Assembly: GCF_022919575.1 (NCBI RefSeq) | Contig: NZ_CP095071.1 | Span: forward strand, 3,358,001 to 3,422,000 | Reading direction: 5' to 3' | Length of the DNA stretch: 64,000 nt | Source: Gracilibacillus salinarum | GTDB taxonomy: Bacteria > Bacillota > Bacilli > Bacillales > Amphibacillaceae | The notes under the pieces: generated by a model | What the model saw: only the letters and a program-made list of their open reading frames with translations | Database searches by the model: none | Told to the model about the DNA's origin: nothing | Made by a program: the position numbers and the translations under genes | Shown here: positions 1 through 64,000 of the stretch, one piece after another | Layout: each line of letters begins with the position of its first letter | Position numbering within the stretch: position 1 is the first letter of the stretch

Positions 1-513
1 CCGGTGCTGGTCGGTATTATGATCATGGTCTCGATTGGAACATTTGATTGGTCTTCATTCTCTTATATAATCAAGGCGCCTAAGACAGATGCTGTCGTCA
101 TGCTAGTGACAGTAGGGATAGTTGTAGCAACTCATGACCTTTCTAAAGGAGTTATTGTTGGAGTGTTGTTAAGTGCTATTTTCTTTGTAGCAAAGATTTC
201 CCATTTGAAGGTGAAAGAGCACGTTAAAAATGATGTATATTGGTATAAAGTAGAAGGCCAATTGTTTTTTGCATCTGTAGAAAATTTTGTAGAATCGTTT
301 GATTATCAACAAACGAACGGAAAGATTATGATCGACTTTTCAAATGCACATGTGTGGGACGACTCTGGTGTCGGAGCTATTGATAAAGTGGTTTTGAAAT
401 ATCGTGAAAAAGGTAACGAAGTAGAGATAAAAGGTTTAAATTCTTCCAGTAAGAAAATGGTGGATAAATTAGCGATATACCATAATGGGGATGCAAAACT
501 ATCTGCACACTAA
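1..513 (+). CDS. SulP-family anion transporter, C-terminal part (5' end outside window)
   Basis: The reading frame is open from the first base, so the gene starts upstream; about 170 residues are visible. The first ~75 residues are hydrophobic membrane helices, and residues ~80-165 form a STAS domain containing the strand-turn DFSNAHVWDDSGVGAID. This helix bundle plus cytoplasmic STAS layout is typical of SulP sulfate/bicarbonate/anion permeases. The substrate cannot be read from this part. A universal stress protein follows 25 bases downstream, an arrangement common in Bacillus and probably one transcript. Confidence 0.85.
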   Translation, partial: PVLVGIMIMVSIGTFDWSSFSYIIKAPKTDAVVMLVTVGIVVATHDLSKGVIVGVLLSAIFFVAKISHLKVKEHVKNDVYWYKVEGQLFFASVENFVESFDYQQTNGKIMIDFSNAHVWDDSGVGAIDKVVLKYREKGNEVEIKGLNSSSKKMVDKLAIYHNGDAKLSAH

Positions 514-538
514 TTCAAATGGGGAGGAGAGTGCTAGG

Positions 539-958
539 ATGTACGAAAAAATTTTATTAGCGGTAGATGGATCTGAAAATTCGTTAAGAGCTGCGGATGA
601 AGTGATTAAATTGGCTTCACTTGTAGAGGGCTGTTCCATTGAAGTTGTATATGTAGCTGATTTTTCTAAAGCCAAATCGGATATTTTACATTCAAAAGGG
701 AAAGAAGAGCTCGAGGTTTCCCGAAAGAAAAAAATCCTGCCAATAGAAGAAATGTTGAAAGCACAAAATGTAGATTATCAGGCAATTTTTTTACATGGCG
801 AGCCGGGCCCTACAATTGTAGATTATGCGAATCAACATAAATTTGATTTAGTTGTGATTGGAAGCCGAGGACTTAATGCTCTTCAGGAAATGGTCTTGGG
901 AAGTGTAAGTCACAAAGTAATGAAACGAGTGAACTGTCCTGCTCTTATAGTAAAATAA
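539..958 (+). CDS. Universal stress protein, UspA family
   Basis: A single Usp domain of 139 residues. It opens with KILLAVDGSENSLRA and ends with the nucleotide-binding signature G-x2-G-x9-G-S (GSRGLNALQEMVLGS), so it is likely an ATP-binding Usp. An open frame reaches back to 485, but the ATG at 539 has the strong RBS GGGGAGGAG at 521-529 and gives the usual family length. It lies just after the SulP gene and is followed by an intrinsic terminator, so it ends that transcript. Its exact physiological role is unknown. Confidence 0.9.
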   Translation: MYEKILLAVDGSENSLRAADEVIKLASLVEGCSIEVVYVADFSKAKSDILHSKGKEELEVSRKKKILPIEEMLKAQNVDYQAIFLHGEPGPTIVDYANQHKFDLVVIGSRGLNALQEMVLGSVSHKVMKRVNCPALIVK

Positions 959-966
959 ACACATTA

Positions 967-1016
967 AAACAAATCGACTAATCCAGATACGTAAAGGTTA
1001 GTCGATTTGTTTTATT
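967..1016 (+). terminator. Intrinsic terminator after uspA
   Basis: Arms AAACAAATCGACTAA (967-981) and its complement (998-1012) form a 15-bp stem running into a T-rich stretch. Confidence 0.85.
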
Positions 1017-1136
1017 TAGAGAAAGAAACGATTTATTACATCATAAAATAAATCAATTTTTTTACAGTAAAATGCAGGAAGTAAAGACTCACTTATGGTA
1101 TCCTTATAAAAAATGTAAATTGTTAGGATGTTGTGC

Positions 1137-1304
1137 TTGGAAATGAAAAAGCTGGAATCCGAAATTCGTTCATTGCAAAGACAATTATATGCATTGGGTA
1201 GAGAGACAAATCAGTATTCGAGCGGGGAAATCCTGAAACTCAGTAAGCGATTAGATGAAAAAATCATCCTGCACCAAAAAATGCAACTAAGTAAAAAAGA
1301 ATAG
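1137..1304 (+). CDS. Spo0E-like aspartyl-phosphate phosphatase
   Basis: A 55-residue protein that carries the Spo0E signature S-x-x-L-D in LSKRLDEKI, after a first helix ending in LYALGRETNQYS. Spo0E-family proteins are small two-helix phosphatases that dephosphorylate Spo0A~P and so hold back sporulation. The start is taken as TTG 1137 because AGGAT (1125-1129) lies 7 bases upstream; the ATG at 1143 (53 aa) is an alternative. The gene sits directly before a sporulation-type histidine kinase, so an activator and a brake of the same relay may be neighbours. The family call is good; the Spo0A target is inferred. Confidence 0.75.
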   Translation: MEMKKLESEIRSLQRQLYALGRETNQYSSGEILKLSKRLDEKIILHQKMQLSKKE

Positions 1305-1379
1305 ATTTTTGTCAAACCCTGTCATAGTCGTCTGAATTCCGTTATACTTTCATTAACAGCAGCAATGAGGAGGAAGTGC

Positions 1380-2969
1380 ATGAGAGCCTTAGATACCTAC
1401 ATACGAGATTCAAAACAGAATTGTGAACGAATCTATCAGATGGATCCTAATGACTTTCCTGTGTTGAAAGTAGATCTTAATGAGCAACAAATAGCATACA
1501 AAAAGCAATTGTACCAAAAGATGTTAAGTGTGGTTCGACACTTTATGAAGAAATTAATTCACTATATGGAAGGCATTCCAACCCTAATCATTACAACAGA
1601 TAATGAAGGACATGTATTAGAGATTTACGGTGATGAAAGCATCAAACAAATGGTAGATTCACTTGGTATATCTTTAGGTGCCCAGTTTGAAGAGAAAGAT
1701 GTTGGTACTAATTCGGTATCGCTAGCTTTGAGACATCAAGAGCCGATTGCACTGATCGGTAATGATCACTTTCATTACTGCTTATCTGAAGTAGCTTGCT
1801 ATTCTGCTCCTTTTACCAATGGTAACTTAGTCGGAACGGTATCCATGATGACAATGATTAATTATGCTAGTAATTTTCATCTTGGTTTATTATCATCTGC
1901 CGTTGATACTATTGAAAGAGAAATACAGCTACAAGAAAAAAATCACAGTCTGCACTTATTAAATCAAGTGCTGGTAGATGCAACTCCTCTGGGAATCCTT
2001 ATGACAGATAATGAGGGTGAACTGCTGGAATTTAATGAAAGTGCCGAAGATATAACTGGTATTTCCAAAGAATCGGTATTAGCTAACGGGATCGACGTCA
2101 TTAGTAAAATCGCATCGTACATTTATCATGTAATGGAAACAGGGCAAAAAGTGGAAAACGCTGAATTTTCATTCCCTCTAGCAGAAAGCGAGGACTCAAA
2201 GCACCTTCTGCTTGATGTGTTACCGTTATTTGATGAGCAGCAAATGATTGGAACCTTTGCGCAATTTAGAGACATGACGCAATACCATGAATTGCAGCAG
2301 AAACTTATAGAATCTGAGAAATTATCAGCAATTGGTAAGCTAGGTGCGGGATTAGCACATGAAATAAGAAATCCTTTAACTTCGATCATCGGTTTGACGC
2401 AGTTGTTGAAGGAGAACAACCATCAGAATAAATACCTCGAAATTATTACAGCTGAGTTAGAAAGAATGAAAAACTTAGTTAATCAGTTTGTGTCCTTGGG
2501 TAAACCAACCGTTTTAGTAAGGGAACATTCTAATTTGAACGAATTAATTACGGATACAGTAGAATTAATGAATAGTAACGCACGCCTTCATAATGTAGAT
2601 ATTGACGTAGAATTAACCAAGAACGATACTTATGCTTACATTGACAAAGCTAAAATCAAACAAGTACTTATTAATTTTATTAAAAATGCTTTTGAAGCAA
2701 TTTCAAGCGGCGGAACTATTCATATTCATTTAAATTCTGACATGAAAAGCAAAGAAGTTCATATTAAGATCATGGATAACGGAGAAGGCATGACGGAGGA
2801 ACAGGTAGATAGTTTAGGAACACCTTTCTTTACGACAAAGGAAAGTGGCTTAGGGATGGGCTTACCTATCTGCTATGATATTATTCATTCACACGAGGGC
2901 CGCGTTCACATAGATTCAGAGAAAGGCAAGGGAACGAATATCTACCTTGTACTTCCTCTTGACCAATGA
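1380..2969 (+). CDS. GAF-PAS sensor histidine kinase (sporulation-kinase type)
   Basis: 529 residues, with no membrane segment. Residues ~65-180 are a GAF-like domain of the kind found in AcoR-type regulators (EEKDVGTNSVSLAL), ~195-300 a PAS domain (GILMTDNEGELLEFNESAE), ~315-380 HisKA with the phospho-acceptor His327 in GLAHEIRNPLTS, and ~420-529 a HATPase with N box NFIKNAFEA and G boxes DNGEGM and GLGMGLPI. No response regulator is adjacent. That orphan state and the NtrB/KinA-like catalytic core suggest input to the Spo0 phosphorelay. ATG 1380 is chosen over ATG 1365 because GAGGAGGA lies 5-6 bases before it. The signal sensed is unknown. Confidence 0.85.
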   Translation: MRALDTYIRDSKQNCERIYQMDPNDFPVLKVDLNEQQIAYKKQLYQKMLSVVRHFMKKLIHYMEGIPTLIITTDNEGHVLEIYGDESIKQMVDSLGISLGAQFEEKDVGTNSVSLALRHQEPIALIGNDHFHYCLSEVACYSAPFTNGNLVGTVSMMTMINYASNFHLGLLSSAVDTIEREIQLQEKNHSLHLLNQVLVDATPLGILMTDNEGELLEFNESAEDITGISKESVLANGIDVISKIASYIYHVMETGQKVENAEFSFPLAESEDSKHLLLDVLPLFDEQQMIGTFAQFRDMTQYHELQQKLIESEKLSAIGKLGAGLAHEIRNPLTSIIGLTQLLKENNHQNKYLEIITAELERMKNLVNQFVSLGKPTVLVREHSNLNELITDTVELMNSNARLHNVDIDVELTKNDTYAYIDKAKIKQVLINFIKNAFEAISSGGTIHIHLNSDMKSKEVHIKIMDNGEGMTEEQVDSLGTPFFTTKESGLGMGLPICYDIIHSHEGRVHIDSEKGKGTNIYLVLPLDQ

Positions 2970-3052
2970 AAAAGGAATTTCTAATATACTTGCGAATGAC
3001 CAGCTGAGTACCTGTCACTTAGCTGGTTAAGCGTCGTGATTCGGCAGAATAA

Positions 3053-3256
3053 ATAAGCAAAGAAAGCAAAGAAGTAATCATGCTGAACATGGAGGTGGGT
3101 TCTTATAATATGGATTATGCTAGCGCTAGCCAAGCAGATAAAATATATCAAAATTACCACAATGCCAGACTGTTCTATTTTACATAATCCATATTATTGG
3201 TAGTTATATAAAATTTAAAACAAATAGAACCGGGCGGGTTATGCCCGGTTTTTTTA
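3053..3256 (+). repeat. Dispersed palindromic element, minimal copy (R1)
   Basis: It has the constant left flank (AAAGAAAGC...GTAATCATGCTGAACAT), terminal inverted repeats TATAATATGGATTATG (3104-3119) and CATAATCCATATTAT (3183-3197), and the constant right flank ending in the hairpin ACCGGGCGGGTTATGCCCGGT followed by Ts. Only ~64 bp lie between the inverted repeats instead of the ~550-600 bp of full copies, so this is a miniature form. Confidence 0.75.
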
Positions 3257-3289
3257 TGTTAAGAATAAAAAGTATATAATCACTCTCAT

Positions 3290-3635
3290 TAGCGAGATAA
3301 GAAAAGGAGACAAAAGTAGAAAGTACTATTGTGAGATTTGTATCGTTTAACGAAAAAGGAACCAAAAGTGGGAAGCAGTCACCCGAGATTTGTATCGTTT
3401 AATGAGAAAGGAACCAAAAGTGGGAAGCAGTCCCCCGAGATTTGTATCGTTTAACGAGAAAGGAACCAAAAGTGGGAAGCAGTCCCCCGAGATTTGTATC
3501 GTTTAACGAGAAAGGAACCAAAAGTGGGAAGCAGTCCCCCGAGATTTGTATCGTTTATCGAAAAAGGAACCAAAAGTAGGAAGCGGAACAACCAGATTTG
3601 TAGTGTTTAAAAAGAAAGAAGACAAAGGATGGGGG
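3290..3635 (+). repeat. 52-bp tandem repeat array, copy 1
   Basis: Units start AGATTTGTATCGTTTAACGA at 3334, 3386, 3438, 3490 and 3542, exactly 52 bp apart, followed by a divergent last unit at 3594 reading TTTAAAAAGAAAGAAGACAAA. A leader shared with the second array (TATATAATCACTCTCATTA, 3272-3290) precedes it. Unit length is not a multiple of three and there is no conserved open frame, so it is taken as non-coding. The tail of each unit (GTGGGAAGCAGTCCCCC) is uniform within this array and differs from array 2. Confidence 0.9.
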
Positions 3636-3640
3636 TGTTT

Positions 3641-3746
3641 CCCGGCACATAATCATTACAAAATGACGGCTATGTGCCACCTATCATAATCCATATTACA
3701 GGTAGTTGTATATTAAGTTAGGGCGTGTGAACTTTCACGGTTTTTC
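3641..3746 (+). repeat. Right-end fragment of the dispersed palindromic element
   Basis: It contains the CGGCACATAATCATT...CAAAATGAC segment, the inverted repeat CATAATCCATATTACAGG (3694-3711) and a terminator-like hairpin CGTGTGAACTTTCACG followed by five Ts. It closes the 52-bp array, so array 1 is enclosed by pieces of the element. Confidence 0.65.
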
Positions 3747-3838
3747 TACTTGTTCCCTCTTTTCAGCTTCATTGGAATATTCCCCCTGCAACGTTTATTA
3801 CAATTAGATTAAAAATTTATAAAAACTGTTTAAATAAA

Positions 3839-3876
3839 TGTAAAGGCTTACAAGTGTGTTTGTGATAAATTATAAA
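3839..3876 (+). promoter_or_regulatory. cre site over a sigma-A promoter for the sugar ABC operon
   Basis: TGTAAAGGCTTACA (3839-3852) matches the CcpA cre consensus at all but one position. It overlaps a -35-like TTACAA (3848-3853) that is 17 bp from TATAAA (3871-3876). Binding there would block the promoter, so catabolite repression is expected; this is inferred from the site alone. Confidence 0.65.
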
Positions 3877-3919
3877 GCAGGCAAGATAAAGAAAAACACA
3901 AATTGAAAGGGGTTCCAAA

Positions 3920-5023
3920 ATGAAAAAGTTTAGTTTACTCGCAGTACTTTTTGGTCTTATTTTATTTTTAGCTGCATGTGGTGGCGACGATACCTCCAGT
4001 GGGTCAGATGATGGTGGCGAATCTGCTTCCAAAGATCAACTGATCGGGGTTGCAATGCCGACCAAATCATCTCAGCGCTGGGTTGATGATGGTAATAACA
4101 TGGTAGAACAATTAGAGGAATTAGGTTATGAAACAGATTTACAGTATGCAGAAGATGATGTCGATAAACAAATCGAACAAATCGAGAACATGATTGTAAA
4201 AGGAGCAGATGCGTTAGTTGTTGCATCAATTGATGGCACAGCTCTTACGAATGTATTGGAAAAAGCCAATGAGCAGGATATTCCAGTAATTGCGTATGAT
4301 CGTTTAATTATGGAAAGTGAACATGTAACTTATTATGCAACGTTTGATAATTTCCAAGTTGGTGTATTACAGGCTTCCTATATTGAAGAAACACTTGATC
4401 TGGCAAATGCGGAAGGCCCTTTTAACATTGAACTATTTGGCGGATCTCCGGATGATAACAATGCGTACTTCTTCTGGGATGGTGCAATGAGTATTCTTCA
4501 GCCGTATATTGACGAGGGTAAATTAGTCGTACAAAGTGGTCAAACCGATTTTGAACAGGCAGCAACGATGCGATGGGATGGCAACACAGCTAAATCCCGT
4601 ATGGAGAATATTTTAAGCAGTGCTTATTCTGGTGGTGAAACAGTAGATGCTGTACTTTCTCCGTATGATGGTATCAGCCGTGGAGTAATTCAGGCGCTTA
4701 AAGGTGTAGGTTACGGTTCAGGAGATTTATCATTACCAGTAATCTCTGGTCAGGATGCGGAGTTAGCTTCGATTAAATCGATTATCGCTGGTGAACAAAC
4801 ACAAACGGTATTTAAAGATACACGTGATTTAGCGGCCGTGGCGGTGGATATGACAGAATCTGTTTTAAATGATGAAGAAGCAGAAGTAAATGATACGGAA
4901 ACGTATGACAATGGAGTGAAAGTAGTACCGACTTATCTGGTAGAGCCTGTATCGGTCGATATAAATAACTATCAAGAAGTGGTTATGGACAGTGGCTATT
5001 ATTCAGAAGACGAATTAGAATAA
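3920..5023 (+). CDS. chvE: Sugar-binding lipoprotein of a multiple-monosaccharide ABC transporter (ChvE type)
   Basis: 367 residues. The N-terminus is a lipoprotein signal with lipobox LAAC (Cys20), followed by a Gly/Ser/Asp-rich linker. The body is a periplasmic-binding-protein fold of the ribose/galactose class ([20 protein letters not shown], then [20 protein letters not shown]), which resembles ChvE/XylF-like binding proteins for several aldoses. The RBS GAAAGGGG precedes ATG 3920. The ATPase and permease follow on the same strand, and a cre site overlaps the promoter. The exact sugar (xylose, arabinose, glucose or galactose) cannot be told from sequence. Confidence 0.85.
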
Positions 5024-5098
5024 GCAAAAGTTTTCTAAGCAGAATTTAGTGGTGGTCACTGGTCACCACTAAATTCATTCCATCAAGGTGGTGAAAGT

Positions 5099-6649
5099 AT
5101 GTCTGACTATATTTTAGAAATGAAAAATATTACGAAAACCTTCCCAGGTGTGAAGGCTTTAGATAATGTGAATTTACAGGTGCAACAGGGCGAAATTCAT
5201 GCACTTGTAGGTGAAAATGGTGCGGGAAAATCAACCTTAATGAAGGTGTTAAGTGGTGTCTATCCAACCGGCAGTTATGAAGGATCGATCTTGTTCGAAG
5301 GCTCAGAATGCCATTTTAAAAATATCAAACAAAGTGAGAATTTAGGGATCGTTATTATTCATCAGGAGCTGGCATTGAGTCCTTACCTGTCCATAGCAGA
5401 GAATATCTTTCTTGGAAATGAACGGCAATCGAATAAAATTATTAAATGGCAGGACACCTTTGCAGAATCTAAAAAACTATTAGATAGAGTGGGCCTCAAG
5501 GATTCTCCCGAAACTTCGGTGATGGATATCGGGGTAGGGAAGCAACAGTTAGTGGAGATTGCTAAGGCGTTATCTAAAAATGTAAAGCTGTTGATACTCG
5601 ATGAGCCGACAGCCGCATTAAATGAGACCGATAGTGAGAACTTGTTAAATTTATTGCTGGAACTGAAACAACAAGGCATTGCTTCGATCTTAATTTCTCA
5701 TAAATTAAATGAAGTTTCCTATGTCTCTGATTCTATTACGGTACTTCGTGATGGCCAGACAATTGAGACGCTTGATGCCAAAGAAGAAAAAGTATCCGAA
5801 GAACGTATTATTAAAGGAATGGTTGGCCGTGAATTAACGAGCAGATTCCCGGATCGTAAGCCACAAATAGGTGATACATTGCTGGAAGTAAGGAATTGGG
5901 ACGTTTATCATCCTCAACAGCATGATCGTAAAATGATTGATAATGTCAATTTTCACATTAAAAAAGGCGAAATTGTCGGTATTGCCGGATTGATGGGTGC
6001 TGGACGAACCGAGTTAGCGATGAGCATTTTTGGGAAGTCCTACGGAAAAAGGATATCAGGTGAATTATATAAAAACGGAAAGCAAATCGAAGCCAATACA
6101 GTCTCGCAGGCAATTGAGAATGGGATTGCCTATGTTTCGGAAGATCGCAAGACCTATGGCTTGAATTTAATAGATGATATCAAACGTAATATTACGTTAT
6201 CGAATCTGAAGCGCATTTCTAGATCATCGGTTATTGATGAAAATAAAGAAATTATTGAGGCGCAAACATTACGGAAGAAACTAAATATAAAAACACCGAC
6301 ATTAGAGCAATTGGCTGGCAACTTAAGTGGTGGAAATCAGCAAAAAGTAGTCTTAAGTAAATGGATCTTTACTGAGCCGGAAATATTGATTTTGGATGAA
6401 CCAACGCGAGGTATTGATGTAGGGGCGAAATTTGAAATTTATACGCAAATAAACGAATTGGCGCAGCAAGGTTTGGCAGTACTTGTCATATCCTCTGAAT
6501 TACCGGAAGTATTAGGGTTATCAGATCGGATTTATGTGATGAATGAAGGACGGTTAACCGCTGAGCTGCAAAAAGAAGAAGCAGATCAAGAACACGTCAT
6601 GCGCTATATGACTGGAAGTGGGGGAACAAACGATGCAAACGTTAATTAA
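5099..6649 (+). CDS. gguA: Sugar ABC transporter ATP-binding protein (two ATPase domains)
   Basis: 516 residues with two tandem ABC domains, as in MglA/XylG/GguA. The first has Walker [10 protein letters not shown] and Walker [12 protein letters not shown]. The second has the degenerate Walker [10 protein letters not shown] usual for this class, signature LSGGNQQK and Walker [26 protein letters not shown] stands before ATG 5099. It energises uptake through the downstream permease, and its 3' end overlaps that gene by 17 bases, consistent with translational coupling. Confidence 0.92.
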
Positions 6650-7793
6650 TTTGTTTCGAAATAATATTAGAGAATACGGCATGATTATTGCACTTGTTCT
6701 AATTACGGGGCTCTTTTTTATTTTAACTGAAGGAATCAACTTAAAGCCATTAAATTTGACGAACTTAATCCTGCAAAATGGTTTTATCCTTGTATTAGCA
6801 GTAGGTATGGTGCTGGTCATTATCACTGGGAACATTGACCTTTCGGTAGGGTCGATTGTAGCCTTTATTGGTGCGATTGCTGGTGTACTCATTATCAATA
6901 TGGATGTTCCGGTATGGCTGGCTGTTTTGATTGCGATCGCTGCGGGTGCGTTAATTGGTGTATGGCAAGGCTTTTGGATATCGTATGTCGGTATACCGTC
7001 ATTTATCGTAACCTTAGCGGGGATGTTAATATTCCGTGGATTGACATTATGGTTGCTTGATGGTCAATCTTTGGCACCTTTTCCAGATTCATTTCAAAAA
7101 ATAAGTAGTGGATTTGTTCCGGATTTATTTGGTGGCGGTGATTTTCATATCTTCACCATGATTTTATCTGTTATCTTATCGCTTGTTCTCATTTATTTAG
7201 AATTTAATAAAAGAAAAACACAATTACAATACAACTTTGAAGTAGTGCCACTTTGGGTGAGTATTACGAAGATTGCCTTGTTATTGCTCGCTATAAACTG
7301 GTTCGCATATCAGTTAGCTTTAAATAAAGGGATCCCTACTGTTCTGATTATTGTACTGGTACTTATTATCATTTATACCTTCGTCATGAAAAACACGGTA
7401 ATGGGTCGACATATTTATGCAACTGGTGGTAACAAAAAAGCGGCAGATCTATCTGGTATCAAAACCAAACGCGTGGTGTTCTGGGTATTTGTGAATAATG
7501 GTGTTCTGGCTGCATTAGCAGGCTTAATGTTTGCTGCGCGTCTTAACTCGGCAACACCAGCGGCAGGCGATATGTTAGAACTTGATGCGATTGCAGCCGT
7601 ATTTATCGGTGGTGCATCGATGGCTGGTGGTGTAGGTACCGTAATAGGGGCAATTGTTGGTGGTCTCGTCATGGGTGTTATGAACAATGGTATGTCCCTA
7701 ATCGGCATCGGTATTGACTGGCAGCAGGCCATTAAAGGGATGGTCTTACTAATCGCCGTTGGATTTGATGTGTACAACAAGAATAAAGGGTAA
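6633..7793 (+). CDS. gguB: Sugar ABC transporter permease
   Basis: 386 residues with about ten hydrophobic helices. The family signature [19 protein letters not shown] lies near residue 70, and the conserved [17 protein letters not shown] loop of RbsC/XylH/GguB-type permeases lies further on. The internal insert around residues 190-235 is typical of the GguB/XylH branch. ATG 6633 is preferred to GTG 6618 because GTGGGGG lies 8 bases before it. It is the last gene of the operon; a terminator hairpin follows. Confidence 0.9.
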
Positions 7794-7801
7794 GTAGTAT
7801 A

Positions 7802-7836
7802 AGAACCGCATGAAAAATAATCATGCGGTTCTGTTA
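7802..7836. terminator. Bidirectional terminator between the sugar operon and the ABC-F gene
   Basis: AGAACCGCATGA (7802-7813) pairs perfectly with TCATGCGGTTCT (7821-7832), between two convergent genes. Confidence 0.7.
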
Positions 7837-7853
7837 ACAATGCGTGAGCTTCG

Positions 7854-9422
7854 TTATTCTTTCAGTTTTCTTTTGGTTTTTACCAACTGTTGAAACTCAT
7901 CCTCTAAATCTTGAGAAGGTTCTATACTTAATCGGCTTAAGACCTCGGTAATTCTCGTTTCGATTGCCAGTAATTGATCCTGCTTATATTTTTTTTCATC
8001 TGAGAGATTTGCTTGCTTTTGAAGGTCTTGATAGCTTCCTCTTCTATCGTGCACTTGTTTGTCCTGGATTGTGAGTAGTCTCGTTGCAATTTTTTCTGCA
8101 AAACGACGGTCATGGGAAACAAATAGTAGTGTTCCTTCATATTCAATCAACAGCTGTTCCAATGATTCCATTGCTTCGATATCTAAAAAGTTGGTGGGTT
8201 CATCCAGTATTAACGTATTGCTGTTACTTAGAAAAACTTTGGCTAACGTAACCTTTACCCGCTCACCCCCACTTAGTACGTGGACTTTTTTGTGTACGTC
8301 ATCACGATAGAAATGAAGACGTGCTAAAACGGTACGGATCAAGGTTTCATCTTGTAGCGACCCTTCCTTTACATTTTCTAAAATGCTTTTGTCGAGATGT
8401 AACAAAGAAAGGTCCTGTTTGAAATAAGCGATTTGACAAGCTGTTGAAATATGAACGCCTTCTCTATTTGTCATTATTTTATTTAATAACGTCGTTTTGC
8501 CACTCCCATTCATTCCTGTGATAGCTACTTTATCTCCATGTTTTATTTGGAAATTTGCCTTATTCCAGAGCGCGCGATTACCTATCGTACCATCGAGATT
8601 TTCTGCTTGTATCAACATTTTATTCGTTAATTTGTGCTGGTTAGGCAAGGTCATTTTTAACGCCTTTTCTTCAAATGGCTTTTCGACTTTTTCCAGTTTT
8701 TCTAATCGCATTTCCAAAGCTTTCGCTGTTTGCTGCAACTTTTTTTGTTTTTTGGCAAAGTACGGTTTTGCACCTGTTATGCTCGCTTCAGAAGCACTGA
8801 CATTTTTCGGTTTTTTTGTTGCTCGATTGGCTTTTTCTGATTTGAGTGTTATTGCTTTTTCTAACTGTTGTTTCTTGTCTTGGTATTTTTGATAGGCAAG
8901 CTGCTGTTGCTCTAACTCTAAGTCTTTTTGCTCTTTGTATTGCTGATAGTTCCCTTTATATTCCTGCAATTTACCTTGATCAATTTCCCAAATCTTATTG
9001 CAAACGTGATCAAGGAAGGCTCTGTCATGCGAAACGACGATAAAAGCACCTTTCCAATAACGTAAAGTTCTTTCTACCCATTCAATATGCTTGGTGTCCA
9101 AGTGGGTGGTTGGCTCATCTGCCAGTAACAGCTCTGCCTGATTTGCAAAGGCTTGCTGAATATATCGCTGTGTTGTTTCGCCGCCACTTTTTGTTCCGGA
9201 TTGCGCTTTTAACTGTGGCAAAAGTTCCATGCTGGTGTAATTCTTTATTTCCCCTTTTTCGGCGGGGTGCAGTCCGATCAGTGTTTTTAATAACGTAGTT
9301 TTTCCAGTCCCGTTTTTTCCAATTAATCCAATATGGTCGCCTTCCTGAACTTCAAGATGGTCGATCTCTACTAAAACATTAGCCTGAACGGAAATTGTTA
9401 CATCCTTTATTTCTAGTATCAT
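7854..9422 (-). CDS. ABC-F protein, probable ribosome-protection antibiotic resistance factor
   Basis: 522 residues with two ABC domains and no membrane segments. Domain 1 has Walker A GKNGTGKTT and LLLADEPTTHLD; domain 2 has GMNGSGKTT, LSGGERVK and LILDEPTNFLD. They are joined by a long Lys/Gln/Glu-rich linker (~residues 190-290), the P-site tRNA interaction motif region. A long linker plus a C-terminal coiled extension fits Vga/Lsa/Msr-like resistance ABC-Fs, which dislodge lincosamide, pleuromutilin or streptogramin drugs. ATG 9422 has RBS CAGGAG; an open frame upstream to 9491 is part of the leader. The leader carries an attenuator and mini-uORF, strong support for drug-inducible expression. 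Which drug is not readable. Confidence 0.85.
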   Translation of the reverse strand: MILEIKDVTISVQANVLVEIDHLEVQEGDHIGLIGKNGTGKTTLLKTLIGLHPAEKGEIKNYTSMELLPQLKAQSGTKSGGETTQRYIQQAFANQAELLLADEPTTHLDTKHIEWVERTLRYWKGAFIVVSHDRAFLDHVCNKIWEIDQGKLQEYKGNYQQYKEQKDLELEQQQLAYQKYQDKKQQLEKAITLKSEKANRATKKPKNVSASEASITGAKPYFAKKQKKLQQTAKALEMRLEKLEKVEKPFEEKALKMTLPNQHKLTNKMLIQAENLDGTIGNRALWNKANFQIKHGDKVAITGMNGSGKTTLLNKIMTNREGVHISTACQIAYFKQDLSLLHLDKSILENVKEGSLQDETLIRTVLARLHFYRDDVHKKVHVLSGGERVKVTLAKVFLSNSNTLILDEPTNFLDIEAMESLEQLLIEYEGTLLFVSHDRRFAEKIATRLLTIQDKQVHDRRGSYQDLQKQANLSDEKKYKQDQLLAIETRITEVLSRLSIEPSQDLEDEFQQLVKTKRKLKE

Positions 9423-9451
9423 CACGTCACTCCTGTTTAAAGGAGGTAAAG

Positions 9452-9487
9452 AAAAACCTCCATATTCTGTGCATACAGAATAGGAGG
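9452..9487 (-). terminator. Leader terminator (attenuator) of the ABC-F gene
   Basis: On the minus strand CCTCCTATTCTGT pairs with ACAGAATATGGAGG around a 4-base loop, directly followed by TTTTTCTTT. It sits ~30 bases before the start codon, where a terminator would block the gene. Its 5' arm is also fully complementary over 12 bases to an upstream segment (ATACAGAATAGG, minus strand, 9572-9583), giving a competing antiterminator. Confidence 0.85.
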
Positions 9488-9654
9488 CCACTTTACAAAA
9501 GTCGATGCCGCTATAAACGTGTCTGGTGATTCAACCAACACATTATGATGGTGACCTGTTGAAGTACCAATCCTATTCTGTATATTGTTCATAAAGACAG
9601 ACTGCACCCTTTGGCAGATAGCGTTCTTTATGAAAATATCTTCGAGAAATAGGA

Positions 9655-9666
9655 TTATAACTTCAT
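9655..9666 (-). CDS. Three-codon leader ORF (Met-Lys-Leu) of the ABC-F attenuator
   Basis: ATG AAG TTA TAA lies on the minus strand within the ABC-F leader. A possible RBS AAGGGTGAG lies ~12 bases upstream, which is rather far. Segment 1 of the attenuator (AATCCTATTTCT, 9645-9656) starts at the stop codon, so a ribosome stalled here would cover it. That would free segment 2 (9569-9583) to pair with the terminator arm. Very short uORFs controlling ABC-F genes are known in Firmicutes. Translation of this one is inferred. Confidence 0.5.
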   Translation of the reverse strand: MKL

Positions 9667-9702
9667 TGTTATAGGCTCACCCTTTCGTTATTCGTTACAG
9701 TT

Positions 9703-9731
9703 AGTTTATATAATTGTGTGAAAGAAGTCAA
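9703..9731 (-). promoter_or_regulatory. Promoter of the ABC-F leader transcript
   Basis: On the minus strand TTGACT (9726-9731) lies 17 bp from TAAACT (9703-9708). Transcription would start near 9696 and give a leader of ~275 nt containing the uORF and attenuator. Confidence 0.6.
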
Positions 9732-9741
9732 TGCTCGATTA

Positions 9742-10389
9742 TTAAACGGTTGAAGAGGAGTCCTCAAACTTGACCTTGAATTTGCAGTGATTATCACCAT
9801 CAGTCTTGCATTGGGTTCGTTCAATGTTCTCTGTACCGAGCACTTGTTTAAACATATTCGTTTCGCACTGGCAAGCGACATTATATGCTCTGGCAACGGA
9901 AAAAATCGGACAGTTATATTCCACCATTTCAAAGTGCAGGTCATCTTCCTGTTTTAATTCAGCCATATAGCCTTTTTCATTCTGTATGTTGATCATATGC
10001 TGCATTTTTTCTTTTGGTGTATAAGTTGTAAGAAATGGTCCGTATTGACTTGACTGTCTGGCTTCCCGATTTTTAAACAATTGTGTTACGGCATCCTTTC
10101 CGTACGTTTCTTCGATATCTTTTAAGAATTCCATGCTGATCGTTTCATAATTACTGGGAAAGAGCCGTTTGCCTTTTTCCGTTAAATGATACCTCTGTAA
10201 AGGTCTGCCGATTTCTTTCTTTACATGCGTATAAGTAACAAGGCCGTCTTTTTCTAAAGTGGTTAAATGTTTTCGAATCGCCATATGGGTAATGTTGATA
10301 TGGGTAATGATTTCATTGACAGACAAGCTTACTTCTTTTTTAAGGATTTCTAATATCTGATCTTTTGTCGTTTGTTTGTATGCGTGCAT
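9742..10389 (-). CDS. Winged-helix regulator with C-terminal cysteine cluster (SufR-like)
   Basis: 215 residues. Residues ~8-75 form a winged helix-turn-helix (LSVNEIITHINITHMAIRKHLTTLEKDGLV, shown in parts: recognition helix THMAIRKHL). The C-terminal half has Cys160, 173, 175, 194 and 202 in the order NCPI, ACQC, QCK, HCKF. This cysteine layout resembles the SufR family, which binds an Fe-S cluster and represses iron-sulfur or oxidative-stress genes. It is divergent from superoxide dismutase, so redox control of that gene, itself or both is likely. Promoter binding has not been seen; family placement is from motif pattern only. Confidence 0.65.
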   Translation of the reverse strand: MHAYKQTTKDQILEILKKEVSLSVNEIITHINITHMAIRKHLTTLEKDGLVTYTHVKKEIGRPLQRYHLTEKGKRLFPSNYETISMEFLKDIEETYGKDAVTQLFKNREARQSSQYGPFLTTYTPKEKMQHMINIQNEKGYMAELKQEDDLHFEMVEYNCPIFSVARAYNVACQCETNMFKQVLGTENIERTQCKTDGDNHCKFKVKFEDSSSTV

Positions 10390-10500
10390 CGGCTACCTCC
10401 TAACCAGTTGTTTAAGTCTCCGAAAAAGTAATCATACAATCCATTATACTACAAAGCATAGAAGAAGAAAAAAGATTGCGAATTTTCTAAAGCGTTTTAT

Positions 10501-10560
10501 TTGATTAAATGAAACGTCTCGTATAATCTAGAAGTATAACTTTTTATACTATATGGTATA
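10501..10560 (+). promoter_or_regulatory. Promoter region of sod with a palindromic operator candidate
   Basis: A perfect -10 TATAAT lies at 10522-10527, with TTGATT 15 bp upstream as a weak, close -35. Just downstream AGTATAACTTTTTATACT (10532-10549) and a following TATGGTATA are palindromic, and may bind the divergent SufR-like regulator. This is inference. Confidence 0.45.
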
Positions 10561-10585
10561 AAAACAAATTAAGGAGGAATTACAT

Positions 10586-11203
10586 ATGGGGAAATTTACA
10601 TTACCAGCCTTATCATTTGCGACAGATGCATTAGAGCCGCATATTGATCAAACAACAATGGAAATTCATCATGGGAAGCACCATCAAACGTACGTGGATA
10701 AATTAAACGCAGCAATGGAAGGGCAAGATCAGCTGGCAGACAAAAGTTTAGCCGAATTATTAGCTGATTTAGAGAGTGTACCCGATTCTATTCGAACTGC
10801 AGTAAGAAATAATGGTGGCGGTCATTTTAACCACACCTTATTCTGGGAAGTAATTGCGCCTGGTACAATTACAGCGCCAGCGGGAGCGCTTGCTGATGCG
10901 ATTAATGCGAAGTTTGGTAGTTTCGATCAATTTAAAGAGGAGTTCTCTAATGCAGCAGCTACGAGATTTGGTTCTGGCTGGGCTTGGTTAGTAGTGAATG
11001 GTAATGGTGAGCTTGAAGTAACGAGTACACCAAATCAAGATAACCCTATTTCAGAAGGTAAGACTGCTATTTTAGGTATTGATGTTTGGGAGCATGCCTA
11101 TTATTTACATTATCAAAACCGCCGACCGGAATACATTGATAATTTCTTCCATGTAATTAATTGGGGTGTGGTTGCAGAGAAATATCAAGAGGCTGTAAAA
11201 TAG
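10586..11203 (+). CDS. sodA: Superoxide dismutase, Mn/Fe family
   Basis: 205 residues, the usual length. Metal ligands are visible in order: a His in [12 protein letters not shown], a His in [13 protein letters not shown], Asp and His in [13 protein letters not shown]. Aromatic gateway residues and the C-terminal NWGVVAEKY are conserved. It dismutates superoxide to peroxide and oxygen in the cytoplasm. RBS AAGGAGGAA lies 8 bases before ATG 10586. Metal choice cannot be settled by reading, although Mn is usual in Bacillus. A redox-type regulator is divergent. Confidence 0.95.
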
Positions 11204-11220
11204 GAGATGTGCCATAAGTG

Positions 11221-11251
11221 AAAAGGTAGTTTTGCTATCTTTTCTCTTTTT
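11221..11251 (+). terminator. Terminator after sodA
   Basis: AAAAGGTAG (11221-11229) pairs with CTATCTTTT (11235-11243), then a C/T-rich run. Confidence 0.7.
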
Positions 11252-11290
11252 CATAATCTGAGAATATCTAAAAAAGTCTCTCAGATTATG
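11252..11290. repeat. 12-bp inverted repeat upstream of the ferredoxin gene
   Basis: CATAATCTGAGA (11252-11263) and TCTCAGATTATG (11279-11290) are perfect complements separated by 15 bp. It may be an operator or RNA hairpin in the ferredoxin leader; no T-run follows. Confidence 0.5.
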
Positions 11291-11387
11291 AAGCAGACGT
11301 GGTAAAATGAATAGGAACAAAGAAAATGCAGCCTTTTGTCATTATTTGACGATAGGTGGTATTTTCTATTGTAAGGGGGTATACAAT

Positions 11388-11624
11388 ATGGCATTTGTAA
11401 TCACTGGGCCATGTGAAACAGAGAAAGCAGGAGAGTGTGCGACAGTTTGTCCTGTTGACTGTATCGAAGAGGGGAAAGACCAGTTTTATATTGATCCGGA
11501 CATTTGTATTGATTGCGGCGCATGTGTGGCAGTATGCCCGGTAGACGCAATTGTAGAAGAATATGATATGACGGTAGAAGAAGAGCCCTATTTGGAAAAA
11601 GCAGAGGCCTTTTTCAGTAAATAA
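11388..11624 (+). CDS. Seven-iron ferredoxin ([3Fe-4S][4Fe-4S])
   Basis: 78 residues starting MAFVITGPC. The first cluster motif is C-x7-C-x3-CP and the second CIDCGACVAVCPVD. The spacing of the first set is that of Bacillus schlegelii/Thermus-type 7Fe ferredoxins rather than clostridial 8Fe ones. It is a small cytoplasmic electron carrier; partners are not encoded nearby. Although the frame is open from 11307, ATG 11388 has the RBS AAGGGGG and the conserved family N-terminus. Confidence 0.9.
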   Translation: MAFVITGPCETEKAGECATVCPVDCIEEGKDQFYIDPDICIDCGACVAVCPVDAIVEEYDMTVEEEPYLEKAEAFFSK

Positions 11625-11761
11625 GAAATTATAGAGCGGATAAAGCGGACAGACAGGTATCGTTTTCTCCGCTTTCTTTTTTGTTCACAGAATTTTCACT
11701 TATGAGCCTTCTTTTATTTTGGTATACTGATCTCCGGTAAACAGAGAAAGGATGATAAGTA

Positions 11762-12247
11762 ATGCCAACAAATAAAAAGGAAAGTATCATTTTCGGGACG
11801 ATTATGTGCTTTGGCATGGTTGCTGTTATGGCGACTTATAATTTACTGATGGCAGGCAATATTGAGGATCTAACGGCATCGATTGTTTTGGGAGAAGTGA
11901 TGATCGGATTTATTATTGCGCTTTTCTTAGATTTATTTATTGTAGGGCCACTAGCAAAGAAAGTAACATTAGCCATTCCCTTTGATAAATCGAAAAAAAT
12001 ATATTTTGTCTTATTCATGTCTTTATTTATGATTATCGGAATGGTGTTTTTTATGTCCATGTTTGGTTTGGCTATGTCTTATATCAGCGGTGCTGAACAC
12101 GATCAATCGATTCTCAGTGAATATTTACACATCTACGCGATGAACTTTGTCGTTGCATTTCCGCTGCAGCTGGTAGTCATGGGACCGTTAGTGCGTCTTA
12201 TCTTCACTAAATGGATTCAAAAAAATCCGGTTCCGGTAAACGGATAA
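11762..12247 (+). CDS. DUF2798 membrane protein
   Basis: 161 residues with four predicted membrane helices arranged as two similar halves. Each half has an F-P/GPL-type motif (DLFIVGPLAKK near residue 60 and LQLVVMGPLVRLIF near 145), which is the DUF2798 duplication. RBS AAAGGATG precedes ATG 11762. Function is unknown. It stands alone between terminators. Confidence 0.75.
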   Translation: MPTNKKESIIFGTIMCFGMVAVMATYNLLMAGNIEDLTASIVLGEVMIGFIIALFLDLFIVGPLAKKVTLAIPFDKSKKIYFVLFMSLFMIIGMVFFMSMFGLAMSYISGAEHDQSILSEYLHIYAMNFVVAFPLQLVVMGPLVRLIFTKWIQKNPVPVNG

Positions 12248-12287
12248 GAGACAAACAAAAAGCCCGGGAAATCCATCCTGGTCATTA

Positions 12288-12342
12288 CAAAAAGCCGAAC
12301 ATAACACGAATGTAAATAACACTCGTCTATGTTCGGCTTTTG
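12288..12342 (+). terminator. Terminator after the DUF2798 gene
   Basis: AAAAGCCGAACATA (12290-12303) pairs with TATGTTCGGCTTTT (12328-12341) with a 24-base loop. Confidence 0.75.
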
Positions 12343-12407
12343 CGTTGTATGAATATACTGTGAAGTAACAGGAAGCGCGAAATATAGGTATCGTGATCAG
12401 CTGGGAG

Positions 12408-12545
12408 ACCATTTTGACATGCTTTGTCTGCTAGAATGCCACTCCGTCCAACCACTCCGCGTCCCACAGGACGCGGAGTGGTTGGCCGGAGCGATATCAT
12501 AGCACATGAAATCGTTCAAAATGACTTCAACGCTTGTTAGCATGA
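12408..12545. repeat. Internally deleted copy of the dispersed palindromic element
   Basis: CCAACCACTCCGCGTCC (12448-12464) and its exact complement (12469-12485) form a 17-bp hairpin with a 4-base loop. Flanks read as in full copies: CATTTTGA before, and GGAGCGATATCATAGCACATGAA after. It is the collapsed tip of module B, lying between the DUF2798 and ZIP genes. Confidence 0.7.
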
Positions 12546-12657
12546 AGAAATCTCGCTAAATTGTCATTACTGCGCAGTATGCTTCTACTGTGTAGTATTA
12601 GTAATTGCATCGATATAAAATGTTGTTCATTTTTCAATTTCACGTTTGTGTGCTAGC

Positions 12658-13473
12658 TTAGCCTAATGCCACGTCCAAAATCATCATCAGGACGAAGCCG
12701 ATCATTAAGCTCATGGATGCCAGGTCTTTATTGCCTTGTTCCTGAGAGCTAGGGATAACTTCTTCTGCTACAACAAAAATCATGGCACCTGCTGCGAAGC
12801 TTAAGGCATATGGTAATAAGGGCTCGAAAAAGGAAACGGCAAAAGCACCAATGACAGCGGCCATCGGCTCCACCATACCGGAAAATTGTCCGTAAAAAAA
12901 GCTTTTTCTGCGTGACATGCCCTCTCCGCGTAATGGCATGGCAACAGCAACTCCTTCAGGAAAGTTCTGGATACCGATACCAATCGCTAGTGTAATCGCA
13001 CCAGCTAACGCCGCCTCTGTTCCCCCGTTTGCAAGTGCGCCAAAAGCAATCCCCACTGCTAAACCTTCGGGGATGTTATGCAAAGTAATGGCAAGAACTA
13101 ATAATGTACTTCTTTTTTGTTTTTTGGCTGCAAATCCCTCCGCTGTTTGCACCTTGGCATTCGGGTGAAGGTGGGGAAGAATTTTATCGATTCCCCATAA
13201 AAAGACACCGCCTAGCATAAAACCAAATGCGGCAGGGAACCAAGATCCAATAGCATTATCTTTTGACGATTCGATTGCAGGAGCAAGCAGTGACCAATAG
13301 CTGGCAGCAATCATGACACCACCGGCAAATCCTAACATGCTATCTAGTAATTTTTGATTAATGGTTTTGGTGGCAAAAACAAGTGTAGCCCCTAAAGCTG
13401 TCATTCCCCATGTGAATATAGTAGCGATTAAAGCTTGCATCACGGGGTTAAAATCTTGAAAGAACTCTAACAT
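12658..13473 (-). CDS. ZIP-family divalent metal transporter
   Basis: 271 residues with eight predicted helices. Helices 4 and 5 carry the metal-binding motifs HNIPEGLAVG and NFPEGVAVAMP, and EEVIPSS follows in a late helix. The long cytoplasmic loop after helix 3 (HLHPNAK...) and the length fit the GufA/ZupT branch, which imports Zn, Fe or Mn. ATG 13473 is used; the TTG before it has no better RBS. It stands alone, with a structured repeat (copy A of the second family) in its upstream region. Confidence 0.85.
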   Translation of the reverse strand: MLEFFQDFNPVMQALIATIFTWGMTALGATLVFATKTINQKLLDSMLGFAGGVMIAASYWSLLAPAIESSKDNAIGSWFPAAFGFMLGGVFLWGIDKILPHLHPNAKVQTAEGFAAKKQKRSTLLVLAITLHNIPEGLAVGIAFGALANGGTEAALAGAITLAIGIGIQNFPEGVAVAMPLRGEGMSRRKSFFYGQFSGMVEPMAAVIGAFAVSFFEPLLPYALSFAAGAMIFVVAEEVIPSSQEQGNKDLASMSLMIGFVLMMILDVALG

Positions 13474-13507
13474 CAAAGTGACCTTCTTTCCAAGTATTCG
13501 ATTTCTT

Positions 13508-13664
13508 TATCACGACGCTAACCGTCCGTACTATATCCCCCGCTTCAAGATTCGAGAGATAAAAAGAAGCTAAGTGGTGGATAAATGGACGATAACTTCC
13601 TGATAAGTTTCGCTAGCAATCAGTAGGGATCAAAAACCTCCCACTGATTGAAGTCTCACTTTAT
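13508..13664. repeat. Second dispersed structured repeat, copy A
   Basis: 157 bp from CACGACGCTAACCGTCCG to AAGTCTCACTTTAT. It contains a long-range pair CGTCC/GGACG, the constant block ACTTCCTGATAAGTTTCGCT and a hairpin AATCAGTAGGG...CCCACTGATT. Copies B (46113-46264) and C (62830-62890) share this order. It lies in the intergenic space upstream of the ZIP gene. No protein is encoded. It looks like a small mobile or RNA element; whether it derives from an IS200/IS605-type end is speculation. Confidence 0.75.
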
Positions 13665-13704
13665 CTATTAACTTAACGTATCATCTATTGTGGGAACAGG
13701 CAAT

Positions 13705-13736
13705 AAAAAAAGCCTCTCATTATTTAATGAGAAGCT
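13705..13736 (-). terminator. Terminator of the PRiA4-ORF3-like gene
   Basis: On the minus strand GCTTCTCATTA and AATGAGAGGC form a stem followed by TTTTTTT. Confidence 0.85.
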
Positions 13737-13746
13737 GAATATCCTT

Positions 13747-15309
13747 CTAGAAATTACCAGGATCAAGCATTTCCAACATTTCTCCCATTACTTCGTGGAT
13801 AACGATCGTGTCTTCGACCAGGGCTACTTCGATTCCTAGTTTTTCCGTAACGGGAGCTACTTCAACTGCCCGAGCAAGATCATCCATGTAGATAACGGAA
13901 GGAATCCTGCCTAATTGTGTAACAAACTTAATAAATGTTTCCTGGGCCAACTCCGTATTAATCATTTGAAGCATGTTATAGTAAACAGCTGTTTTGGTTT
14001 CTGGATCAGTGGATAAAACAATGAAAGGAATATACGGTCTAGAATCAGCTTGCATTTGTACTGGTTCTGGAAACGGAACAACCCCATATTCCAGTTCTGA
14101 TTGGTCTTTCGGTAATTCTCTTTTCATTCTTGCTAATTCTACCTCTGAGATAGTCAGCGAAACTGGCTGTATTTCTTTTGTCTGCTCGTAATTTTCTATT
14201 CCATTAATAGTCGTGTCGATCCATTGCCCGTCCTTTGAAAGTGTTAGTGCATACCAGTTATCCATTTGATCTGGAATCGTTAGTTTCTTTTTGGCGGCCT
14301 TTTGTAATACATTCCACAAAGCAGGGAAAAGTTCCTGCAAGAGCATAGCTTCCTCTTTGTCAATATACCAAGGATGATAGGCTGGTTTATAGCTGACAAA
14401 GGATGGCCATTGATTCTTGCCACGATACTTTTTATCGGCTTGCTTAATGACCTTATACTCTTCTGGGTCCAATTCATCACGGTTTACTAGATTTAATACA
14501 ATGGATCTGGTATAAAGAATGGTCGTCAGATAACCAGGCTGCATCTCCTGTGTTAGAGTAGCGCATAGTGCTTTTAGTCCTTCTTCACCAACATAAGTGG
14601 ATATTCCGAAATGTTGTCCGCCAGCACCCATGATCGAACAATAACAATAGTCTTTAATAGATGGAATCCAAATCGCAATAATCTGATCATCGTGTAAAAA
14701 ATGCCATGGCTTTAGTTGTTTGAATCTATCAACCCATGCATAAAGTGATTGCCAATCTTCAGGGGAAGGGTATTCAACAGGAGTTTCTTCTGCGAATCCT
14801 TGTGTTTGCAGGATGGCTAATTCCTGGTTCACAAATTCTTCTAATTCACCCTCTGCCCAATCTTTTTCCATAAACTCATCACTAAAGCCCATATTGTCTT
14901 CCCCTGGACCGATGCCGGTTGCCTGTATGCATACCGGTGAGAGGTTAGGGTTTATGTTTCCTTTTTGGTCTTCTAAAGTGATTTCATGTTCCCAATTATC
15001 ACCAAAATCATAGAGGTAGGTTAAGCTATCATTTGTTTGATGAAAGATATCACCAAGCATGACTTCCTCATCATTTCGCTCATCTCCAGCAGCTGGTATA
15101 TCCAGCCCTTCGATAAAAGGTTTAATAGTGAGAGGTTTGTCACTTATTCCTGTTGTATTGAATGCATACAGGTGCATAGCTTGCCATTGAAAAGCTAATT
15201 GGATCGTATCATGCAATTCTCTGAAACTGCTTCTATCATCAATTATAATTGTGCGCTGTACAAGTGGCTTGTAATCTTTTAAAGAGATCTTTAACTGTAG
15301 CAATACCAA
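13747..15309 (-). CDS. Plasmid pRiA4b ORF-3-like protein with C-terminal DUF6930/DUF7309-type region
   Basis: 520 residues. Residues 1-180 match the PRiA4_ORF3 fold by its hallmarks: LKISLKDYKPLVQRTIII, then FRELHDTIQLAFQW and YLYDFGDNWEHEITLE. The remainder (~190-520) is a charged, Trp-rich region seen attached to this domain in Bacilli. It was originally described as an IS1096-linked passenger, but its function is not known. The start is TTG 15309, four bases after AAAGGAG; TTG 15303 is also possible. It has no partner genes. Confidence 0.65.
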   Translation of the reverse strand: MVLLQLKISLKDYKPLVQRTIIIDDRSSFRELHDTIQLAFQWQAMHLYAFNTTGISDKPLTIKPFIEGLDIPAAGDERNDEEVMLGDIFHQTNDSLTYLYDFGDNWEHEITLEDQKGNINPNLSPVCIQATGIGPGEDNMGFSDEFMEKDWAEGELEEFVNQELAILQTQGFAEETPVEYPSPEDWQSLYAWVDRFKQLKPWHFLHDDQIIAIWIPSIKDYCYCSIMGAGGQHFGISTYVGEEGLKALCATLTQEMQPGYLTTILYTRSIVLNLVNRDELDPEEYKVIKQADKKYRGKNQWPSFVSYKPAYHPWYIDKEEAMLLQELFPALWNVLQKAAKKKLTIPDQMDNWYALTLSKDGQWIDTTINGIENYEQTKEIQPVSLTISEVELARMKRELPKDQSELEYGVVPFPEPVQMQADSRPYIPFIVLSTDPETKTAVYYNMLQMINTELAQETFIKFVTQLGRIPSVIYMDDLARAVEVAPVTEKLGIEVALVEDTIVIHEVMGEMLEMLDPGNF

Positions 15310-15522
15310 GATACTCCTTTCTCTTTATCCATTTGATCAAGCTTAACATACCGAAGAAAAAAGCGATACCAGCAGACATTTAAAGCGCTGATACCGTCTA
15401 TTTAAGTTGATAGTTTTATTAGTATACCGGCAGAATGTTAAGCCAATCTCAATCTTATGTAAAAAAGAAGAGCGACTAAGGAAAAAGTATCAGATAGTTC
15501 AGAATAGAAACATAACAAGCAA

Positions 15523-15581
15523 TTGACAAAGAAAAAGATAGCGCTTATAATCGAATGAGACGAAATTGATAATCATTATCA
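15523..15581 (+). promoter_or_regulatory. Consensus promoter with Fur box before the siderophore ABC operon
   Basis: TTGACA (15523-15528) and TATAAT (15546-15551) are 17 bp apart, a perfect sigma-A promoter. TGATAATCATTATCA (15567-15581) is a perfect 7-1-7 Fur box just downstream of the start site. Iron-replete Fur would block transcription. Confidence 0.9.
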
Positions 15582-15610
15582 GTTTTGATGTGAGCGGGGA
15601 GGATATTATC

Positions 15611-16420
15611 TTGACACGTATAACGGCTGAACAGTTGAATGTCGGATATGGAGAAAAGTTAATTGTAAAAGATACCTGTATACAAATACCGGATCATAAA
15701 ATAACCACCATTATCGGTGCAAATGGTTGTGGAAAATCAACTTTATTAAAAGCATTAACTAGAATTTTAAATCCGCAATCAGGCAGTGTAATGCTTGATG
15801 GGAAATCGATAGATAAAGAAGATACGAAAGCATTAGCGCGAAAGATGGCGATATTGCCACAGGCACCAGAGCTGACCAATGGCTTAACCGTTGGTGAATT
15901 AGTTTCCTATGGCAGATTTCCGTACCAGTCAGGGTTAGGGAGACTCTCAAAGAAAGACCATGATGTCATCAATTGGGCGTTGGAAGCTACCAATACGATT
16001 GCTTATAAATATGAAACGGTAGACTCGTTATCCGGTGGTCAACGTCAGCGTGTATGGATAGCGATGGCACTTGCGCAAGAGACAGAGATCATTTTCTTAG
16101 ATGAGCCGACTACATATCTTGATATGGCTCATCAATTAGAAGTGTTAGAACTGTTGGAGCATCTCAACAAGACGTCGGGAAGAACGATCATCATGGTGTT
16201 ACATGATATTAACCAGGCTGCTCGTTTTGCTGATAACATTATTGCGATGAAGAATGGATCAGTCGTGCGAGCTGGTGATGCAGAAGAAGTTGTCTGCTGT
16301 GACGTGTTACAGGAAGTGTTCCACATTAATGCTTGTGTAGCACGAGATCCATGGACGAATAAACCGATGTGTGTCACCTATAATCTAAGGCAGGCTATGC
16401 AAGAATCGAAAGCAAACTAG
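15611..16420 (+). CDS. Iron-siderophore ABC transporter ATP-binding protein (FecE/YusV type)
   Basis: 269 residues with Walker A GANGCGKST, Q-loop LPQAPE, signature LSGGQRQR, Walker B IIFLDEPTTYLD and switch His in VLHDINQAARF. It is the ATPase of a FecCDE-like ferric-siderophore importer. The start is TTG 15611, 8 bases after GGGAGG (15598-15602 region); the open frame further upstream runs through the Fur box and is not used. Two FecCD permeases follow. No binding protein is present in the window, so it may be elsewhere as in the YusV system of B. subtilis. Confidence 0.88.
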   Translation: MTRITAEQLNVGYGEKLIVKDTCIQIPDHKITTIIGANGCGKSTLLKALTRILNPQSGSVMLDGKSIDKEDTKALARKMAILPQAPELTNGLTVGELVSYGRFPYQSGLGRLSKKDHDVINWALEATNTIAYKYETVDSLSGGQRQRVWIAMALAQETEIIFLDEPTTYLDMAHQLEVLELLEHLNKTSGRTIIMVLHDINQAARFADNIIAMKNGSVVRAGDAEEVVCCDVLQEVFHINACVARDPWTNKPMCVTYNLRQAMQESKAN

Positions 16421-16478
16421 CGGAAAACCGTCGCTTTACCTTTGTTAAGTGATAGTTGTGCGGAAATAGTGCATGAAC

Positions 16479-16515
16479 GGGAATTCCATTGTGAATTCCC
16501 TTTTGTTGTTTTTAG
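16479..16515 (+). terminator. Possible internal terminator within the siderophore operon
   Basis: GGGAATTC (16479-16486) pairs with GAATTCCC (16493-16500), followed by TTTTGTTGTTTTT. Placed between ATPase and permease genes, it may lower permease expression relative to the ATPase. Confidence 0.55.
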
Positions 16516-16526
16516 GGGGGATTAGA

Positions 16527-17531
16527 ATGCAATATGTGAGGAGATTGCCACTTTCGATTAAATGGGTATTGTTTTTAGTTATCTTTGTAGCATCTTTTGT
16601 TGTTTCCATGGTATATGGGGCAGCTGACATTCATTTGCGTGATTTGTGGCAAGCATTAACGATGTCTGTAGAGACGGAGAAAGCATTAATCTTATATGAG
16701 TTACGCTTGCCGAGAGAAATCGGTGCTATTTTTGTTGGAGCGGGACTGGCAGTAGCCGGAGCTATTATGCAAGGATTGACAAGAAATCCGTTGGCAGATC
16801 CAGGTCTGCTAGGGTTGACAGCGGGTGCTAATTTAGCATTGACGATTGCATTGGCTTTTCTGCCTTCTGCTGGTTATCTCGGTTTATTAATTGCTAGTTT
16901 CATAGGTGCAGCGCTAGGGGCTACGCTTGTGTTCGGTATCGCTTCTGCCAAAAAAGGAGGATTCTCACCTTTTCGCATCGTTTTAGCTGGAGCTGCTATT
17001 ACGGCATTTTTAACAGCGATAGCAGAAGCGATAGGACTTTACTTTCAGTTATCAAAAGATGTATCAATGTGGACCGCAGGCGGATTAATTGGTACAGCGT
17101 GGGCGCAATTGCAATGGGTAGTTCCCGTCATAGTGATTGCTTCTGTGCTGGCTTTTGTTCTGTCAAGACAGTTAACTATCCTTAGTCTTGATGAGGAAGT
17201 AGCGATTGGCCTTGGGCAGAAGGTAGGTCGAACGAAGGCACTATTATTTGTCATTATCATTTTACTAACAGGTGGATCTGTCGCCCTTGTTGGTAATCTC
17301 ACGTTTGTCGGATTAATGATCCCTCATATGGTCAGAGCGTTCGTGGGTACGGACTATCGTGTGATTTTGCCGGTCTCTGTGGTGTTTGGTGCAAGCTTTA
17401 TGTTACTAGCAGATACTATTGCACGTACAATTAATGCACCATTTGAAACACCGGTTTCTGCAATTGTTGGCGTATTTGGATTGTGCTTTTTCTTAATTGT
17501 TGTGAAAAAAGGGGGTAAGGAGATCGCATGA
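16527..17531 (+). CDS. Iron-siderophore ABC permease 1 (FecCD family)
   Basis: 334 residues with about nine helices. Family landmarks are YELRLPREIGAIFVGAGLAVAG (the R-L-P-R motif), GLTRNPLADPGLLGLTAGA, and GLMIPHMVRAFVGTDYR near the end (the GLxxPHxxR loop contacting the ATPase). ATG 16527 follows AGGGGGG by 6 bases; the longer frame from 16473 lacks an RBS. It forms a heterodimer with the next permease, and the two genes overlap by ATGA. Confidence 0.9.
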   Translation: MQYVRRLPLSIKWVLFLVIFVASFVVSMVYGAADIHLRDLWQALTMSVETEKALILYELRLPREIGAIFVGAGLAVAGAIMQGLTRNPLADPGLLGLTAGANLALTIALAFLPSAGYLGLLIASFIGAALGATLVFGIASAKKGGFSPFRIVLAGAAITAFLTAIAEAIGLYFQLSKDVSMWTAGGLIGTAWAQLQWVVPVIVIASVLAFVLSRQLTILSLDEEVAIGLGQKVGRTKALLFVIIILLTGGSVALVGNLTFVGLMIPHMVRAFVGTDYRVILPVSVVFGASFMLLADTIARTINAPFETPVSAIVGVFGLCFFLIVVKKGGKEIA

Positions 17532-18538
17532 TACACCCTATGTTGTTAAGAAAACAGAAATGGCTTCTGCTTATCTCTATTTTATCCATCATTGTGATTG
17601 CTTTTGTCAGTCTCGGACTGGGATATTCGTCAGTTGGTTTCTCACGGATTCCTGCAATTCTATCCGGTGATGGAACGTTTAAGGAAAATTTTGTCGTGTT
17701 TTCGTTGCGCTTGCCGAGAATTGCGATTACTATTTTGGCCGGAATGGCACTTGCCTTATCCGGTGCCATTCTGCAAGGTGTTACCAAAAATGATCTGGCT
17801 GACCCTGGTATTGTTGGGATAAATGCTGGGGCAGGAGTAGGGGTAGCGATCTATTTCCTGTTTGCTCCAATTGATGCCAATAGTTTTGTTTACTTACTTC
17901 CTATTGTTGCCTTTGTGAGTGCTTGTATGACAGCTTTTTTGATTTATATATTCTCCTATGAAAAGAAAGTAGGTCTGCATCCTGTTAAATTTGTCCTGGT
18001 AGGTGTTGGGTTTTCAATGGCTTTATCCGGACTGATGGTGGTGCTCATCTCATCTGCTGAAAGGGAAAAAGTCGATTTTATCGCGCAATGGCTGGCGGGT
18101 AATATATGGGGGGATGATTGGCCGTTTGTACTAACGTTATTACCATGGCTTCTTCTGTTAGTGCCAATTACCTTTTTTAAAAGTAATAATCTCAATATCC
18201 TGAATCTTGATGAAAAAGTGGCTGTTGGTGTTGGAATGAATAAAGAGAAGGAAAGATGGAAGCTGATTATTATGGCAGTTGCATTGGCGGCAGCAGCGGT
18301 ATCTGTCACTGGTGGCATTTCTTTTGTCGGCTTAATGGCTCCTCATATTGCAAAATCACTCGTTGGTCCTAGGCATCAGCTTTTTATGCCGGTGGCACTT
18401 GTGCTTGGAGGATTATTGTTACTTATAGCGGATACAGTTGGCCGTAATGTATTGGAGCCGGACGGGCTTGCAGCTGGTATAGTAACCGCACTGATCGGCG
18501 CTCCTTATTTTATTTATTTAATGTTAAAAAAATTGTGA
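17528..18538 (+). CDS. Iron-siderophore ABC permease 2 (FecCD family)
   Basis: 336 residues, paralogous to the preceding permease: FSLRLPRIAITILAGMALALSG, GVTKNDLADPGIVGINAGAG and GLMAPHIAKSLVGPRHQ. Start ATG 17528 overlaps the stop of permease 1 (ATGA) with GGAG a few bases upstream, so translation is coupled. It is the last gene of the Fur-controlled unit and is followed by a strong terminator. Confidence 0.9.
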   Translation: MIHPMLLRKQKWLLLISILSIIVIAFVSLGLGYSSVGFSRIPAILSGDGTFKENFVVFSLRLPRIAITILAGMALALSGAILQGVTKNDLADPGIVGINAGAGVGVAIYFLFAPIDANSFVYLLPIVAFVSACMTAFLIYIFSYEKKVGLHPVKFVLVGVGFSMALSGLMVVLISSAEREKVDFIAQWLAGNIWGDDWPFVLTLLPWLLLLVPITFFKSNNLNILNLDEKVAVGVGMNKEKERWKLIIMAVALAAAAVSVTGGISFVGLMAPHIAKSLVGPRHQLFMPVALVLGGLLLLIADTVGRNVLEPDGLAAGIVTALIGAPYFIYLMLKKL

Positions 18539-18557
18539 GCAGACAGAGTTAGTAGGG

Positions 18558-18597
18558 GGAATGGGAGCAATGTTTATTTGCTCTCATTCCTTTTTTA
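18558..18597 (+). terminator. Terminator of the siderophore operon
   Basis: GGAATGGGAGCAA (18558-18570) pairs with TTGCTCTCATTCC (18578-18590), followed by six Ts. Confidence 0.9.
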
Positions 18598-19151
18598 TAA
18601 GCAAAGAAAGTATATAAGTACAGTCGTAGAAGTAATCATGCTGAATAGGAAGATAGGTTCCTATAATATGGATTATGTCAACTAAGGCTATATGGCAAAA
18701 CGGTCATTTTGAAATATTTTGTCTGCGTTGCAAAGCTCCGGAAATAGGCTCCGCGTCCTGTGGGGCACGGCTTCAGCTAACTTAGGAAAGAAAATTCTTT
18801 TCTTTCCTAAGTGGATCTTCAGCTCGCGCTGATCCCACGGGAGTCTCCGCCTATTTCCTACGCTTTAGGGAAGTTCTACAACGTATGGAACAGCTAAAAG
18901 CAGTGGTTCTAGGCATTATGTTATTCAAAAGCTGATATTTATGGTGTGATCAATATGCTAGTAATTCCGAAAGTTGTAGAGCAAACATCCTAGCGTAGGC
19001 CAACCACGTAGACTGATATGAACGAAACTGTCAAGGCCCTCTCGCAAACAATGGAAAGTTTCTAATTTTGGGCAACCTTAAGCTAAGAGTCTATGTTGGC
19101 TCTTTTTTTAAATACTATTCAATAAGCAGAGATATGCAAAATATCTCCTTC

Positions 19152-19251
19152 TTCTTAGCTTACCAACTTCTCCTCTCCTATCAAAAGGATTGTCAAGTGT
19201 TCTCCTTGACGATCCTTTTGATAGGAGAGACACTTATGCAAAGCTAAGAAA
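19152..19251. repeat. Long hairpin in the IS 3' end
   Basis: TTCTTAGCTT/AAGCTAAGAA encloses CTCTCCTATCAAAAGGAT...ATCCTTTTGATAGGAGAG with one internal mismatch pair and a small loop. It lies between the bridge-RNA candidate and the IS end, and may terminate or protect that RNA. Confidence 0.7.
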
Positions 19252-19288
19252 TAATGGGATTCACCCTTCCTTTTCAGTTATAAAGGAG

Positions 19289-19456
19289 GTGAACACACGG
19301 CATGAAGGCAAAAATTCTCTGCTCCGATTGGCATACTGATATCCGTGGGTTCTCACATTTTATCTTTCCGTTTCAGGATCTGTCACGAACTCCTGGCGTG
19401 CGTTCACTATTAAAACATAGCTAGCACAAGTCTACGTCGTGCGTTATCCTTTACGG
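19289..19456 (-). ncRNA. Candidate bridge RNA of the IS110-family element
   Basis: Read on the minus strand, 3' of the transposase. Target loop (19368-19456): stems CCGT/ACGG, AGGAT/ATCCT and CACG/CGTG enclose an internal loop. Its left side is ACGTAGACT (19429-19437), its right side contains GGAGT (19389-19393), and an apical hairpin GTGC-CTAT/ATAG-GCAC separates them. ACGTAGACT equals the left flank plus core of the insertion site, and GGAGT is complementary to ACTCC across the core and right flank. Donor loop (19289-19356): stem GTGAGAAC-CACGG/CCGTG-GTTCAC, with ATATCAGT (19335-19342) complementary to ACTGATAT at the IS left end. The left donor guide is not clearly identified. Placement downstream of the transposase matches IS1111 elements. 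Confidence 0.75.
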
Positions 19457-19543
19457 TTTTTATCTTTGCCTTCAAGCCCTATATTCATTTCCTTTTATTA
19501 CAGATCACTTCTTCCTTTTATTCGCGCATGCCTACTTTAATGA

Positions 19544-20652
19544 TTACGTAAATTCATTAGTTGGTTCGTTGGCAATTGCCCATATGAAACCTGCCAACTC
19601 TCTCCCAATAGCTGTGATAACTTTACCACTTTCTTTTCCTCGTCGCATTAGTCGGAAATACTTCTTATGCAAGCGTTGTTGGGCATTCCACGAAATAGTT
19701 GTAACATTAGCTGGTTGTCCTTTTTGTCTCTTTGCCAACTCTCCTTTCACGGCAGGTGAATAACGATAACTCCATGCAGCCTCAATCAAAAGCCTTCGAA
19801 CATGTCTATTTCCTGTTCTCGTTATATTACCTTGCTTCCGTATATACCCGCTGGAACTTTCCATCGGCACCAAACCTGTGTAGGCCATAAATTGGCTGGC
19901 TTTTTGAAAGCGTTCAAATGAACCGACTTCTGCCACTAAACTAGTTGCGGTGATTAAGGCTACACCTCGAAGTGACATAAGTTTTTGAATCATGGGGCAT
20001 GTACACCATTTTCGGCTTCTTCTTTAATAATCTTTTCTAATCGCTTTAATCGTTGTTGAGATTCCCTAAGTTGTTGCACATATTCTTGGAATATGCTCCT
20101 TGATGTTAATCGTTTAAATGTTAAGGTGTGAAGCCATTCCCAATATCTCACACTCCATTTTCTGACTCCTTCCGGTTCTTTTCTTCCATTTCTAAGAAGA
20201 AAATGGTTCACTCTATGTTTGGCTCTTTTTTCATCTTCCTTCACATCTTCACGTCCCCGAACTAAATCACGTAAAGCCTCATCATCTTCCGTGGGGACAA
20301 AAATCGGTGTTAATTCCCCTGCGCGATAAAGGGTTGCCAGATTTAAAGCATCTCGCTTATCGGTCTTCACCTTATCACCAGGTTTCTGAGGGATTAAGGA
20401 TGGCGCAATAACTTCGCAAGGGATATCCAAATGTGTAAGCAATCGATAGAGTCCATACCCAACAGCTCCGGCCTCATAACAAACTTGAAGCTCTGCGGAT
20501 TCTCCTAATTTCTTCATTATCTTATCAATGGCTCCTACCGTATAGTCAATCATCCCAATATACCTTGGTTTAGAACGTCCTTCATCCGCAACGGCTACTG
20601 CTATTTTCTCTTTCGATACGTCTAATCCTACATATTTTGTGTTATACTTCAT
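19544..20652 (-). pseudogene. IS110-family transposase, frameshifted
   Basis: Two frames make one protein. 19990-20652 encodes the N-terminal DEDD RuvC-like domain (YVGLDVSKEKIAVAV, CYEAGAVGYGLYRLL, KTDKRDALNLA). 19544-19993 encodes the Transposase_20 domain with the catalytic Ser region MESSSGYIRKQGNITRTGN. The frames join at GCCCCATGA: with five Cs the reading would continue Ala-Pro-Met-Ile-Gln without a break, so one C seems lost. The ATGA overlap could also allow reinitiation, giving two polypeptides. Whether the element is active is therefore open. Confidence 0.85.
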
Positions 20653-20994
20653 GGTACTAGCTCCTTTCGTATTTTAGCTCTGATTTGGGTTTTCATTTCA
20701 TTTACGCTATACCCGGATTAACCTTCGATAATACGAAAAGGGGCTAGTTTCGTTCATAATAACTCCCGCGGGATTATGCAGGTGCTGAAGATCCACTTTG
20801 TGAAGTGATCTTCTTCACAAAGTTAGCTTCAGCCGTGCCCCGCAGGACGCGAAGTGGTTGGCTGGAGCGGTATCCTAGCACATGAATCCTTTCAAAATCA
20901 CCACTAAGCAGCTAGTTAACATAATCCACATTATAAGAAGTTGTTTATTAATGAAGTCAATTAGGATCGGATGGTATATGCCCGGTTTTTTTAA

Positions 20995-21455
20995 AATAGT
21001 ATATAATCACTCTCATTAATGAGAGAAGAAAAGGAGCCAAAAGTAGAAAGCGGTGCAACAAGATTTGTATCGTTTTGTAAGAAAGGAACCAAAAGAGGGA
21101 ATTAGAAGTCCAAGATTTGTATCGTTTAGCGAGAAAGGAACCAAAAGAGGGAATTAGAAGTCCAAGATTTGTATCGTTTAGCGAGAAAGGAACCAAAAGA
21201 GGGAATTAGAAGTCCAAGATTTGTATCGTTTAGCGAGAAAGGAACCAAAAGAGGGAATCAGAAGTCCAAGATTTGTATCGTTTAGTGAGAAAGGAACCAA
21301 AAGATGGAAGCAGAAGTCCAAGATTTGTATCGTTTAACGAGAAAGGAACCAAAAGAGGGAATCAGAAGTCCAAGATTTGTATCGTTTAGCGAGAAAGAAG
21401 ACAAAAGAGGGAAGCGGAGAAAGAAGATTTGTATTGTTTAAAAAGAAAGAAGACA
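20995..21455 (+). repeat. 52-bp tandem repeat array, copy 2
   Basis: Units beginning AGATTTGTATCGTTT start at 21061, 21113, 21165, 21217, 21269, 21321 and 21373, all 52 bp apart. A divergent final unit at 21425 carries TTTAAAAAGAAAGAAGACAAA, as in array 1. The leader TATATAATCACTCTCATTA (21000-21018) matches array 1. The variable tail of the unit here is AGGGAATTAGAAGTCC, nearly uniform within the array. Minus-strand open frames across it are by-products. Confidence 0.9.
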
Positions 21456-21461
21456 AATGCA

Positions 21462-21665
21462 TGGTGTTGCCCAGGTGGTTTTGTCTTCTTCGAAGAGTAT
21501 GTATCATAGCGCAAGTTGGCACATAGACACTCCCCCAGCGGACCCAAAGTGGCTGGTAGAAGGTATCCCGGCACATGAATCATTTCAAAAAATTACCGCT
21601 ACCGATTGGGCGTGTCACGAAAGCATATAAGTGCAGTCACAGCAGTAATCATATCTATATCGTGT
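21462..21665. repeat. Degenerate pieces of the dispersed palindromic element after array 2
   Basis: GGTATCCCGGCACATGAATCATTTCAAAA-like sequence (module B exit) is followed by the constant left-flank string AAGCATATAAGTGCAGTCACAGCAGTAATCAT without its inner cassette. This mirrors the fragment that closes array 1. Confidence 0.6.
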
Positions 21666-21703
21666 AATACATGCTCATCTTAACTACCCTTCTTTCATCC
21701 TAG

Positions 21704-21910
21704 TCAGAGTCCTCCTCCGAATCCTCCGCCAGTTGGAGGGCCATTTCGTCGGGATTTTTCTTTTTCGATCGCCTTTTCTACTTCATTTATTTTATCTGTT
21801 CTTGTTTGAGAAGATTGGTGGGATTTTTTATTTTGCTTCCGCTTATCAAGATAAACCAATAGGGCAATGAAGAGAACGAGAAACAATCCCCACAAAAAAT
21901 TTGTCAGCAA
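21704..21910 (-). CDS. Small single-span membrane protein with Gly-rich tail
   Basis: 68 residues: a hydrophobic helix (residues 4-21), then a basic and acidic stretch, ending NGPPTGGGFGGGL. It starts at TTG 21910, with AAAGGAGGG about 6 bases upstream. A second tiny membrane protein gene ends 12 bases upstream, so the two form an operon. No family is recognised. Confidence 0.55.
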   Translation of the reverse strand: MLTNFLWGLFLVLFIALLVYLDKRKQNKKSHQSSQTRTDKINEVEKAIEKEKSRRNGPPTGGGFGGGL

Positions 21911-21922
21911 AATATCCCTCCT

Positions 21923-22030
21923 TTAGGAATGATCATCCTCTTCATTTTTGAAATAAACATTAGCTGCAGCTAAATACCCGATAATGGATAGAACACTTAT
22001 TAGAATAATTAACCATACAGACATTTTCAT
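21923..22030 (-). CDS. Very small membrane protein (35 aa)
   Basis: Encodes MKMSVWLIILISVLSIIGYL and then AAANVYFKNEEDDHS: one membrane helix with an acidic tail. RBS GGAAGAGG stands before ATG 22030; ATG 22024 (33 aa) is an alternative start. Its stop lies just before the RBS of the 68-aa membrane protein gene. Function is unknown. Confidence 0.5.
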   Translation of the reverse strand: MKMSVWLIILISVLSIIGYLAAANVYFKNEEDDHS

Positions 22031-22263
22031 CCCTCTTCCTAGTAGTTTAATATTAGCAAAAATATTACAAATTAAGGTAAAGTTATTCATTTTATTTTAA
22101 CATAATATGCTAAGAAGCAATAGTAGATGTAAAGAGCTCTTTGTTTGCGCACCAAGTTATTACCTTTTTATCATAACATTATAAATTTATGGAAAATTTT
22201 GATTTATTAGCAAGACAAAAATGTTATAATTTGTATGAATGATGGAAGAAGGTGCGGATAACA

Positions 22264-22833
22264 ATGTTTAAAAAATTCCTAAAAAAATCGGAACCTACTC
22301 ACGAGGAATTCCGTCTAGTATATGATATGTTTTATTCAAGGGTTTATAGAGATGTTTTTTTTATTACACGTGATAGTCATTTAGCGCAGGATGCTTTGCA
22401 GGAAACATTTGTGAAGGCCTATAAGCATATGAATAGACTTGAAGATAAAGAAAGAATGGGGGCTTGGCTCTCTACAATTGCAACTAGAACAGCAATTGAT
22501 ATTCTCCGTAAACGCAAGGGATCGAGTGAAATTTTGACAGAGGATATGGCTAGGCAAGAGAGCCAAATAGAGGATCTTGGACCAGATGTGTCGAATATTG
22601 TAGAAACAAATATGATGAAAAGTGAACTGTTGGCTACAGTGCGTGAAATGAAAGCTGAATATCGAGAAGTGATGCTGCTTCGATATGTTCATGATTTGTC
22701 AGTGAAGGAAATAGCTGCAAAGTTGGATATAAATGATGGTACGGTAAAGACCAGATTACATCGTGCGAGAAGCATGGTGAAAGAGAAAGTGGAACGCGAT
22801 CCTAAGAAACAATGGATTGGTGGTGAAGTGTAA
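22264..22833 (+). CDS. ECF RNA polymerase sigma factor
   Basis: 189 residues. Sigma region 2 shows DALQETFVKAYKHMNRL and the AWLSTIATRTAIDILRK helix. Region 4 shows EVMLLRYVHDLSVKEIAAKLDI followed by the DNA-contacting GTVKTRLHRARS. ATG 22264 has AAGGTG 9 bases upstream. It is followed, with a TAATG overlap, by its likely anti-sigma factor. The stress sensed and the regulon are unknown, but autoregulation is usual for such pairs. Confidence 0.92.
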   Translation: MFKKFLKKSEPTHEEFRLVYDMFYSRVYRDVFFITRDSHLAQDALQETFVKAYKHMNRLEDKERMGAWLSTIATRTAIDILRKRKGSSEILTEDMARQESQIEDLGPDVSNIVETNMMKSELLATVREMKAEYREVMLLRYVHDLSVKEIAAKLDINDGTVKTRLHRARSMVKEKVERDPKKQWIGGEV

Positions 22834-23582
22834 TGCGAGAAACAGAACAAAAGGAACGATTTATTCAATTTTTGAAGGAAGACTATCAAACTATTGATGA
22901 TTCGCATTCGTCTAAAGAAGAAAGCTGGAAACGAATAGAGAAAAGTTTATCAAAAAATAAAACAAAAAGACCATCGAAAACCTTACTGGCTGTAGCTGCG
23001 ATTTTGGTTGTATTACTTGGTGCAGCATGTTTACAAACGAATCAGGTTCAGGCTTTTGATTGGTTTGTTAATATTTTTGTGACGGATAATGGCGATACCA
23101 CCCAAATTACTCAGACGACAAATGATGAGTCAAACGAAAATGGGCTGCCTGATATGAGTAATTTAGCAGTGGAGGAAGTGGAACAGAAGGAATATGTCGT
23201 ATCCTTTGATAAGGCTCAGTCTATGACTCAATTTTATTTATTAAAACCGACATATTTACCTGAACACTATGAATTGGCTAAAGTGAATGTGTTAGAGGAA
23301 GAGTCCCAAATATCACGGGTATCGTTGCGCTTTGTTAAGGCGGACGGACAATTAATACGTTTAACACAAACGTATCAGCCCGATGAATTTGCCAGTGCAA
23401 AAGTAGTCGACAATAAGGATACGAAGGTGAAGAATGTCCCATTGTCAGATGGAGAAGCAAGGTTAGTTGAATTTAGAGATGGTGATAGGCAATTAATCTG
23501 GAGCACGCCTCACATGAATTGGTTGCTTGAAGGGGTTATTTCAGAAAAGGAAATCATAAAAGTGGCAGAGTCCCTGGAATGA
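22833..23582 (+). CDS. Anti-sigma factor with DUF4367-type extracellular domain
   Basis: 249 residues. Residues 1-45 are cytoplasmic and charged and would bind the sigma factor; ~47-66 is a membrane helix (LLAVAAILVVLLGAACL); the remainder is extracellular, with the DUF4367-like core KPTYLPEHYELAKVNV...RLTQTY. The start codon overlaps the sigma stop (TAATG), so the two are made together. No zinc-binding HxxxCxxC is present, so it is not a ZAS-type anti-sigma. Confidence 0.75.
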   Translation: MRETEQKERFIQFLKEDYQTIDDSHSSKEESWKRIEKSLSKNKTKRPSKTLLAVAAILVVLLGAACLQTNQVQAFDWFVNIFVTDNGDTTQITQTTNDESNENGLPDMSNLAVEEVEQKEYVVSFDKAQSMTQFYLLKPTYLPEHYELAKVNVLEEESQISRVSLRFVKADGQLIRLTQTYQPDEFASAKVVDNKDTKVKNVPLSDGEARLVEFRDGDRQLIWSTPHMNWLLEGVISEKEIIKVAESLE

Positions 23583-23583
23583 G

Positions 23584-23622
23584 AAAAGTTTCGTATCCAT
23601 AAAGTGATACGAAACTTTTTTG
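23584..23622 (+). terminator. Terminator of the sigma/anti-sigma operon
   Basis: AAAAGTTTCGTATC pairs with GATACGAAACTTTT, followed by Ts. Confidence 0.9.
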
Positions 23623-23738
23623 GATTGGTAAAGAGACCATATAGAAACAATGAAAAGGTGGCAATGCAGAATTAGTCATGCCTATTTAAATCAGTCAGAA
23701 AGTGCATGAACCATTTCAAAATTTTCAATATAAAGTTT

Positions 23739-24197
23739 CTAATACGATAATGAACCGGTAACAGAGATGAGTTGCTCGATCGTGCCATAATGCGAGATGG
23801 AATGGATGGTTCGGACCCGGTATTGATAGCCCTTCTCCACTTTGAAGTTTACACTGCCACTGACAGATTTACTGGTATAGTTAACAAATCGTTTATTGCT
23901 GTCTGTTGTATACCAATTTCCTGATGCTTTGTCTCTGACTTGCAGATAAATATTACAGGAAACTTGCTGAACAGATGAATAGCTATAGGTACTACAGCTA
24001 CTGCCAATGGTTTGCGAATTTATTTTGCGGATGGATGAATTTCCTTCTTTAATGTACTCACTGGTCTGAATTTGAATAATGTCTTGTTTGATCTGGGGCG
24101 TGGCTGTATTTTCTGCAGCCTCTGTTTCATTGCTGAAAAATAATAAACTAAAGATGAATACACATGATGGGAAAAATACAAGTTTGAATAATTTCAT
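23739..24197 (-). CDS. Secreted protein of unknown function
   Basis: 152 residues. A signal peptide (MKLFKLVFFPSCVFIFSLLF, likely cut near TEAAEN) is followed by a Ser/Thr/Tyr-rich domain with two cysteines (SSCSTYSY and VSCNIYLQ) that could form a disulfide. The strands YLQVRDKASGNWYTT and VNFKVEKGYQYRVRTIHSI suggest a beta-sandwich. It resembles small secreted Bacillus proteins of DUF6147 type, but I am not certain. No neighbour explains it. Confidence 0.6.
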   Translation of the reverse strand: MKLFKLVFFPSCVFIFSLLFFSNETEAAENTATPQIKQDIIQIQTSEYIKEGNSSIRKINSQTIGSSCSTYSYSSVQQVSCNIYLQVRDKASGNWYTTDSNKRFVNYTSKSVSGSVNFKVEKGYQYRVRTIHSISHYGTIEQLISVTGSLSY

Positions 24198-24395
24198 TTT
24201 ACATTTCCCCTCCTAATGTTATTGCTTTAAAATTAAGACGTTTGAATCAAGAAAATGGTTACAATAATATTTTGTGTGCGACTTTTGTTGGGGTTCGATT
24301 TGTCTTTTATTATGTCAATTTATATTACGCTAAACTATTCGCAGGAACCTTTAATGTGTAAAATAATCTTCAATAAGAAGTAAGGTTGGTGTTAT

Positions 24396-26006
24396 ATGAT
24401 AAGTAGAAAGAGCAGAAAAGGAATGTCTTTACAGAAATTATTAAAGCTTGACCCATTACAAGAAGCGAAACAATTATCTGTGCAGGATGCAGATAATGTA
24501 ATGGTGGATCATATTCACGTTATTCGTTCACAAGCAGATGAACGGTTCATTCGCGCAGGTGAATTTGTCTTAACGACAGAATATGCATTTAGACACAATG
24601 CAATTGAACTAATCACGTTTATCGAGAAGCTTTCTGAGAGAGGTGCCGCGGGGATTGGGATAAAAGTGGATAACTATTTAACTGGTGTTCCAGAGGAAGT
24701 GGTACGTCGGGCAATTGCACTAGACTTTCCAGTAGTAGAAATTGCACCTGACACGGTTTTTTCTGATGTAGTGCAGCTAGTACTGGAAGAAATCGATCAT
24801 CAGAAATCAGAGTATTTACTTTCTGTTTATAACCGATTGCATACTTTTACAAACTCTATTGTTGCGGAGGAGAAACTTCAAGATATAGTCGCCGAATTAG
24901 AACAAATGATAGGAAATCCTATTATTATTATAGATCTCACTGGGAATATAATAGCCCCGCTATTATCGATTATTTTAGATTCAAATGAGCTTTATCAACT
25001 GGCTTCTGCGTTGGAGAAGAAAGCAGGTACAGGAACTATTGAAGTAGAATTACGAGAGGAAGAGTTTGTTGCATATGCCTTTCCTCTAACTAAGAAGCGT
25101 ATATATTCTCATACACCGTATATTGCTTGTATGGAAACGAATCAGCCATTGACAGACGTCGACTTTTTAACGTTGAATAAGATAAGTTCAACTCTGCTTG
25201 TAGAATTAACGCATTTGCAATTTAAAGATCAGAAGAAAGAAGAATATTTGTCGTCTTTTCTGCGGGGGTTATTACTCGGGGAGCAGACAGCGATGGATCA
25301 GATGAAACCTCAATCAGCCATTACCAATATGAATTTGGATAAAATGTGGTTGCAAGTATTTATTCTCCATACAGATGAACCATCGTTAATGGATCAACAA
25401 TATACCATCATAAAGAATAATTTAAATAAAACTGTAAAAAGTAAATTATTAGTTACTAAGTATGATAGAGAGATTGTTTTTTTGATTGCCGATGAGGATA
25501 AACAGAAATTGCCGCTTAGTATCAAAATGATCGAAAATGAATTAGAACGCTTTTGGCAACATAAAGAGAATGATGTTCAATTTGTGTTATTAATTGGCAA
25601 AGCTGTACAAAAGCTTGCAGATGTAAGTGAAAGTTATCAGCAGGCGATGCAAACTCGTAACATCTATCAAGAATATGACCTTGAAAAAAGAAGTGTCTAT
25701 TTCAAAGATATGCATGTCTATCGGTTGTTGTACTTGCTGCCAAATTCAGAAGAACGGAACGAATATCTTCAAGGTATTTTGGGACCGTTGTTACGAAATG
25801 CCAAAAACGAGATGTTGCTAGAAACATTGCGTGTTTATTTTACTGAAAACAAAAACATGGAAATATCAGCGAAACGGTTAAACATTCATTATCATACAAT
25901 TGTTCATAGGTTTGAACGTATCAAGAAGTTGCTTGGTGTGGATATAGAGGACCCTGAGGTTGCGCTAGAATTACAGATTGCGTTAAAGCTAATGAAGAAC
26001 CACTAA
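24396..26006 (+). CDS. PucR-family transcriptional regulator 1
   Basis: 536 residues. The N-terminal PucR domain (~10-135) shows RFIRAGEFVLTTEYAF and DFPVVEIAPDTVFSDVV, then comes a GGDEF-like middle region (~300-420). The C-terminal HTH_30 contains LLETLRVYFTENKNMEISAKRLNIH and YHTIVHRFERIKKLLG. Such regulators control purine, allantoin or amino-acid catabolism. It converges on a second PucR gene with a shared terminator. Its targets may be the amidase operon at 27.9 kb; that is inference. Confidence 0.85.
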   Translation: MISRKSRKGMSLQKLLKLDPLQEAKQLSVQDADNVMVDHIHVIRSQADERFIRAGEFVLTTEYAFRHNAIELITFIEKLSERGAAGIGIKVDNYLTGVPEEVVRRAIALDFPVVEIAPDTVFSDVVQLVLEEIDHQKSEYLLSVYNRLHTFTNSIVAEEKLQDIVAELEQMIGNPIIIIDLTGNIIAPLLSIILDSNELYQLASALEKKAGTGTIEVELREEEFVAYAFPLTKKRIYSHTPYIACMETNQPLTDVDFLTLNKISSTLLVELTHLQFKDQKKEEYLSSFLRGLLLGEQTAMDQMKPQSAITNMNLDKMWLQVFILHTDEPSLMDQQYTIIKNNLNKTVKSKLLVTKYDREIVFLIADEDKQKLPLSIKMIENELERFWQHKENDVQFVLLIGKAVQKLADVSESYQQAMQTRNIYQEYDLEKRSVYFKDMHVYRLLYLLPNSEERNEYLQGILGPLLRNAKNEMLLETLRVYFTENKNMEISAKRLNIHYHTIVHRFERIKKLLGVDIEDPEVALELQIALKLMKNH

Positions 26007-26039
26007 AAATATCAGGAAATTTGTTTCCTGATATTTTTA
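26005..26039. terminator. Shared bidirectional terminator of the two PucR genes
   Basis: AAAAATATCAGGAAA (26005-26019) pairs with TTTCCTGATATTTTT (26024-26038); both genes stop within or beside it. Confidence 0.9.
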
Positions 26040-27583
26040 AGTTGAATAAAGGTGAGTGCCATTTTCACTCGTAATAAGTCGTCGATGTTCTTTAAATCGA
26101 TTTGCAATAAATTACTGATTTTATCAAGGCGGTAGACGACCGTATTCCGGTGTACGAACAAGCGGTTTGCTACTTCTTTTAAGTTACCGTTACATTCAAT
26201 ATATGTCTCCAGTGTTGCCAGCATGTCTTTCTCGAAGTTAGTACTGTCATGCAGCAATGTGTCGAATGTATTTTGGTAGAAGGTTTCCATTAAATGATCT
26301 GGAATATATTGATATAAACTAAAGAAATCCAGATCTTCTGTGATGATAACATTTTCGTTGTAATCTAGTTCTTTAGCTAAACGACTAGCATTTGTACATT
26401 CCTGGACAGAAGAAGGGAAAGCTGCTAGTTCCTGATGTTGTCTGCTCACGATCAAATGTCCTTGTATATTCGCTGCATGAAGCAATTCTTCTAATACCGG
26501 TAAAAAAAGATTGGTTCGCTGAAATACTCGATCTTTCGCGTTGGGATCAAAAACAACGGCTAATGGATACCCTTGCCAAGTGAAAAACTTTAATAGATAA
26601 GATTTAAAGTATGGATGTCTTATCATTTTTTCTTTCAAAATTAAAATTTCGTTGCTTGTTAAATCATTGCTGTTATTCAACAGAATCGTCCAATAGGGTG
26701 ATGCTGTTAGTGGCTGCTCTTCTGCTGTTAACTGCTCTGCGAAGGTGGCAATATCGATCCTGTTTTCTGTATAATCCTTCAATAATGATTGGAAAGACAC
26801 TTCTTTTTCTATGTTTGCTAAACTTTTCGGGTGGTTGGATAGGTATGCTGCTACAATTTCACCAATTTGATCGAAAAGCATTTCTTCTTCTTTGGTTAAT
26901 TGATTATCAACATCATCGAGAATGAATAAATAACCATAGTGTTCTCCCTTATGGATTAGTTCCAATGAGATATGTTCCGCTTGGTTATTTTGCCACTTTT
27001 GCAGCAACTGTGCAGCTGTTAGTTTTGTATAATTGTGCAGCACCTCTAGATCTGCTGATAATAAGGTGAATGGGTATTGAATGAATCTTGCGACAAGCGT
27101 TAAGTAATCATCAAAATCATGGTCAAGCTGTTGAAAGGTAAGTAATTCTTTTTGTGTGACCAATTTATCATGAAGCCATTTTTCTTTTTTGAGATGTGCT
27201 TCATCATATAAGGCTTTAATCTGGTCTGAAAATGTATAGGAATATGGTAATTCAAAAATAGGAAAATCTAATTTGTTTGCAATATCAATGATAGCCTGTG
27301 GAATCTCCTTCCAATATCTCCCCAGCTTGATCCCTAATCCTGCACACTGTTTATTCTCTAACTCTTTAATAATATTTATAGCTTTATCTAAATTGTCTTT
27401 CCATATAAAAGCTGTAGTGAACAATAATTCTCCTTTTTTTACCCAGTTCTGAATATCGGGAGCATCCATAATATTTACTGCTGTGATCCAGCGAGTTGTA
27501 CTTTGAGTGCCAGCTACTAGCTTTGACTGAGAAAACGGGAATACACCTAATGCTTCTTTGATGGTTAAATGCACTGATAACAC
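26012..27583 (-). CDS. PucR-family transcriptional regulator 2
   Basis: 523 residues with the same order as its neighbour: PucR domain (KKGELLFTTAFIWKD, LDFPIFELPYSYTFSDQI), a middle region, and a C-terminal HTH with LETYIECNGNLKEVANRL and HRNTVVYRLDKISNLL. The start is GTG 27583; a second in-frame GTG three codons on also has an AGGGG RBS. It is divergent from the amidase operon 280 bp away, the classic position for its local activator. Confidence 0.85.
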   Translation of the reverse strand: MLSVHLTIKEALGVFPFSQSKLVAGTQSTTRWITAVNIMDAPDIQNWVKKGELLFTTAFIWKDNLDKAINIIKELENKQCAGLGIKLGRYWKEIPQAIIDIANKLDFPIFELPYSYTFSDQIKALYDEAHLKKEKWLHDKLVTQKELLTFQQLDHDFDDYLTLVARFIQYPFTLLSADLEVLHNYTKLTAAQLLQKWQNNQAEHISLELIHKGEHYGYLFILDDVDNQLTKEEEMLFDQIGEIVAAYLSNHPKSLANIEKEVSFQSLLKDYTENRIDIATFAEQLTAEEQPLTASPYWTILLNNSNDLTSNEILILKEKMIRHPYFKSYLLKFFTWQGYPLAVVFDPNAKDRVFQRTNLFLPVLEELLHAANIQGHLIVSRQHQELAAFPSSVQECTNASRLAKELDYNENVIITEDLDFFSLYQYIPDHLMETFYQNTFDTLLHDSTNFEKDMLATLETYIECNGNLKEVANRLFVHRNTVVYRLDKISNLLQIDLKNIDDLLRVKMALTFIQLKNIRKQIS

Positions 27584-27803
27584 CCCTAACTTCCTTGTTA
27601 TTTATCATGATTATACAGAACCTTTCGAAGGATTCCTGTTTATTTGTTAGTTTATCTAACACGAAAATATCGTAATTAGCCATCACTCATTCACTGATTT
27701 TTATAAAAAGTCAATGTGGTAAGCGAGTGTAATGCTATTCATTGTGAATATAACCAAAAACAAAACGCTTAGTTATGGTAAATAACAAATGATGTAAACT
27801 ATA

Positions 27804-27833
27804 TTGACGTTGATATGATCGTGATTGTATAGT
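27804..27833 (+). promoter_or_regulatory. Promoter of the amidase operon
   Basis: TTGACG (27804-27809) and TATAGT (27828-27833) are 18 bp apart, in the space divergent from PucR 2. The rest of 27584-27803 shows nothing recognisable. Confidence 0.6.
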
Positions 27834-27864
27834 TAAGCACATAACTTAGTTTGGGGGTGTGGCA

Positions 27865-29061
27865 ATGAATGATCAATGGCAAGCTTTTGTGGATGGAACG
27901 TGTAATGTAGCTCCGAAACAGTTGAATGGCCCTTTATATCCGTATACCTTCGCGGTGAAAGATGTCTTTGATGTACAGGGTTATCTCAACACAGCAGGAA
28001 ACCCTGATTGGAAACGAACGCATACACCAGCTAAATCAACAGCTCCTGCTATCGAAGCATTACTCGAAAATGGGGCATCGTTAATAGGGAAAACGCACAC
28101 AGATGAATTAATGTACAGTTTGAACGGGGAGAATTTTCATTATGGAACGCCGATTAATCCGAGAGCAGCGGATCGTATTCCAGGTGGTTCTTCCAGTGGT
28201 TCGGCAGTAGCGGTTGCTGCAAGGTTGGTAGACTTTTCTATTGGTACGGATACAGGAGGAAGTGTCCGAATCCCCTCAAGTTATTGTGGAATTATTGGTT
28301 ATCGTCCTTCACATCACGCGATTGATATAAGTGGTGTTATTCCGTTAGCTGATAGATTTGATACGGTTGGAATTATGGTGAATGATTTCAAAGTACTTGA
28401 GAAAGTGTCCGATGTGTTACTGGATCAATCTGTTCCAACAGAGCATGGGTTTACAACAATGCTGTTTCCGACAGACATATGGGCAATGGCTACAGATGCT
28501 GTGAAAGCTGAGCAAAAAAATATACCATTGCTAGGTTGCAGAATGGAAGAAATAGAGATTGCAGGAGATGAATTATCAGAATGGAAGGAAGTATTTCGCG
28601 TTCTGCAAGGCTATGAAATCTGGCAAAATCATGGGGCGTGGATTGAAGCCACGCATCCAACCTTCGGCCCTGGAATCATGGAACGTTTTCAATGGACCAA
28701 GACAATCACAAAGTCAGACGTGGAGGCAGCTAAGAAGAAACAGAAAATAATTCAGACAAGAATGAAAGAGGTATTGCCCGATGGATTTTTATTGGTAATG
28801 CCAACCTCGCCAAATATCGCACCACTACTTAACATGGAAGAAGAGAAACTTCATCTTCATCGACAAAAACTACTAACAATGACTAGCATTGCAGGATTGA
28901 ACCAATTACCTCAACTATCTCTTCCGTGGATAGAAATAGACGGAAGCCCTGTAGGACTATCTATCATAGCAGGAAAAAATCAGGATCATAGATTAATTAA
29001 ATTTGTCGGAAAATTCTATCAATTTTTAAGCGGTAATCAGAAGGGTGGGAAGACGAAGTGA
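27865..29061 (+). CDS. Amidase-signature family amidohydrolase
   Basis: 398 residues. The Ser-cisSer-Lys triad can be placed: Lys in FAVKDVFDVQG, cis-Ser in PGGSSSGSAVAVAA and nucleophile Ser in GTDTGGSVRIPSSYCG. This is shorter than GatA (~485 aa), and no GatB/C is present, so it is a catabolic amidase (close in layout to AtzE/biuret-type or indoleacetamide-type enzymes). ATG 27865 follows GGGGGTG. It overlaps the next gene by GTGA. With PucR regulation and an FAH hydrolase it suggests use of an amide-containing organic acid; the substrate is unknown. Confidence 0.85.
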   Translation: MNDQWQAFVDGTCNVAPKQLNGPLYPYTFAVKDVFDVQGYLNTAGNPDWKRTHTPAKSTAPAIEALLENGASLIGKTHTDELMYSLNGENFHYGTPINPRAADRIPGGSSSGSAVAVAARLVDFSIGTDTGGSVRIPSSYCGIIGYRPSHHAIDISGVIPLADRFDTVGIMVNDFKVLEKVSDVLLDQSVPTEHGFTTMLFPTDIWAMATDAVKAEQKNIPLLGCRMEEIEIAGDELSEWKEVFRVLQGYEIWQNHGAWIEATHPTFGPGIMERFQWTKTITKSDVEAAKKKQKIIQTRMKEVLPDGFLLVMPTSPNIAPLLNMEEEKLHLHRQKLLTMTSIAGLNQLPQLSLPWIEIDGSPVGLSIIAGKNQDHRLIKFVGKFYQFLSGNQKGGKTK

Positions 29062-29918
29062 AATTAGCGACAGTTTTGCACGAGGGAGAAGAAAAGGCGG
29101 TTATTGTACAAAACGAACAATATTACTTAATTGAATCATTGAATGATATGGAGAATACAGATTGGCCAAGTGGAATACTCGAAATGATTGAAGGAGATCA
29201 TCTGGACAAACTAAAAAAATGGTATGAAGAAAAAGGGAGAACTTTATTGGAGAAATGCCATGCAATAGACAAGGATACAATCCGTCCTGCTCCTTTATAC
29301 AGAAAACCTAGAAAGATTTGGGGTATCGGAATGAATTATATTACCCCCAGTCAAGGCAAGCTTGAAGGTATTCCGTATTCAGATCCAGTCAGTTTTATGA
29401 AGCCAGATACTACTATAATCGGCCCGGGTGATGTCATTCAAATTCCTAAAGGCTCGACTAACACCACGGCGGAAGCAGAACTTGCCATTATTATCGGTCA
29501 AACATGTCGACATGTAGAACCTGAAGATGCTCGACATTATATTGCAGGATACGCAATAGCACTCGACATGACAGAGTCTGATATTCATGCTGAAAATCAC
29601 CGGTATTTAACGAGGGCGAAAAGTTTTGATACATTTTTTAGCTTTGGTTCTGAATTCGTGACAGCAGATGAATGGCCGGAAGTTGGTCAAATGGAGGTGG
29701 AGACTTACCATAATGATCAATTAGTTGCCCGAAACCAAGTCCGGAATATGCGGTATTCGCCATCTTTTATCGTAAGCTTCCATTCAAAAGTGATGACGCT
29801 GTTGCCAGGAGATATTATTCTGACGGGTACTCCTGGCAAGGTGATTATTCGTGATCAGGATACAATTGAAGCAAGAATTAACGGATTTAAGCCATTAATT
29901 AATGTAGTAGAACAATAA
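29058..29918 (+). CDS. Fumarylacetoacetate hydrolase family protein
   Basis: 286 residues. The FAH fold is shown by KIWGIGMNYITPSQG, the metal-binding TAEAELAIIIGQTCR (two Glu) and ALDMTESDIHAEN (Asp), and the end LLPGDIILTGTPG. Family members hydrolyse or decarboxylate 2-oxo-diacids (for example oxaloacetate or acylpyruvates). Start GTG 29058 overlaps the amidase stop. It probably acts after the amidase in the same pathway. Confidence 0.88.
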   Translation: MKLATVLHEGEEKAVIVQNEQYYLIESLNDMENTDWPSGILEMIEGDHLDKLKKWYEEKGRTLLEKCHAIDKDTIRPAPLYRKPRKIWGIGMNYITPSQGKLEGIPYSDPVSFMKPDTTIIGPGDVIQIPKGSTNTTAEAELAIIIGQTCRHVEPEDARHYIAGYAIALDMTESDIHAENHRYLTRAKSFDTFFSFGSEFVTADEWPEVGQMEVETYHNDQLVARNQVRNMRYSPSFIVSFHSKVMTLLPGDIILTGTPGKVIIRDQDTIEARINGFKPLINVVEQ

Positions 29919-30331
29919 TGAATCAAGGGGGAAATCATCAAACCATTAAGGTGACGGAATTTATGACAGGATTAACAGATAATAAAATTGTCATTCTCTT
30001 ATTAATTAACATTATTATTCTAGTTGCAGGTATGTTTTTGGATGGTTCTTCTTTAATCGTCATTTTAGCACCATTATTTTATGCTATCGGGGTATCGTAT
30101 GGCATCGACCCAGTCCATTTAGGAGTTATTATGACAGTGAATTCAGCAATCGGTATGTTCACACCACCATTTGGATTAAATCTTTTTGTGTTGATGGGCA
30201 TATCGCGTCAAGGTTTATTGAAACTGTCGAAAGGAATGGTACCTTTCATCGCAATTTCTCTGATTGTTTTATATTTTGCTGTTTTATTTCGTTTCGAAAG
30301 CAAAACAAGCCTTTTCTTGACATTTTGTTAA
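29918..30331 (+). pseudogene. Remnant of a TRAP transporter large permease (DctM)
   Basis: An open frame of 137 codons from an ATG overlapping the FAH stop. The recognisable part (GLTDNKIVILLLINIIILVAGM to GISRQGLLKLSKGMVPF) is only the last third of a ~425-residue DctM; the extreme C-terminus (FRFESKTSLFLTFC) is also unlike the family. No DctP or DctQ is present. A deletion seems to have removed the binding protein, small permease and most of DctM. It could not transport as it stands. Confidence 0.8.
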
Positions 30332-30380
30332 GCAACTTGCATGCTATACTTAAATAGAATCGTGCGAAAGGATGCTTGGC

Positions 30381-30830
30381 TTGAAATTAGATGAAAAGGA
30401 CAAAAAGATATTAGAGTTACTTTCTGTTAATGGTCGGATGTCATATGTGGATATAGGCAAAGAACTCGGTCTATCCAGGGTTGCGGTGAGAGAGCGGGTC
30501 AATCAGTTGATTGATGCAGGTATTATTGAAGGATTCAGTGCTGTCATTAATTCAGAGAAAGTAGGGATGCAAGTATCTGCCTTTTTTGAAGTGGATTGTC
30601 ATCCGTCTTCATTAGTGGAGGTGGCCGAAACATTAGCCGACAATCCGTATGTAGCAAGCTGTTATCAGATGACAGGCCCAAGTACATTACATATGCATGT
30701 GCTGGTGGAGGATTTTAAAAAGCTGGAATCATTTATTAATGAAGATTTATATAGTCTAAGCGGCATCACGAGGGTGGAAAGCCATATTTTATTACGAAGG
30801 TTTAAAAGTAGAAAGGGTCTTAAGTTATAA
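30381..30830 (+). CDS. ywrC: Lrp/AsnC-family regulator (YwrC-like)
   Basis: 149 residues: N-terminal HTH (LDEKDKKILELLSVNGRMSY, GLSRVAVRERVNQLI) and C-terminal RAM/AsnC ligand domain (VASCYQMTGPSTLHMHVL). TTG 30381 is chosen, 8 bases after AAAGGA, because Lrp proteins normally begin MKLDExD; ATG 30372 lies within the RBS. It is followed, after a repeat element, by chromate-transporter halves and a gamma-glutamyltransferase, the gene set of the B. subtilis ywr cluster, so it likely regulates these. Confidence 0.85.
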   Translation: MKLDEKDKKILELLSVNGRMSYVDIGKELGLSRVAVRERVNQLIDAGIIEGFSAVINSEKVGMQVSAFFEVDCHPSSLVEVAETLADNPYVASCYQMTGPSTLHMHVLVEDFKKLESFINEDLYSLSGITRVESHILLRRFKSRKGLKL

Positions 30831-30858
30831 AAGGTCGGAGCAAAAGAACTTAGCCACA

Positions 30859-30914
30859 ATAATAGCTGGAGATAACATGAACTTTGTTACATACATGTTA
30901 TCTCCGGCTATTAT
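30859..30914 (+). terminator. Long hairpin after ywrC
   Basis: ATAATAGC-GGAGATAACATG and CATGTTATCTCC-GCTATTAT pair with one mismatch. There is no T-run, so it is a terminator or a protective hairpin. Confidence 0.55.
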
Positions 30915-30919
30915 AATTA

Positions 30920-31503
30920 CGGATAATGTCAGCTGACTGCTAAATGGTAATTTTGAAATAATTCAAGTGCTGGGATACCGCTCCGGCCAACCACTTCGCG
31001 TCCTGCGGGGCACGGCTGAAGCTAACTTTGTGAAGAAGATCACTTCACAAAGTGGATCTCCAGCACCTGCCTGTCCCACGGGAGTCTACGTGGTTGGCCT
31101 ACGCTAGGATGGATGCTCTACAACTTTGGGAATTGCTAGCATATTGATTGCACCATAAATATCTACTTTTGAATAACATTATGCCTAGAACCACTGCTTT
31201 TACCTGTTACATACGTTGTAGCACTTCCCTTAAGCGCAGGAAATAGGCGGAGACTCCCGTGGAATCAGCGCGAGCTGAAGATCCATTTCATTTGTGCCTG
31301 CGTCTGCAAGTACCGCTTCGAAGGGAGCTTCCCCGGCACAAGGCAGCAAAGATGTAGTTCAAAGTAGTAGCCTAGCTGAAGCCGTGCCCACAGGACGCGG
31401 AGCCTATTTCCGGAGCTTTGCTAAGCAGATGAAATGTATCAAAATTACCACAAAGTCAGGCAGATCTACTTTACACAATCCATATTATAGGAAGTTGTTT
31501 CTT
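30920..31503 (-). repeat. Full-length dispersed palindromic element R4 (inverted, B-to-A orientation)
   Basis: Module B comes first (CGGCCAACCACTTCGCG...GAGTCTACGTGGTTGGCC, 30976-31100), then the linker, then module A (GGAAATAGGCGGAGACTCCCG...GCCTATTTCCGGAGC). The right inverted repeat CAATCCATATTATAGG abuts the stop of the next gene. The left constant flank is missing. It holds GGAGTCTACGT (31081-31091), an empty perfect target for the IS110-family element. The frame 31294-31530 across it is not considered coding. Confidence 0.85.
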
Positions 31504-31505
31504 AA

Positions 31506-32036
31506 TCAGGCAAGAAAGACAGCTCCGTAACATAGAGCCCCCAGAATAACAAAGGCTGGATGGACTTTTAGTTTTACTAAGAAAAGCCAGCTTAGTCCGA
31601 TTAATAGAATGGTTTGGAATACCCCTTCATTATCATACGATTGAAAAAAGAACTGATAGGTTAAGATACCTAGTAAGACGGCAATGGTAGGTCGTATGAA
31701 CATGGTCATTCTTTTGACTTTTGGTGAATTTCGGAATTTATATAAGATACTTAGTAGTATGATCATTAATAGTAATGATGGAGCAACGGTTGCAAAGATA
31801 CCGACGCTTGCCCCAAGAATACCTGCCTGTTCAAATCCGATATAGCCTGCCATTTTGGTAGCGATAGGACCTGGCAGAGCATTGCCGATAGCAAGCACTT
31901 CACCGAATTCAGACAGACTTAACCATTCATAACGATTAACGACTTCGTTTTGCACTAGCGGAATACTGGCAGGGCCGCCACCATAGCCAACTATTCCAGG
32001 GATGAAAAAGGCAAGGAATATCTCCCAATATATCAT
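31506..32036 (-). CDS. ywrA: Chromate transporter, second half-size subunit
   Basis: 176 residues with five or six helices and the CHR motifs FFIPGIVGYGGGPASIPLVQNEVV and IGNALPGPIATKMAGYIG. Half-size CHR proteins come in pairs that form one antiporter; the partner gene overlaps by ATGA. It exports chromate or possibly exchanges other oxyanions. Which gene equals B. subtilis ywrA and which ywrB was assigned by order only. Confidence 0.8.
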   Translation of the reverse strand: MIYWEIFLAFFIPGIVGYGGGPASIPLVQNEVVNRYEWLSLSEFGEVLAIGNALPGPIATKMAGYIGFEQAGILGASVGIFATVAPSLLLMIILLSILYKFRNSPKVKRMTMFIRPTIAVLLGILTYQFFFQSYDNEGVFQTILLIGLSWLFLVKLKVHPAFVILGALCYGAVFLA

Positions 32037-32596
32037 TTCACTTCCTCCTCCTCTGTTGCTTTTTCTTTCGGTGTGGTAGTAAATGCAATGATTAACAAAA
32101 TGATAATAATAATAGCGGGATGAATGTTAAGAAATTGGAGCAGAATCGTACTCACGACGATCAGGCCAACATTGAATTTCCAACCAAGATCTTTGTGTCC
32201 CTTTTTCACGAAATCCCATGTCAAAATGGCGAGCATAACGCCGACTACTGGAACGATTGCGTGTGTCATGCCTGTCACCCAGGGTAATTCACTAAAGGTG
32301 CGTAGAGAAACGAGCAGAAATATCATGGCAATGATCGAAGGCAAAATAGTCGATATGACAGCATTCAAAACACCTAACCAGCCAGATACGCGATAACCGA
32401 TGTAGCCTGCCATTTTGGTGGCGATAGGACCTGGTAATGTATTGCCGATTGCCAGGATATCTGAAAATTCATCATCGTCCATCCATTTGTAGTGATCCAC
32501 TACTTCTTTATGTACTAACGGAATGGATGAGGGTCCGCCACCATAGCCTAAGATGCCGACTTTGAAAAAAGCCCAAAAAATTTGAAAGTGCTTCAT
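32033..32596 (-). CDS. ywrB: Chromate transporter, first half-size subunit
   Basis: 187 residues, paralogous to the following subunit: FFKVGILGYGGGPSSIPLVHKEVV and IGNTLPGPIATKMAGYIG. It ends in an acidic tail EKATEEEEVK. Start ATG 32596; its stop overlaps the start of the second subunit, so both are co-translated. It is divergent from the gamma-glutamyltransferase gene. The symbol is tentative, as for its partner. Confidence 0.8.
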   Translation of the reverse strand: MKHFQIFWAFFKVGILGYGGGPSSIPLVHKEVVDHYKWMDDDEFSDILAIGNTLPGPIATKMAGYIGYRVSGWLGVLNAVISTILPSIIAMIFLLVSLRTFSELPWVTGMTHAIVPVVGVMLAILTWDFVKKGHKDLGWKFNVGLIVVSTILLQFLNIHPAIIIIILLIIAFTTTPKEKATEEEEVK

Positions 32597-32738
32597 TTTG
32601 TGGAATCCCCTTTCTTTATTGCTTATTGTTATTTTACCACATTCATGTTACTATTGTTAAGTAATAATAAATAAATAGTTTACAAAAGAAACTTTTAAAT
32701 TAAATATAATAACTAATGTTAAAATTGGTGGTGATAAA

Positions 32739-34358
32739 ATGAAGGCTAATCGATCAACGACGATAGCGAGAAATGGTGCAGTAACCTCTCCACACTATTT
32801 AGCTTCCCAAACAGGGATGAAAATATTGCAAAATGGAGGTAATGCGATGCATGCCGCGGTTGCGATTGCTGCAACGCTTGGTGTTGTGTATCCACATATG
32901 AACGGCATTGGAGGAGATAATTTTTGGCTGATATATAATGCAGAAGAACGGCGATTGAAGGGACTTAATGCCAGTGGTAAAGCTGGTCATTTCGCCAGTC
33001 GCGAAACCTATCGTCAGCTAGGCTATCAGCGAATACCAGAAAGAGGTTACCTCGCAGCTAACACAGTTCCTGGGGCTTTATCAGGATGGGTTGAAGCGTA
33101 TGAATATGCGGAAGCATCTACTAATCAATCGATGGAATGGTCCGATTTGCTAGTTGATGCTATTGATTATGCCAATAATGGTTTTCCTGTTACAAACAGT
33201 CAGATCAAGATGGCTGTCCAGTTCTTGGAGGAAGACCGTCAAGAAGATGATCCATTTTATCAGATTTATGTGAAGCCGTTAGTAGATCAAATAAAGCATG
33301 GTGATTTATTTTACCAGAAAGACTTGGCGAATACGCTACAGCAAATTGCCAAGGATAAAGGTTATTCTTTTTATCATGGCGATTTAGCTACGAAGATGGT
33401 GCGAGCAAGTCAAATGGAACAAGGGTTATTAACCATGGAGGACTTCGCCAGCCATCGTGCTGATTGGGTAGAGCCGCTATCTGTTGAATATCGGGATTGC
33501 CGTGCCTATAATTTACCTCCAAATACCCAAGGGATTGCTTCTTTATCTATACTAAATATTCTCAATCAAATTGATTTATCAACGATTGATGATCAAGAAG
33601 CAGCTTACTATCATATCATTGTGGAAGCGACGAAGCTTGCCTTTCGTGACAGAGACAAATGGGTGACAGATCCAGCCTTTACGAATCCGCCGGTTAAAAG
33701 TTTATTATCTGCTGAATATGGCAAAGAACTTGCGGGGAGAATTTCCAGTGAGAAATCATTGCTTTTTGAAAAGAATTTAGATCCTCGAGGAGATACAGTT
33801 TGGTTCGGCGTTGTAGATCAGTGGGGGAATGCTGTGTCTATGATTCAGAGTATTTATCATGAATATGGAGCAGCTGTTGTGCCGGAAGACACTGGTATTA
33901 TTCTGCAGAACAGAGGCAGTTTCTTTTCGTTGGATCAACATGCGATCAACCGTTTAGAACCTAATAAGCGAACGTTCCATACGTTAAATCCAGCGATGCT
34001 GTTCAAAAATGATAAACCTTATCTTGTTTATGGCACGATGGGCGGTGAAGGACAGCCTCAGACGCAAGCGGCTTTGGTAACAAGAGTGATTGATTACGAT
34101 TATTCCGTGCAAGCAGCTATTGAAGCACCGCGTTGGCTGTTTGGCAGGACGTGGGGAGCATCATCGAACTCATTGAAACTAGAAAATCGTATCACAGAAA
34201 ATATACGCAAGGAATTATTTGATAGCGGACATGATATTGAAGTGGTAGAAGCATACAGTGACCTGATGGGACATGCAGGTGCCATCAAGATTAATGAGAA
34301 TAATGTGAAGCATGCAGGAAGTGATCCCAGAAGTGATGGGCTTGCCTTGGGATATTAA
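32739..34358 (+). CDS. ywrD: Gamma-glutamyltransferase-like protein (YwrD type)
   Basis: 539 residues. GGT landmarks: GMKILQNGGNAMHAAVAIA, PHMNGIGGDNFWLIY, TVPGALSGWVEAYEYA. The autoprocessing Thr lies in GDTVWFGVVDQWGNAVSMIQS, which would split it into large (~360 aa) and small subunits. GTMGGEGQPQTQAALV is the conserved end. There is no signal peptide, unlike secreted Ggt, matching YwrD. RBS GGTGGTGA precedes ATG 32739. Together with YwrC and the CHR pair it recreates the ywr gene set. Confidence 0.87.
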   Translation: MKANRSTTIARNGAVTSPHYLASQTGMKILQNGGNAMHAAVAIAATLGVVYPHMNGIGGDNFWLIYNAEERRLKGLNASGKAGHFASRETYRQLGYQRIPERGYLAANTVPGALSGWVEAYEYAEASTNQSMEWSDLLVDAIDYANNGFPVTNSQIKMAVQFLEEDRQEDDPFYQIYVKPLVDQIKHGDLFYQKDLANTLQQIAKDKGYSFYHGDLATKMVRASQMEQGLLTMEDFASHRADWVEPLSVEYRDCRAYNLPPNTQGIASLSILNILNQIDLSTIDDQEAAYYHIIVEATKLAFRDRDKWVTDPAFTNPPVKSLLSAEYGKELAGRISSEKSLLFEKNLDPRGDTVWFGVVDQWGNAVSMIQSIYHEYGAAVVPEDTGIILQNRGSFFSLDQHAINRLEPNKRTFHTLNPAMLFKNDKPYLVYGTMGGEGQPQTQAALVTRVIDYDYSVQAAIEAPRWLFGRTWGASSNSLKLENRITENIRKELFDSGHDIEVVEAYSDLMGHAGAIKINENNVKHAGSDPRSDGLALGY

Positions 34359-34361
34359 AGG

Positions 34362-34399
34362 AGAAAGCTAATGTTCAAGTGAGCATTAGCTTTCTTTAT
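34362..34399. terminator. Terminator after ywrD, overlapping the 3' end of the potassium channel gene
   Basis: AAAGCTAATG (34364-34373) pairs with CATTAGCTTT (34384-34393), followed by CTTTATT. Confidence 0.75.
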
Positions 34400-34793
34400 T
34401 GCTATTGGATTGTTGCATTGCTTTGAGAAAATAAGCGGTAGGTAATAACACGCCAATGGCTGCTTGAATCAAGGCAAAAAAACGAGCGGAATTCACTGGC
34501 AGCATATCCCCGTATCCGACAGAGAGCATAGTGACACCGCTGAAGTACAACAGGTTTCCAAACGTAGGTTCAATTGGCTTATTGGAAGAAAGGCTTTGCA
34601 CCAGCACGGTTTCCTGGAACGACAATGCGTAGTATAAGATAGCAAATCCGAATGTAACAGCTGTCAGAACGAAGAATAATTTTTTGAATAGGACACCACT
34701 GAAATAGCTGTCCTTATACGTTTTATTCGTAAAAAAATACACCAATTGAATGATGATAAAAAGAATAGCAGCTAAAATGATAACTTTTGACAA
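34386..34793 (-). CDS. Two-helix potassium channel
   Basis: 135 residues with three hydrophobic segments; the pore helix and selectivity filter read FSGVTMLSVGYGDMLP, followed by a final membrane helix. It fits the Ion_trans_2 family of small K+ channels without a cytoplasmic RCK domain. TTG 34793 is used because AAGGAG lies ~8-10 bases upstream; the open frame to 34874 has no RBS. It is a single gene. Confidence 0.8.
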   Translation of the reverse strand: MSKVIILAAILFIIIQLVYFFTNKTYKDSYFSGVLFKKLFFVLTAVTFGFAILYYALSFQETVLVQSLSSNKPIEPTFGNLLYFSGVTMLSVGYGDMLPVNSARFFALIQAAIGVLLPTAYFLKAMQQSNSNKES

Positions 34794-34975
34794 AATGTTT
34801 CCACTCCTTAGTATTGTCATACAGGACGTATGGCATATCTGTTCTCTATTGAACATACCCTTATGAGGAAACATAAAACCCTATCTGTTAAGAAGAGGAA
34901 AAAGCGAAGGGGAGAGAAAATTCTCATATTATTTGTTACAATACTTGAGAAGGTTAGTAGAAAGGAAGTTAATAC

Positions 34976-36109
34976 ATGACAATTGTCAACCAAGCTACGC
35001 GTCCTATTACGCCATCATTTGATCCGTGGGAAGCATATTTGGATGTGGAACAATATGGTGAAATGACGCTAACAAATATAGAATTTACGACCACCCATTT
35101 ATGTAATATGCGTTGTGCCCATTGTGCGGTAGGTTATACGTTAAAAAATAAAGATCCAGACGCGCTGCCGTTTTCCTTGTTAAAAGAGCGGCTCGATGAA
35201 ATTCCGCATTTACGAACATTGAGTATTACGGGCGGAGAGCCGATGATGTCCAAAAAGTCTGTGCGTGATTATGTTGTACCGCTGCTTCGATATGCGCATG
35301 AACGTGGAGTTCGGACGCAGATTAACTCTAATTTGACATTGCCATATGATCGTTATGAACAAATTATCCCGTATTTGGATGTGCTACATATCTCGCATAA
35401 TTGGGGAACGCCAGAAGAGTTTGCGGAGACTGGTTTTGCCAATATGGATCGTAAACCTAGTGAAGAAAATAGAAAAAAATATTTTGACCGCATGGTGGAA
35501 AATTCACAGAAACTTGCGGCAGAAGGTGTGATGGTGTCAGCAGAAACAATGCTGAATAAGCGTACCTTTCCATATTTAGAATCTATTCATGACCACATCG
35601 TGGAAATGGGCTGTGCACGTCATGAAGTTCATCCGATGTACCCGGTCGATTTTGCCAGTAATTTAGAAACCTTATCATTGCAGGAAATGCAAGAGGGGAT
35701 AGAACGATTGCTTGATCATCGTGATGAATCAACGTGGATGTTGTTTGGTACATTACCATTCTATCCTTGTAATAAGGATGAGAAAGAGCTGGCGTTATTA
35801 AAAAGGTTATATCAAGAACGAAATGTTACGGTGAGGAATGATCCTGATGGTCGTTCGCGTTTAAATGTAAATATTTTTTCAGGTGAAGTAATTGTGACGG
35901 ATTTTGGTGATGAGGAAGAGCCATCATTAGGAAATATCCAGACAATCCCATTGCAAACTTCATATGAGCGCTGGATGGCGTCCAAAACAGCAAAATCGTT
36001 AAATTGTCATTGTCCGGCGGTAAAATGCTTAGGTCCAAATATTCTTGTGAAAAACACCTATTATCAAGATGTTGACTTTACAAAAAGGTCTGCGAATATA
36101 TCGAGATAA
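34976..36109 (+). CDS. yfkAB: Radical SAM protein with CxCxxxxC motif (YfkAB)
   Basis: 377 residues. The radical-SAM cluster motif CNMRCAHC is near residue 43-50, with SITGGEPMMS supporting SAM binding. The C-terminus carries the auxiliary motif CHCPAVKC (CxCxxxxC), which defines the YfkAB family of Bacilli, where the two B. subtilis frames yfkA/yfkB form one protein. The reaction is unknown. RBS AAAGGAAG precedes ATG 34976. It stands alone upstream of the desaturase locus. Confidence 0.88.
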   Translation: MTIVNQATRPITPSFDPWEAYLDVEQYGEMTLTNIEFTTTHLCNMRCAHCAVGYTLKNKDPDALPFSLLKERLDEIPHLRTLSITGGEPMMSKKSVRDYVVPLLRYAHERGVRTQINSNLTLPYDRYEQIIPYLDVLHISHNWGTPEEFAETGFANMDRKPSEENRKKYFDRMVENSQKLAAEGVMVSAETMLNKRTFPYLESIHDHIVEMGCARHEVHPMYPVDFASNLETLSLQEMQEGIERLLDHRDESTWMLFGTLPFYPCNKDEKELALLKRLYQERNVTVRNDPDGRSRLNVNIFSGEVIVTDFGDEEEPSLGNIQTIPLQTSYERWMASKTAKSLNCHCPAVKCLGPNILVKNTYYQDVDFTKRSANISR

Positions 36110-36130
36110 ATAAATGGGAATTCGGACGCT

Positions 36131-36203
36131 GACTTTTATATGACATTTGTCATATAAAAGTCCTGACATCTGTCTCTTACATTTACCGTTTTTTTTCTAT
36201 AAA
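36131..36203 (+). promoter_or_regulatory. DesR operator and promoter of des
   Basis: GACTTTTATATGACA-TT-TGTCATATAAAAGTC (positions 36131-36162) is a perfect 15-bp inverted repeat centred on GACATTTGTC. A second half-match GACATCTGTC lies 23 bp downstream (36165-36174). Tandem GACA/TGTC boxes upstream of des are the known form of DesR sites in B. subtilis. A -10 TATAAA lies at 36198-36203. Without a T-run it is unlikely to be a terminator of yfkAB. Confidence 0.75.
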
Positions 36204-36240
36204 CTCTTAAGTAAATACGAGAGTGAAGGTAGGGATCGGT

Positions 36241-37260
36241 GTGAGTAAACAGAAGCAAGCACAGCTCCGGAAAGATGTGATGCCATATGCATCTCCGAAA
36301 TCAAAAAAGAGTACCATTCAACTATTAAATACAATACCACCCTTTTTTATATTATGGTTTTTAGCCTATCAAAGTTTGTCCGTCTCAGTTTGGTTGAGTC
36401 TGGCAATCTCAGTAGTAGCGGCGTTATTTATGGTAAGAGCGTTTATTATTTTTCATGATTGTGCCCATCAGTCCTTTTATCAAAACAAAAAAATAAACAG
36501 GATAATCGGAACGGCAACTGGTGTGCTTACTCATTTCGCGTTTGAGAAATGGAAAAGGGAACATGCTATTCATCATGCTACCAGTGGGAATCTTGATCAG
36601 AGAGGGACAGGCGACATTTGGATCATGACGGTAAAGGAATATCAACGTGCAAGCAAATGGCAAAAGCTTCAATATCGTCTTTATCGTAATCCATTCGTTA
36701 TGTTTGGATTAGGTCCCTTTATGTTATTCCTGTACAGTAATCGTTTTAACCGTAAGGATGCCCGCAAGAAAGAACGCCTTAATACGTATCTTATTAACGG
36801 CTTGTTGTTGCTGATCTATTCGGTTATGGTGTGGACATTAGGCTGGCAAGCGTTGCTGTTTGTACAATTGCCTATTGTGTATGTAGCAGGCGTATTAGGC
36901 GTTTGGTTGTTCTATGTGCAGCACCAGTTCGAAGATTCTTATTTTGAACATGAATCAGAATGGGATTATGTGAAAGCTGCAGTTGATGGAAGTTCTTATT
37001 ATAAACTGCCAAAATGGCTGGAGTGGTTTACTGGGAATATCGGATATCATCATGTGCACCATTTGGCACCAAGAGTTCCCAACTACTTATTAAATAAAGC
37101 GCATGAAGAGACACCACCATTGCAAAAAGCAACGACGATAACATTAAAGACAAGCTTAGAATCGCTTCGCTTCCGATTATTTGATGAAGATAAAAAGTTA
37201 TTTGTCAGCTTTAAGGACATATCGTTGTCCTCTAAAAATTCCAATACCGTTCGTTCTTAA
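36241..37260 (+). CDS. des: Acyl-lipid delta-5-type fatty acid desaturase
   Basis: 339 residues with four membrane helices. The three histidine boxes are HDCAHQ, HAIHHAT and HHVHH (in NIGYHHVHHLAPRVPNY). The sequence is close to B. subtilis Des, including WFTGNIGYHHVHH and ITLKTSLESLRFRL. It inserts a double bond into membrane phospholipid acyl chains in the cold. GTG 36241 is chosen (TAGGG upstream), giving MSKQKQAQ as N-terminus; GTG 36223 is an alternative. DesK and DesR follow. Confidence 0.93.
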   Translation: MSKQKQAQLRKDVMPYASPKSKKSTIQLLNTIPPFFILWFLAYQSLSVSVWLSLAISVVAALFMVRAFIIFHDCAHQSFYQNKKINRIIGTATGVLTHFAFEKWKREHAIHHATSGNLDQRGTGDIWIMTVKEYQRASKWQKLQYRLYRNPFVMFGLGPFMLFLYSNRFNRKDARKKERLNTYLINGLLLLIYSVMVWTLGWQALLFVQLPIVYVAGVLGVWLFYVQHQFEDSYFEHESEWDYVKAAVDGSSYYKLPKWLEWFTGNIGYHHVHHLAPRVPNYLLNKAHEETPPLQKATTITLKTSLESLRFRLFDEDKKLFVSFKDISLSSKNSNTVRS

Positions 37261-37263
37261 CCT

Positions 37264-37306
37264 GATAATCTTCTTCCTGGCGCCAGGAAGAAGATTATCT
37301 TTTTTG
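37264..37306 (+). terminator. Perfect 36-bp palindrome terminator after des
   Basis: GATAATCTTCTTCCTGGC is followed directly by its exact complement, then TTTTTTT. It separates des from the desKR unit. Confidence 0.92.
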
Positions 37307-37317
37307 CAAAAAGCAAG

Positions 37318-37415
37318 AAAACTACAGTATTAGAAGTAATAAGGGGACGGGTACTTACAATATGGATTATATTAAATGGAACTGTATTGCCAAATGGGTA
37401 AAAAAATAAGCGTTG
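37318..37415 (+). repeat. Left-end relic of the dispersed palindromic element
   Basis: AGAAGTAAT...TACAATATGGATTATATTAA and ATTGCCAAATGG match the left flank, inverted repeat and first inner bases of full copies; the rest is lost. Confidence 0.55.
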
Positions 37416-37607
37416 ACTAATTAACTGTTTATAGCCCATACTCCTATGCATAAGTGCTCCTTTGTAGAGTATTAGGGAACAAGTATGGACTCCCTTCTAC
37501 TAAGGAATTTTTGTAAATATATTTTCTATTCGTGCAAGACTAATCGGTTTTCCCTTGAGGTATGTGTGTACAACTAAATGGAATGACAGAGATATGTCGC
37601 TAATCAT

Positions 37608-37636
37608 TTGGTAACTTTTTGAACAACCTCTATAAT
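37608..37636 (+). promoter_or_regulatory. Promoter of desKR
   Basis: TTGGTA (37608-37613) and TATAAT (37631-37636) are 17 bp apart, ~40 bases before the desK start codon. Confidence 0.7.
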
Positions 37637-37677
37637 ATGTTTAGATAGATTCTAAGTTGGAAAAGGAGAATATTGCT

Positions 37678-38811
37678 GTGCGGCATTGGTATGATATATT
37701 TCCCAGTCACACTGGTTTAAGCTTATACATATGGATAATTTTTTGTGTATTGCCATTTTATTTTATTTTTCGATCTACTTCTTTATTTGAAATTGTAATC
37801 GGTAGTGTAGTTACACTGTTATTTTTTGGCGTATACTGGGTTACTTTTACATCGCGTGGTCCTTTGGTCTACATTGGTTTAAGTGTGGAGTATATCATTC
37901 ATATTTTCATGACTTTATTGTACGGATATGTATATTTTGCTTTATTTAGTGCATTTTTTGTTGGTAATATTCGTCATAAAGCAGGTTTTATTACAATGTA
38001 TGTAATTCACCTTGTTGTCACAGCGGGGGCGATGACAGCAGGGTTTATTATTAAGTATTCTTTGTTTTTAGAACAAATCCCCTTTTTGATTATGACGATT
38101 CTAGGTGTGATTTTGATACCAATTAATCGTTATAATCGCATCAAACAGGAAGAATTAGAAGGTCAATTAGAAGACGCAAATCGAAAAATTGCTGAACTCG
38201 CAATAATGGAAGAACGTCATCGGATTGCGAGAGATTTACATGATACGTTAGGACAGAAATTATCGATGATTGGATTGAAGAGTGAATTATCCGCAAAGCT
38301 GATGGAAAGAAATCAAGAAGCAGCCAAACAGGAATTAAAAGATGTACAAGATACAGCGCGTCAGGCATTAAAAGAAGTGCGTGAAATGGTGTCCGACATG
38401 AAAAGTATTCAAGTAGAAGATGAAATCGAACATGCGAAGCAGTTGCTGAAATTAGCTGGAATTGCGTGTGAAGTGAAAGCGGAAGCAGATATCGACCGTA
38501 TTCCAATATTAATTGAAAATGTGATTAGTATGTGTTTGAAAGAAGCAGTAACTAATATTGTAAAGCATAGTAATGCAAGTAAATGTTGTCTTCGATTACG
38601 GGATACAGAAGAAGCCACTCATTTGCAAGTAATTGATAACGGGGTGGGCACAACAGGTAAGAATAAGTTTGGAAATGGACTAACAGGTATGAAGGAGCGG
38701 TTGGATTTTGTCAATGGTACGTTGAGAATTCATTCATCATCTGAAGGTTTTGAAGTACTAGTATCTGTTCCGAAAGTGTTAAAACAGGTAGAAGAGGAGG
38801 GGGATGTATGA
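37678..38811 (+). CDS. desK: Membrane thermosensor histidine kinase DesK
   Basis: 377 residues. Five hydrophobic helices fill residues ~15-150 and begin LYIWIIFCVLPFYFIF, close to the B. subtilis DesK sensor N-terminus. A two-helix linker leads to the HisKA_3 box EERHRIARDLHDTLGQKLSM with its phospho-His, and the ATPase has NIVKHS, DNGVG and GNGLTGMKERL. GTG 37678 follows AAAGGAG by 9 bases. Known role: senses membrane thickening at low temperature and phosphorylates DesR, which turns on des. Confidence 0.93.
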   Translation: MRHWYDIFPSHTGLSLYIWIIFCVLPFYFIFRSTSLFEIVIGSVVTLLFFGVYWVTFTSRGPLVYIGLSVEYIIHIFMTLLYGYVYFALFSAFFVGNIRHKAGFITMYVIHLVVTAGAMTAGFIIKYSLFLEQIPFLIMTILGVILIPINRYNRIKQEELEGQLEDANRKIAELAIMEERHRIARDLHDTLGQKLSMIGLKSELSAKLMERNQEAAKQELKDVQDTARQALKEVREMVSDMKSIQVEDEIEHAKQLLKLAGIACEVKAEADIDRIPILIENVISMCLKEAVTNIVKHSNASKCCLRLRDTEEATHLQVIDNGVGTTGKNKFGNGLTGMKERLDFVNGTLRIHSSSEGFEVLVSVPKVLKQVEEEGDV

Positions 38812-39407
38812 TACGGATAGTGTTAGCAGAAGATCAGCAATTGTTGTTAGGGGCATTAGGATCTTTGCTGGACCTGGAGGAAGACATGCAAGTGATTGGT
38901 AAGGCCAATAACGGTTCAGAGGTATTAGATTTGGTTCAAAAAGAAAATCCTGATATATGTTTGTTAGATATTGAGATGCCGGTAATGACGGGATTGGACG
39001 CAGCGGAGCAGTTAAAGGATCATCCGTGTAAAGTCATTATTCTTACTACTTTTGCCAGACCGGGATATTTTGAAAGAGCAAGGAATGCCAGTGTGAATGG
39101 CTATTTGTTAAAAGATAGTCCTAGTGAGGATTTGGCACAATCTATTCGCCAAATAATTACTGGTAAAAGGATTTACTCCCCGGAATTAATTGATCTTGCT
39201 TTTTCAGAAACAAATCCGCTGACTGAAAGAGAGACTGACGTATTGCACCTGTTAGCGGAAGGTCAGACAACAAAAGCGATTGCTAAAACATTGTTTCTGT
39301 CCAATGGAACAGTACGGAATTACATATCCGTTATTTTAGATAAGTTAGAGGCAGATAACCGGATTGAAGCGATTACGAAAGCGCAGGAAAAAGGTTGGCT
39401 AAAATAA
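38808..39407 (+). CDS. desR: Response regulator DesR (NarL/FixJ type)
   Basis: 199 residues. The receiver domain has acidic pocket ED near residues 8-9, phospho-Asp in CLLDIEMPVMTG (~54), Thr in ILTTFARPGYF and Lys in GYLLKDSPSEDL. The C-terminal LuxR-type HTH reads LTERETDVLHLLAEGQTTKAIAKTL (parts) and GTVRNYISVILDKL. It overlaps desK by ATGA. It binds the GACA/TGTC palindromes upstream of des, 1.5 kb away. Confidence 0.93.
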   Translation: MIRIVLAEDQQLLLGALGSLLDLEEDMQVIGKANNGSEVLDLVQKENPDICLLDIEMPVMTGLDAAEQLKDHPCKVIILTTFARPGYFERARNASVNGYLLKDSPSEDLAQSIRQIITGKRIYSPELIDLAFSETNPLTERETDVLHLLAEGQTTKAIAKTLFLSNGTVRNYISVILDKLEADNRIEAITKAQEKGWLK

Positions 39408-39426
39408 ATATGGATGATAAAAGCAG

Positions 39427-39452
39427 GCTCAGCAATCGCTGAGTTTTCTTTA
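39427..39452 (+). terminator. Terminator of desKR
   Basis: CTCAGC (39428-39433) and GCTGAG (39438-39443) form a short stem before TTTTCTTTAT. Confidence 0.65.
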
Positions 39453-39454
39453 TG

Positions 39455-40154
39455 AGTAAAGAAAGTATATAAGTACAGTCACAGCAGTAATCACTTTGAA
39501 CATGAAGCTGAGTTCCTATAATATGGATTATGTTAACTAAGGCTTTATTGCCAAATAGTCATTTTGATATAGATTATCTGCTTAGCAAAGCTCCGGAAAT
39601 AGGCTCCGCGTCCTGTGGGCACGACGGTCTGCAAGGCTACTACTTGAAATAACATCTGTGCTGCCTTGTGCCGAGGAAGCTTACCTCGAAGCGATACTAG
39701 AAGACACAGGCACAGACTAAGTGGATCTTCAGCTCGCGCTGATTCCACGGGAGTCTCCGCCTATTTCCTGCGCTAATGGGAAGTACTACAACGATTGGAA
39801 CAGCTAGAAGCAGTGGTGCTAAGCAATTTATTTCATCAATTAAGGTTTAAATCTTGCAGTTAGTGCTTCATATCCTAACTGTCGCATAAATTGTGGAGCT
39901 ATACATCAGCGGAGGCCAACCATGGAGACTCCCGCGGGATTGAGCAGGTGCTGGAGCTAACTTTGTGAAGCGTTCTTCTTCACAAAGTTAGCTCCAGCCG
40001 TGCCCCGCAGGACGCGGAGTGGTTGGACGGAGCGGTATCATACCACACGTAATTTTTCAAAATGACCACTAAGCTGCTAGTTTGCATAATCCATATTATA
40101 GGAAGTTTATTAATTAAGTCAATTAGAACCGGGTGGGTTATGCCCGGTTTTTCT
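39455..40154 (+). repeat. Full-length dispersed palindromic element R5 (A-to-B orientation)
   Basis: Left flank AAAGAAAGTATATAAGTACA, inverted repeat CTATAATATGGATTATG (39518-39534), module A (39590-39770, long core with ACAGGCACAGAC), linker, and module B with the 20-bp hairpin GGAGCTAACTTTGTGAAG/CTTCACAAAGTTAGCTCC. Then come the right inverted repeat CATAATCCATATTATAGG and the terminator-like ACCGGGTGGGTTATGCCCGGT-TTTT. The minus-strand frame 39545-39748 shares its peptide with frames in other copies only because the DNA is repeated. Confidence 0.9.
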
Positions 40155-40356
40155 TACCTATTTAAAAACTATTCAAAGGCATCAGGGAATTATTTCAAAA
40201 GGGAAGCCCTTGAGTGGAAAATAGATAAAGGCAACTACAGCTCTGCTCTCGCCAAAGGCTCAGCACTCACTGAGTTTTCTTTATTGCTTTTTTGTCGAAA
40301 AGATCATACAATATCTTTCGTGACTAGAAATATAATACAGAAATAGGAGTGAGTGA

Positions 40357-41763
40357 ATGACTGTAAAAGTGGAAAAAAGAGGAACCATTGTAGCTTTACT
40401 GTTAGCAGGAACATTTATTGCGATTTTAAACCAAACGTTAATGATTACAGCGATACCTCCTATTATGAATGAAATGGGCATAACTGCAAATACAGCGCAA
40501 TGGTTAACGACCATTTTTATGCTTGTAAATGGAATTATGATTCCGATTTCTGCATTTTTAATAGATCGTTTTACAACAAGGCAACTATTTTTGACTGCGA
40601 TGAGTGTGTTTGCGGTCGGTACCCTTGTTGCAGCATTAGCACCTAGTTTCTCGGTACTTCTTGCAGGTCGTGTTATTCAATCTGCGGGGGCAGGGGTCAT
40701 GCTGCCTCTAATGCAAACGGTATTTCTGATGATTTTTCCAATTAACAAACGGGGCTCTATTATGGGGATGGTTGGGCTTGTTATTTCCTTTGCACCTGCG
40801 ATCGGTCCTTCGTTGTCAGGTTGGATCACGGAACACTATTCTTGGAGAGTTCTGTTTTATATCATCTTACCAATCGCTATTATCGATATTATTATCGCTT
40901 ATTTTGTGATGAAGAATGTTACAGAGATTACGAAGCCTAAATTAGATATTCCTTCCATTATATTATCTTCACTAGGTTTCGGTGGATTGCTTTACGGATT
41001 CACAAGTGCAGGTAATAACGGCTGGGATTCGATGGTTACGATTGTCGTATTGATCGTTGGTGTGATATCGCTCTTAAGTTTTATTTTGCGACAATTAAAA
41101 CTGAAACACCCTATGTTGGAATTTCGGGTCTTTACCTATTCTATTTTTCCGTTGACTGTCAGTTTAGGGATGATTGCATTTATGGGATTGATTGCTGTTG
41201 AAACGTTAATTCCATTGTATATGCAGGATGCCAGAGATTTTAGTGCGATGGAGTCAGGCTTAGTTATTTTACCAGGTGCCCTGATTACTGGTTTTATGTC
41301 ACCGATAACGGGTCGCATTTTTGACAAAATTGGTGCGAGATGGCTCGCAATTATTGGATTCGCTCTGATGACAATCGGCTCTTTTCTGTTTACTATATTA
41401 GATGACAAGACTTCTATTACTTATTTAACAGTTATCTTTGCTATTAGAATGCTTGGGATCTCGATGGTAATGATGCCAGTTGCTACAGCAGGGCTGAATC
41501 AACTACCGAAGAAGCTGATTGCGCATGGTGCAGCAATGGATAATACTTTGCGGAATGTATCAGCATCTGTGGGGACAGCAATATATGTCACGATCTTAAC
41601 ACAGTCTCAGGCCGCTGCTGAACAAAGTGGGAAAGCTTTACCGGCTATTGAAGCATTTAATACAACCTTCATGGTACTATCGATCGTTACCATGGTCGGG
41701 CTAATCCTTTCCTTTTTTATTAAAAAGAGCAAACCAGCAGAAATAGAAGAAGAAGGAGAATAG
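40357..41763 (+). CDS. MFS drug-efflux transporter, DHA2 (14-helix) family
   Basis: 468 residues with ~14 hydrophobic helices. Motifs: LNQTLMITAIPPIMNEMG (motif D1-like), GRVIQSAGAGVMLPLMQTV (motif C-like) and PAIGPSLSGWITEHYSWR. It resembles the LmrB/EmrB/YhcA group that exports lincomycin and other hydrophobic drugs by proton antiport. RBS AGGAGTGAG precedes ATG 40357. The partial MFS gene at the right end of the window is a close paralog. Substrate is unknown. Confidence 0.88.
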   Translation: MTVKVEKRGTIVALLLAGTFIAILNQTLMITAIPPIMNEMGITANTAQWLTTIFMLVNGIMIPISAFLIDRFTTRQLFLTAMSVFAVGTLVAALAPSFSVLLAGRVIQSAGAGVMLPLMQTVFLMIFPINKRGSIMGMVGLVISFAPAIGPSLSGWITEHYSWRVLFYIILPIAIIDIIIAYFVMKNVTEITKPKLDIPSIILSSLGFGGLLYGFTSAGNNGWDSMVTIVVLIVGVISLLSFILRQLKLKHPMLEFRVFTYSIFPLTVSLGMIAFMGLIAVETLIPLYMQDARDFSAMESGLVILPGALITGFMSPITGRIFDKIGARWLAIIGFALMTIGSFLFTILDDKTSITYLTVIFAIRMLGISMVMMPVATAGLNQLPKKLIAHGAAMDNTLRNVSASVGTAIYVTILTQSQAAAEQSGKALPAIEAFNTTFMVLSIVTMVGLILSFFIKKSKPAEIEEEGE

Positions 41764-41785
41764 CATCAGCTATTCTCCTTCTTTG
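41752..41785 (+). terminator. Terminator of the MFS gene
   Basis: GAAGGAGAATAGC (41752-41764) and GCTATTCTCCTTC (41769-41781) pair perfectly; the stem overlaps the stop codon. Confidence 0.8.
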
Positions 41786-41815
41786 CATAGAAGCAGAGAT
41801 TTGAGCTTTTTTCTA

Positions 41816-42643
41816 TTAGTTTCTTTTATGCTTAGGAATTGCCTGTGCCTGAAAATGTTCAGCTAAATAGCTAAGCTCCTGTTTCATGGTTTCTCCTTGC
41901 ATCGGCAGCCCGTGGCCGGCGATAACGATATCGGGTTCTAATTCATTGATGGTGTGTACGGATAGTTCTGCTTGAGCCCAGTCCTGCGTAAAGTAAGCAG
42001 GGGGTCCGTACACGTGTTGAATGGGAAAAAACACAGAAAAGGATGACTCCGCTTTTTCCGTTGAGATTGCGTCTCCTGCAATAAGCACACGATCTTTTTC
42101 GCGAAAAAGACTGATATGACCAGGTGTGTGTCCAAATGTCTCAATATATTTCCATTCCGATAAATAAGGTATGCTTCCGTCGTTGGGTAAGGGAGAAACG
42201 ATGCCTTCCAAGTGATCTGGTTTAGTAGGAAATATGGTGGACAGTAACGATATCATTCCGCCGCCGACAGTAGGATCACCTGGCGGATAAGGCGTAATGC
42301 CTGTTACAAAATCCATTTCGTTTTGATGAATATATACAGGTACTTGCCAATGATCAACCAGTTTTTTGACGGACCCGATATGATCGAAATGTCCGTGTGT
42401 TAGAATAATCGCGGCTGGCGGTTTGTTGCCATACCGTTGTTCACACGCATGCAAAATCCGGTCTTGGTATTTTTTTATACCGGCATCGACTAAAATCCAT
42501 TCACTATCATTTGGAGCACCAATCATAATCACATTTGCCAGTAACGTTCGATAATAAGCTATATCAGGAGAAATCTCTTCCGGTACTGCATGATCAAAGT
42601 CTCGTTCGAGTTCTTCCCATTTTTCCTTATGTTCTTGATCCAT
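41816..42643 (-). CDS. Metallo-beta-lactamase-fold hydrolase
   Basis: 275 residues. The zinc motif HxHxDH reads LTHGHFDHIGSV; further ligands lie in GHTPGHISL and an IAGDAI Asp; VIAGHGLPM supplies the last His. It belongs to the YflN/glyoxalase-II-like soluble hydrolases. ATG 42643 has AAGGTGGGA; the frame upstream to 42718 is not used. Substrate is unknown, and no operon partner is seen. Confidence 0.88.
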   Translation of the reverse strand: MDQEHKEKWEELERDFDHAVPEEISPDIAYYRTLLANVIMIGAPNDSEWILVDAGIKKYQDRILHACEQRYGNKPPAAIILTHGHFDHIGSVKKLVDHWQVPVYIHQNEMDFVTGITPYPPGDPTVGGGMISLLSTIFPTKPDHLEGIVSPLPNDGSIPYLSEWKYIETFGHTPGHISLFREKDRVLIAGDAISTEKAESSFSVFFPIQHVYGPPAYFTQDWAQAELSVHTINELEPDIVIAGHGLPMQGETMKQELSYLAEHFQAQAIPKHKRN

Positions 42644-42837
42644 TGTTGTCCCACCTTGTATGAAGCGTAAACTATTCTTATTTTGACGCAAAATGGGTCT
42701 ATCTATACAAGAAAACAATGCGAATGGAATATTTAAGTAAAATTTGTGTAAATCAAGGAAAAAACAGTGCGATCTATAGACAAATGCCTAAAACGTGATA
42801 CACTTTTAATAAGAAGATGTAAGGGAGTTCGATCGAG

Positions 42838-43425
42838 ATGGTTATCTGGATGAAGAAACTGACAGTCTTATTAATAACAATCCTAACACTGGGTCTATAT
42901 GTACCGCCGATCTATATTGATGCCGATATCGATAAAGGCGAAGTTGAACCGAGTGAAGATCAAGCAAAACAATTGGATGATCAGGTTGTAGAGGATACGA
43001 GTGACGTCGTCCTTGAAGACTCGAATCAACTCTACTTACAAGAATTAGATAAGCAAGCGGAAGAATTAGTGTTTGAAAAATTAGGGAAAATATCAACTAA
43101 AATTGATACTGAACTGAATCAAGTCGTGTTACCAAACTTGGAAGCAGTATTACACGATATATATGAACAAATTGGCGAAGAGGAAAGCCAATATTTAATG
43201 ATAAAAGAAGAGCCTTCTGCTGGATATGGTGAACGTATATTTAACTTATATGACGCCAAGCAAAAGCAGAATGTTGCCAAGTTTCATGTTAATCGAGTGA
43301 AAAGACCATCGGATGGTTACTATTTTCAATTTCACTATCATCTATTCAATGATCAATTCGAAGAACATATTCCATTAGCAGAAGTGTACTGGGGTAAAAA
43401 TACGCCACCGCAATGGATGATGTGA
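42838..43425 (+). CDS. ypjP: YpjP-like exported protein
   Basis: 195 residues. The N-terminal helix (WMKKLTVLLITILTLGLYVP) acts as signal or anchor, then follow an acidic linker (residues 30-65) and a conserved C-terminal domain with GYYFQFHYHLFNDQ and VYWGKNTPPQWM, which matches B. subtilis YpjP. Function is unknown. RBS AAGGGAG lies 8 bases before ATG 42838. Confidence 0.8.
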   Translation: MVIWMKKLTVLLITILTLGLYVPPIYIDADIDKGEVEPSEDQAKQLDDQVVEDTSDVVLEDSNQLYLQELDKQAEELVFEKLGKISTKIDTELNQVVLPNLEAVLHDIYEQIGEEESQYLMIKEEPSAGYGERIFNLYDAKQKQNVAKFHVNRVKRPSDGYYFQFHYHLFNDQFEEHIPLAEVYWGKNTPPQWMM

Positions 43426-43439
43426 CATATAAACAAACG

Positions 43440-43471
43440 GATGCCGCTTGAAATAGAGGCATCTTTTTTTC
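43440..43471 (+). terminator. Terminator of ypjP
   Basis: GATGCC (43440-43445) and GGCATC (43458-43463) are followed by seven Ts. Confidence 0.75.
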
Positions 43472-43580
43472 ACACTTAGGGATCAGCAAGTGAGAAGATC
43501 GACGTAGCAGAAATTCAAAGCGTAACTGGTGTATGAAAAGCTCGGAACTCGCTAATGAACCAGGTGAATGCCGAGTTTTT

Positions 43581-44335
43581 CTAATCAGTCAAGAAAGTAC
43601 AAACGTTCAGTCACAGCAGTAATCATATTGAACATAACGGACTTCCTATAATATGGATTATGTCATCTAACAGCTTAGTGGTTATTTTGAAATATTATGT
43701 GTGGTATGATGCCGCTCCGTCCAACCACTTCGCGTCCTGCGGGGCACGGCTGAAGCTAGGCTACTACTAGAATTGCTTCTCTGCTGCCTTGCATCGAGGA
43801 AGCCTACTTCGAAGCGTTACTAGTAGACACAGGTGCAGACATTGTGGATCTTCAGCGCCTGCATAATCCCGCGGGAGTCTACGTGGTTGGTCTACGCTAG
43901 AATTGGGACTCTACAATTTTTGTAAGAGCTAGCATATTGATCGGATGCATATATAATTGCTATTGAACAATGCCTAGAACTACTGCTTTTTGCTGTTACA
44001 TCCGTTGTAGCACTTTCCTTAAGCGTAGGAAATAGGCGGAGACTCCCGTGGAATCAGCGCGAACTGAAGATCCACTTCATTTGTGCCTGTGTCTTCTAGT
44101 ATCGCTTCGAGGTAAGCTTCCTCGGCACAAGGCAGCACAGATGTATTTCAAGTAGTAGCCTAGCTGATGCCGTGCCCACAGGACGCGGAGCCTATTTCCG
44201 GAGCTTTGCAACGCAGATAAAATATTTCAAAATGACCGTTTTGCCATATAGCCTTAGTTGACATAATCCATATTATAGGTAGTTATATAATAGTTAAATT
44301 AAACAGGACCAGGCGGGTTATGCCTGATTTTTCTT
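43581..44335 (-). repeat. Full-length dispersed palindromic element R6 (inner cassette inverted)
   Basis: The constant left flank (AAGAAAGTACAAACGTTCAG, TCACAGCAGTAATCAT) and inverted repeat CTATAATATGGATTATG are as in R5. The inner order is module B (43710-43895), linker, module A (44025-44210), the mirror of R5. The right end reads CATAATCCATATTATAGG, then ACCAGGCGGGTTATGCCTG-ATTTTT in the same orientation as in R5. GGAGTCTACGT at 43874-43884 is an empty IS110-element target. Confidence 0.9.
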
Positions 44336-44521
44336 ATCGCGCTATTGAGAACTAAATTATTTTTTACAAGAAAATATCAGAATTTTAAAACATTTCACTT
44401 TATTTTATATGGAAAAATAGGTAAAATGAAATGTATCGTGTTGTTTGAAAAAGAGCCCATTTCTCCACGTTGACAGGATGTTTTGTGGACGGAAATATGA
44501 AGATAAAGGAGTCACGAAATA

Positions 44522-45427
44522 ATGCCTATAAAAGTACCGGATTTATTACCAGCTAAGGGAAAATTACAAGAAGAGAATATATTCGTTATGGATGAAAGCA
44601 GGGCATTTACACAAGATATACGGCCATTAAAAATATTAATTTTAAATTTAATGCCATTAAAACAACAAACAGAGACACACCTTCTGCGCCTACTTGGGAA
44701 TAGTCCGTTACAAATTGATATTGGACTTTTGCATACAAGTACGCATACATCGAAGAACACATCACCGGAGCATATGAAACAGTTTTATAAATCGATAGAA
44801 GATGTAAAACAGAATAAGTATGATGGATTAATTATAACAGGAGCACCTATTGAAAAGCTTCCGTACGAAGAAGTAAAGTATTGGGATGAACTCTCGCAAA
44901 TTATGGAATGGAGTAAAACAAATGTCACCTCAACCTTGCATATTTGCTGGGGAGCGATGGCTGGATTGTATTATCATTTCAATATCGATAAATATATTAT
45001 GCCAACAAAACTATCGGGTATTTATCCGCATACACTGAATGATCCTCGAGAGAAATTATTAAGTGGATTTGATGAAGAGTTTATGGTTCCGCATTCTCGT
45101 AATGCGGATATTCGCAAAGAAGATATAGAGAATACACCCGGCTTAAAGATTTTAAGTGAATCGGATAAGGCGGGGGTATATCTGGTAGCTTCTACGGATG
45201 GAAAGCAAATATTTGTCACTGGTCACCCTGAGTATGATTCACAAACGCTGAAGAAGGAATTCGATCGAGACACAGCGGCAGGGTTACACCCACAAATTCC
45301 AGAAGATTATTTTCCGGATGACGATCCGGAACAGATACCAAAACTGCGATGGAGAACGCATTCCAATATGCTAATTTCCAACTGGTTAAACTATTATGTA
45401 TATCAGGAAACACCATATGAATTATAA
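44522..45427 (+). CDS. metAA: Homoserine O-acetyltransferase MetA
   Basis: 301 residues, the usual MetA length. Catalytic Cys lies in [15 protein letters not shown] (~142), and the His/Glu pair in VTGHPEYD (~235/237). The acyl-donor switch at position 111 is Glu in [10 protein letters not shown]; Glu there marks acetyl-CoA use, Gly marks succinyl-CoA. It makes O-acetyl-homoserine for methionine synthesis. RBS AAAGGAG precedes ATG 44522. No SAM riboswitch was recognised in the ~185 bp leader. Confidence 0.93.
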
Positions 45428-45464
45428 GAAAAAGCAGAGAGCTAAGCTCTCTGCTTTTTCTTAT
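45426..45464 (+). terminator. Terminator of metA
   Basis: AAGAAAAAGCAGAGAGCT and AGCTCTCTGCTTTTTCTT form a long A/T-flanked hairpin with the Ts in the descending arm. Confidence 0.9.
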
Positions 45465-45515
45465 ACGATAGGAAAGCACAAATTTGAACAATAAGGAAGC
45501 TCGACGTTGTCTGTA

Positions 45516-45625
45516 CCATGTATAAAAGACTGCAAATACACTGTGCCGCGAGAAGCTAACATCGAAGCGTCCCAGGCAGCCGCTAGTACAAACAAAGTGG
45601 ATGTTCAGCTCTGCGGTCTTCTCCT
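45516..45625. repeat. Decayed fragment of module A of the dispersed element
   Basis: TGTGCCGCGAGAAGCTAAC, ATCGAAGCGTCCCAGGC and ACAAAGTGGATGTTCAGCTC align in order with the module A core of the 61.1-kb copy, but with many changes. Confidence 0.55.
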
Positions 45626-45626
45626 A

Positions 45627-45995
45627 TTAATGCATGCGTTCCTGATAATGATCATAGGTGTCGATTGCAAGTGTGACTGCTTGGGCGAATGCTGCTCCAC
45701 CGCCAAGTGCTGTGCTTATTGCTAAGGTTTCCATTATTTCTTTTTTGTCCGCGCCATGCTCGACAGCCCCTTTTGTATGGTAGATAATACAATACTCATC
45801 CTGGGCATAGATACTGATCGCCAGTGCCATTAATTGCTTGGTTTTCCTATCTATCGATCCTTCTTTAAAAGCTTCCTCAGTAAAATGAAAAAAGCCCCTC
45901 ATCATTTCTGGTAATTGGTCTTGTAATTTGGTTGTGCCACGTTTGTAATCGTCGATTGCCTGATCAAAGTAGTTGATTCCGTTCGTACTTTCCAT
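45627..45995 (-). CDS. Carboxymuconolactone decarboxylase/AhpD-like protein
   Basis: 122 residues, all helical. The AhpD-core segment is DEYCIIYHTKGAVEHGADKKEIMETL. In active AhpD proteins this reads CxxCxxxH; here only the second Cys and the His are present (Asp-Glu-Tyr-Cys), so disulfide reductase activity is doubtful. ATG 45995 follows AAGGTGGGA; the frame to 46109 lacks an RBS. It stands alone; function unknown. Confidence 0.8.
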   Translation of the reverse strand: MESTNGINYFDQAIDDYKRGTTKLQDQLPEMMRGFFHFTEEAFKEGSIDRKTKQLMALAISIYAQDEYCIIYHTKGAVEHGADKKEIMETLAISTALGGGAAFAQAVTLAIDTYDHYQERMH

Positions 45996-46112
45996 GTTAT
46001 CCCACCTTTCACTATAATGTGTGTTTGTGCATATCTTTTTATACAAGAAGATGTTCAAAAAAAGTTCTGGAAAAATTGCTATGGACAATTTCATTTCCTT
46101 TTTGAACATGTT

Positions 46113-46264
46113 TTACCACGGCGCTAACCGTCCGTAATACTCCACTTCAAGATTCGATAAATAAATTAAAAAGCTAAGTGAGGGATTAACGGACGATAAC
46201 TTCCTGATAAGTTTCGCTAGAATCAGTGGGGTCAAAACTCTCGCTGCTGGAAGTCTCATTTTAC
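46113..46264. repeat. Second dispersed structured repeat, copy B
   Basis: 152 bp with the same order as copy A: CACGGCGCTAACCGTCCG, TTCAAGATTCGATAAAT, AGCTAAGTGAGGGATTAACG, GACGATAACTTCCTGATAAG, a weakened final hairpin and AAGTCTCATTTTAC. CTCCACTT pairs with AAGTGAGG and CGTCC with GGACG. It lies between two divergent genes. Confidence 0.75.
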
Positions 46265-46323
46265 AAGGAACCATAGACATTTGTTGATCAAATCGCTAAA
46301 ATATCAGAAGGGGGTAATAAAAG

Positions 46324-46539
46324 ATGTGTGAAGAAAAAGCGAATAAAGTACAATTAAAAGTAAGAGATAATGGCTCAATCTTAGTAACGGGAGATGTGGA
46401 ACTGGTAGATGCGGAAGGTAATCCGTTCCCTACGAAACAGAAATTTTCATTATGCCGCTGCGGTGCATCGAAAAATAAGCCGTTTTGTGACGGATCTCAT
46501 AAAGAAATTGATTTTCAGGATCAGATTAGAGCGAAATAA
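46324..46539 (+). CDS. CDGSH iron-sulfur domain protein
   Basis: 71 residues. The [2Fe-2S] motif is CRCGASKNKPFCDGSH, the full C-x-C-x(S)-x3-P-x2-CDG-x-x-H pattern. Before it comes a short beta strand region (LKVRDNGSILVTGDVEL). Bacterial single-domain CDGSH proteins are redox or cluster-transfer proteins. RBS AAGGGGG precedes ATG 46324. Confidence 0.92.
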   Translation: MCEEKANKVQLKVRDNGSILVTGDVELVDAEGNPFPTKQKFSLCRCGASKNKPFCDGSHKEIDFQDQIRAK

Positions 46540-46610
46540 TAACCGATGTTTTTGTGTCCTCTTTTTGTGGTAATAAATATATAAACGCTACAAAGAGAGG
46601 TGAATACCTA

Positions 46611-46766
46611 ATGGTACAAAATAAAGACGTGGAAGTAGAAAAGCGCGAAAAGAAAACCGACTCTAGCAAAGTAGGCGTTGCTGCAATAAAATATATAACA
46701 TATTTAATTATTTTCTTTGGAATTTTATGGTTTCTTATTAATTATGTAGTAGGACCTTTCTTATAA
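46611..46766 (+). CDS. Small single-span membrane protein (51 aa)
   Basis: A charged N-terminus (VEVEKREKKTDSSK) followed by one membrane helix YITYLIIFFGILWFLINYVV. RBS GAGAGGTGA lies ~9 bases before ATG 46611. Its own terminator follows. No family is recognised. Confidence 0.65.
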   Translation: MVQNKDVEVEKREKKTDSSKVGVAAIKYITYLIIFFGILWFLINYVVGPFL

Positions 46767-46771
46767 GTTGG

Positions 46772-46808
46772 TAAAAAAGCACTAAACCTTTGGTTAGTGC
46801 TTTTTTCT
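46772..46808 (+). terminator. Terminator of the 51-aa membrane protein gene
   Basis: AAAAAAGCACTAA and TTAGTGCTTTTTT form the stem and T-run. Confidence 0.9.
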
Positions 46809-46972
46809 TGTTCAGGAAACACAATAAATACAAATTAGCTTTTTTTACAATAGTAACTAACTTGTATATATTTTTATCAAGTATGGCATATGGTGATGGA
46901 TGAAGGATATAATGGATGATATTATAGTATTAGCGTATCCAGAAAGGTTATCCATTTGTGTTATAAAAACCA

Positions 46973-46989
46973 TGTTAGATTTCCTTACA
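46973..46989. promoter_or_regulatory. GlnR/TnrA box upstream of the ammonium transporter
   Basis: TGTTAGATTTCCTTACA fits the 17-bp palindromic consensus TGTNAN7TNACA exactly. It lies ~85 bp before the AmtB start, so nitrogen control of the cluster is expected. The rest of 46810-47073 shows nothing definite. Confidence 0.8.
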
Positions 46990-47073
46990 CAAAAATTGTC
47001 GGTCTAGGTTTTTCGTCTTAAACTGTATTTAACAGATGATGTTAATATTTTTTACAAGGAGAGGAAAAGCGAA

Positions 47074-48354
47074 ATGGAAATGGTACTTATGGATAATTTA
47101 TGGGTCATTATTGGTACTTTCTTAGTTTTATTAATGCTTGGTGGATTTATCTTACTTGAGGCTGGTTCTACCAGAATGAAAAACGCTGGTCATATCGCAG
47201 GTAAAACAATTTTTACAGCTGGTATCGGTTCTTTGGTATTCTGGGCAGTCGGTTACGGATTTATTTACGGAGAAGGAAACTGGTTTATCGGAATGTCCAA
47301 TTTCTTTTACGGTGACACAAGTTTCAGCGGTGACGGATTATCCCCAGCTGTAGACTTCATGTTCCAAATGATGTTCGCACTTATTGCTTTAACTATTGCA
47401 TTTGGTGGTTTTGCAGAGCGTGCTAAACTGTCTGCATATGTAGTATTTGCTGTTCTTTTCTCGGCGTTAGTATATCCGGTAGTTGCTCACTGGATTTGGG
47501 GTGGCGGCTGGTTAGCGGATCATGGTAAACAAGATTTCGCGGGTTCAACCGTTGTACACTTAACAGGTGCGATGGCGGCATTAGCTGCTACTATTATCTT
47601 AAAACCTCGAATTGGTAAATACAATAAAGATGGTTCGTCTAATGATATCGCAGGTCATAACCAAGTGTATACAGCATTAGCCGTATTACTACTTTGGGTA
47701 GGTTGGTTTGGATTTAACGGTGCAAGTACATTTGGTGTATCAGACGCATTCTTCGGATTTGTTATTTTAAACACGCAATTAGCAGCGGCTGCTGGTGCGG
47801 TTGCGGCAATGTTACTTGTTTGGGCTTTAACTGGTAAAGCAGACGTTCCAACTACGTTAAATGGTGCATTAGCAGGTTTAGTTGCCATTACGGCATCTTG
47901 TGGTTTCGTAGATCCTTGGGCGGCAGTCGTAATCGGTGCTGTTGGTGGTTTGATTGTATATGCTAGTATGAAATTCTTTGATCGTGCTAGAATTGACGAT
48001 CCGATCTTCGCTTTATCAGTACACGGTACAGTTGGTGTTTGGGGTACTATCTCAACAGGTTTCTTCGCTACACAGCCATTGTCAACGGGAATGGATTGGG
48101 GTCAGCCAGGTTTATTCTACGGTGGTGGATTCGAACAGTTAGGTGTTCAAATCCTTGGTGTTGCAGCGAGTGGTGCTTACGCATTTGTTGTATCATTCAT
48201 TATCTTAAAAGTGATGGATAAAGTAATGGGTGGACTTCGTGTATCAGAAGAAGAAGAGATCATTGGTCTTGACTTAAGTGAACACGGCAGTTACGGTTAC
48301 CCAGAAAATATTCCACATCCAAGCGAGCAAAAAGCGGATAAGATAAATGCATAG
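47074..48354 (+). CDS. amtB: Ammonium transporter, Amt family
   Basis: 426 residues with 11 helices. The twin pore histidines are visible in TVVHLTGAMAALAA and LSVHGTVGVWGT, and the periplasmic gate region in FAERAKLSAYV. The cytoplasmic C-tail ends in HPSEQKADKINA. RBS AAGGAGAG precedes ATG 47074. A perfect GlnR/TnrA box lies upstream. No glnK follows as it does in many bacteria; instead three cytoplasmic genes follow closely. Confidence 0.95.
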   Translation: MEMVLMDNLWVIIGTFLVLLMLGGFILLEAGSTRMKNAGHIAGKTIFTAGIGSLVFWAVGYGFIYGEGNWFIGMSNFFYGDTSFSGDGLSPAVDFMFQMMFALIALTIAFGGFAERAKLSAYVVFAVLFSALVYPVVAHWIWGGGWLADHGKQDFAGSTVVHLTGAMAALAATIILKPRIGKYNKDGSSNDIAGHNQVYTALAVLLLWVGWFGFNGASTFGVSDAFFGFVILNTQLAAAAGAVAAMLLVWALTGKADVPTTLNGALAGLVAITASCGFVDPWAAVVIGAVGGLIVYASMKFFDRARIDDPIFALSVHGTVGVWGTISTGFFATQPLSTGMDWGQPGLFYGGGFEQLGVQILGVAASGAYAFVVSFIILKVMDKVMGGLRVSEEEEIIGLDLSEHGSYGYPENIPHPSEQKADKINA

Positions 48355-48382
48355 TTCGTCCATAAGGGAGTGGAGTTCCGCA

Positions 48383-49342
48383 ATGAACTTTACAGACATA
48401 AAAGATTTTCGTGAAGCGCATATTCATCAGCAAAGCAACCACGATAATTTAAATGAATTTCATGATGATATTATGCGCAAAACGGTACAATTAGCAATGA
48501 AGAAGATGGAGGATGAGCAGGGGGAAATCCCTGCTCCCTTCGCTTTTTTTCTAATGGGTAGTGCAGGCAGAAGTGAACAATCTATTTGGAGTGATCAGGA
48601 TCATGGCATTGTTTTTGATGGTTCTGAATCCTATCAGCATTATTTTCTTCAATTAGGAGAAAAAATCGTGGAAGGACTGGAAATAGCCGGTTATGAGCGA
48701 TGTGACGGTAAAGTAATGTCGTCAGAATCCAGATGGACGAAATCGGTAGATGAATGGAAGGAACAAGTGGTGAATTGGTTGGAAGAAGAAAGCTGGCAAT
48801 CGCTGAGACACTTTTCCACCTTTTTTGATTCAAGAGTGTTACTGGGAGAAGCCGATTTATTACAGGAATTAAAAGAGGAAACCTTTCAATATATCGATAA
48901 CAATCCGAAAGTGATACCGAGACTAGTTGACAATGTAGACTTCATTCGCAAGGGAGTCGGTGTCTTCGGTCAATTGTTACCCGAGCAAAGCGGGAAAATG
49001 TCAGGTCAGATTAACATTAAAACAACGACGCTTTTTCCTTATATCAATTCATTACGGCTGCTGGCTTTGTGCAATGATTTCAATCAGGCACCTACTATGT
49101 CCAGGTTTGAAAATTTAAAGTCTAAGTATCCATTTCTGTCAGATTATCAGATGCTATTTAAGAATTTACTAGCTTTTAAATTCGAGTTCACCAATGATGT
49201 GGAAGAATATGAAGAAGTACACTATATTCCTTTGAAAGATTTATCGAAACGTCATAAACAGGAGTTGAAGGAATTTATGAAAAAAGGTACAGAGTTATTT
49301 GACCGTACCAAACATACGATTGAAGAAGAGTGTTCGAAATGA
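48383..49342 (+). CDS. DUF294-family nucleotidyltransferase-like protein
   Basis: 319 residues. Residues ~45-150 form a GlnD/GlnE-like nucleotidyltransferase core: FFLMGSAGRSEQSIWSDQDHGIVF (G-S-x-G-R-x-E and D-x-D signature). The rest is the DUF294_C helical domain (YINSLRLLALC). It has no CBS or cyclic-nucleotide domain, which many relatives carry. ATG 48383 has GGGAG and GGAG upstream; the frame from 48347 is not needed. Close linkage to AmtB suggests a role in nitrogen sensing by nucleotidylation, which is inference. Confidence 0.8.
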   Translation: MNFTDIKDFREAHIHQQSNHDNLNEFHDDIMRKTVQLAMKKMEDEQGEIPAPFAFFLMGSAGRSEQSIWSDQDHGIVFDGSESYQHYFLQLGEKIVEGLEIAGYERCDGKVMSSESRWTKSVDEWKEQVVNWLEEESWQSLRHFSTFFDSRVLLGEADLLQELKEETFQYIDNNPKVIPRLVDNVDFIRKGVGVFGQLLPEQSGKMSGQINIKTTTLFPYINSLRLLALCNDFNQAPTMSRFENLKSKYPFLSDYQMLFKNLLAFKFEFTNDVEEYEEVHYIPLKDLSKRHKQELKEFMKKGTELFDRTKHTIEEECSK

Positions 49343-50067
49343 TTATGAATCAGATGCTTCACTTCATAAAGCAAATGTCAGGGAAAATGACGGACAGCAG
49401 TGTCTTAGCGGGTCAGTCGGATGCTCGGAAAATTGCCTATATGCGTAATTTGCAACGAGAATTAAAGCAAAAAGACGTTTTGAACACACCTTTTAAAGAT
49501 CTTTCAGTTGTAGTGTTTGATATTGAAACAACAGGCTTCTTTCCATACAATGGTGATCGAATTCTTTCAATAGGTGCTGTTAAGATGAAAGGGGCAGAAA
49601 TACTAGAGGATCAGCTATTTTATAAGACCATTTACAGTGCTCTTCCACCGCCACAGGAAATTGAGGAATTAACGGGGATTACAGCCTTCGAATTAAATCA
49701 GGCAGCTACTTTACCTGACGTGTTAAAACAATTTTTTATGTTTGTTCGCAGTGATACGTTAGTGGCACATCATTCCAGTCATGAGAAGCAATTTATGAAA
49801 CATGCCAGCTGGACGGCATTAAAGACGAGTTTTCAACACCGTATTATTGATACATCCTTTCTTACAAAAGTGGTATCACCAGAGATCGACTATGTCTCAT
49901 TAGATGACTGGTGTAATCATCATGGCGTCGAAATTGGCAACAGACATCATGCATTATATGATGCAGCTGCAACAGCAAAGTTGTGGTCTGAGAATATTAA
50001 GATAGCAGAAGAAATGGGTTTTCATAACCTGAAAGATATCTATACGCATATTGCTAGCTTGCCTTAA
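49339..50067 (+). CDS. DnaQ-like 3'-5' exonuclease (DEDDh)
   Basis: 242 residues. Exo I motif is VFDIETTGF (Asp, Glu), Exo II lies around TLVAHHSSHEKQFM, and Exo III HHALYDAAATAKLW has the DEDDh His and Asp. The first ~45 residues are a helical extension. ATG 49339 overlaps the DUF294 stop (ATGA). The DUF294-exonuclease pairing recurs in bacteria; their joint function is not known to me. Confidence 0.85.
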   Translation: MIMNQMLHFIKQMSGKMTDSSVLAGQSDARKIAYMRNLQRELKQKDVLNTPFKDLSVVVFDIETTGFFPYNGDRILSIGAVKMKGAEILEDQLFYKTIYSALPPPQEIEELTGITAFELNQAATLPDVLKQFFMFVRSDTLVAHHSSHEKQFMKHASWTALKTSFQHRIIDTSFLTKVVSPEIDYVSLDDWCNHHGVEIGNRHHALYDAAATAKLWSENIKIAEEMGFHNLKDIYTHIASLP

Positions 50068-50086
50068 CCTGAAAGGGGAGAAGAGT

Positions 50087-50326
50087 GTGAATAATGATAT
50101 TCCGGACCATGTAGCGGCTTTTCCGATTAGTGTGGTAAAGGATTTAACGCAATTGAGCGGAAGACAAATCCGATACTATGAGGAACAAGGTTTAATTTCT
50201 CCTGCAAGAAATAAAGGGAACCGGAGAATGTTTTCGTTAAATGATATTGACCGACTGAAAGAGATAAAAAAACTCATTGATCAAGGGATCAATATTGCAG
50301 GTATTAAGGCAATGCTAAAAGACTAA
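50087..50326 (+). CDS. GlnR/TnrA-like MerR-family regulator lacking the C-terminal domain
   Basis: 79 residues. It matches the GlnR DNA-binding domain closely: FPISVVKDLTQLSGRQIRYY, EEQGLISPARNKGNRRMFSL and DIDRLKEIKKLIDQGINIAG. GlnR (~130 aa) and TnrA (~110 aa) carry a C-terminal tail that binds glutamine synthetase; here the protein stops at MLKD just after the HTH. GTG 50087 follows AGGGGAG by 6 bases. It ends the AmtB cluster, whose promoter has a GlnR/TnrA box. It could be an unregulated competitor or autoregulator; inference. Confidence 0.82.
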   Translation: MNNDIPDHVAAFPISVVKDLTQLSGRQIRYYEEQGLISPARNKGNRRMFSLNDIDRLKEIKKLIDQGINIAGIKAMLKD

Positions 50327-50364
50327 ACTCCCCTAGTCGTTTATCAAGCTAAGGGAGTTTTTTG
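50325..50364 (+). terminator. Terminator of the ammonium cluster
   Basis: AAACTCCCCTAG and CTAAGGGAGTTT form a stem followed by TTTT. Confidence 0.88.
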
Positions 50365-50374
50365 TGAGTACAAA

Positions 50375-50590
50375 AAGCATAAAATTTTAAGGCTTCGTCC
50401 ACTTTCTGACAGGAACAGGCGTGTCTATGCGAGCATAGAAGACTTACCGATTGGTGATAAACAGAGGCTTAGTCGCCCTTATGTACTTGGGCGAAAATTA
50501 TCATCTGTATCACTTGCTTACCGTAATCTCTTTGTCTCAGTCGATGCCGTCCAGTCGCTACGTTTCTATACGGACGCTTGCACTTTTCTA
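50375..50590. other. Non-coding segment of unknown nature, possibly a repeat or relic
   Basis: ~215 bp with GC higher than its surroundings and small inverted repeats (CTATGCGAGCATAG at 50426-50439; CGCCCTTATG...TTGGGCG). No open frame and no RNA family recognised. The composition suggests an inserted, possibly dispersed element, but no second copy is in the window. Confidence 0.3.
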
Positions 50591-50597
50591 ATGATGT

Positions 50598-51379
50598 TTA
50601 TTTATTAAAGAGGTCAAAAAGGCCACCGATTCCACTTTCACCTTTGTTTCCGCCCTTCTCAGGTAAGGCGGCAAATACTTTGCTGGCAAGTCGACTAAAA
50701 GGTAACGATTGTACCCAGACGGTCCCTGGACCAGTTAATGTCGCAAAGAATATGCCTTCTCCTCCGAACAGAGCAGTTTTTACACCGCCGACGAATTCAA
50801 TGTTATAATCAACATCTCCAGTCATTGCCACAAGACAACCGGTGTCTACTTTTAGTTTTTCACCTGGTTGCAGTACGCGTTTGTGGATGGTGCCTCCTGC
50901 ATGAATGAAAGCCAAACCATCGCCTTCTAGTTTTTGCATGATAAAGCCTTCTCCCCGAAGAACCCAGTACCGATTTTACGTTGGAATTCAATGCCAACAG
51001 TAACGCCTTTTGCAGCAGCAAGAAAGGCATCCTTTTGACAAATAATTTTTCCGCGCAGTGCGCTCAGATCCATCGGCACAATTTTACCAGGGTATGGCGA
51101 GGCAAAGCTGACATGTTTCTTACCAACCCCTTGATTCGTAAAGGTTGTCATAAACAAGCTTTCACCGGTAATGACTCGTTTACCAGCTCCAAGTAATTTA
51201 CCAACCAATCCCCCTTGCTGTGAAGATCCGTCACCAAAGATTGTTTCCATGGAAATGTCACTGTCCATCATCATCAAACTACCTGCTTCTGCAATAACGG
51301 TTTCCTGCGGATCTAACTCTACTTCGACAAACTGCATATCATCACCGTATAATGTAAAGTCAATTTCATGATTGTTCAT
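50598..51379 (-). pseudogene. AIM24/TIGR00266-family protein, frameshifted
   Basis: The N-terminal part (51379 to 50927) encodes IDFTLYGDDMQFVEVELDP to [16 protein letters not shown] and stops; the C-terminal part (to 50598) continues [18 protein letters not shown] in another frame. Restoring one G in the run after TTCTTC gives ...[17 protein letters not shown]..., the expected family sequence. Intact it would be ~260 residues with a double-stranded beta-helix fold of unknown function. ATG 51379 has AAAGGGAG. Decay or sequencing error cannot be told apart here. Confidence 0.85.
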
Positions 51380-51679
51380 CGTCAATCCACTCCCTTTTTG
51401 TTGGTCTGTGCATATATACGAACCAACGATCAAAAGGATTCTTCATATTTTATATAAATTGAATAAATATTCAGTCTATTTATGAAAAAGGGCGGTATTA
51501 TCACGTTTTTATCATTACAAAACCGTTACAAATTAGGAGTATTTGAATAAAATGTAGAGAATCAAAAAGAATTTAAAAGAATTTCATTATTTATATTTAC
51601 AAATCAAATAAATATGGTACTATATAAGTGAATTCACTAGTAAATGCGAATATTTTTTTAGGAAAGGGGATAGTTGACT

Positions 51680-51847
51680 ATGGTAACTTCTTTATACATG
51701 GTTTCTCTAACTATTCTGCTTACTTTTCTAGTTTTATCTGCTTTGGAAAAAATTTCAGCGCGCAGAAAAAAACTAAAAGTAGAATTGAATTTGGAACCTT
51801 CCAAAGCACAAGTACAGCCGGTAATTGCTGGCAAAGAAATCAGATAA
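51680..51847 (+). CDS. Small membrane protein (55 aa)
   Basis: Starts with a hydrophobic helix (MVTSLYMVSLTILLTFLVLS), then a basic segment SARRKKLK and a tail. RBS AAAGGGGA lies ~9 bases before ATG 51680, and a clear terminator follows, so it is a well-formed single-gene unit. No family is recognised. The upstream ~250 bp is A/T-rich, with a possible TTTACA (51596) / TACTAT (51618) promoter. Confidence 0.65.
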   Translation: MVTSLYMVSLTILLTFLVLSALEKISARRKKLKVELNLEPSKAQVQPVIAGKEIR

Positions 51848-51879
51848 CCAAACTAGTCCGTTGTAGAACTAGTCGAAAT

Positions 51880-51912
51880 AGAGCCTCCTGTTCTTTCAGG
51901 AGGTTTTTTGTT
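51880..51912 (+). terminator. Terminator after the 55-aa protein gene
   Basis: CCTCCTG and CAGGAGG form a tight hairpin before TTTTTTG. Confidence 0.9.
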
Positions 51913-52653
51913 TAGCAAAAAAGCATATACGTTATCATGCTGAACATGAAGGTGTGTTCTTATAATATGGATTATGTTAACTGGCCGCTTTATGCTTTGT
52001 GGTAATTTTGAAATGATTCATGTGCTGGGATACCGCTCCGTCCAATCACTCCGCGTCCTGCGGGGCACGGCTGAAGCTAGGCTACTACTTGCGTTACTTC
52101 TTTGCTGCCTTGCACCGAGGAAGCCTACTTCGAAGCATTACTAGTAGACGCAGGTGCAGACGTTGTGGATCTTCAGCGCCTGCCTGTCCCGCGGGAGTCT
52201 CCGTGGTTGGCCTACGCTAGAATTGGGACTCTACAATTTTTGTCAGAGCTAGCATATTGATCGCATGCATATATAATAGCTATGGAAAAATGCCAAGAAC
52301 CACTGCTATTTACTGTTACATAAGTTGAAGCACTTCTCTTAAGCGCAGGAAATAGGCGGAGACTCCCGTGGAATCAGCGCGAGCTAAAGATCCACTTCAT
52401 TTGTGCCTGTGTCTTCTAGTATCGCTTCGAGGTAAGCTTCCTCGGCACAAGGCAGCACAGATGTTATTTCAAGTAGTAGCCTTGCAGACCGCCGTGCCCA
52501 CAGGACGCGGAGCCTATTTCCGGAGCTTTGCTAAGCAGATAAAATATTTCAAAATGACCGTTTTGCCATATAGCCTTAGTTAACATAATCCACATTATAG
52601 GTAATCGTATAATCTTTATGTCAATTAGTACCGGGCGGTTTATGAGCAGTTTA
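51913..52653 (-). repeat. Full-length dispersed palindromic element R8 (inner cassette inverted)
   Basis: Left inverted repeat TATAATATGGATTATG (51960-51975), module B with GCTCCGTCCAATCACTCCGCG...GTCTCCGTGGTTGGCC, linker, then module A ending GCCTATTTCCGGAGC and AGCCTTAGTTAACATAATCCACATTATAGG. The right hairpin is eroded (ACCGGGCGGTTTATGAGCAG). It has CTCCGTGG rather than CTACGTGG at the IS target position. Confidence 0.88.
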
Positions 52654-52839
52654 TCTAAATGCATGCAGTACAAAAAATGCTTATGTCTACTTTCTCCGAT
52701 TTTTAGCGAATTTTTTGAATAGTAGAACTTGTTTATACCCTCTTGAAATTGTCCATGTTTCACTTATAATGTGTCCTAGCTGATCAGAAAATTTATTAAA
52801 TTTTCTGAAAATTATCACATTAATAAAGGTGGAATCAAA

Positions 52840-54372
52840 ATGGAGAAACCAAAAAGGGTGGGTTTTTTCCAGCGAAGTCTTAATCGTATCGAATATATTG
52901 GTAATAAATTGCCCCACCCAGTAACACTTTTTATGCTATTGGCATTTTTAGTATTAGTTCTATCTGCTGTCATTTCTAGTACAGGTATAACGGTAGAAAA
53001 TCCGAGTAATCCTGAAGAAGAAGTTGCTGTGAAGAACTTATTAAATGCAGAAGGTATCAGTTATATTTTCACAAGTATGGTGGATAATTTCATTAACTTC
53101 GCACCGCTTGGTGTTGTACTTGTGACGATGCTTGGAATTGGTCTTGCCGAAAGAACGGGAATGATCAGTGCAGCATTAAGAGCTTTTGTACTATCTTTGC
53201 CAAAAGCATTGATCACTGCAGGGTTAGTGTTTGCAGGTATTATGTCTAGTGTGGCAACAGATGCAGGTTATGTTTTATTACCTCCATTGGGGGCTGTGCT
53301 TTTTGCTGCCTTAGGTCGACATCCGATGGCTGGGCTAGCTGCTGCTTTTGCTGGTGTATCAGCAGGTTTTAGTGCAAATTTAGTACCAACAGCATTAGAA
53401 CCATTATTAGGCGAAATGACTATCGGTGCGGCGGCAATCGAGGATCCTGCTTATGCGGATACAATGAATATTTTAATGAATTATTACTTTACCATTGCAT
53501 CTGTATTTTTATTAACACTTGTCGGTACTTTGGTGACGGAAAAAATTGTAGAACCAAGATTAGGAGCCTATACGGGAAGCTTTAAAGAAGAAGCTACAGG
53601 CTTAACGCAAGTAGAGAAAAAGGGCTTGAAATTAGCAGGACTTTCTTTAGTTGCGGGAGCTATTGCTATTTCCTTTTTAATTGTGCCTGAAAATGCACCG
53701 TTAAGAGGGGAGAATGGTGCAATAATTGAGTCTCCATTTATGTCAGATGGTCTTGTTCCAATTATTTTTATTTTGTTCTTCATACCAGGAGTTGTATATG
53801 GTATCGTAGCAAAAAATATCCGAAACGACAAAGATGTGGCTAATCACTTATCTGACACGATGGGGTCAATGGGATTGTTCATTATTCTGTCATTTTCTGC
53901 TGGTCAGTTTGTTGCGTATTTTAATGAATCGAATCTGGGAATATTTATTGGTGTTTATGGCGCGAAATTCTTAGAGAATATCAGTTTAGAAGGTATTCCG
54001 CTATTGATTGTGTTTATTATCATAGCTGGTTTCATAAATATTTTCATCGGTAGTGCAACTGCGAAGTGGGCAATGATGGCTTCGATTTTTGTACCGATTA
54101 TGATGAAGTTGGGTTATTCACCGGAGTTGACGCAAATGGCATATCGTATTGCTGATTCCTCAACAAATATTATTTCACCTTTGATGACCTATTTTGCATT
54201 AATCATTGCGTTCGCGCAGAAATATGATAAGAAGATGGGAATTGGTACCTTGATATCTACGATGTTCCCATATGCAATCTTCTTCATGATCAGCTGGACA
54301 TTGATGTTGATCATCTGGATAATGTTTGGCTTCGACCTTGGTCCGGGATCATCTATCCATTATAATAACTAG
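52840..54372 (+). CDS. abgT: AbgT-family transporter
   Basis: 510 residues with ~12 helices. Landmarks of the AbgT (p-aminobenzoyl-glutamate) family: NRIEYIGNKLPHPVTLFMLL at the start, SSVATDAGYVLLPPLGA (hairpin 1), SAGFSANLVPTALEPLL, and IADSSTNIISPLMTYFALI near the end. Family members take up p-aminobenzoyl-glutamate or export sulfonamides. RBS AAAGGTGGAA precedes ATG 52840. No abgA/abgB hydrolase is nearby, so an efflux role is as likely as uptake. Confidence 0.9.
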   Translation: MEKPKRVGFFQRSLNRIEYIGNKLPHPVTLFMLLAFLVLVLSAVISSTGITVENPSNPEEEVAVKNLLNAEGISYIFTSMVDNFINFAPLGVVLVTMLGIGLAERTGMISAALRAFVLSLPKALITAGLVFAGIMSSVATDAGYVLLPPLGAVLFAALGRHPMAGLAAAFAGVSAGFSANLVPTALEPLLGEMTIGAAAIEDPAYADTMNILMNYYFTIASVFLLTLVGTLVTEKIVEPRLGAYTGSFKEEATGLTQVEKKGLKLAGLSLVAGAIAISFLIVPENAPLRGENGAIIESPFMSDGLVPIIFILFFIPGVVYGIVAKNIRNDKDVANHLSDTMGSMGLFIILSFSAGQFVAYFNESNLGIFIGVYGAKFLENISLEGIPLLIVFIIIAGFINIFIGSATAKWAMMASIFVPIMMKLGYSPELTQMAYRIADSSTNIISPLMTYFALIIAFAQKYDKKMGIGTLISTMFPYAIFFMISWTLMLIIWIMFGFDLGPGSSIHYNN

Positions 54373-54379
54373 TATAGTA

Positions 54380-54424
54380 ACAAAGGATAAAAACCTTCGT
54401 TTACGGGTTTTTATCCTTTTTTCT
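54380..54424 (+). terminator. Terminator of the AbgT gene
   Basis: AAAGGATAAAAACC and GGGTTTTTATCCTTT, followed by Ts. Confidence 0.88.
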
Positions 54425-54613
54425 TTTGTACAGGTGGCAAGAATCATGTAGAGCAAGCCTAATGGTTAAAGCTAACCAAAGTGATTTGCTATATTCTTCA
54501 ATAATTAGTCTGATGTTTGTGAGATTCTACAGTTTTTTTAATCTGATCATTTGTTGATAGAGAAAAGGCTAAAGGACTAGTATAATAGTTAGATAAAAAG
54601 AGGGGGATAATCT

Positions 54614-55228
54614 GTGTCAAAAGGGGAAAGAACGTTGCAGACGAAATATGGAACAGAGAAAAGAGCGAATGCATTCTATAAAAATCAAATGCTTCACTTT
54701 CTGAATCAAGACATGATCGCGTTTATAGCCAGGCAAACGATGGTATTTATCTCAACATCTGATAGCGATGGGAACTGCGACGCATCCTTTCGAGCCGGCC
54801 AGGAAGGTTTTGTATATACGATTGATGAGCATACATTAATGTATCCTGAATACCGTGGCAATGGTGTCTTGGCGAGTCTTGGTAATATTAGTGAAAATCC
54901 TCATATTGGCTTGATGTTTGTTGATTTTTTTGAGGATCAAATTGGTTTACACATAAATGGGCGAGCTGAAATTGTTGAAAACGAACAATTATCGAGCTTG
55001 CTGCTTTCGACTGAACAATTAACTTATATGAATCAGCGTGAGGGAGATAAAGCTGAAAGATGGGTCCATATCATTGTTGATGAAGCGTATGTGCATTGTT
55101 CGAAGCATATACCGAAATTGAAAAAAGAAGAAAAAACGATTCATTGGGATACCAACAACAATAAATATAAAGGCGGTGATTATTTTCATGCAAGAAGAAC
55201 AAAGAAAACTCCCCGCACTAATAGTTGA
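54614..55228 (+). CDS. Pyridoxamine 5'-phosphate oxidase-like FMN-binding protein
   Basis: 204 residues. The split-barrel fold is shown by QTMVFISTSDSDGNCDASFR, LMYPEYRGNGVLASLGNI and HIGLMFVDFFEDQIGLHINGRAEIV. It probably binds FMN or another flavin/deazaflavin and acts as a small oxidoreductase; substrate unknown. GTG 54614 follows GAGGGGG. It stands alone and converges on the RDD gene. Confidence 0.8.
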   Translation: MSKGERTLQTKYGTEKRANAFYKNQMLHFLNQDMIAFIARQTMVFISTSDSDGNCDASFRAGQEGFVYTIDEHTLMYPEYRGNGVLASLGNISENPHIGLMFVDFFEDQIGLHINGRAEIVENEQLSSLLLSTEQLTYMNQREGDKAERWVHIIVDEAYVHCSKHIPKLKKEEKTIHWDTNNNKYKGGDYFHARRTKKTPRTNS

Positions 55229-55243
55229 GGAGTAGATCTTAGT

Positions 55244-56035
55244 TTAAAATTCCCATTCATCCTTTAAATATAAATAAAGTAATAACAGGACTCTTTCTTT
55301 GTCCTTATTTTGATACGTGCTTTCTTCGAGTTTCGGCAATACAATGTCACTTACTTGTTTTGTGACGATCGGCTTTTGTTCAGGTCTTATTTCTGCAATT
55401 CGATGCGCATATGTTTGGATTAGCCGCCATTCCTTTTGATTAAATGGTTTCAATTGCTGTGCGGTTAATGGAAACTCATCCAGGTCTAATGCTAATTGTT
55501 CCATGTACTTATCCAGTGCATGTCTTTTAGCTGTTTTATTTCGACGTTCGTGTACGACAAGTGTACCTGCCGCCAGATCGCCTAATCGTTTATGCTTCGA
55601 ATGAAAAAAAACGATCAGAATACCGGCAGCATAAAAGCCTGGCAACATATCAATTATCCGTAGCAGATTGCGGATCAGACTCGATAAGAATGTTACATTG
55701 TGTCCGTTCTCTTGAATCACCCGAATACCTACAAGTTTCTTTCCGATGGTCCGTCCGCCCCAGAGAAATTCTAAAAAGATAAAATACCCAAAATTTAAAG
55801 CAAAGATAATCACTAACCCCAGTGCAAGGATAACATTATCGTATTCATTGAATAACAAAACGACAGAAGGGTTGTTTTCCAGTGAGAAAGTTAAGGTCAG
55901 AATAATGGCAATCTGTACTAAAAAAACGAGTAAATAATCCAGGATCTGAGCCGCGCCTCTCGATCCTATTCCTGCTAAATCGAATTGTAAGGTGACGTAT
56001 TCCGGTGTCTTTACATTCAGTTGTTCCTGTTCCAT
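55244..56035 (-). CDS. RDD-family membrane protein
   Basis: 263 residues with three helices in residues ~25-165. The RDD signature residues lie in FDLAGIGSRGAAQILDYLLVF and the conserved GGRTIGKKLVGIRV and KHKRLGDLAAGTLVV segments. A soluble C-tail of ~90 residues follows. RBS AGGAGG precedes ATG 56035. It is next to, and divergent from, a SpoIIM-like gene, the usual companion in MoxR/DUF58 clusters. Confidence 0.87.
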   Translation of the reverse strand: MEQEQLNVKTPEYVTLQFDLAGIGSRGAAQILDYLLVFLVQIAIILTLTFSLENNPSVVLLFNEYDNVILALGLVIIFALNFGYFIFLEFLWGGRTIGKKLVGIRVIQENGHNVTFLSSLIRNLLRIIDMLPGFYAAGILIVFFHSKHKRLGDLAAGTLVVHERRNKTAKRHALDKYMEQLALDLDEFPLTAQQLKPFNQKEWRLIQTYAHRIAEIRPEQKPIVTKQVSDIVLPKLEESTYQNKDKERVLLLLYLYLKDEWEF

Positions 56036-56122
56036 ATCGATCCTCCTAATAGGAAAGATTGCTGTTCATTTCTCTCTTAATCTACTATAATAAAGTAAAA
56101 TAATAGAAAAAAAGGTGATGAT

Positions 56123-57091
56123 ATGCAATTAAACCAATTTATTAAGCAACACCGCCAAGATTGGGGGCGTTTAGAAGTGTTAATCAGTGAATTACCTAAG
56201 AAAAAAACGAGTCATAGTATAGAAGATTTTCAACATACCTATCAAAAAGTAGCAAGGCAATTATCGTTTAGTCAAACTTATTTTCCAAATGAGGATGTTA
56301 CGATCTATCTGAATGAATTAACGGGCAAAGCGCACAATATTTTGTATCAATCACAACATTCCTCGTGGAAACAAGCGTATCACTTCTTTTCCAGCAAATT
56401 TGTCGGGTTATTATTACAGCAGTGGAAAGCTGTTGTACTGGCAATGATGTTGTTTGTTATTGCTGGCATTGCGAGTTTTTTTGCTGTGCTTGAAAATCCA
56501 TCCCACCTATATGGAATTCTTTCAGAAGAGATGGCTCAAGCCTTTGATCCCGGCACTTTAAATGAATCACCGCGTGTCGTAGACGCCCCGATGATGTCAG
56601 CACAGATTATGACAAATAATATCCAGGTAGCTATTCTCGCATTTGCAGGAGGCATTACATTCGGTATTTTAACAGTCTATTTGTTAATTACAAATGGGAT
56701 TCTTATCGGTGCCATCGCTGCTTTGTTCTGGAATCATGGAAATAGCTATGTTTTTTGGGCTTATATTGTTCCGCACGGTGTAATCGAATTAATTGCTATA
56801 TTCATTGCGGGCGGTTCAGGGTTGTTAATGGGATATAAATTATTTGTTCCTGGTAATCATTCGAGAGGATACCAGCTGAAGATCCAAACAAACAGGTCTG
56901 TACAATTATTAATTGGAACGGTCCCGTTATTTATTATTGCCGGTATCATCGAAGGATATATAACGCCATCCGGATTATCATTAGAAATGAAATATGCATT
57001 TGCCATTGTAACGGCATTTGGAATTGTGGCGTATATGTTACTTGGTTCCTATCTTCAACAAAAAAGAAAGCTACAACAAACCTCTGTTTAA
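56123..57091 (+). CDS. SpoIIM/DUF95-family membrane protein
   Basis: 322 residues. An N-terminal cytoplasmic helical part (1-100) precedes about six membrane helices with NNIQVAILAFAGGITFGILT and IVPHGVIELIAIFIAGGSG, the DUF95 core motif. Sporulation SpoIIM itself is shorter (~215 aa), so this is the general DUF95 paralog found with RDD and MoxR genes. RBS AAAGGTGATG precedes ATG 56123. Its 3' end overlaps that of the convergent DUF58 gene by ~20 bases. Confidence 0.85.
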   Translation: MQLNQFIKQHRQDWGRLEVLISELPKKKTSHSIEDFQHTYQKVARQLSFSQTYFPNEDVTIYLNELTGKAHNILYQSQHSSWKQAYHFFSSKFVGLLLQQWKAVVLAMMLFVIAGIASFFAVLENPSHLYGILSEEMAQAFDPGTLNESPRVVDAPMMSAQIMTNNIQVAILAFAGGITFGILTVYLLITNGILIGAIAALFWNHGNSYVFWAYIVPHGVIELIAIFIAGGSGLLMGYKLFVPGNHSRGYQLKIQTNRSVQLLIGTVPLFIIAGIIEGYITPSGLSLEMKYAFAIVTAFGIVAYMLLGSYLQQKRKLQQTSV

Positions 57092-58426
57092 GATCTGAAT
57101 ATATTGGGAAACCGCGGTTGCCGCCAGACGTTCTGCAGAAGCTTCCAGCATAGGCAATCCATGCTTTTCCCATTTATTCATCACTTGCTGCTGTTTCAGG
57201 TATTGGCTTTGGGCAACACTTTTCTCCATTGCTGAAAGTACGCCGTCTGATTGACTGTTGCGCTGTTTGTACAGCATGGTATCTTCAATTCCAAGCATCA
57301 TAATTAGATGCTTTTTTCTAATTTGCTTCATGTAAAACAATGGATAAGCCTCATTGGCGAATGTTTGAATATCACTAAAGAGAACCATCATACTTCTTTT
57401 TTTCTGAATGGACTGTGCATGCTGTAAGGCCAATGGGTAGTTGGATTCTTGTGCATCTACTTCTATCGAATAAACGGCTTGTAAAATGGATTCGATGTGC
57501 CGCAGTCCCTTCCCAGGAGGGACAACCGTCTGGATATTTTTAGAAAATGCGATCAGTGAAACATGATCGCCATTATCTAAGGCGGCAGCGGCCAGAGTGA
57601 TGGCAGCTTCTATTGATTTCTCCAATCGATTTCCTTCTTCCAGCTCCATCCCCATCATTCTTCCACAGTCTATTAATATCGTAATATACTTGCCATGCTC
57701 TGGTTCATACTCATTTGTCATCATTGTTTGTAATTTCGCAGACTGTCGCCAATTAATCTTTCGTGGGTCATCCCCGGCGGCATAACTTCTAATTTTAGCA
57801 AAGTCTCCAATCCCCGTTTTTGTTTTTTTGACTTTAATTCCTTCATGTAATAAATATTTTTGGGCACTTGCCAAATAGCGTTTTGTTTCAGCTAAATTAG
57901 GTATTACTTTTATTTCTTGCGGCAGGGAGTAGGTGTATTGTTTCTCCCATAAGCCCAGTCTTGTTTTGACTCTAATATATAGCCTGTCGAGTGTATATCT
58001 TCCTCGCTGGTGAGGGATAATCGTATAGCTTAAAGCAGTATGCTTTGACTTCGATACATGTTGCTGATTTGGATAATTCGCCTGAAATGAAGTTGGCCAG
58101 CTATCTACAATTCGTACGGTATAGGTTTCGTTTGTCTGATTGTGCATGTGTATGGTGACAGTTTCCTGCTGGTGGCGTTCGATTTGTTCCGTTACGCTCC
58201 TGGAAAGATTAAAGGCTTGTTTTGGCGGTAACATAAATGCATCAATGACGAGTAAAGCCAAGCTAAGTAAGATGGCTATACCGAGAAACAGCCATGAAAA
58301 AAGCCAAAAGGATAAAAGTCCTGTAATCAAAGCGATAACGCCATAATAGGTCAATAATTTTTTTGTCGGGACTACACCTTTATCGCGGAACAGTAACCGA
58401 TCCCACAAGTTCTTGAATCGTTTCAT
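57071..58426 (-). CDS. DUF58 (von Willebrand-like) protein
   Basis: 451 residues. Two membrane helices at ~residues 20-65, then a beta-rich part, and the DUF58 core with IRSYAAGDDPRKINWRQSAK and a vWA-like metal-site strand YITILIDCGRMMGMELEEG. ATG 58426 lies inside the MoxR gene end, ~11 bases after GGAGGG, so the two are coupled. MoxR ATPases act as chaperones for vWA/DUF58 partners; the client is unknown. Confidence 0.88.
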   Translation of the reverse strand: MKRFKNLWDRLLFRDKGVVPTKKLLTYYGVIALITGLLSFWLFSWLFLGIAILLSLALLVIDAFMLPPKQAFNLSRSVTEQIERHQQETVTIHMHNQTNETYTVRIVDSWPTSFQANYPNQQHVSKSKHTALSYTIIPHQRGRYTLDRLYIRVKTRLGLWEKQYTYSLPQEIKVIPNLAETKRYLASAQKYLLHEGIKVKKTKTGIGDFAKIRSYAAGDDPRKINWRQSAKLQTMMTNEYEPEHGKYITILIDCGRMMGMELEEGNRLEKSIEAAITLAAAALDNGDHVSLIAFSKNIQTVVPPGKGLRHIESILQAVYSIEVDAQESNYPLALQHAQSIQKKRSMMVLFSDIQTFANEAYPLFYMKQIRKKHLIMMLGIEDTMLYKQRNSQSDGVLSAMEKSVAQSQYLKQQQVMNKWEKHGLPMLEASAERLAATAVSQYIQILNRGLL

Positions 58427-59306
58427 CGATATCAGATCCCTCCAATTCTGCATATGGAGATAGCTGAATACGGTGACGAAGACTTGGTAAGGCAACAATT
58501 TTGACATCATCAGGTGTGATATAATCACGATCATCCAGATAGGCCCATGCTTGTGCGGTTTTGGCAATCGCGATGGCTGCTCGTGTACTTGCCCCATATT
58601 GTATATGCTCTAACTCTCGTGTCTTGCGAACTAATGTAATGATGTAATCCATTATTTCCTGACTAATAGTAACTGCTTGAACGGATTGCTGGATATCGGC
58701 AATCGATTCTTGTGAGAAAATAGGTGTGATTGGCTCTGGGTTTGTTTGTTCATGGATCACCATTTCTAATACAGATACTTCTTCTTCAAGTGAGGGGAAG
58801 TCCACTTTTAATTTGAAGAAAAAACGGTCCTGCTGTGCTTCCGGCAGAGGGTATGTACCTTCGAATTCAATCGGATTCTGTGTCGCAGCGACAAAAAAGA
58901 AATCAGGTAAACGGAAGGTATCACCTTGAATGGTTACTTGTTGCTCCTCCATTGCTTCTAATAAAGCAGCCTGTGTCTTCGCTGGCGTACGGTTAATTTC
59001 ATCTGCTAACAAAACATTGGTAAAAATCGGCCCTTTTAATGTTTGGAAATCCTGTACTTTCATATTGTAGATAGCACTTCCCGTAATATCACTCGGTAAT
59101 AAATCCGGTGTGAATTGAACGCGCTTGAAATCACCGTCTAGTAATCTAGCTAATGTTTTTACCATTTGTGTTTTCCCGGTTCCGGGAACCCCTTCGATTA
59201 ACACATGTCCTCCTGCTAATGCAGCACATAATAATAAGCGCAAGTTTTTTTGTTGTCCTAGAATTCGTTGTTCATATCTTTCCAATAATGACGTAATAGC
59301 TGTCAT
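58380..59306 (-). CDS. MoxR-family AAA+ ATPase
   Basis: 308 residues. Walker A GVPGTGKTQ, Walker B LLADEINRTPAKTQAALLEAM (sequence parts) and sensor 1 FFVAATQNPIEFEGTYPLPEAQQ are plainly present, and the C-terminal lid domain has STRAAIAIAKTAQAWA. RBS GAGGTGA precedes ATG 59306. It is flanked by DUF4350 upstream and DUF58 downstream with 1 bp or overlapping junctions, so it is one tight operon. Confidence 0.93.
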   Translation of the reverse strand: MTAITSLLERYEQRILGQQKNLRLLLCAALAGGHVLIEGVPGTGKTQMVKTLARLLDGDFKRVQFTPDLLPSDITGSAIYNMKVQDFQTLKGPIFTNVLLADEINRTPAKTQAALLEAMEEQQVTIQGDTFRLPDFFFVAATQNPIEFEGTYPLPEAQQDRFFFKLKVDFPSLEEEVSVLEMVIHEQTNPEPITPIFSQESIADIQQSVQAVTISQEIMDYIITLVRKTRELEHIQYGASTRAAIAIAKTAQAWAYLDDRDYITPDDVKIVALPSLRHRIQLSPYAELEGSDIDETIQELVGSVTVPR

Positions 59307-59307
59307 T

Positions 59308-60426
59308 TTATTTCACCTCATCTCTAATTTTATCCAGTTGTTGCGACCAGTACAGATACTGTTGTTTATTTAAAGACGACTGCTGTTGTAAGTTTTCGAG
59401 TTCAGACGCAAGCTTCTGTAATTGCTTTGGCTTGATGGTGCTAATATGTGACTCTATATCTTGTAATCGATCATGCCAGTTTTTATGATAGGGAATACCA
59501 AATCGCATCCGGATGATTTCTTTCAGATAGTCCATTTGATAGTGAAGGGATGCTTGATAATTTTTTCCTTTCACAAGCCAAATAGCAATCGCCTTGGATC
59601 GTTCGTTACTGAATCGGACGATTTCTTCCCGTACAGGATAGATTGGGCCGAAACGCTTCCCCTGGTACCATAAGATGAAGAATGTCAGTATGATGCCTTG
59701 CACTAACAATACATACGTCCATCCAGGGTATAGCTCAAATGGTGAAACTTGCCCGCCGGCATTACTAACACTATATCTATCGAAAACTATGTGGCTGAAT
59801 TGATCGAATGGAACTATCTCAAGAATGATCGCCAAATGATCTTGATCGAGAATTTGTTCATTCGTAAACCAGTCTGGTTCTGTCAGAATAATCAATGAGC
59901 CATCGCCAACTTGTTGTTTAATAGCTAGCGGCCCAAAGTCATCTTCTGCTAGTATCTGATCATCTCCGCTGGCTATCAGTCTAACAGGTGTATTATATAC
60001 AGCTTTGCGTGTCGTTCCGTTTATTTGTAATTCTGAAGTTTCTTCAGAATCAGGTAACATTCCTTGTAGCGCATACTCTGTTTTTATCCCTAATAAGCCA
60101 TCCGGATTTTCTTTTGCTACGACAAGTGTATTTCCTTGTTTCATATAATCTATATACTTGGTTGACACCTGCTGGTCTGTAAAGACAGGAGGGTTCACTA
60201 ATAAGCGTAACGTATTCTCCTGTTGATCAGGGGCTTGCTTTTCGATGGATGTTTGGTTACCTTGTTCGCTTAAATATGTATATAACGCTTTTACTCCAGT
60301 AAGGGAAGGTGATTCGATCGCATAGTTGGGATATTGTTCTGGAGCGTTGCTGGATGAATAGTAGCTGACAGCAATCAGGATAATAAAAAAAGCGATACCA
60401 ACGATCCATGTTTTGTTTTTAAACAT
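59308..60426 (-). CDS. DUF4350-domain membrane protein
   Basis: 372 residues. An N-terminal helix (TWIVGIAFFIILIAVSYYS) precedes an extracellular domain with SLTGVKALYTYLSEQGNQ and LIILTEPDWFTNEQI, a second helix near residue 245 (YVLLVQGIILTFFILWYQG), and a cytoplasmic tail. The DUF4350 domain is GATase-like. It overlaps the preceding gene by TAATG and precedes moxR by one base. Function is unknown. Confidence 0.8.
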   Translation of the reverse strand: MFKNKTWIVGIAFFIILIAVSYYSSSNAPEQYPNYAIESPSLTGVKALYTYLSEQGNQTSIEKQAPDQQENTLRLLVNPPVFTDQQVSTKYIDYMKQGNTLVVAKENPDGLLGIKTEYALQGMLPDSEETSELQINGTTRKAVYNTPVRLIASGDDQILAEDDFGPLAIKQQVGDGSLIILTEPDWFTNEQILDQDHLAIILEIVPFDQFSHIVFDRYSVSNAGGQVSPFELYPGWTYVLLVQGIILTFFILWYQGKRFGPIYPVREEIVRFSNERSKAIAIWLVKGKNYQASLHYQMDYLKEIIRMRFGIPYHKNWHDRLQDIESHISTIKPKQLQKLASELENLQQQSSLNKQQYLYWSQQLDKIRDEVK

Positions 60427-61085
60427 TAGTGATCACCTAATTTCTTGTGAACTTGCTGATGACCTATGTGAGTGGTCAGTCTGTCGGTTTGTTTTTGATA
60501 CTTGGCATAATCAGTTTGCTGGACAGTCTTTTCTCCATAGGTAGCATGTTCGAATTGCAGTGCCAATTGGTAAAAGGATGATGCAATAGGGCGGTCACGA
60601 CTATTTAGTTCCTCATAATATTCTCGGTTTGTTTTCCATTGTTGAATCGTGAGGAGTTGATATTCTTCAAGTCTTAACAGCATGGCTAGAAATTGGTGAC
60701 GAATGGCTAATGGATAATTTGCTTCTGTCTCATATGTTGCCGCCATTTGCATGTGCTGGTGATAGTCCCAGGCTAATTCTGCATCTTTCTCGAATGGCTG
60801 GTAGCTTGACCATTTTTTCTTGCGGACCATAAAAGTTGTGAAAGCAAGAATGCCAAGAATCAGAATGACTGCAATACTGATAACCAGCACTACTACTATG
60901 ATATTACCTGTAGTAGAGCCAGGTACAAACGATTGGAACAGATTATCTAACAGATCACTTAGCCAATTGGAGATTCGGTCATAGATTTTCTCTATAATCG
61001 ACCGGTTATCCTGCTGATAGACTTGGTATTCATCCTGTTGAAGGATCTTCTCTAATTGTTCTCGTTCTTTTTGATAATCCGACAT
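60426..61085 (-). CDS. DUF4129-domain membrane protein
   Basis: 219 residues. A charged N-terminal part, one membrane helix at ~72-95 (IIVVVLVISIAVILILGILAF) and a C-terminal DUF4129 helical domain (YPLAIRHQFLAMLLRLEEYQLL, the conserved segment in parts). ATG 61085 follows AAGGAG. It starts the four-gene unit DUF4129-DUF4350-MoxR-DUF58. A repeat element separates it from the DUF7847-type gene that would otherwise lead the operon. Confidence 0.8.
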   Translation of the reverse strand: MSDYQKEREQLEKILQQDEYQVYQQDNRSIIEKIYDRISNWLSDLLDNLFQSFVPGSTTGNIIVVVLVISIAVILILGILAFTTFMVRKKKWSSYQPFEKDAELAWDYHQHMQMAATYETEANYPLAIRHQFLAMLLRLEEYQLLTIQQWKTNREYYEELNSRDRPIASSFYQLALQFEHATYGEKTVQQTDYAKYQKQTDRLTTHIGHQQVHKKLGDH

Positions 61086-61111
61086 TATCAAACTCCTTTA
61101 TGATTCTTGTG

Positions 61112-61791
61112 TGGTAAGAAAGTAAAGTCATAGAAATAAACAATGATGAACATGAAGATAGATTCTTATAATATGGATTATGTAAACAAAGGCTGTATTG
61201 CCAAATGGTCATTTTGATATAGATTATCTGCTTAGCAAAGCTCCAGAAATAGGCTTCGCGTCCTGTGGGCACGGCTTCAGCTAGGCTACTACTTGCACTA
61301 CTTCTTTGCTGCCTTGTGCCGAGGAAGCTTACTTCGAAGCGACCCTAGCAGACGCAGGCACAAACAAAATGGATCTTCAGCTCGTGCTGATTCCACGGGA
61401 GTCTCCGCCTATTTCCTACGCTTAAGGGAAGTGCTACAACATATGGAACAGCTAAAAGCAGTGGTTCTAGGCATTTTTCAATAGCTATTATATATGCATA
61501 CGATCACTATGCTAGCTCTTACAAAAATTGTAGAGTCTCAATTCTAGCGTAGGCCAACCACGGAGACTCCCGCGGGATTGTGCAGGTGCTGGAGCTAACT
61601 TTGTGAAGCGTTATTCTTCACAAAGTTAGCTCCAGCCGTGCCCCGCAGGACGCGGAGTGGTTGGACGGAGCGGTATCCCAACACATGAATCCTTTCAAAA
61701 TCCCCACTAAGCAGCTAGACATAATCTATATTATAGGAAGTTGTTTATTGATTAAGTCAATTAGGACCTGGCGGGTTATGGCCGGTTTTTC
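61112..61791 (+). repeat. Full-length dispersed palindromic element R9 (A-to-B orientation) inside a gene cluster
   Basis: Inverted repeats TATAATATGGATTATG (61168-61183) and CATAATCTATATTATAGG (61720-61737), module A, linker and module B are as in R5. The right hairpin reads ACCTGGCGGGTTATGGCCGGT-TTTT. It fills the whole space between the DUF4129 and DUF7847-type genes, ending one base before the latter's stop codon. The target position reads CCACGGAGACTCCCGCGGG. Confidence 0.9.
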
Positions 61792-62694
61792 TTATGTTCC
61801 TTGATATTCATTGATTAGGGATTGTAAATCAGATCCTTCTTGTCGTATCGATGCATCGAAATACATCACACTATACCCTACGTAAGTGATAATCCAGGAA
61901 ATCAGAGAGAAAATATTCGTTAATACATAATACAAGACACTGTTACCCAAAAAGATTAAAGGTATTTGAAGTACGCTTGTAATGATCAATGATATAATGA
62001 TCAAGACTAGAAGCAGTCCAAAGAATTTCCATGTTTGCTTTTTAGTCAGGTGCCAGCTTCTGGATAAACCGGGTGCCACTTTCTCAAATAATACTGCTGG
62101 CAGAAAAAGAGACCATCTGGTAAAAAGTAAGCCTACCGCAAGAAAAAAGCCAGCCATTAATAGTAAAAGGATCATTACACCGGCAACTGGGTGAAAGATT
62201 ATACTGCTGCTTCCCCCGATTATAGCGGTAATGATGAAGCCAGGGAGTATAATTGCGATCGCAATAATGCTAATAAGTAATGTACTAAACAAAATAGGAA
62301 AATAGCGAGGTAATGCTCCTTTAATCATGTCTTTTACGACAATTTCCTCCCCGTTTCGTACTTGTTTAACTGCGAGAATGAGAGCGCCAGCTATTAGTGG
62401 AACAGCTAATAAACTAATCATGCTGACCACATTACTTATTACGTTTTCTTCATAACTTGTATTTGCTATCGATTCTATATTCCCCATTAAAGAACTGAAA
62501 ATTGATTGACTGGGGTCAACGCTAATAAATAACTCGCGTCCTGTCAGAATAAGAACGATTGCCTGTATTACAAAAATCGGTACCATTATAAAAAATGAGA
62601 TCAAAAAAATGGGTTTGATGTTTTGCTTTATAATCCGGAAAGTCTGGTCTAAGATTTCTGCAAAACGTAATGGTTTCTGTACATTTCCGTTCAT
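61792..62694 (-). CDS. DUF7847/GlpQ-membrane-domain-like integral membrane protein
   Basis: 300 residues with six helices and a short cytoplasmic N-terminus (PLRFAEILDQTFRIIKQNIK), the common start of this family. ILILAVKQVRNGEEIVVKDM and RSWHLTKKQTWKFFGLLLV are conserved. ATG 62694 follows AAAGGAG; the longer frame starts before its own RBS. On the same strand as the DUF4129-MoxR unit and probably once its first gene, it is now separated from it by the repeat element. Confidence 0.75.
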   Translation of the reverse strand: MNGNVQKPLRFAEILDQTFRIIKQNIKPIFLISFFIMVPIFVIQAIVLILTGRELFISVDPSQSIFSSLMGNIESIANTSYEENVISNVVSMISLLAVPLIAGALILAVKQVRNGEEIVVKDMIKGALPRYFPILFSTLLISIIAIAIILPGFIITAIIGGSSSIIFHPVAGVMILLLLMAGFFLAVGLLFTRWSLFLPAVLFEKVAPGLSRSWHLTKKQTWKFFGLLLVLIIISLIITSVLQIPLIFLGNSVLYYVLTNIFSLISWIITYVGYSVMYFDASIRQEGSDLQSLINEYQGT

Positions 62695-62829
62695 TCTGAT
62701 ACTCCTTTCCATATTTTAGTTGGATACTTATTATTTTAACATGTTATACGATTTTTGGATAAGAAAATCTATAAAAATATGGAGATGATTCGTAAGGTCA
62801 TCTCCATATCACTTTATACATGGTCGTAT

Positions 62830-62890
62830 TTATCACGGCGCTAAGCAATCAGTAGGGGGCAACCCACCACTGATTGAAGCGTCACTTTAT
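62830..62890. repeat. Second dispersed structured repeat, copy C (internal deletion)
   Basis: CACGGCGCTA joins directly to AGCAATCAGTAGGGGG-CAA-CCC-CCACTGATT (strong hairpin) and GAAGCGTCACTTTAT. The ~95-bp middle seen in copies A and B is missing. The last bases contain the stop codon of the MFS gene, and the hairpin may serve as its terminator. Confidence 0.75.
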
Positions 62891-64000
62891 TGAGCCATCT
62901 GTTCACTTTTTTCTTGTTGTGGTTTTGATTTGTTTTTAATAAAAAATGTTAAGCATAGACCTGCAATGGACAGAATAGTTGCCAGCCAGAAAGCGGCGTT
63001 GTAACCGGCAATCGAAGCATTAGAGGCGATCTGTGTCATCGCTTCTGTCTCCGATAATCCTTCCAGAGCGGATGCGTTCGGCTCGTAATTGCTAGCAGAT
63101 GTAGTCATTGTTGTAATTAAAATGGCCGTACCAATGGATGCAGAAACTTGCTGCATCGTATTAGCCATGGCAGTTCCGTGTGGATGCCATTCCTCTGGGA
63201 GCTGATTCAATCCAGCAGTCATTACTGGCATCATAACTAACGATAGTCCGAACATTCGAATCGCATAAATAATTACCAAATAGCTGTAGGCAGTATCCAT
63301 TTCTAAACTGGTAAATAGGAATGTTGTTACAGTTACAATAGACATTCCGATCGTTGCCAGCCACTTCGCTCCAAATTTATCAAATAACATACCGGTTATA
63401 GGAGACATGATCCCCATTACAATCGCACCTGGCAGAAGCATTAATCCGGATTCAAGAGCAGTAAACCCTCTTGTGTTCTGCATATATAATGGCAGCATAG
63501 TCTCTGCTCCGATTAATGCCATTAATACAATCATAGTGATGATCAGTGAAAGAGAAAAAATCGGATATTTGAATACACGAAATTCAAGCATGGGCTTCGC
63601 AATTTTTAATTGGCGAACGATAAAAATGGTTAAAATAATCGCGGCCGCAATCACGATGGCGACTGCCTGAACATTGATACCAGACGATGCTTCTGCTCCG
63701 CCATGACCACCACTGATACTGCTGAATCCATATAACAGACCTCCGAAACCGAAGGAAGAAAGCACAATCGATATAATATCAATCTTTGGATTGGTTTGTT
63801 CTGTGACATTTTTGACGAATTTACTCGCTACTAAGATTGCAATGATAACGATAGGAAGCACGACATAGAATAAACCTCTCCAGGAGAAATATTCAAGCAA
63901 CCAGCCGGATAAAGTGGGTCCGATTGCCGGGGCGAAAGATATAACGATTCCTGCCATACCCATAGCGGCTCCGCGTTTTTCGACTGGAAATATTCGAAGC
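62887..64000 (-). CDS. MFS drug-efflux transporter, DHA2 family (5' end outside window)
   Basis: The frame is open to the window edge (… IFPVEKRGAAMGMAG), so about 370 C-terminal residues are visible and the first ~120 are missing. PAIGPTLSGWLLEYFSWRG, GLMLLPGAIVMGIMSPITG and the C-terminal helices parallel the MFS gene at 40.4 kb closely, so the two are paralogs of the 14-helix LmrB/EmrB group. Substrate unknown. Confidence 0.87.
   Translation of the reverse strand, partial: LRIFPVEKRGAAMGMAGIVISFAPAIGPTLSGWLLEYFSWRGLFYVVLPIVIIAILVASKFVKNVTEQTNPKIDIISIVLSSFGFGGLLYGFSSISGGHGGAEASSGINVQAVAIVIAAAIILTIFIVRQLKIAKPMLEFRVFKYPIFSLSLIITMIVLMALIGAETMLPLYMQNTRGFTALESGLMLLPGAIVMGIMSPITGMLFDKFGAKWLATIGMSIVTVTTFLFTSLEMDTAYSYLVIIYAIRMFGLSLVMMPVMTAGLNQLPEEWHPHGTAMANTMQQVSASIGTAILITTMTTSASNYEPNASALEGLSETEAMTQIASNASIAGYNAAFWLATILSIAGLCLTFFIKNKSKPQQEKSEQMAQ

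Follow-up and report, generated by a model that had tools for sequence, protein, structure and literature searches.

An IS1111-type insertion sequence of Gracilibacillus salinarum with a predicted bridge RNA whose loops match its insertion site

An IS1111-type insertion sequence in the genome of Gracilibacillus salinarum carries, 3′ of its transposase gene, a conserved RNA structure whose loop bases correspond to the DNA on the two sides of its insertion site, and among its relatives these bases change together with the flanks. The best explanation, and very probably the correct one, is that insertion of the element is guided by a bridge RNA (seekRNA). A sequence-only reading of the window (the whole stretch of 64,000 nucleotides analysed here, to which all coordinates refer unless a genome position is given) had proposed such a guide RNA, and the comparisons described below, in which guides track flanks and the structure is conserved, lend support to that proposal.

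Results

The element and its transposase

The element lies on the minus strand at 19013–20762, as delimited by its subterminal inverted repeats and by an uninterrupted target found 76 times in the genome, and measures 1,750 bp with one CT core counted. Its DEDD transposase gene is broken by a frameshift into a first part (19990–20652, minus strand; PF01548, E = 3.6e-17) and a second part (19544–19993, minus strand; PF02371, E = 6.1e-22). Seven copies of the element are present in the host genome (4.8 Mb, one contig), with intact genes of 369 aa in copies L002, L004, and L006; given its broken gene, the window copy could move only if an intact copy provided the transposase. The intact transposase scores above the cut-off of the NCBIfam model “IS110 family RNA-guided transposase” (E = 6.9e-73) and matches the solved IS621 and ISCro4 transposases in sequence over ∼100–120 residues. 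Residues D11, E60, D98, D101, G260, P263, S268, and G269 are invariant among 10 aligned proteins, the element’s own included, and these comprise the DEDD catalytic residues, whose positions were assigned in the present analysis, and the G--P----SG motif, which is taken from PMC11187229.

IS1111 elements are defined by subterminal inverted repeats of ∼11–13 bp with 7-bp and 3-bp extensions (PMC11187229). In the window copy the repeats are 12 bp long and lie at 19018–19029 (plus strand) in the transposase-distal end (RE) and at 20746–20757 (plus strand) in the transposase-proximal end (LE), followed outward by a 3-bp extension (19015–19017) and by a 7-bp extension, core included (20758–20764), respectively. 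Further family traits are the 529 bp of noncoding DNA (19015–19543) 3′ of the transposase gene and an insertion that is site- and orientation-specific and causes no target duplication, as judged from all seven copies and from the uninterrupted site elsewhere in the genome. One copy, L007 (genome 2318873–2320509), is truncated, with 116 bp gone at LE, and its junction falls exactly at the CT adjoining the target (TTATA-CT-CCCGCGGG); this fits recombination at an internal false end, but also a deletion at a 3-base microhomology.

The insertion site and the host repeat

The sequence-only reading had the element interrupting its target at a CT core, and this was verified: the flanks read CCACGTAGA-CT and CT-CCCGCGGG, with the target left half at 19004–19012 (plus strand), the right half at 20765–20772 (plus strand) beyond the second CT, and the copies of the core, one per element end, at 19013–19014 and 20763–20764. 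The left half belongs to an interspersed repeat. In the host genome there are 76 exact occurrences of the uninterrupted 19-mer CCACGTAGACTCCCGCGGG, so the target and its core are not inferred from a single copy, and sites with at most three mismatches to it number 244, compared with 1 for a reversed control. Alignment of 31 such sites (30 GTAG, 1 GGAG) extends over ∼300 bp or more and shows a repeat with fold-back arms, GGCCAACCAC...GTGGTTGGCC. To the right of the element, at 21059–21413, there is also a tandem array of 6.8 copies of a 52-bp unit with 95% matches.

Every one of the seven copies is inserted at the CT core of this one repeat, in the same orientation relative to the core. Six are at CCACGTAGACT (GTAG) and one, L005, is at CCACATAGACT (ATAG); on the other side, L006 has CCCGCAGG in place of CCCGCGGG. 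None of the seven is at the variant of the 19-mer that reads GGAG and mismatches the guide at one base, although this variant is the commoner of the two (109 exact sites, compared with 76 for GTAG). The chance of such an outcome is ∼0.016 if the 244 sites are assumed to be used evenly. With only seven copies, this apparent avoidance gives modest backing to the view that a guide sets the choice of target.

A conserved RNA structure 3′ of the transposase gene

The minus strand of 19260–19480 has a predicted fold of −69.9 kcal/mol (z = −4.76), which none of 200 shuffled sequences equalled. Fold z-score, anchor matching, a covariance model, and pair counts together place the putative bridge RNA, with its closing stem, on the minus strand at 19299–19480. 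A foldable structure at this place had been predicted correctly, but not its limits, which had been put at 19289–19456; the closing stem gives ∼19299–19480 by anchor match. An alignment of 32 distinct RNAs (the window copy and 31 relatives) yields a consensus structure of 34 pairs, 9 of them with changes on both sides. In this alignment 95.9% of cells are paired, and the covariation score of 0.182 exceeds that of shuffled (0.096, SD 0.006) and slid (0.036–0.086) versions, so that conservation of the structure among relatives, anticipated from the one sequence, is evident as compensatory change.

The resulting covariance model, R1, scores 167 bits in the window at 19305–19472, the window copy being one of the 32 training rows. 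Modelling of the homologous 3′ ends had been suggested as a check, and in the host genome the model matches at seven places, one inside each copy of the element (150 of 989 first-look candidates were scored). Among 42 loci outside the training set, 36 were matched and 6 were not. Two of these matches are ended by a contig border and 34 are full length, 33 of them at E = 3e-12 or better and the remaining one, in L145, at 2.7e-6; elements from Paenibacillus and Cohnella are among those matched. No Rfam 15 family reaches its gathering score within the window.

Conservation of structure is expected whether the region serves as a guide or has been kept for another reason, such as regulation of the transposase mRNA, in which case the likeness to the target would be captured or inherited flank. 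This alternative, which we consider very improbable, is opposed by the behavior and placement of the loop bases: over 39 distinct targets they vary in step with unrelated flanks, whereas the stems are kept, and the guides lie inside the element in two separate loops, one for each DNA strand.

Target guides follow the flanks

The putative left target guide, ACGUAGACU, lies on the minus strand at 19429–19437 and corresponds to the flank plus the CT core, whereas the putative right target guide, GGAG, lies on the minus strand at 19390–19393 and comprises the core AG and two flank bases. As DNA, the minus strand reads ACGTAGACT at 19429–19437, in agreement with the nine-base loop match to left flank and core that had been reported, and GGAGTT at 19388–19393. 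A match of GGAGT to the core and right flank had also been claimed. GGAG stands, but the final T fits the target and the donor end alike here, and in the relatives those right-guide bases that come after the core follow the donor end, not the target.

Relatives were obtained by an alignment-based search of genome contigs; a single-protein search of such contigs found nothing. The best 80 of 238 loci from the alignment-based search, all of which were used, were joined by five of the seven host copies (without the window copy and the truncated L007), 30 further loci, and L139, and other partial or duplicate loci were omitted from this set of 116. Twenty-nine loci were then dropped, 7 in which no RNA was found and 22 with a flank missing or too short, and removal of 11 same-element duplicates from the remaining 87, which have the RNA and both flanks, left 76 elements. 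Permutation tests (20,000 permutations) used one element per distinct flank-plus-core target (n = 39), with relatedness among them not removed.

The longest match of the left guide to its own flank and core averages 7.03 nt, compared with 3.72 nt for permuted pairs, and that of the right target guide to its own flank averages 5.36 nt, compared with 3.88 nt; in neither case did any of the 20,000 permutations reach the observed value. Controls with the uncomplemented flank for the left guide (3.54 versus 3.51; 8,954 of 20,000) and with the wrong strand for the right guide (3.72 versus 3.59; 3,674 of 20,000) gave no signal. A reversed-flank control was raised (4.26 versus 3.55; 0 of 20,000), which we take to mean that base composition contributes a little. 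Among the 39 elements, the own target ranks best, alone or tied, for 30 of the left guides and 23 of the right guides. At the five bases adjoining the core, left guide and flank are in agreement in 62–71 of 71 cases, figures somewhat flattered by a register chosen for fit, and at the three bases adjoining the core the right guide agrees in 51, 60, and 62 of 64 (two loci skipped). Thus the suggestion that the loop bases should covary with the insertion-site flanks is borne out in 76 elements with 39 distinct targets.

Individual elements illustrate the correspondence. In L060, the guide AGUUUCACU accompanies the flank AGTGAAACT, and AUAAAG accompanies ATAAAG; in L099, GUUUGACGCU matches at 10 of 10 positions; and in L107, where the core at RE is AA rather than AG, the guide carries UU. 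Close relatives that differ by single bases in the guide show the same differences in their flanks (CGTAGA in L047, CGAAGA in L045, CGGAGA in L051), and another close relative, L053, has one mismatch between guide and flank. Short matches do occur: the left guide matches at 5 nt or fewer in 7 of the 76 elements (L113, L117, L118, L123, L141, L143, and L145) and the right guide at 3 nt or fewer in 4 (L048, L074, L110, and L145). Identical loops in unrelated targets, which had been named as evidence that would tell against a guide, are not the general case, since the loops follow the flanks, but L088 is an exception: it has the same RNA as L087 and L089 in a different setting, with 6 and 4 matching nucleotides. 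Such a poorly matching site is what an off-target insertion would give.

These comparisons also bear on the possibility that the protein itself recognizes the repeat or its fold and that the RNA is incidental to target choice. The present target is indeed a fold-back-like repeat, and insertion into targets of the REP type has been described in the family (PMC11187229). Yet relatives with transposases 64–75% identical have unrelated targets that are spelled out by their own RNA loops, and the insertions in the host, seven copies only, avoid the G variant that lies one base off the guide. We regard recognition by the protein alone as extremely improbable.

Donor guides and candidate handshake bases

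Guidance by the RNA would also involve the ends of the element. A match between a second stem-loop and the left end of the element, core included, had been noted earlier and is present as ATATCAG on the minus strand at 19336–19342; read as RNA, AUAUCAG is the candidate right donor guide, composed of element end plus core. In L006 (genome 1489206–1490951), which has an intact transposase frame, a 9-base deletion in the RNA removes part of this guide. For the left donor guide, the preferred reading is the five-base segment preceding the donor stem-loop, GAUAA in the window copy (19360–19364, minus strand); four of the five match the element’s own end and the fifth would form a G-T wobble. Over 26 distinct guide/end pairs, the mean agreement is 3.77 of 5, compared with 3.00 for permuted pairs (0 of 20,000), and ranges from 7 of 7, core included, in L098 and 5 of 5 in L106 to 2 of 5 in the weakest pair; the core is mostly unpaired across relatives. 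The candidate donor guides match both element ends, the left one more weakly. In the predicted donor-domain stem, which is partly GAUA/UAUC, the two donor guides would be paired with each other in the free RNA. ATAACT at 19276–19281 had been offered earlier as a weak match for this guide. It falls outside the closed structure, and only 3 of 76 relatives have an equivalent; it was rejected, and GAUAA is the best reading.

The UU that follows the right target guide (19388–19389, minus strand) fits the element’s own left end and is a possible handshake guide, the term used for such a relation of post-guide bases to the element end in IS621 (PMC11208158). Of 66 distinct RNA/end pairs, 59 have two bases in this position that equal the end of the element itself (TT in 51, TC in 6, CT in 2), a count for which 15 right-guide positions were placed by hand; among the 61 pairs with a known right flank, they match the element end in 54 and the target in 1. 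The apparent match rests mainly on a TT end that is nearly invariant: a match is seen for 8 of the 13 non-TT ends, and one of the 5 without a match belongs to the shortened RNA of L145. The corresponding base of the donor loop equals the first base of the target in 20 of 59 cases, compared with 9.2 in permutations (0 of 20,000), 13 of the 20 being T with T and many coming from related elements. The covariation in PMC11208158 covers “IS110 orthologues,” among which IS1111 members may or may not be included, and a literature search with few subscription papers within its scope found no paper on handshake pairing in IS1111.

Transcription signals and a second hairpin

The minus strand of RE at 19013–19034 contains TTGACA, and joining of RE to LE in a circle would give TTGACA-17-TATTAT. 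A promoter-like pair of this kind is found at all 51 distinct junctions, with 9–12 of 12 consensus matches (11–12 at 43), whereas only 3.5% of letter shuffles reach 9; TTGACA is exact at 43 of the 51 junctions. A junction promoter has been published for ISEc11 (PMC11187229). Directly before the RNA, a search for promoters found 6 promoter-like sites in 2 kb, compared with 4.8 in shuffles, and none stands out. Just inside RE, at 19085–19104 (plus strand), there is a terminator-like hairpin with a T run, oriented against any transcription coming in antisense to the guide RNA.

Between the RNA and the element end lies a second, palindromic hairpin of 37 bp with variable arms and the conserved tip UCAAG...CUUGA (19152–19250, minus strand). 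A pattern search recognized it in 24 of the 60 distinct segments; L045, L058, L127, and L136 are among the elements that have it. Positions 6–20 outward from the tip are paired in 22–24 of the 24, figures flattered by the selection of the segments, which required the tip motif and pairing at 15 or more of 26 positions. The arm sequences share only 52% identity, and an element’s own arms pair at 94% of positions, compared with 63% when an arm is taken from another element. Elements without the exact tip motif fold into long hairpins at this place in some cases and not in others, and the hairpin is thus not universal. A role of the arms as a further guide to host sites was considered and found no support: an 18-base arm occurs 16 times in the genome within two mismatches, 14 of them in copies of the element, and the other two, outside such copies, are at two mismatches.

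The likeliest role of this hairpin, suggested tentatively, is that of a processing or protection signal for the RNA that depends on structure only; processing of the RNA is likely to be by the transposase, according to the authors of PMC11187229. Taken together with the handshake bases, one possibility, to which we give somewhat less than even chances, is that IS1111 elements employ an IS621-like handshake, in which the bases following the right target guide stay complementary to the end of the element (guides that match are seen for TT, TC, and CT ends alike), and that in this clade the hairpin releases or protects the bridge RNA through an RNase III-type, structure-only signal.

Discussion

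In the mechanism that we propose, a minus-strand bridge RNA (seekRNA) of ∼180 nt would be made from the noncoding region 3′ of the transposase gene. In its first domain, the target loop, ACGUAGACU would pair with one strand of the left half of the target and the core, and GGAG with the opposite strand of the core and the right half. In the second domain, the donor loop, GAUAA and AUAUCAG would pair with the junction of the two element ends after excision. The DEDD transposase, carrying the RNA, would juxtapose the circular element and the genomic repeat, and strand exchange at the shared CT core would insert the element in one orientation and leave the target unduplicated; the UU that comes next to the right target guide may then pair with the end of the incoming element. 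The structure, the core, the protein family, and the tracking of flanks and ends by guides can be read from the compared sequences themselves, the signal of guide-to-end tracking being less strong at the left donor guide and at the handshake bases. Transcription from a circle-junction promoter, binding of the RNA, and recombination are steps that this element probably shares with its published relatives.

The data amount to an independent confirmation, drawn solely from sequence, that RNA-programmed insertion is likely to operate in an IS1111 group of the Bacillota. Dozens of naturally retargeted relatives supply matched guide/target pairs from which design rules concerning guide length, the left donor guide, and the handshake bases could be derived, and a host repeat with a one-base variant that is free of all seven copies constitutes a natural test of specificity. 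Three details merit further study: the possible handshake bases in IS1111, the assignment of the left donor guide, and the variable palindrome.

Both anatomy and mechanism agree with what was published in 2024 on IS110 and IS1111 elements, of which this is a clear further example and not a new mechanism. The seekRNAs of the IS1111 elements ISEc11, ISPa11, and ISKpn4 (PMC11187229) are likewise encoded 3′ of the transposase gene and have two target matches to opposite strands in the same order, and their elements share the subterminal repeats with 7- and 3-bp extensions and, as predicted here from the two hexamers, the junction promoter; natural retargeting between relatives is also seen in ISEc11/ISXne4 (PMC11187229). 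In contrast to these elements, the present set consists of other relatives, from the Bacillota in the named records and known from sequence alone, which insert into an interspersed repeat and have the 3′ palindrome, a feature not seen described in the parts of PMC11187229 consulted. With the bridge RNA of IS621 and the IS110 group (PMC11208160, PMC11208158) the present RNA has in common the target and donor loops, the left and right guides, the CT core, and the handshake-like bases after the right target guide. However, the IS110-group RNA lies in LE, 5′ of the gene, whereas the present one lies 3′ of the gene, and its left donor guide is here mostly without core pairing. Insertion into an abundant repeat is common to the present element and the REP-inserting elements IS621 and ISPa11, but the repeat unit targeted here is longer than REP, at ∼300 bp or more (31 sites).
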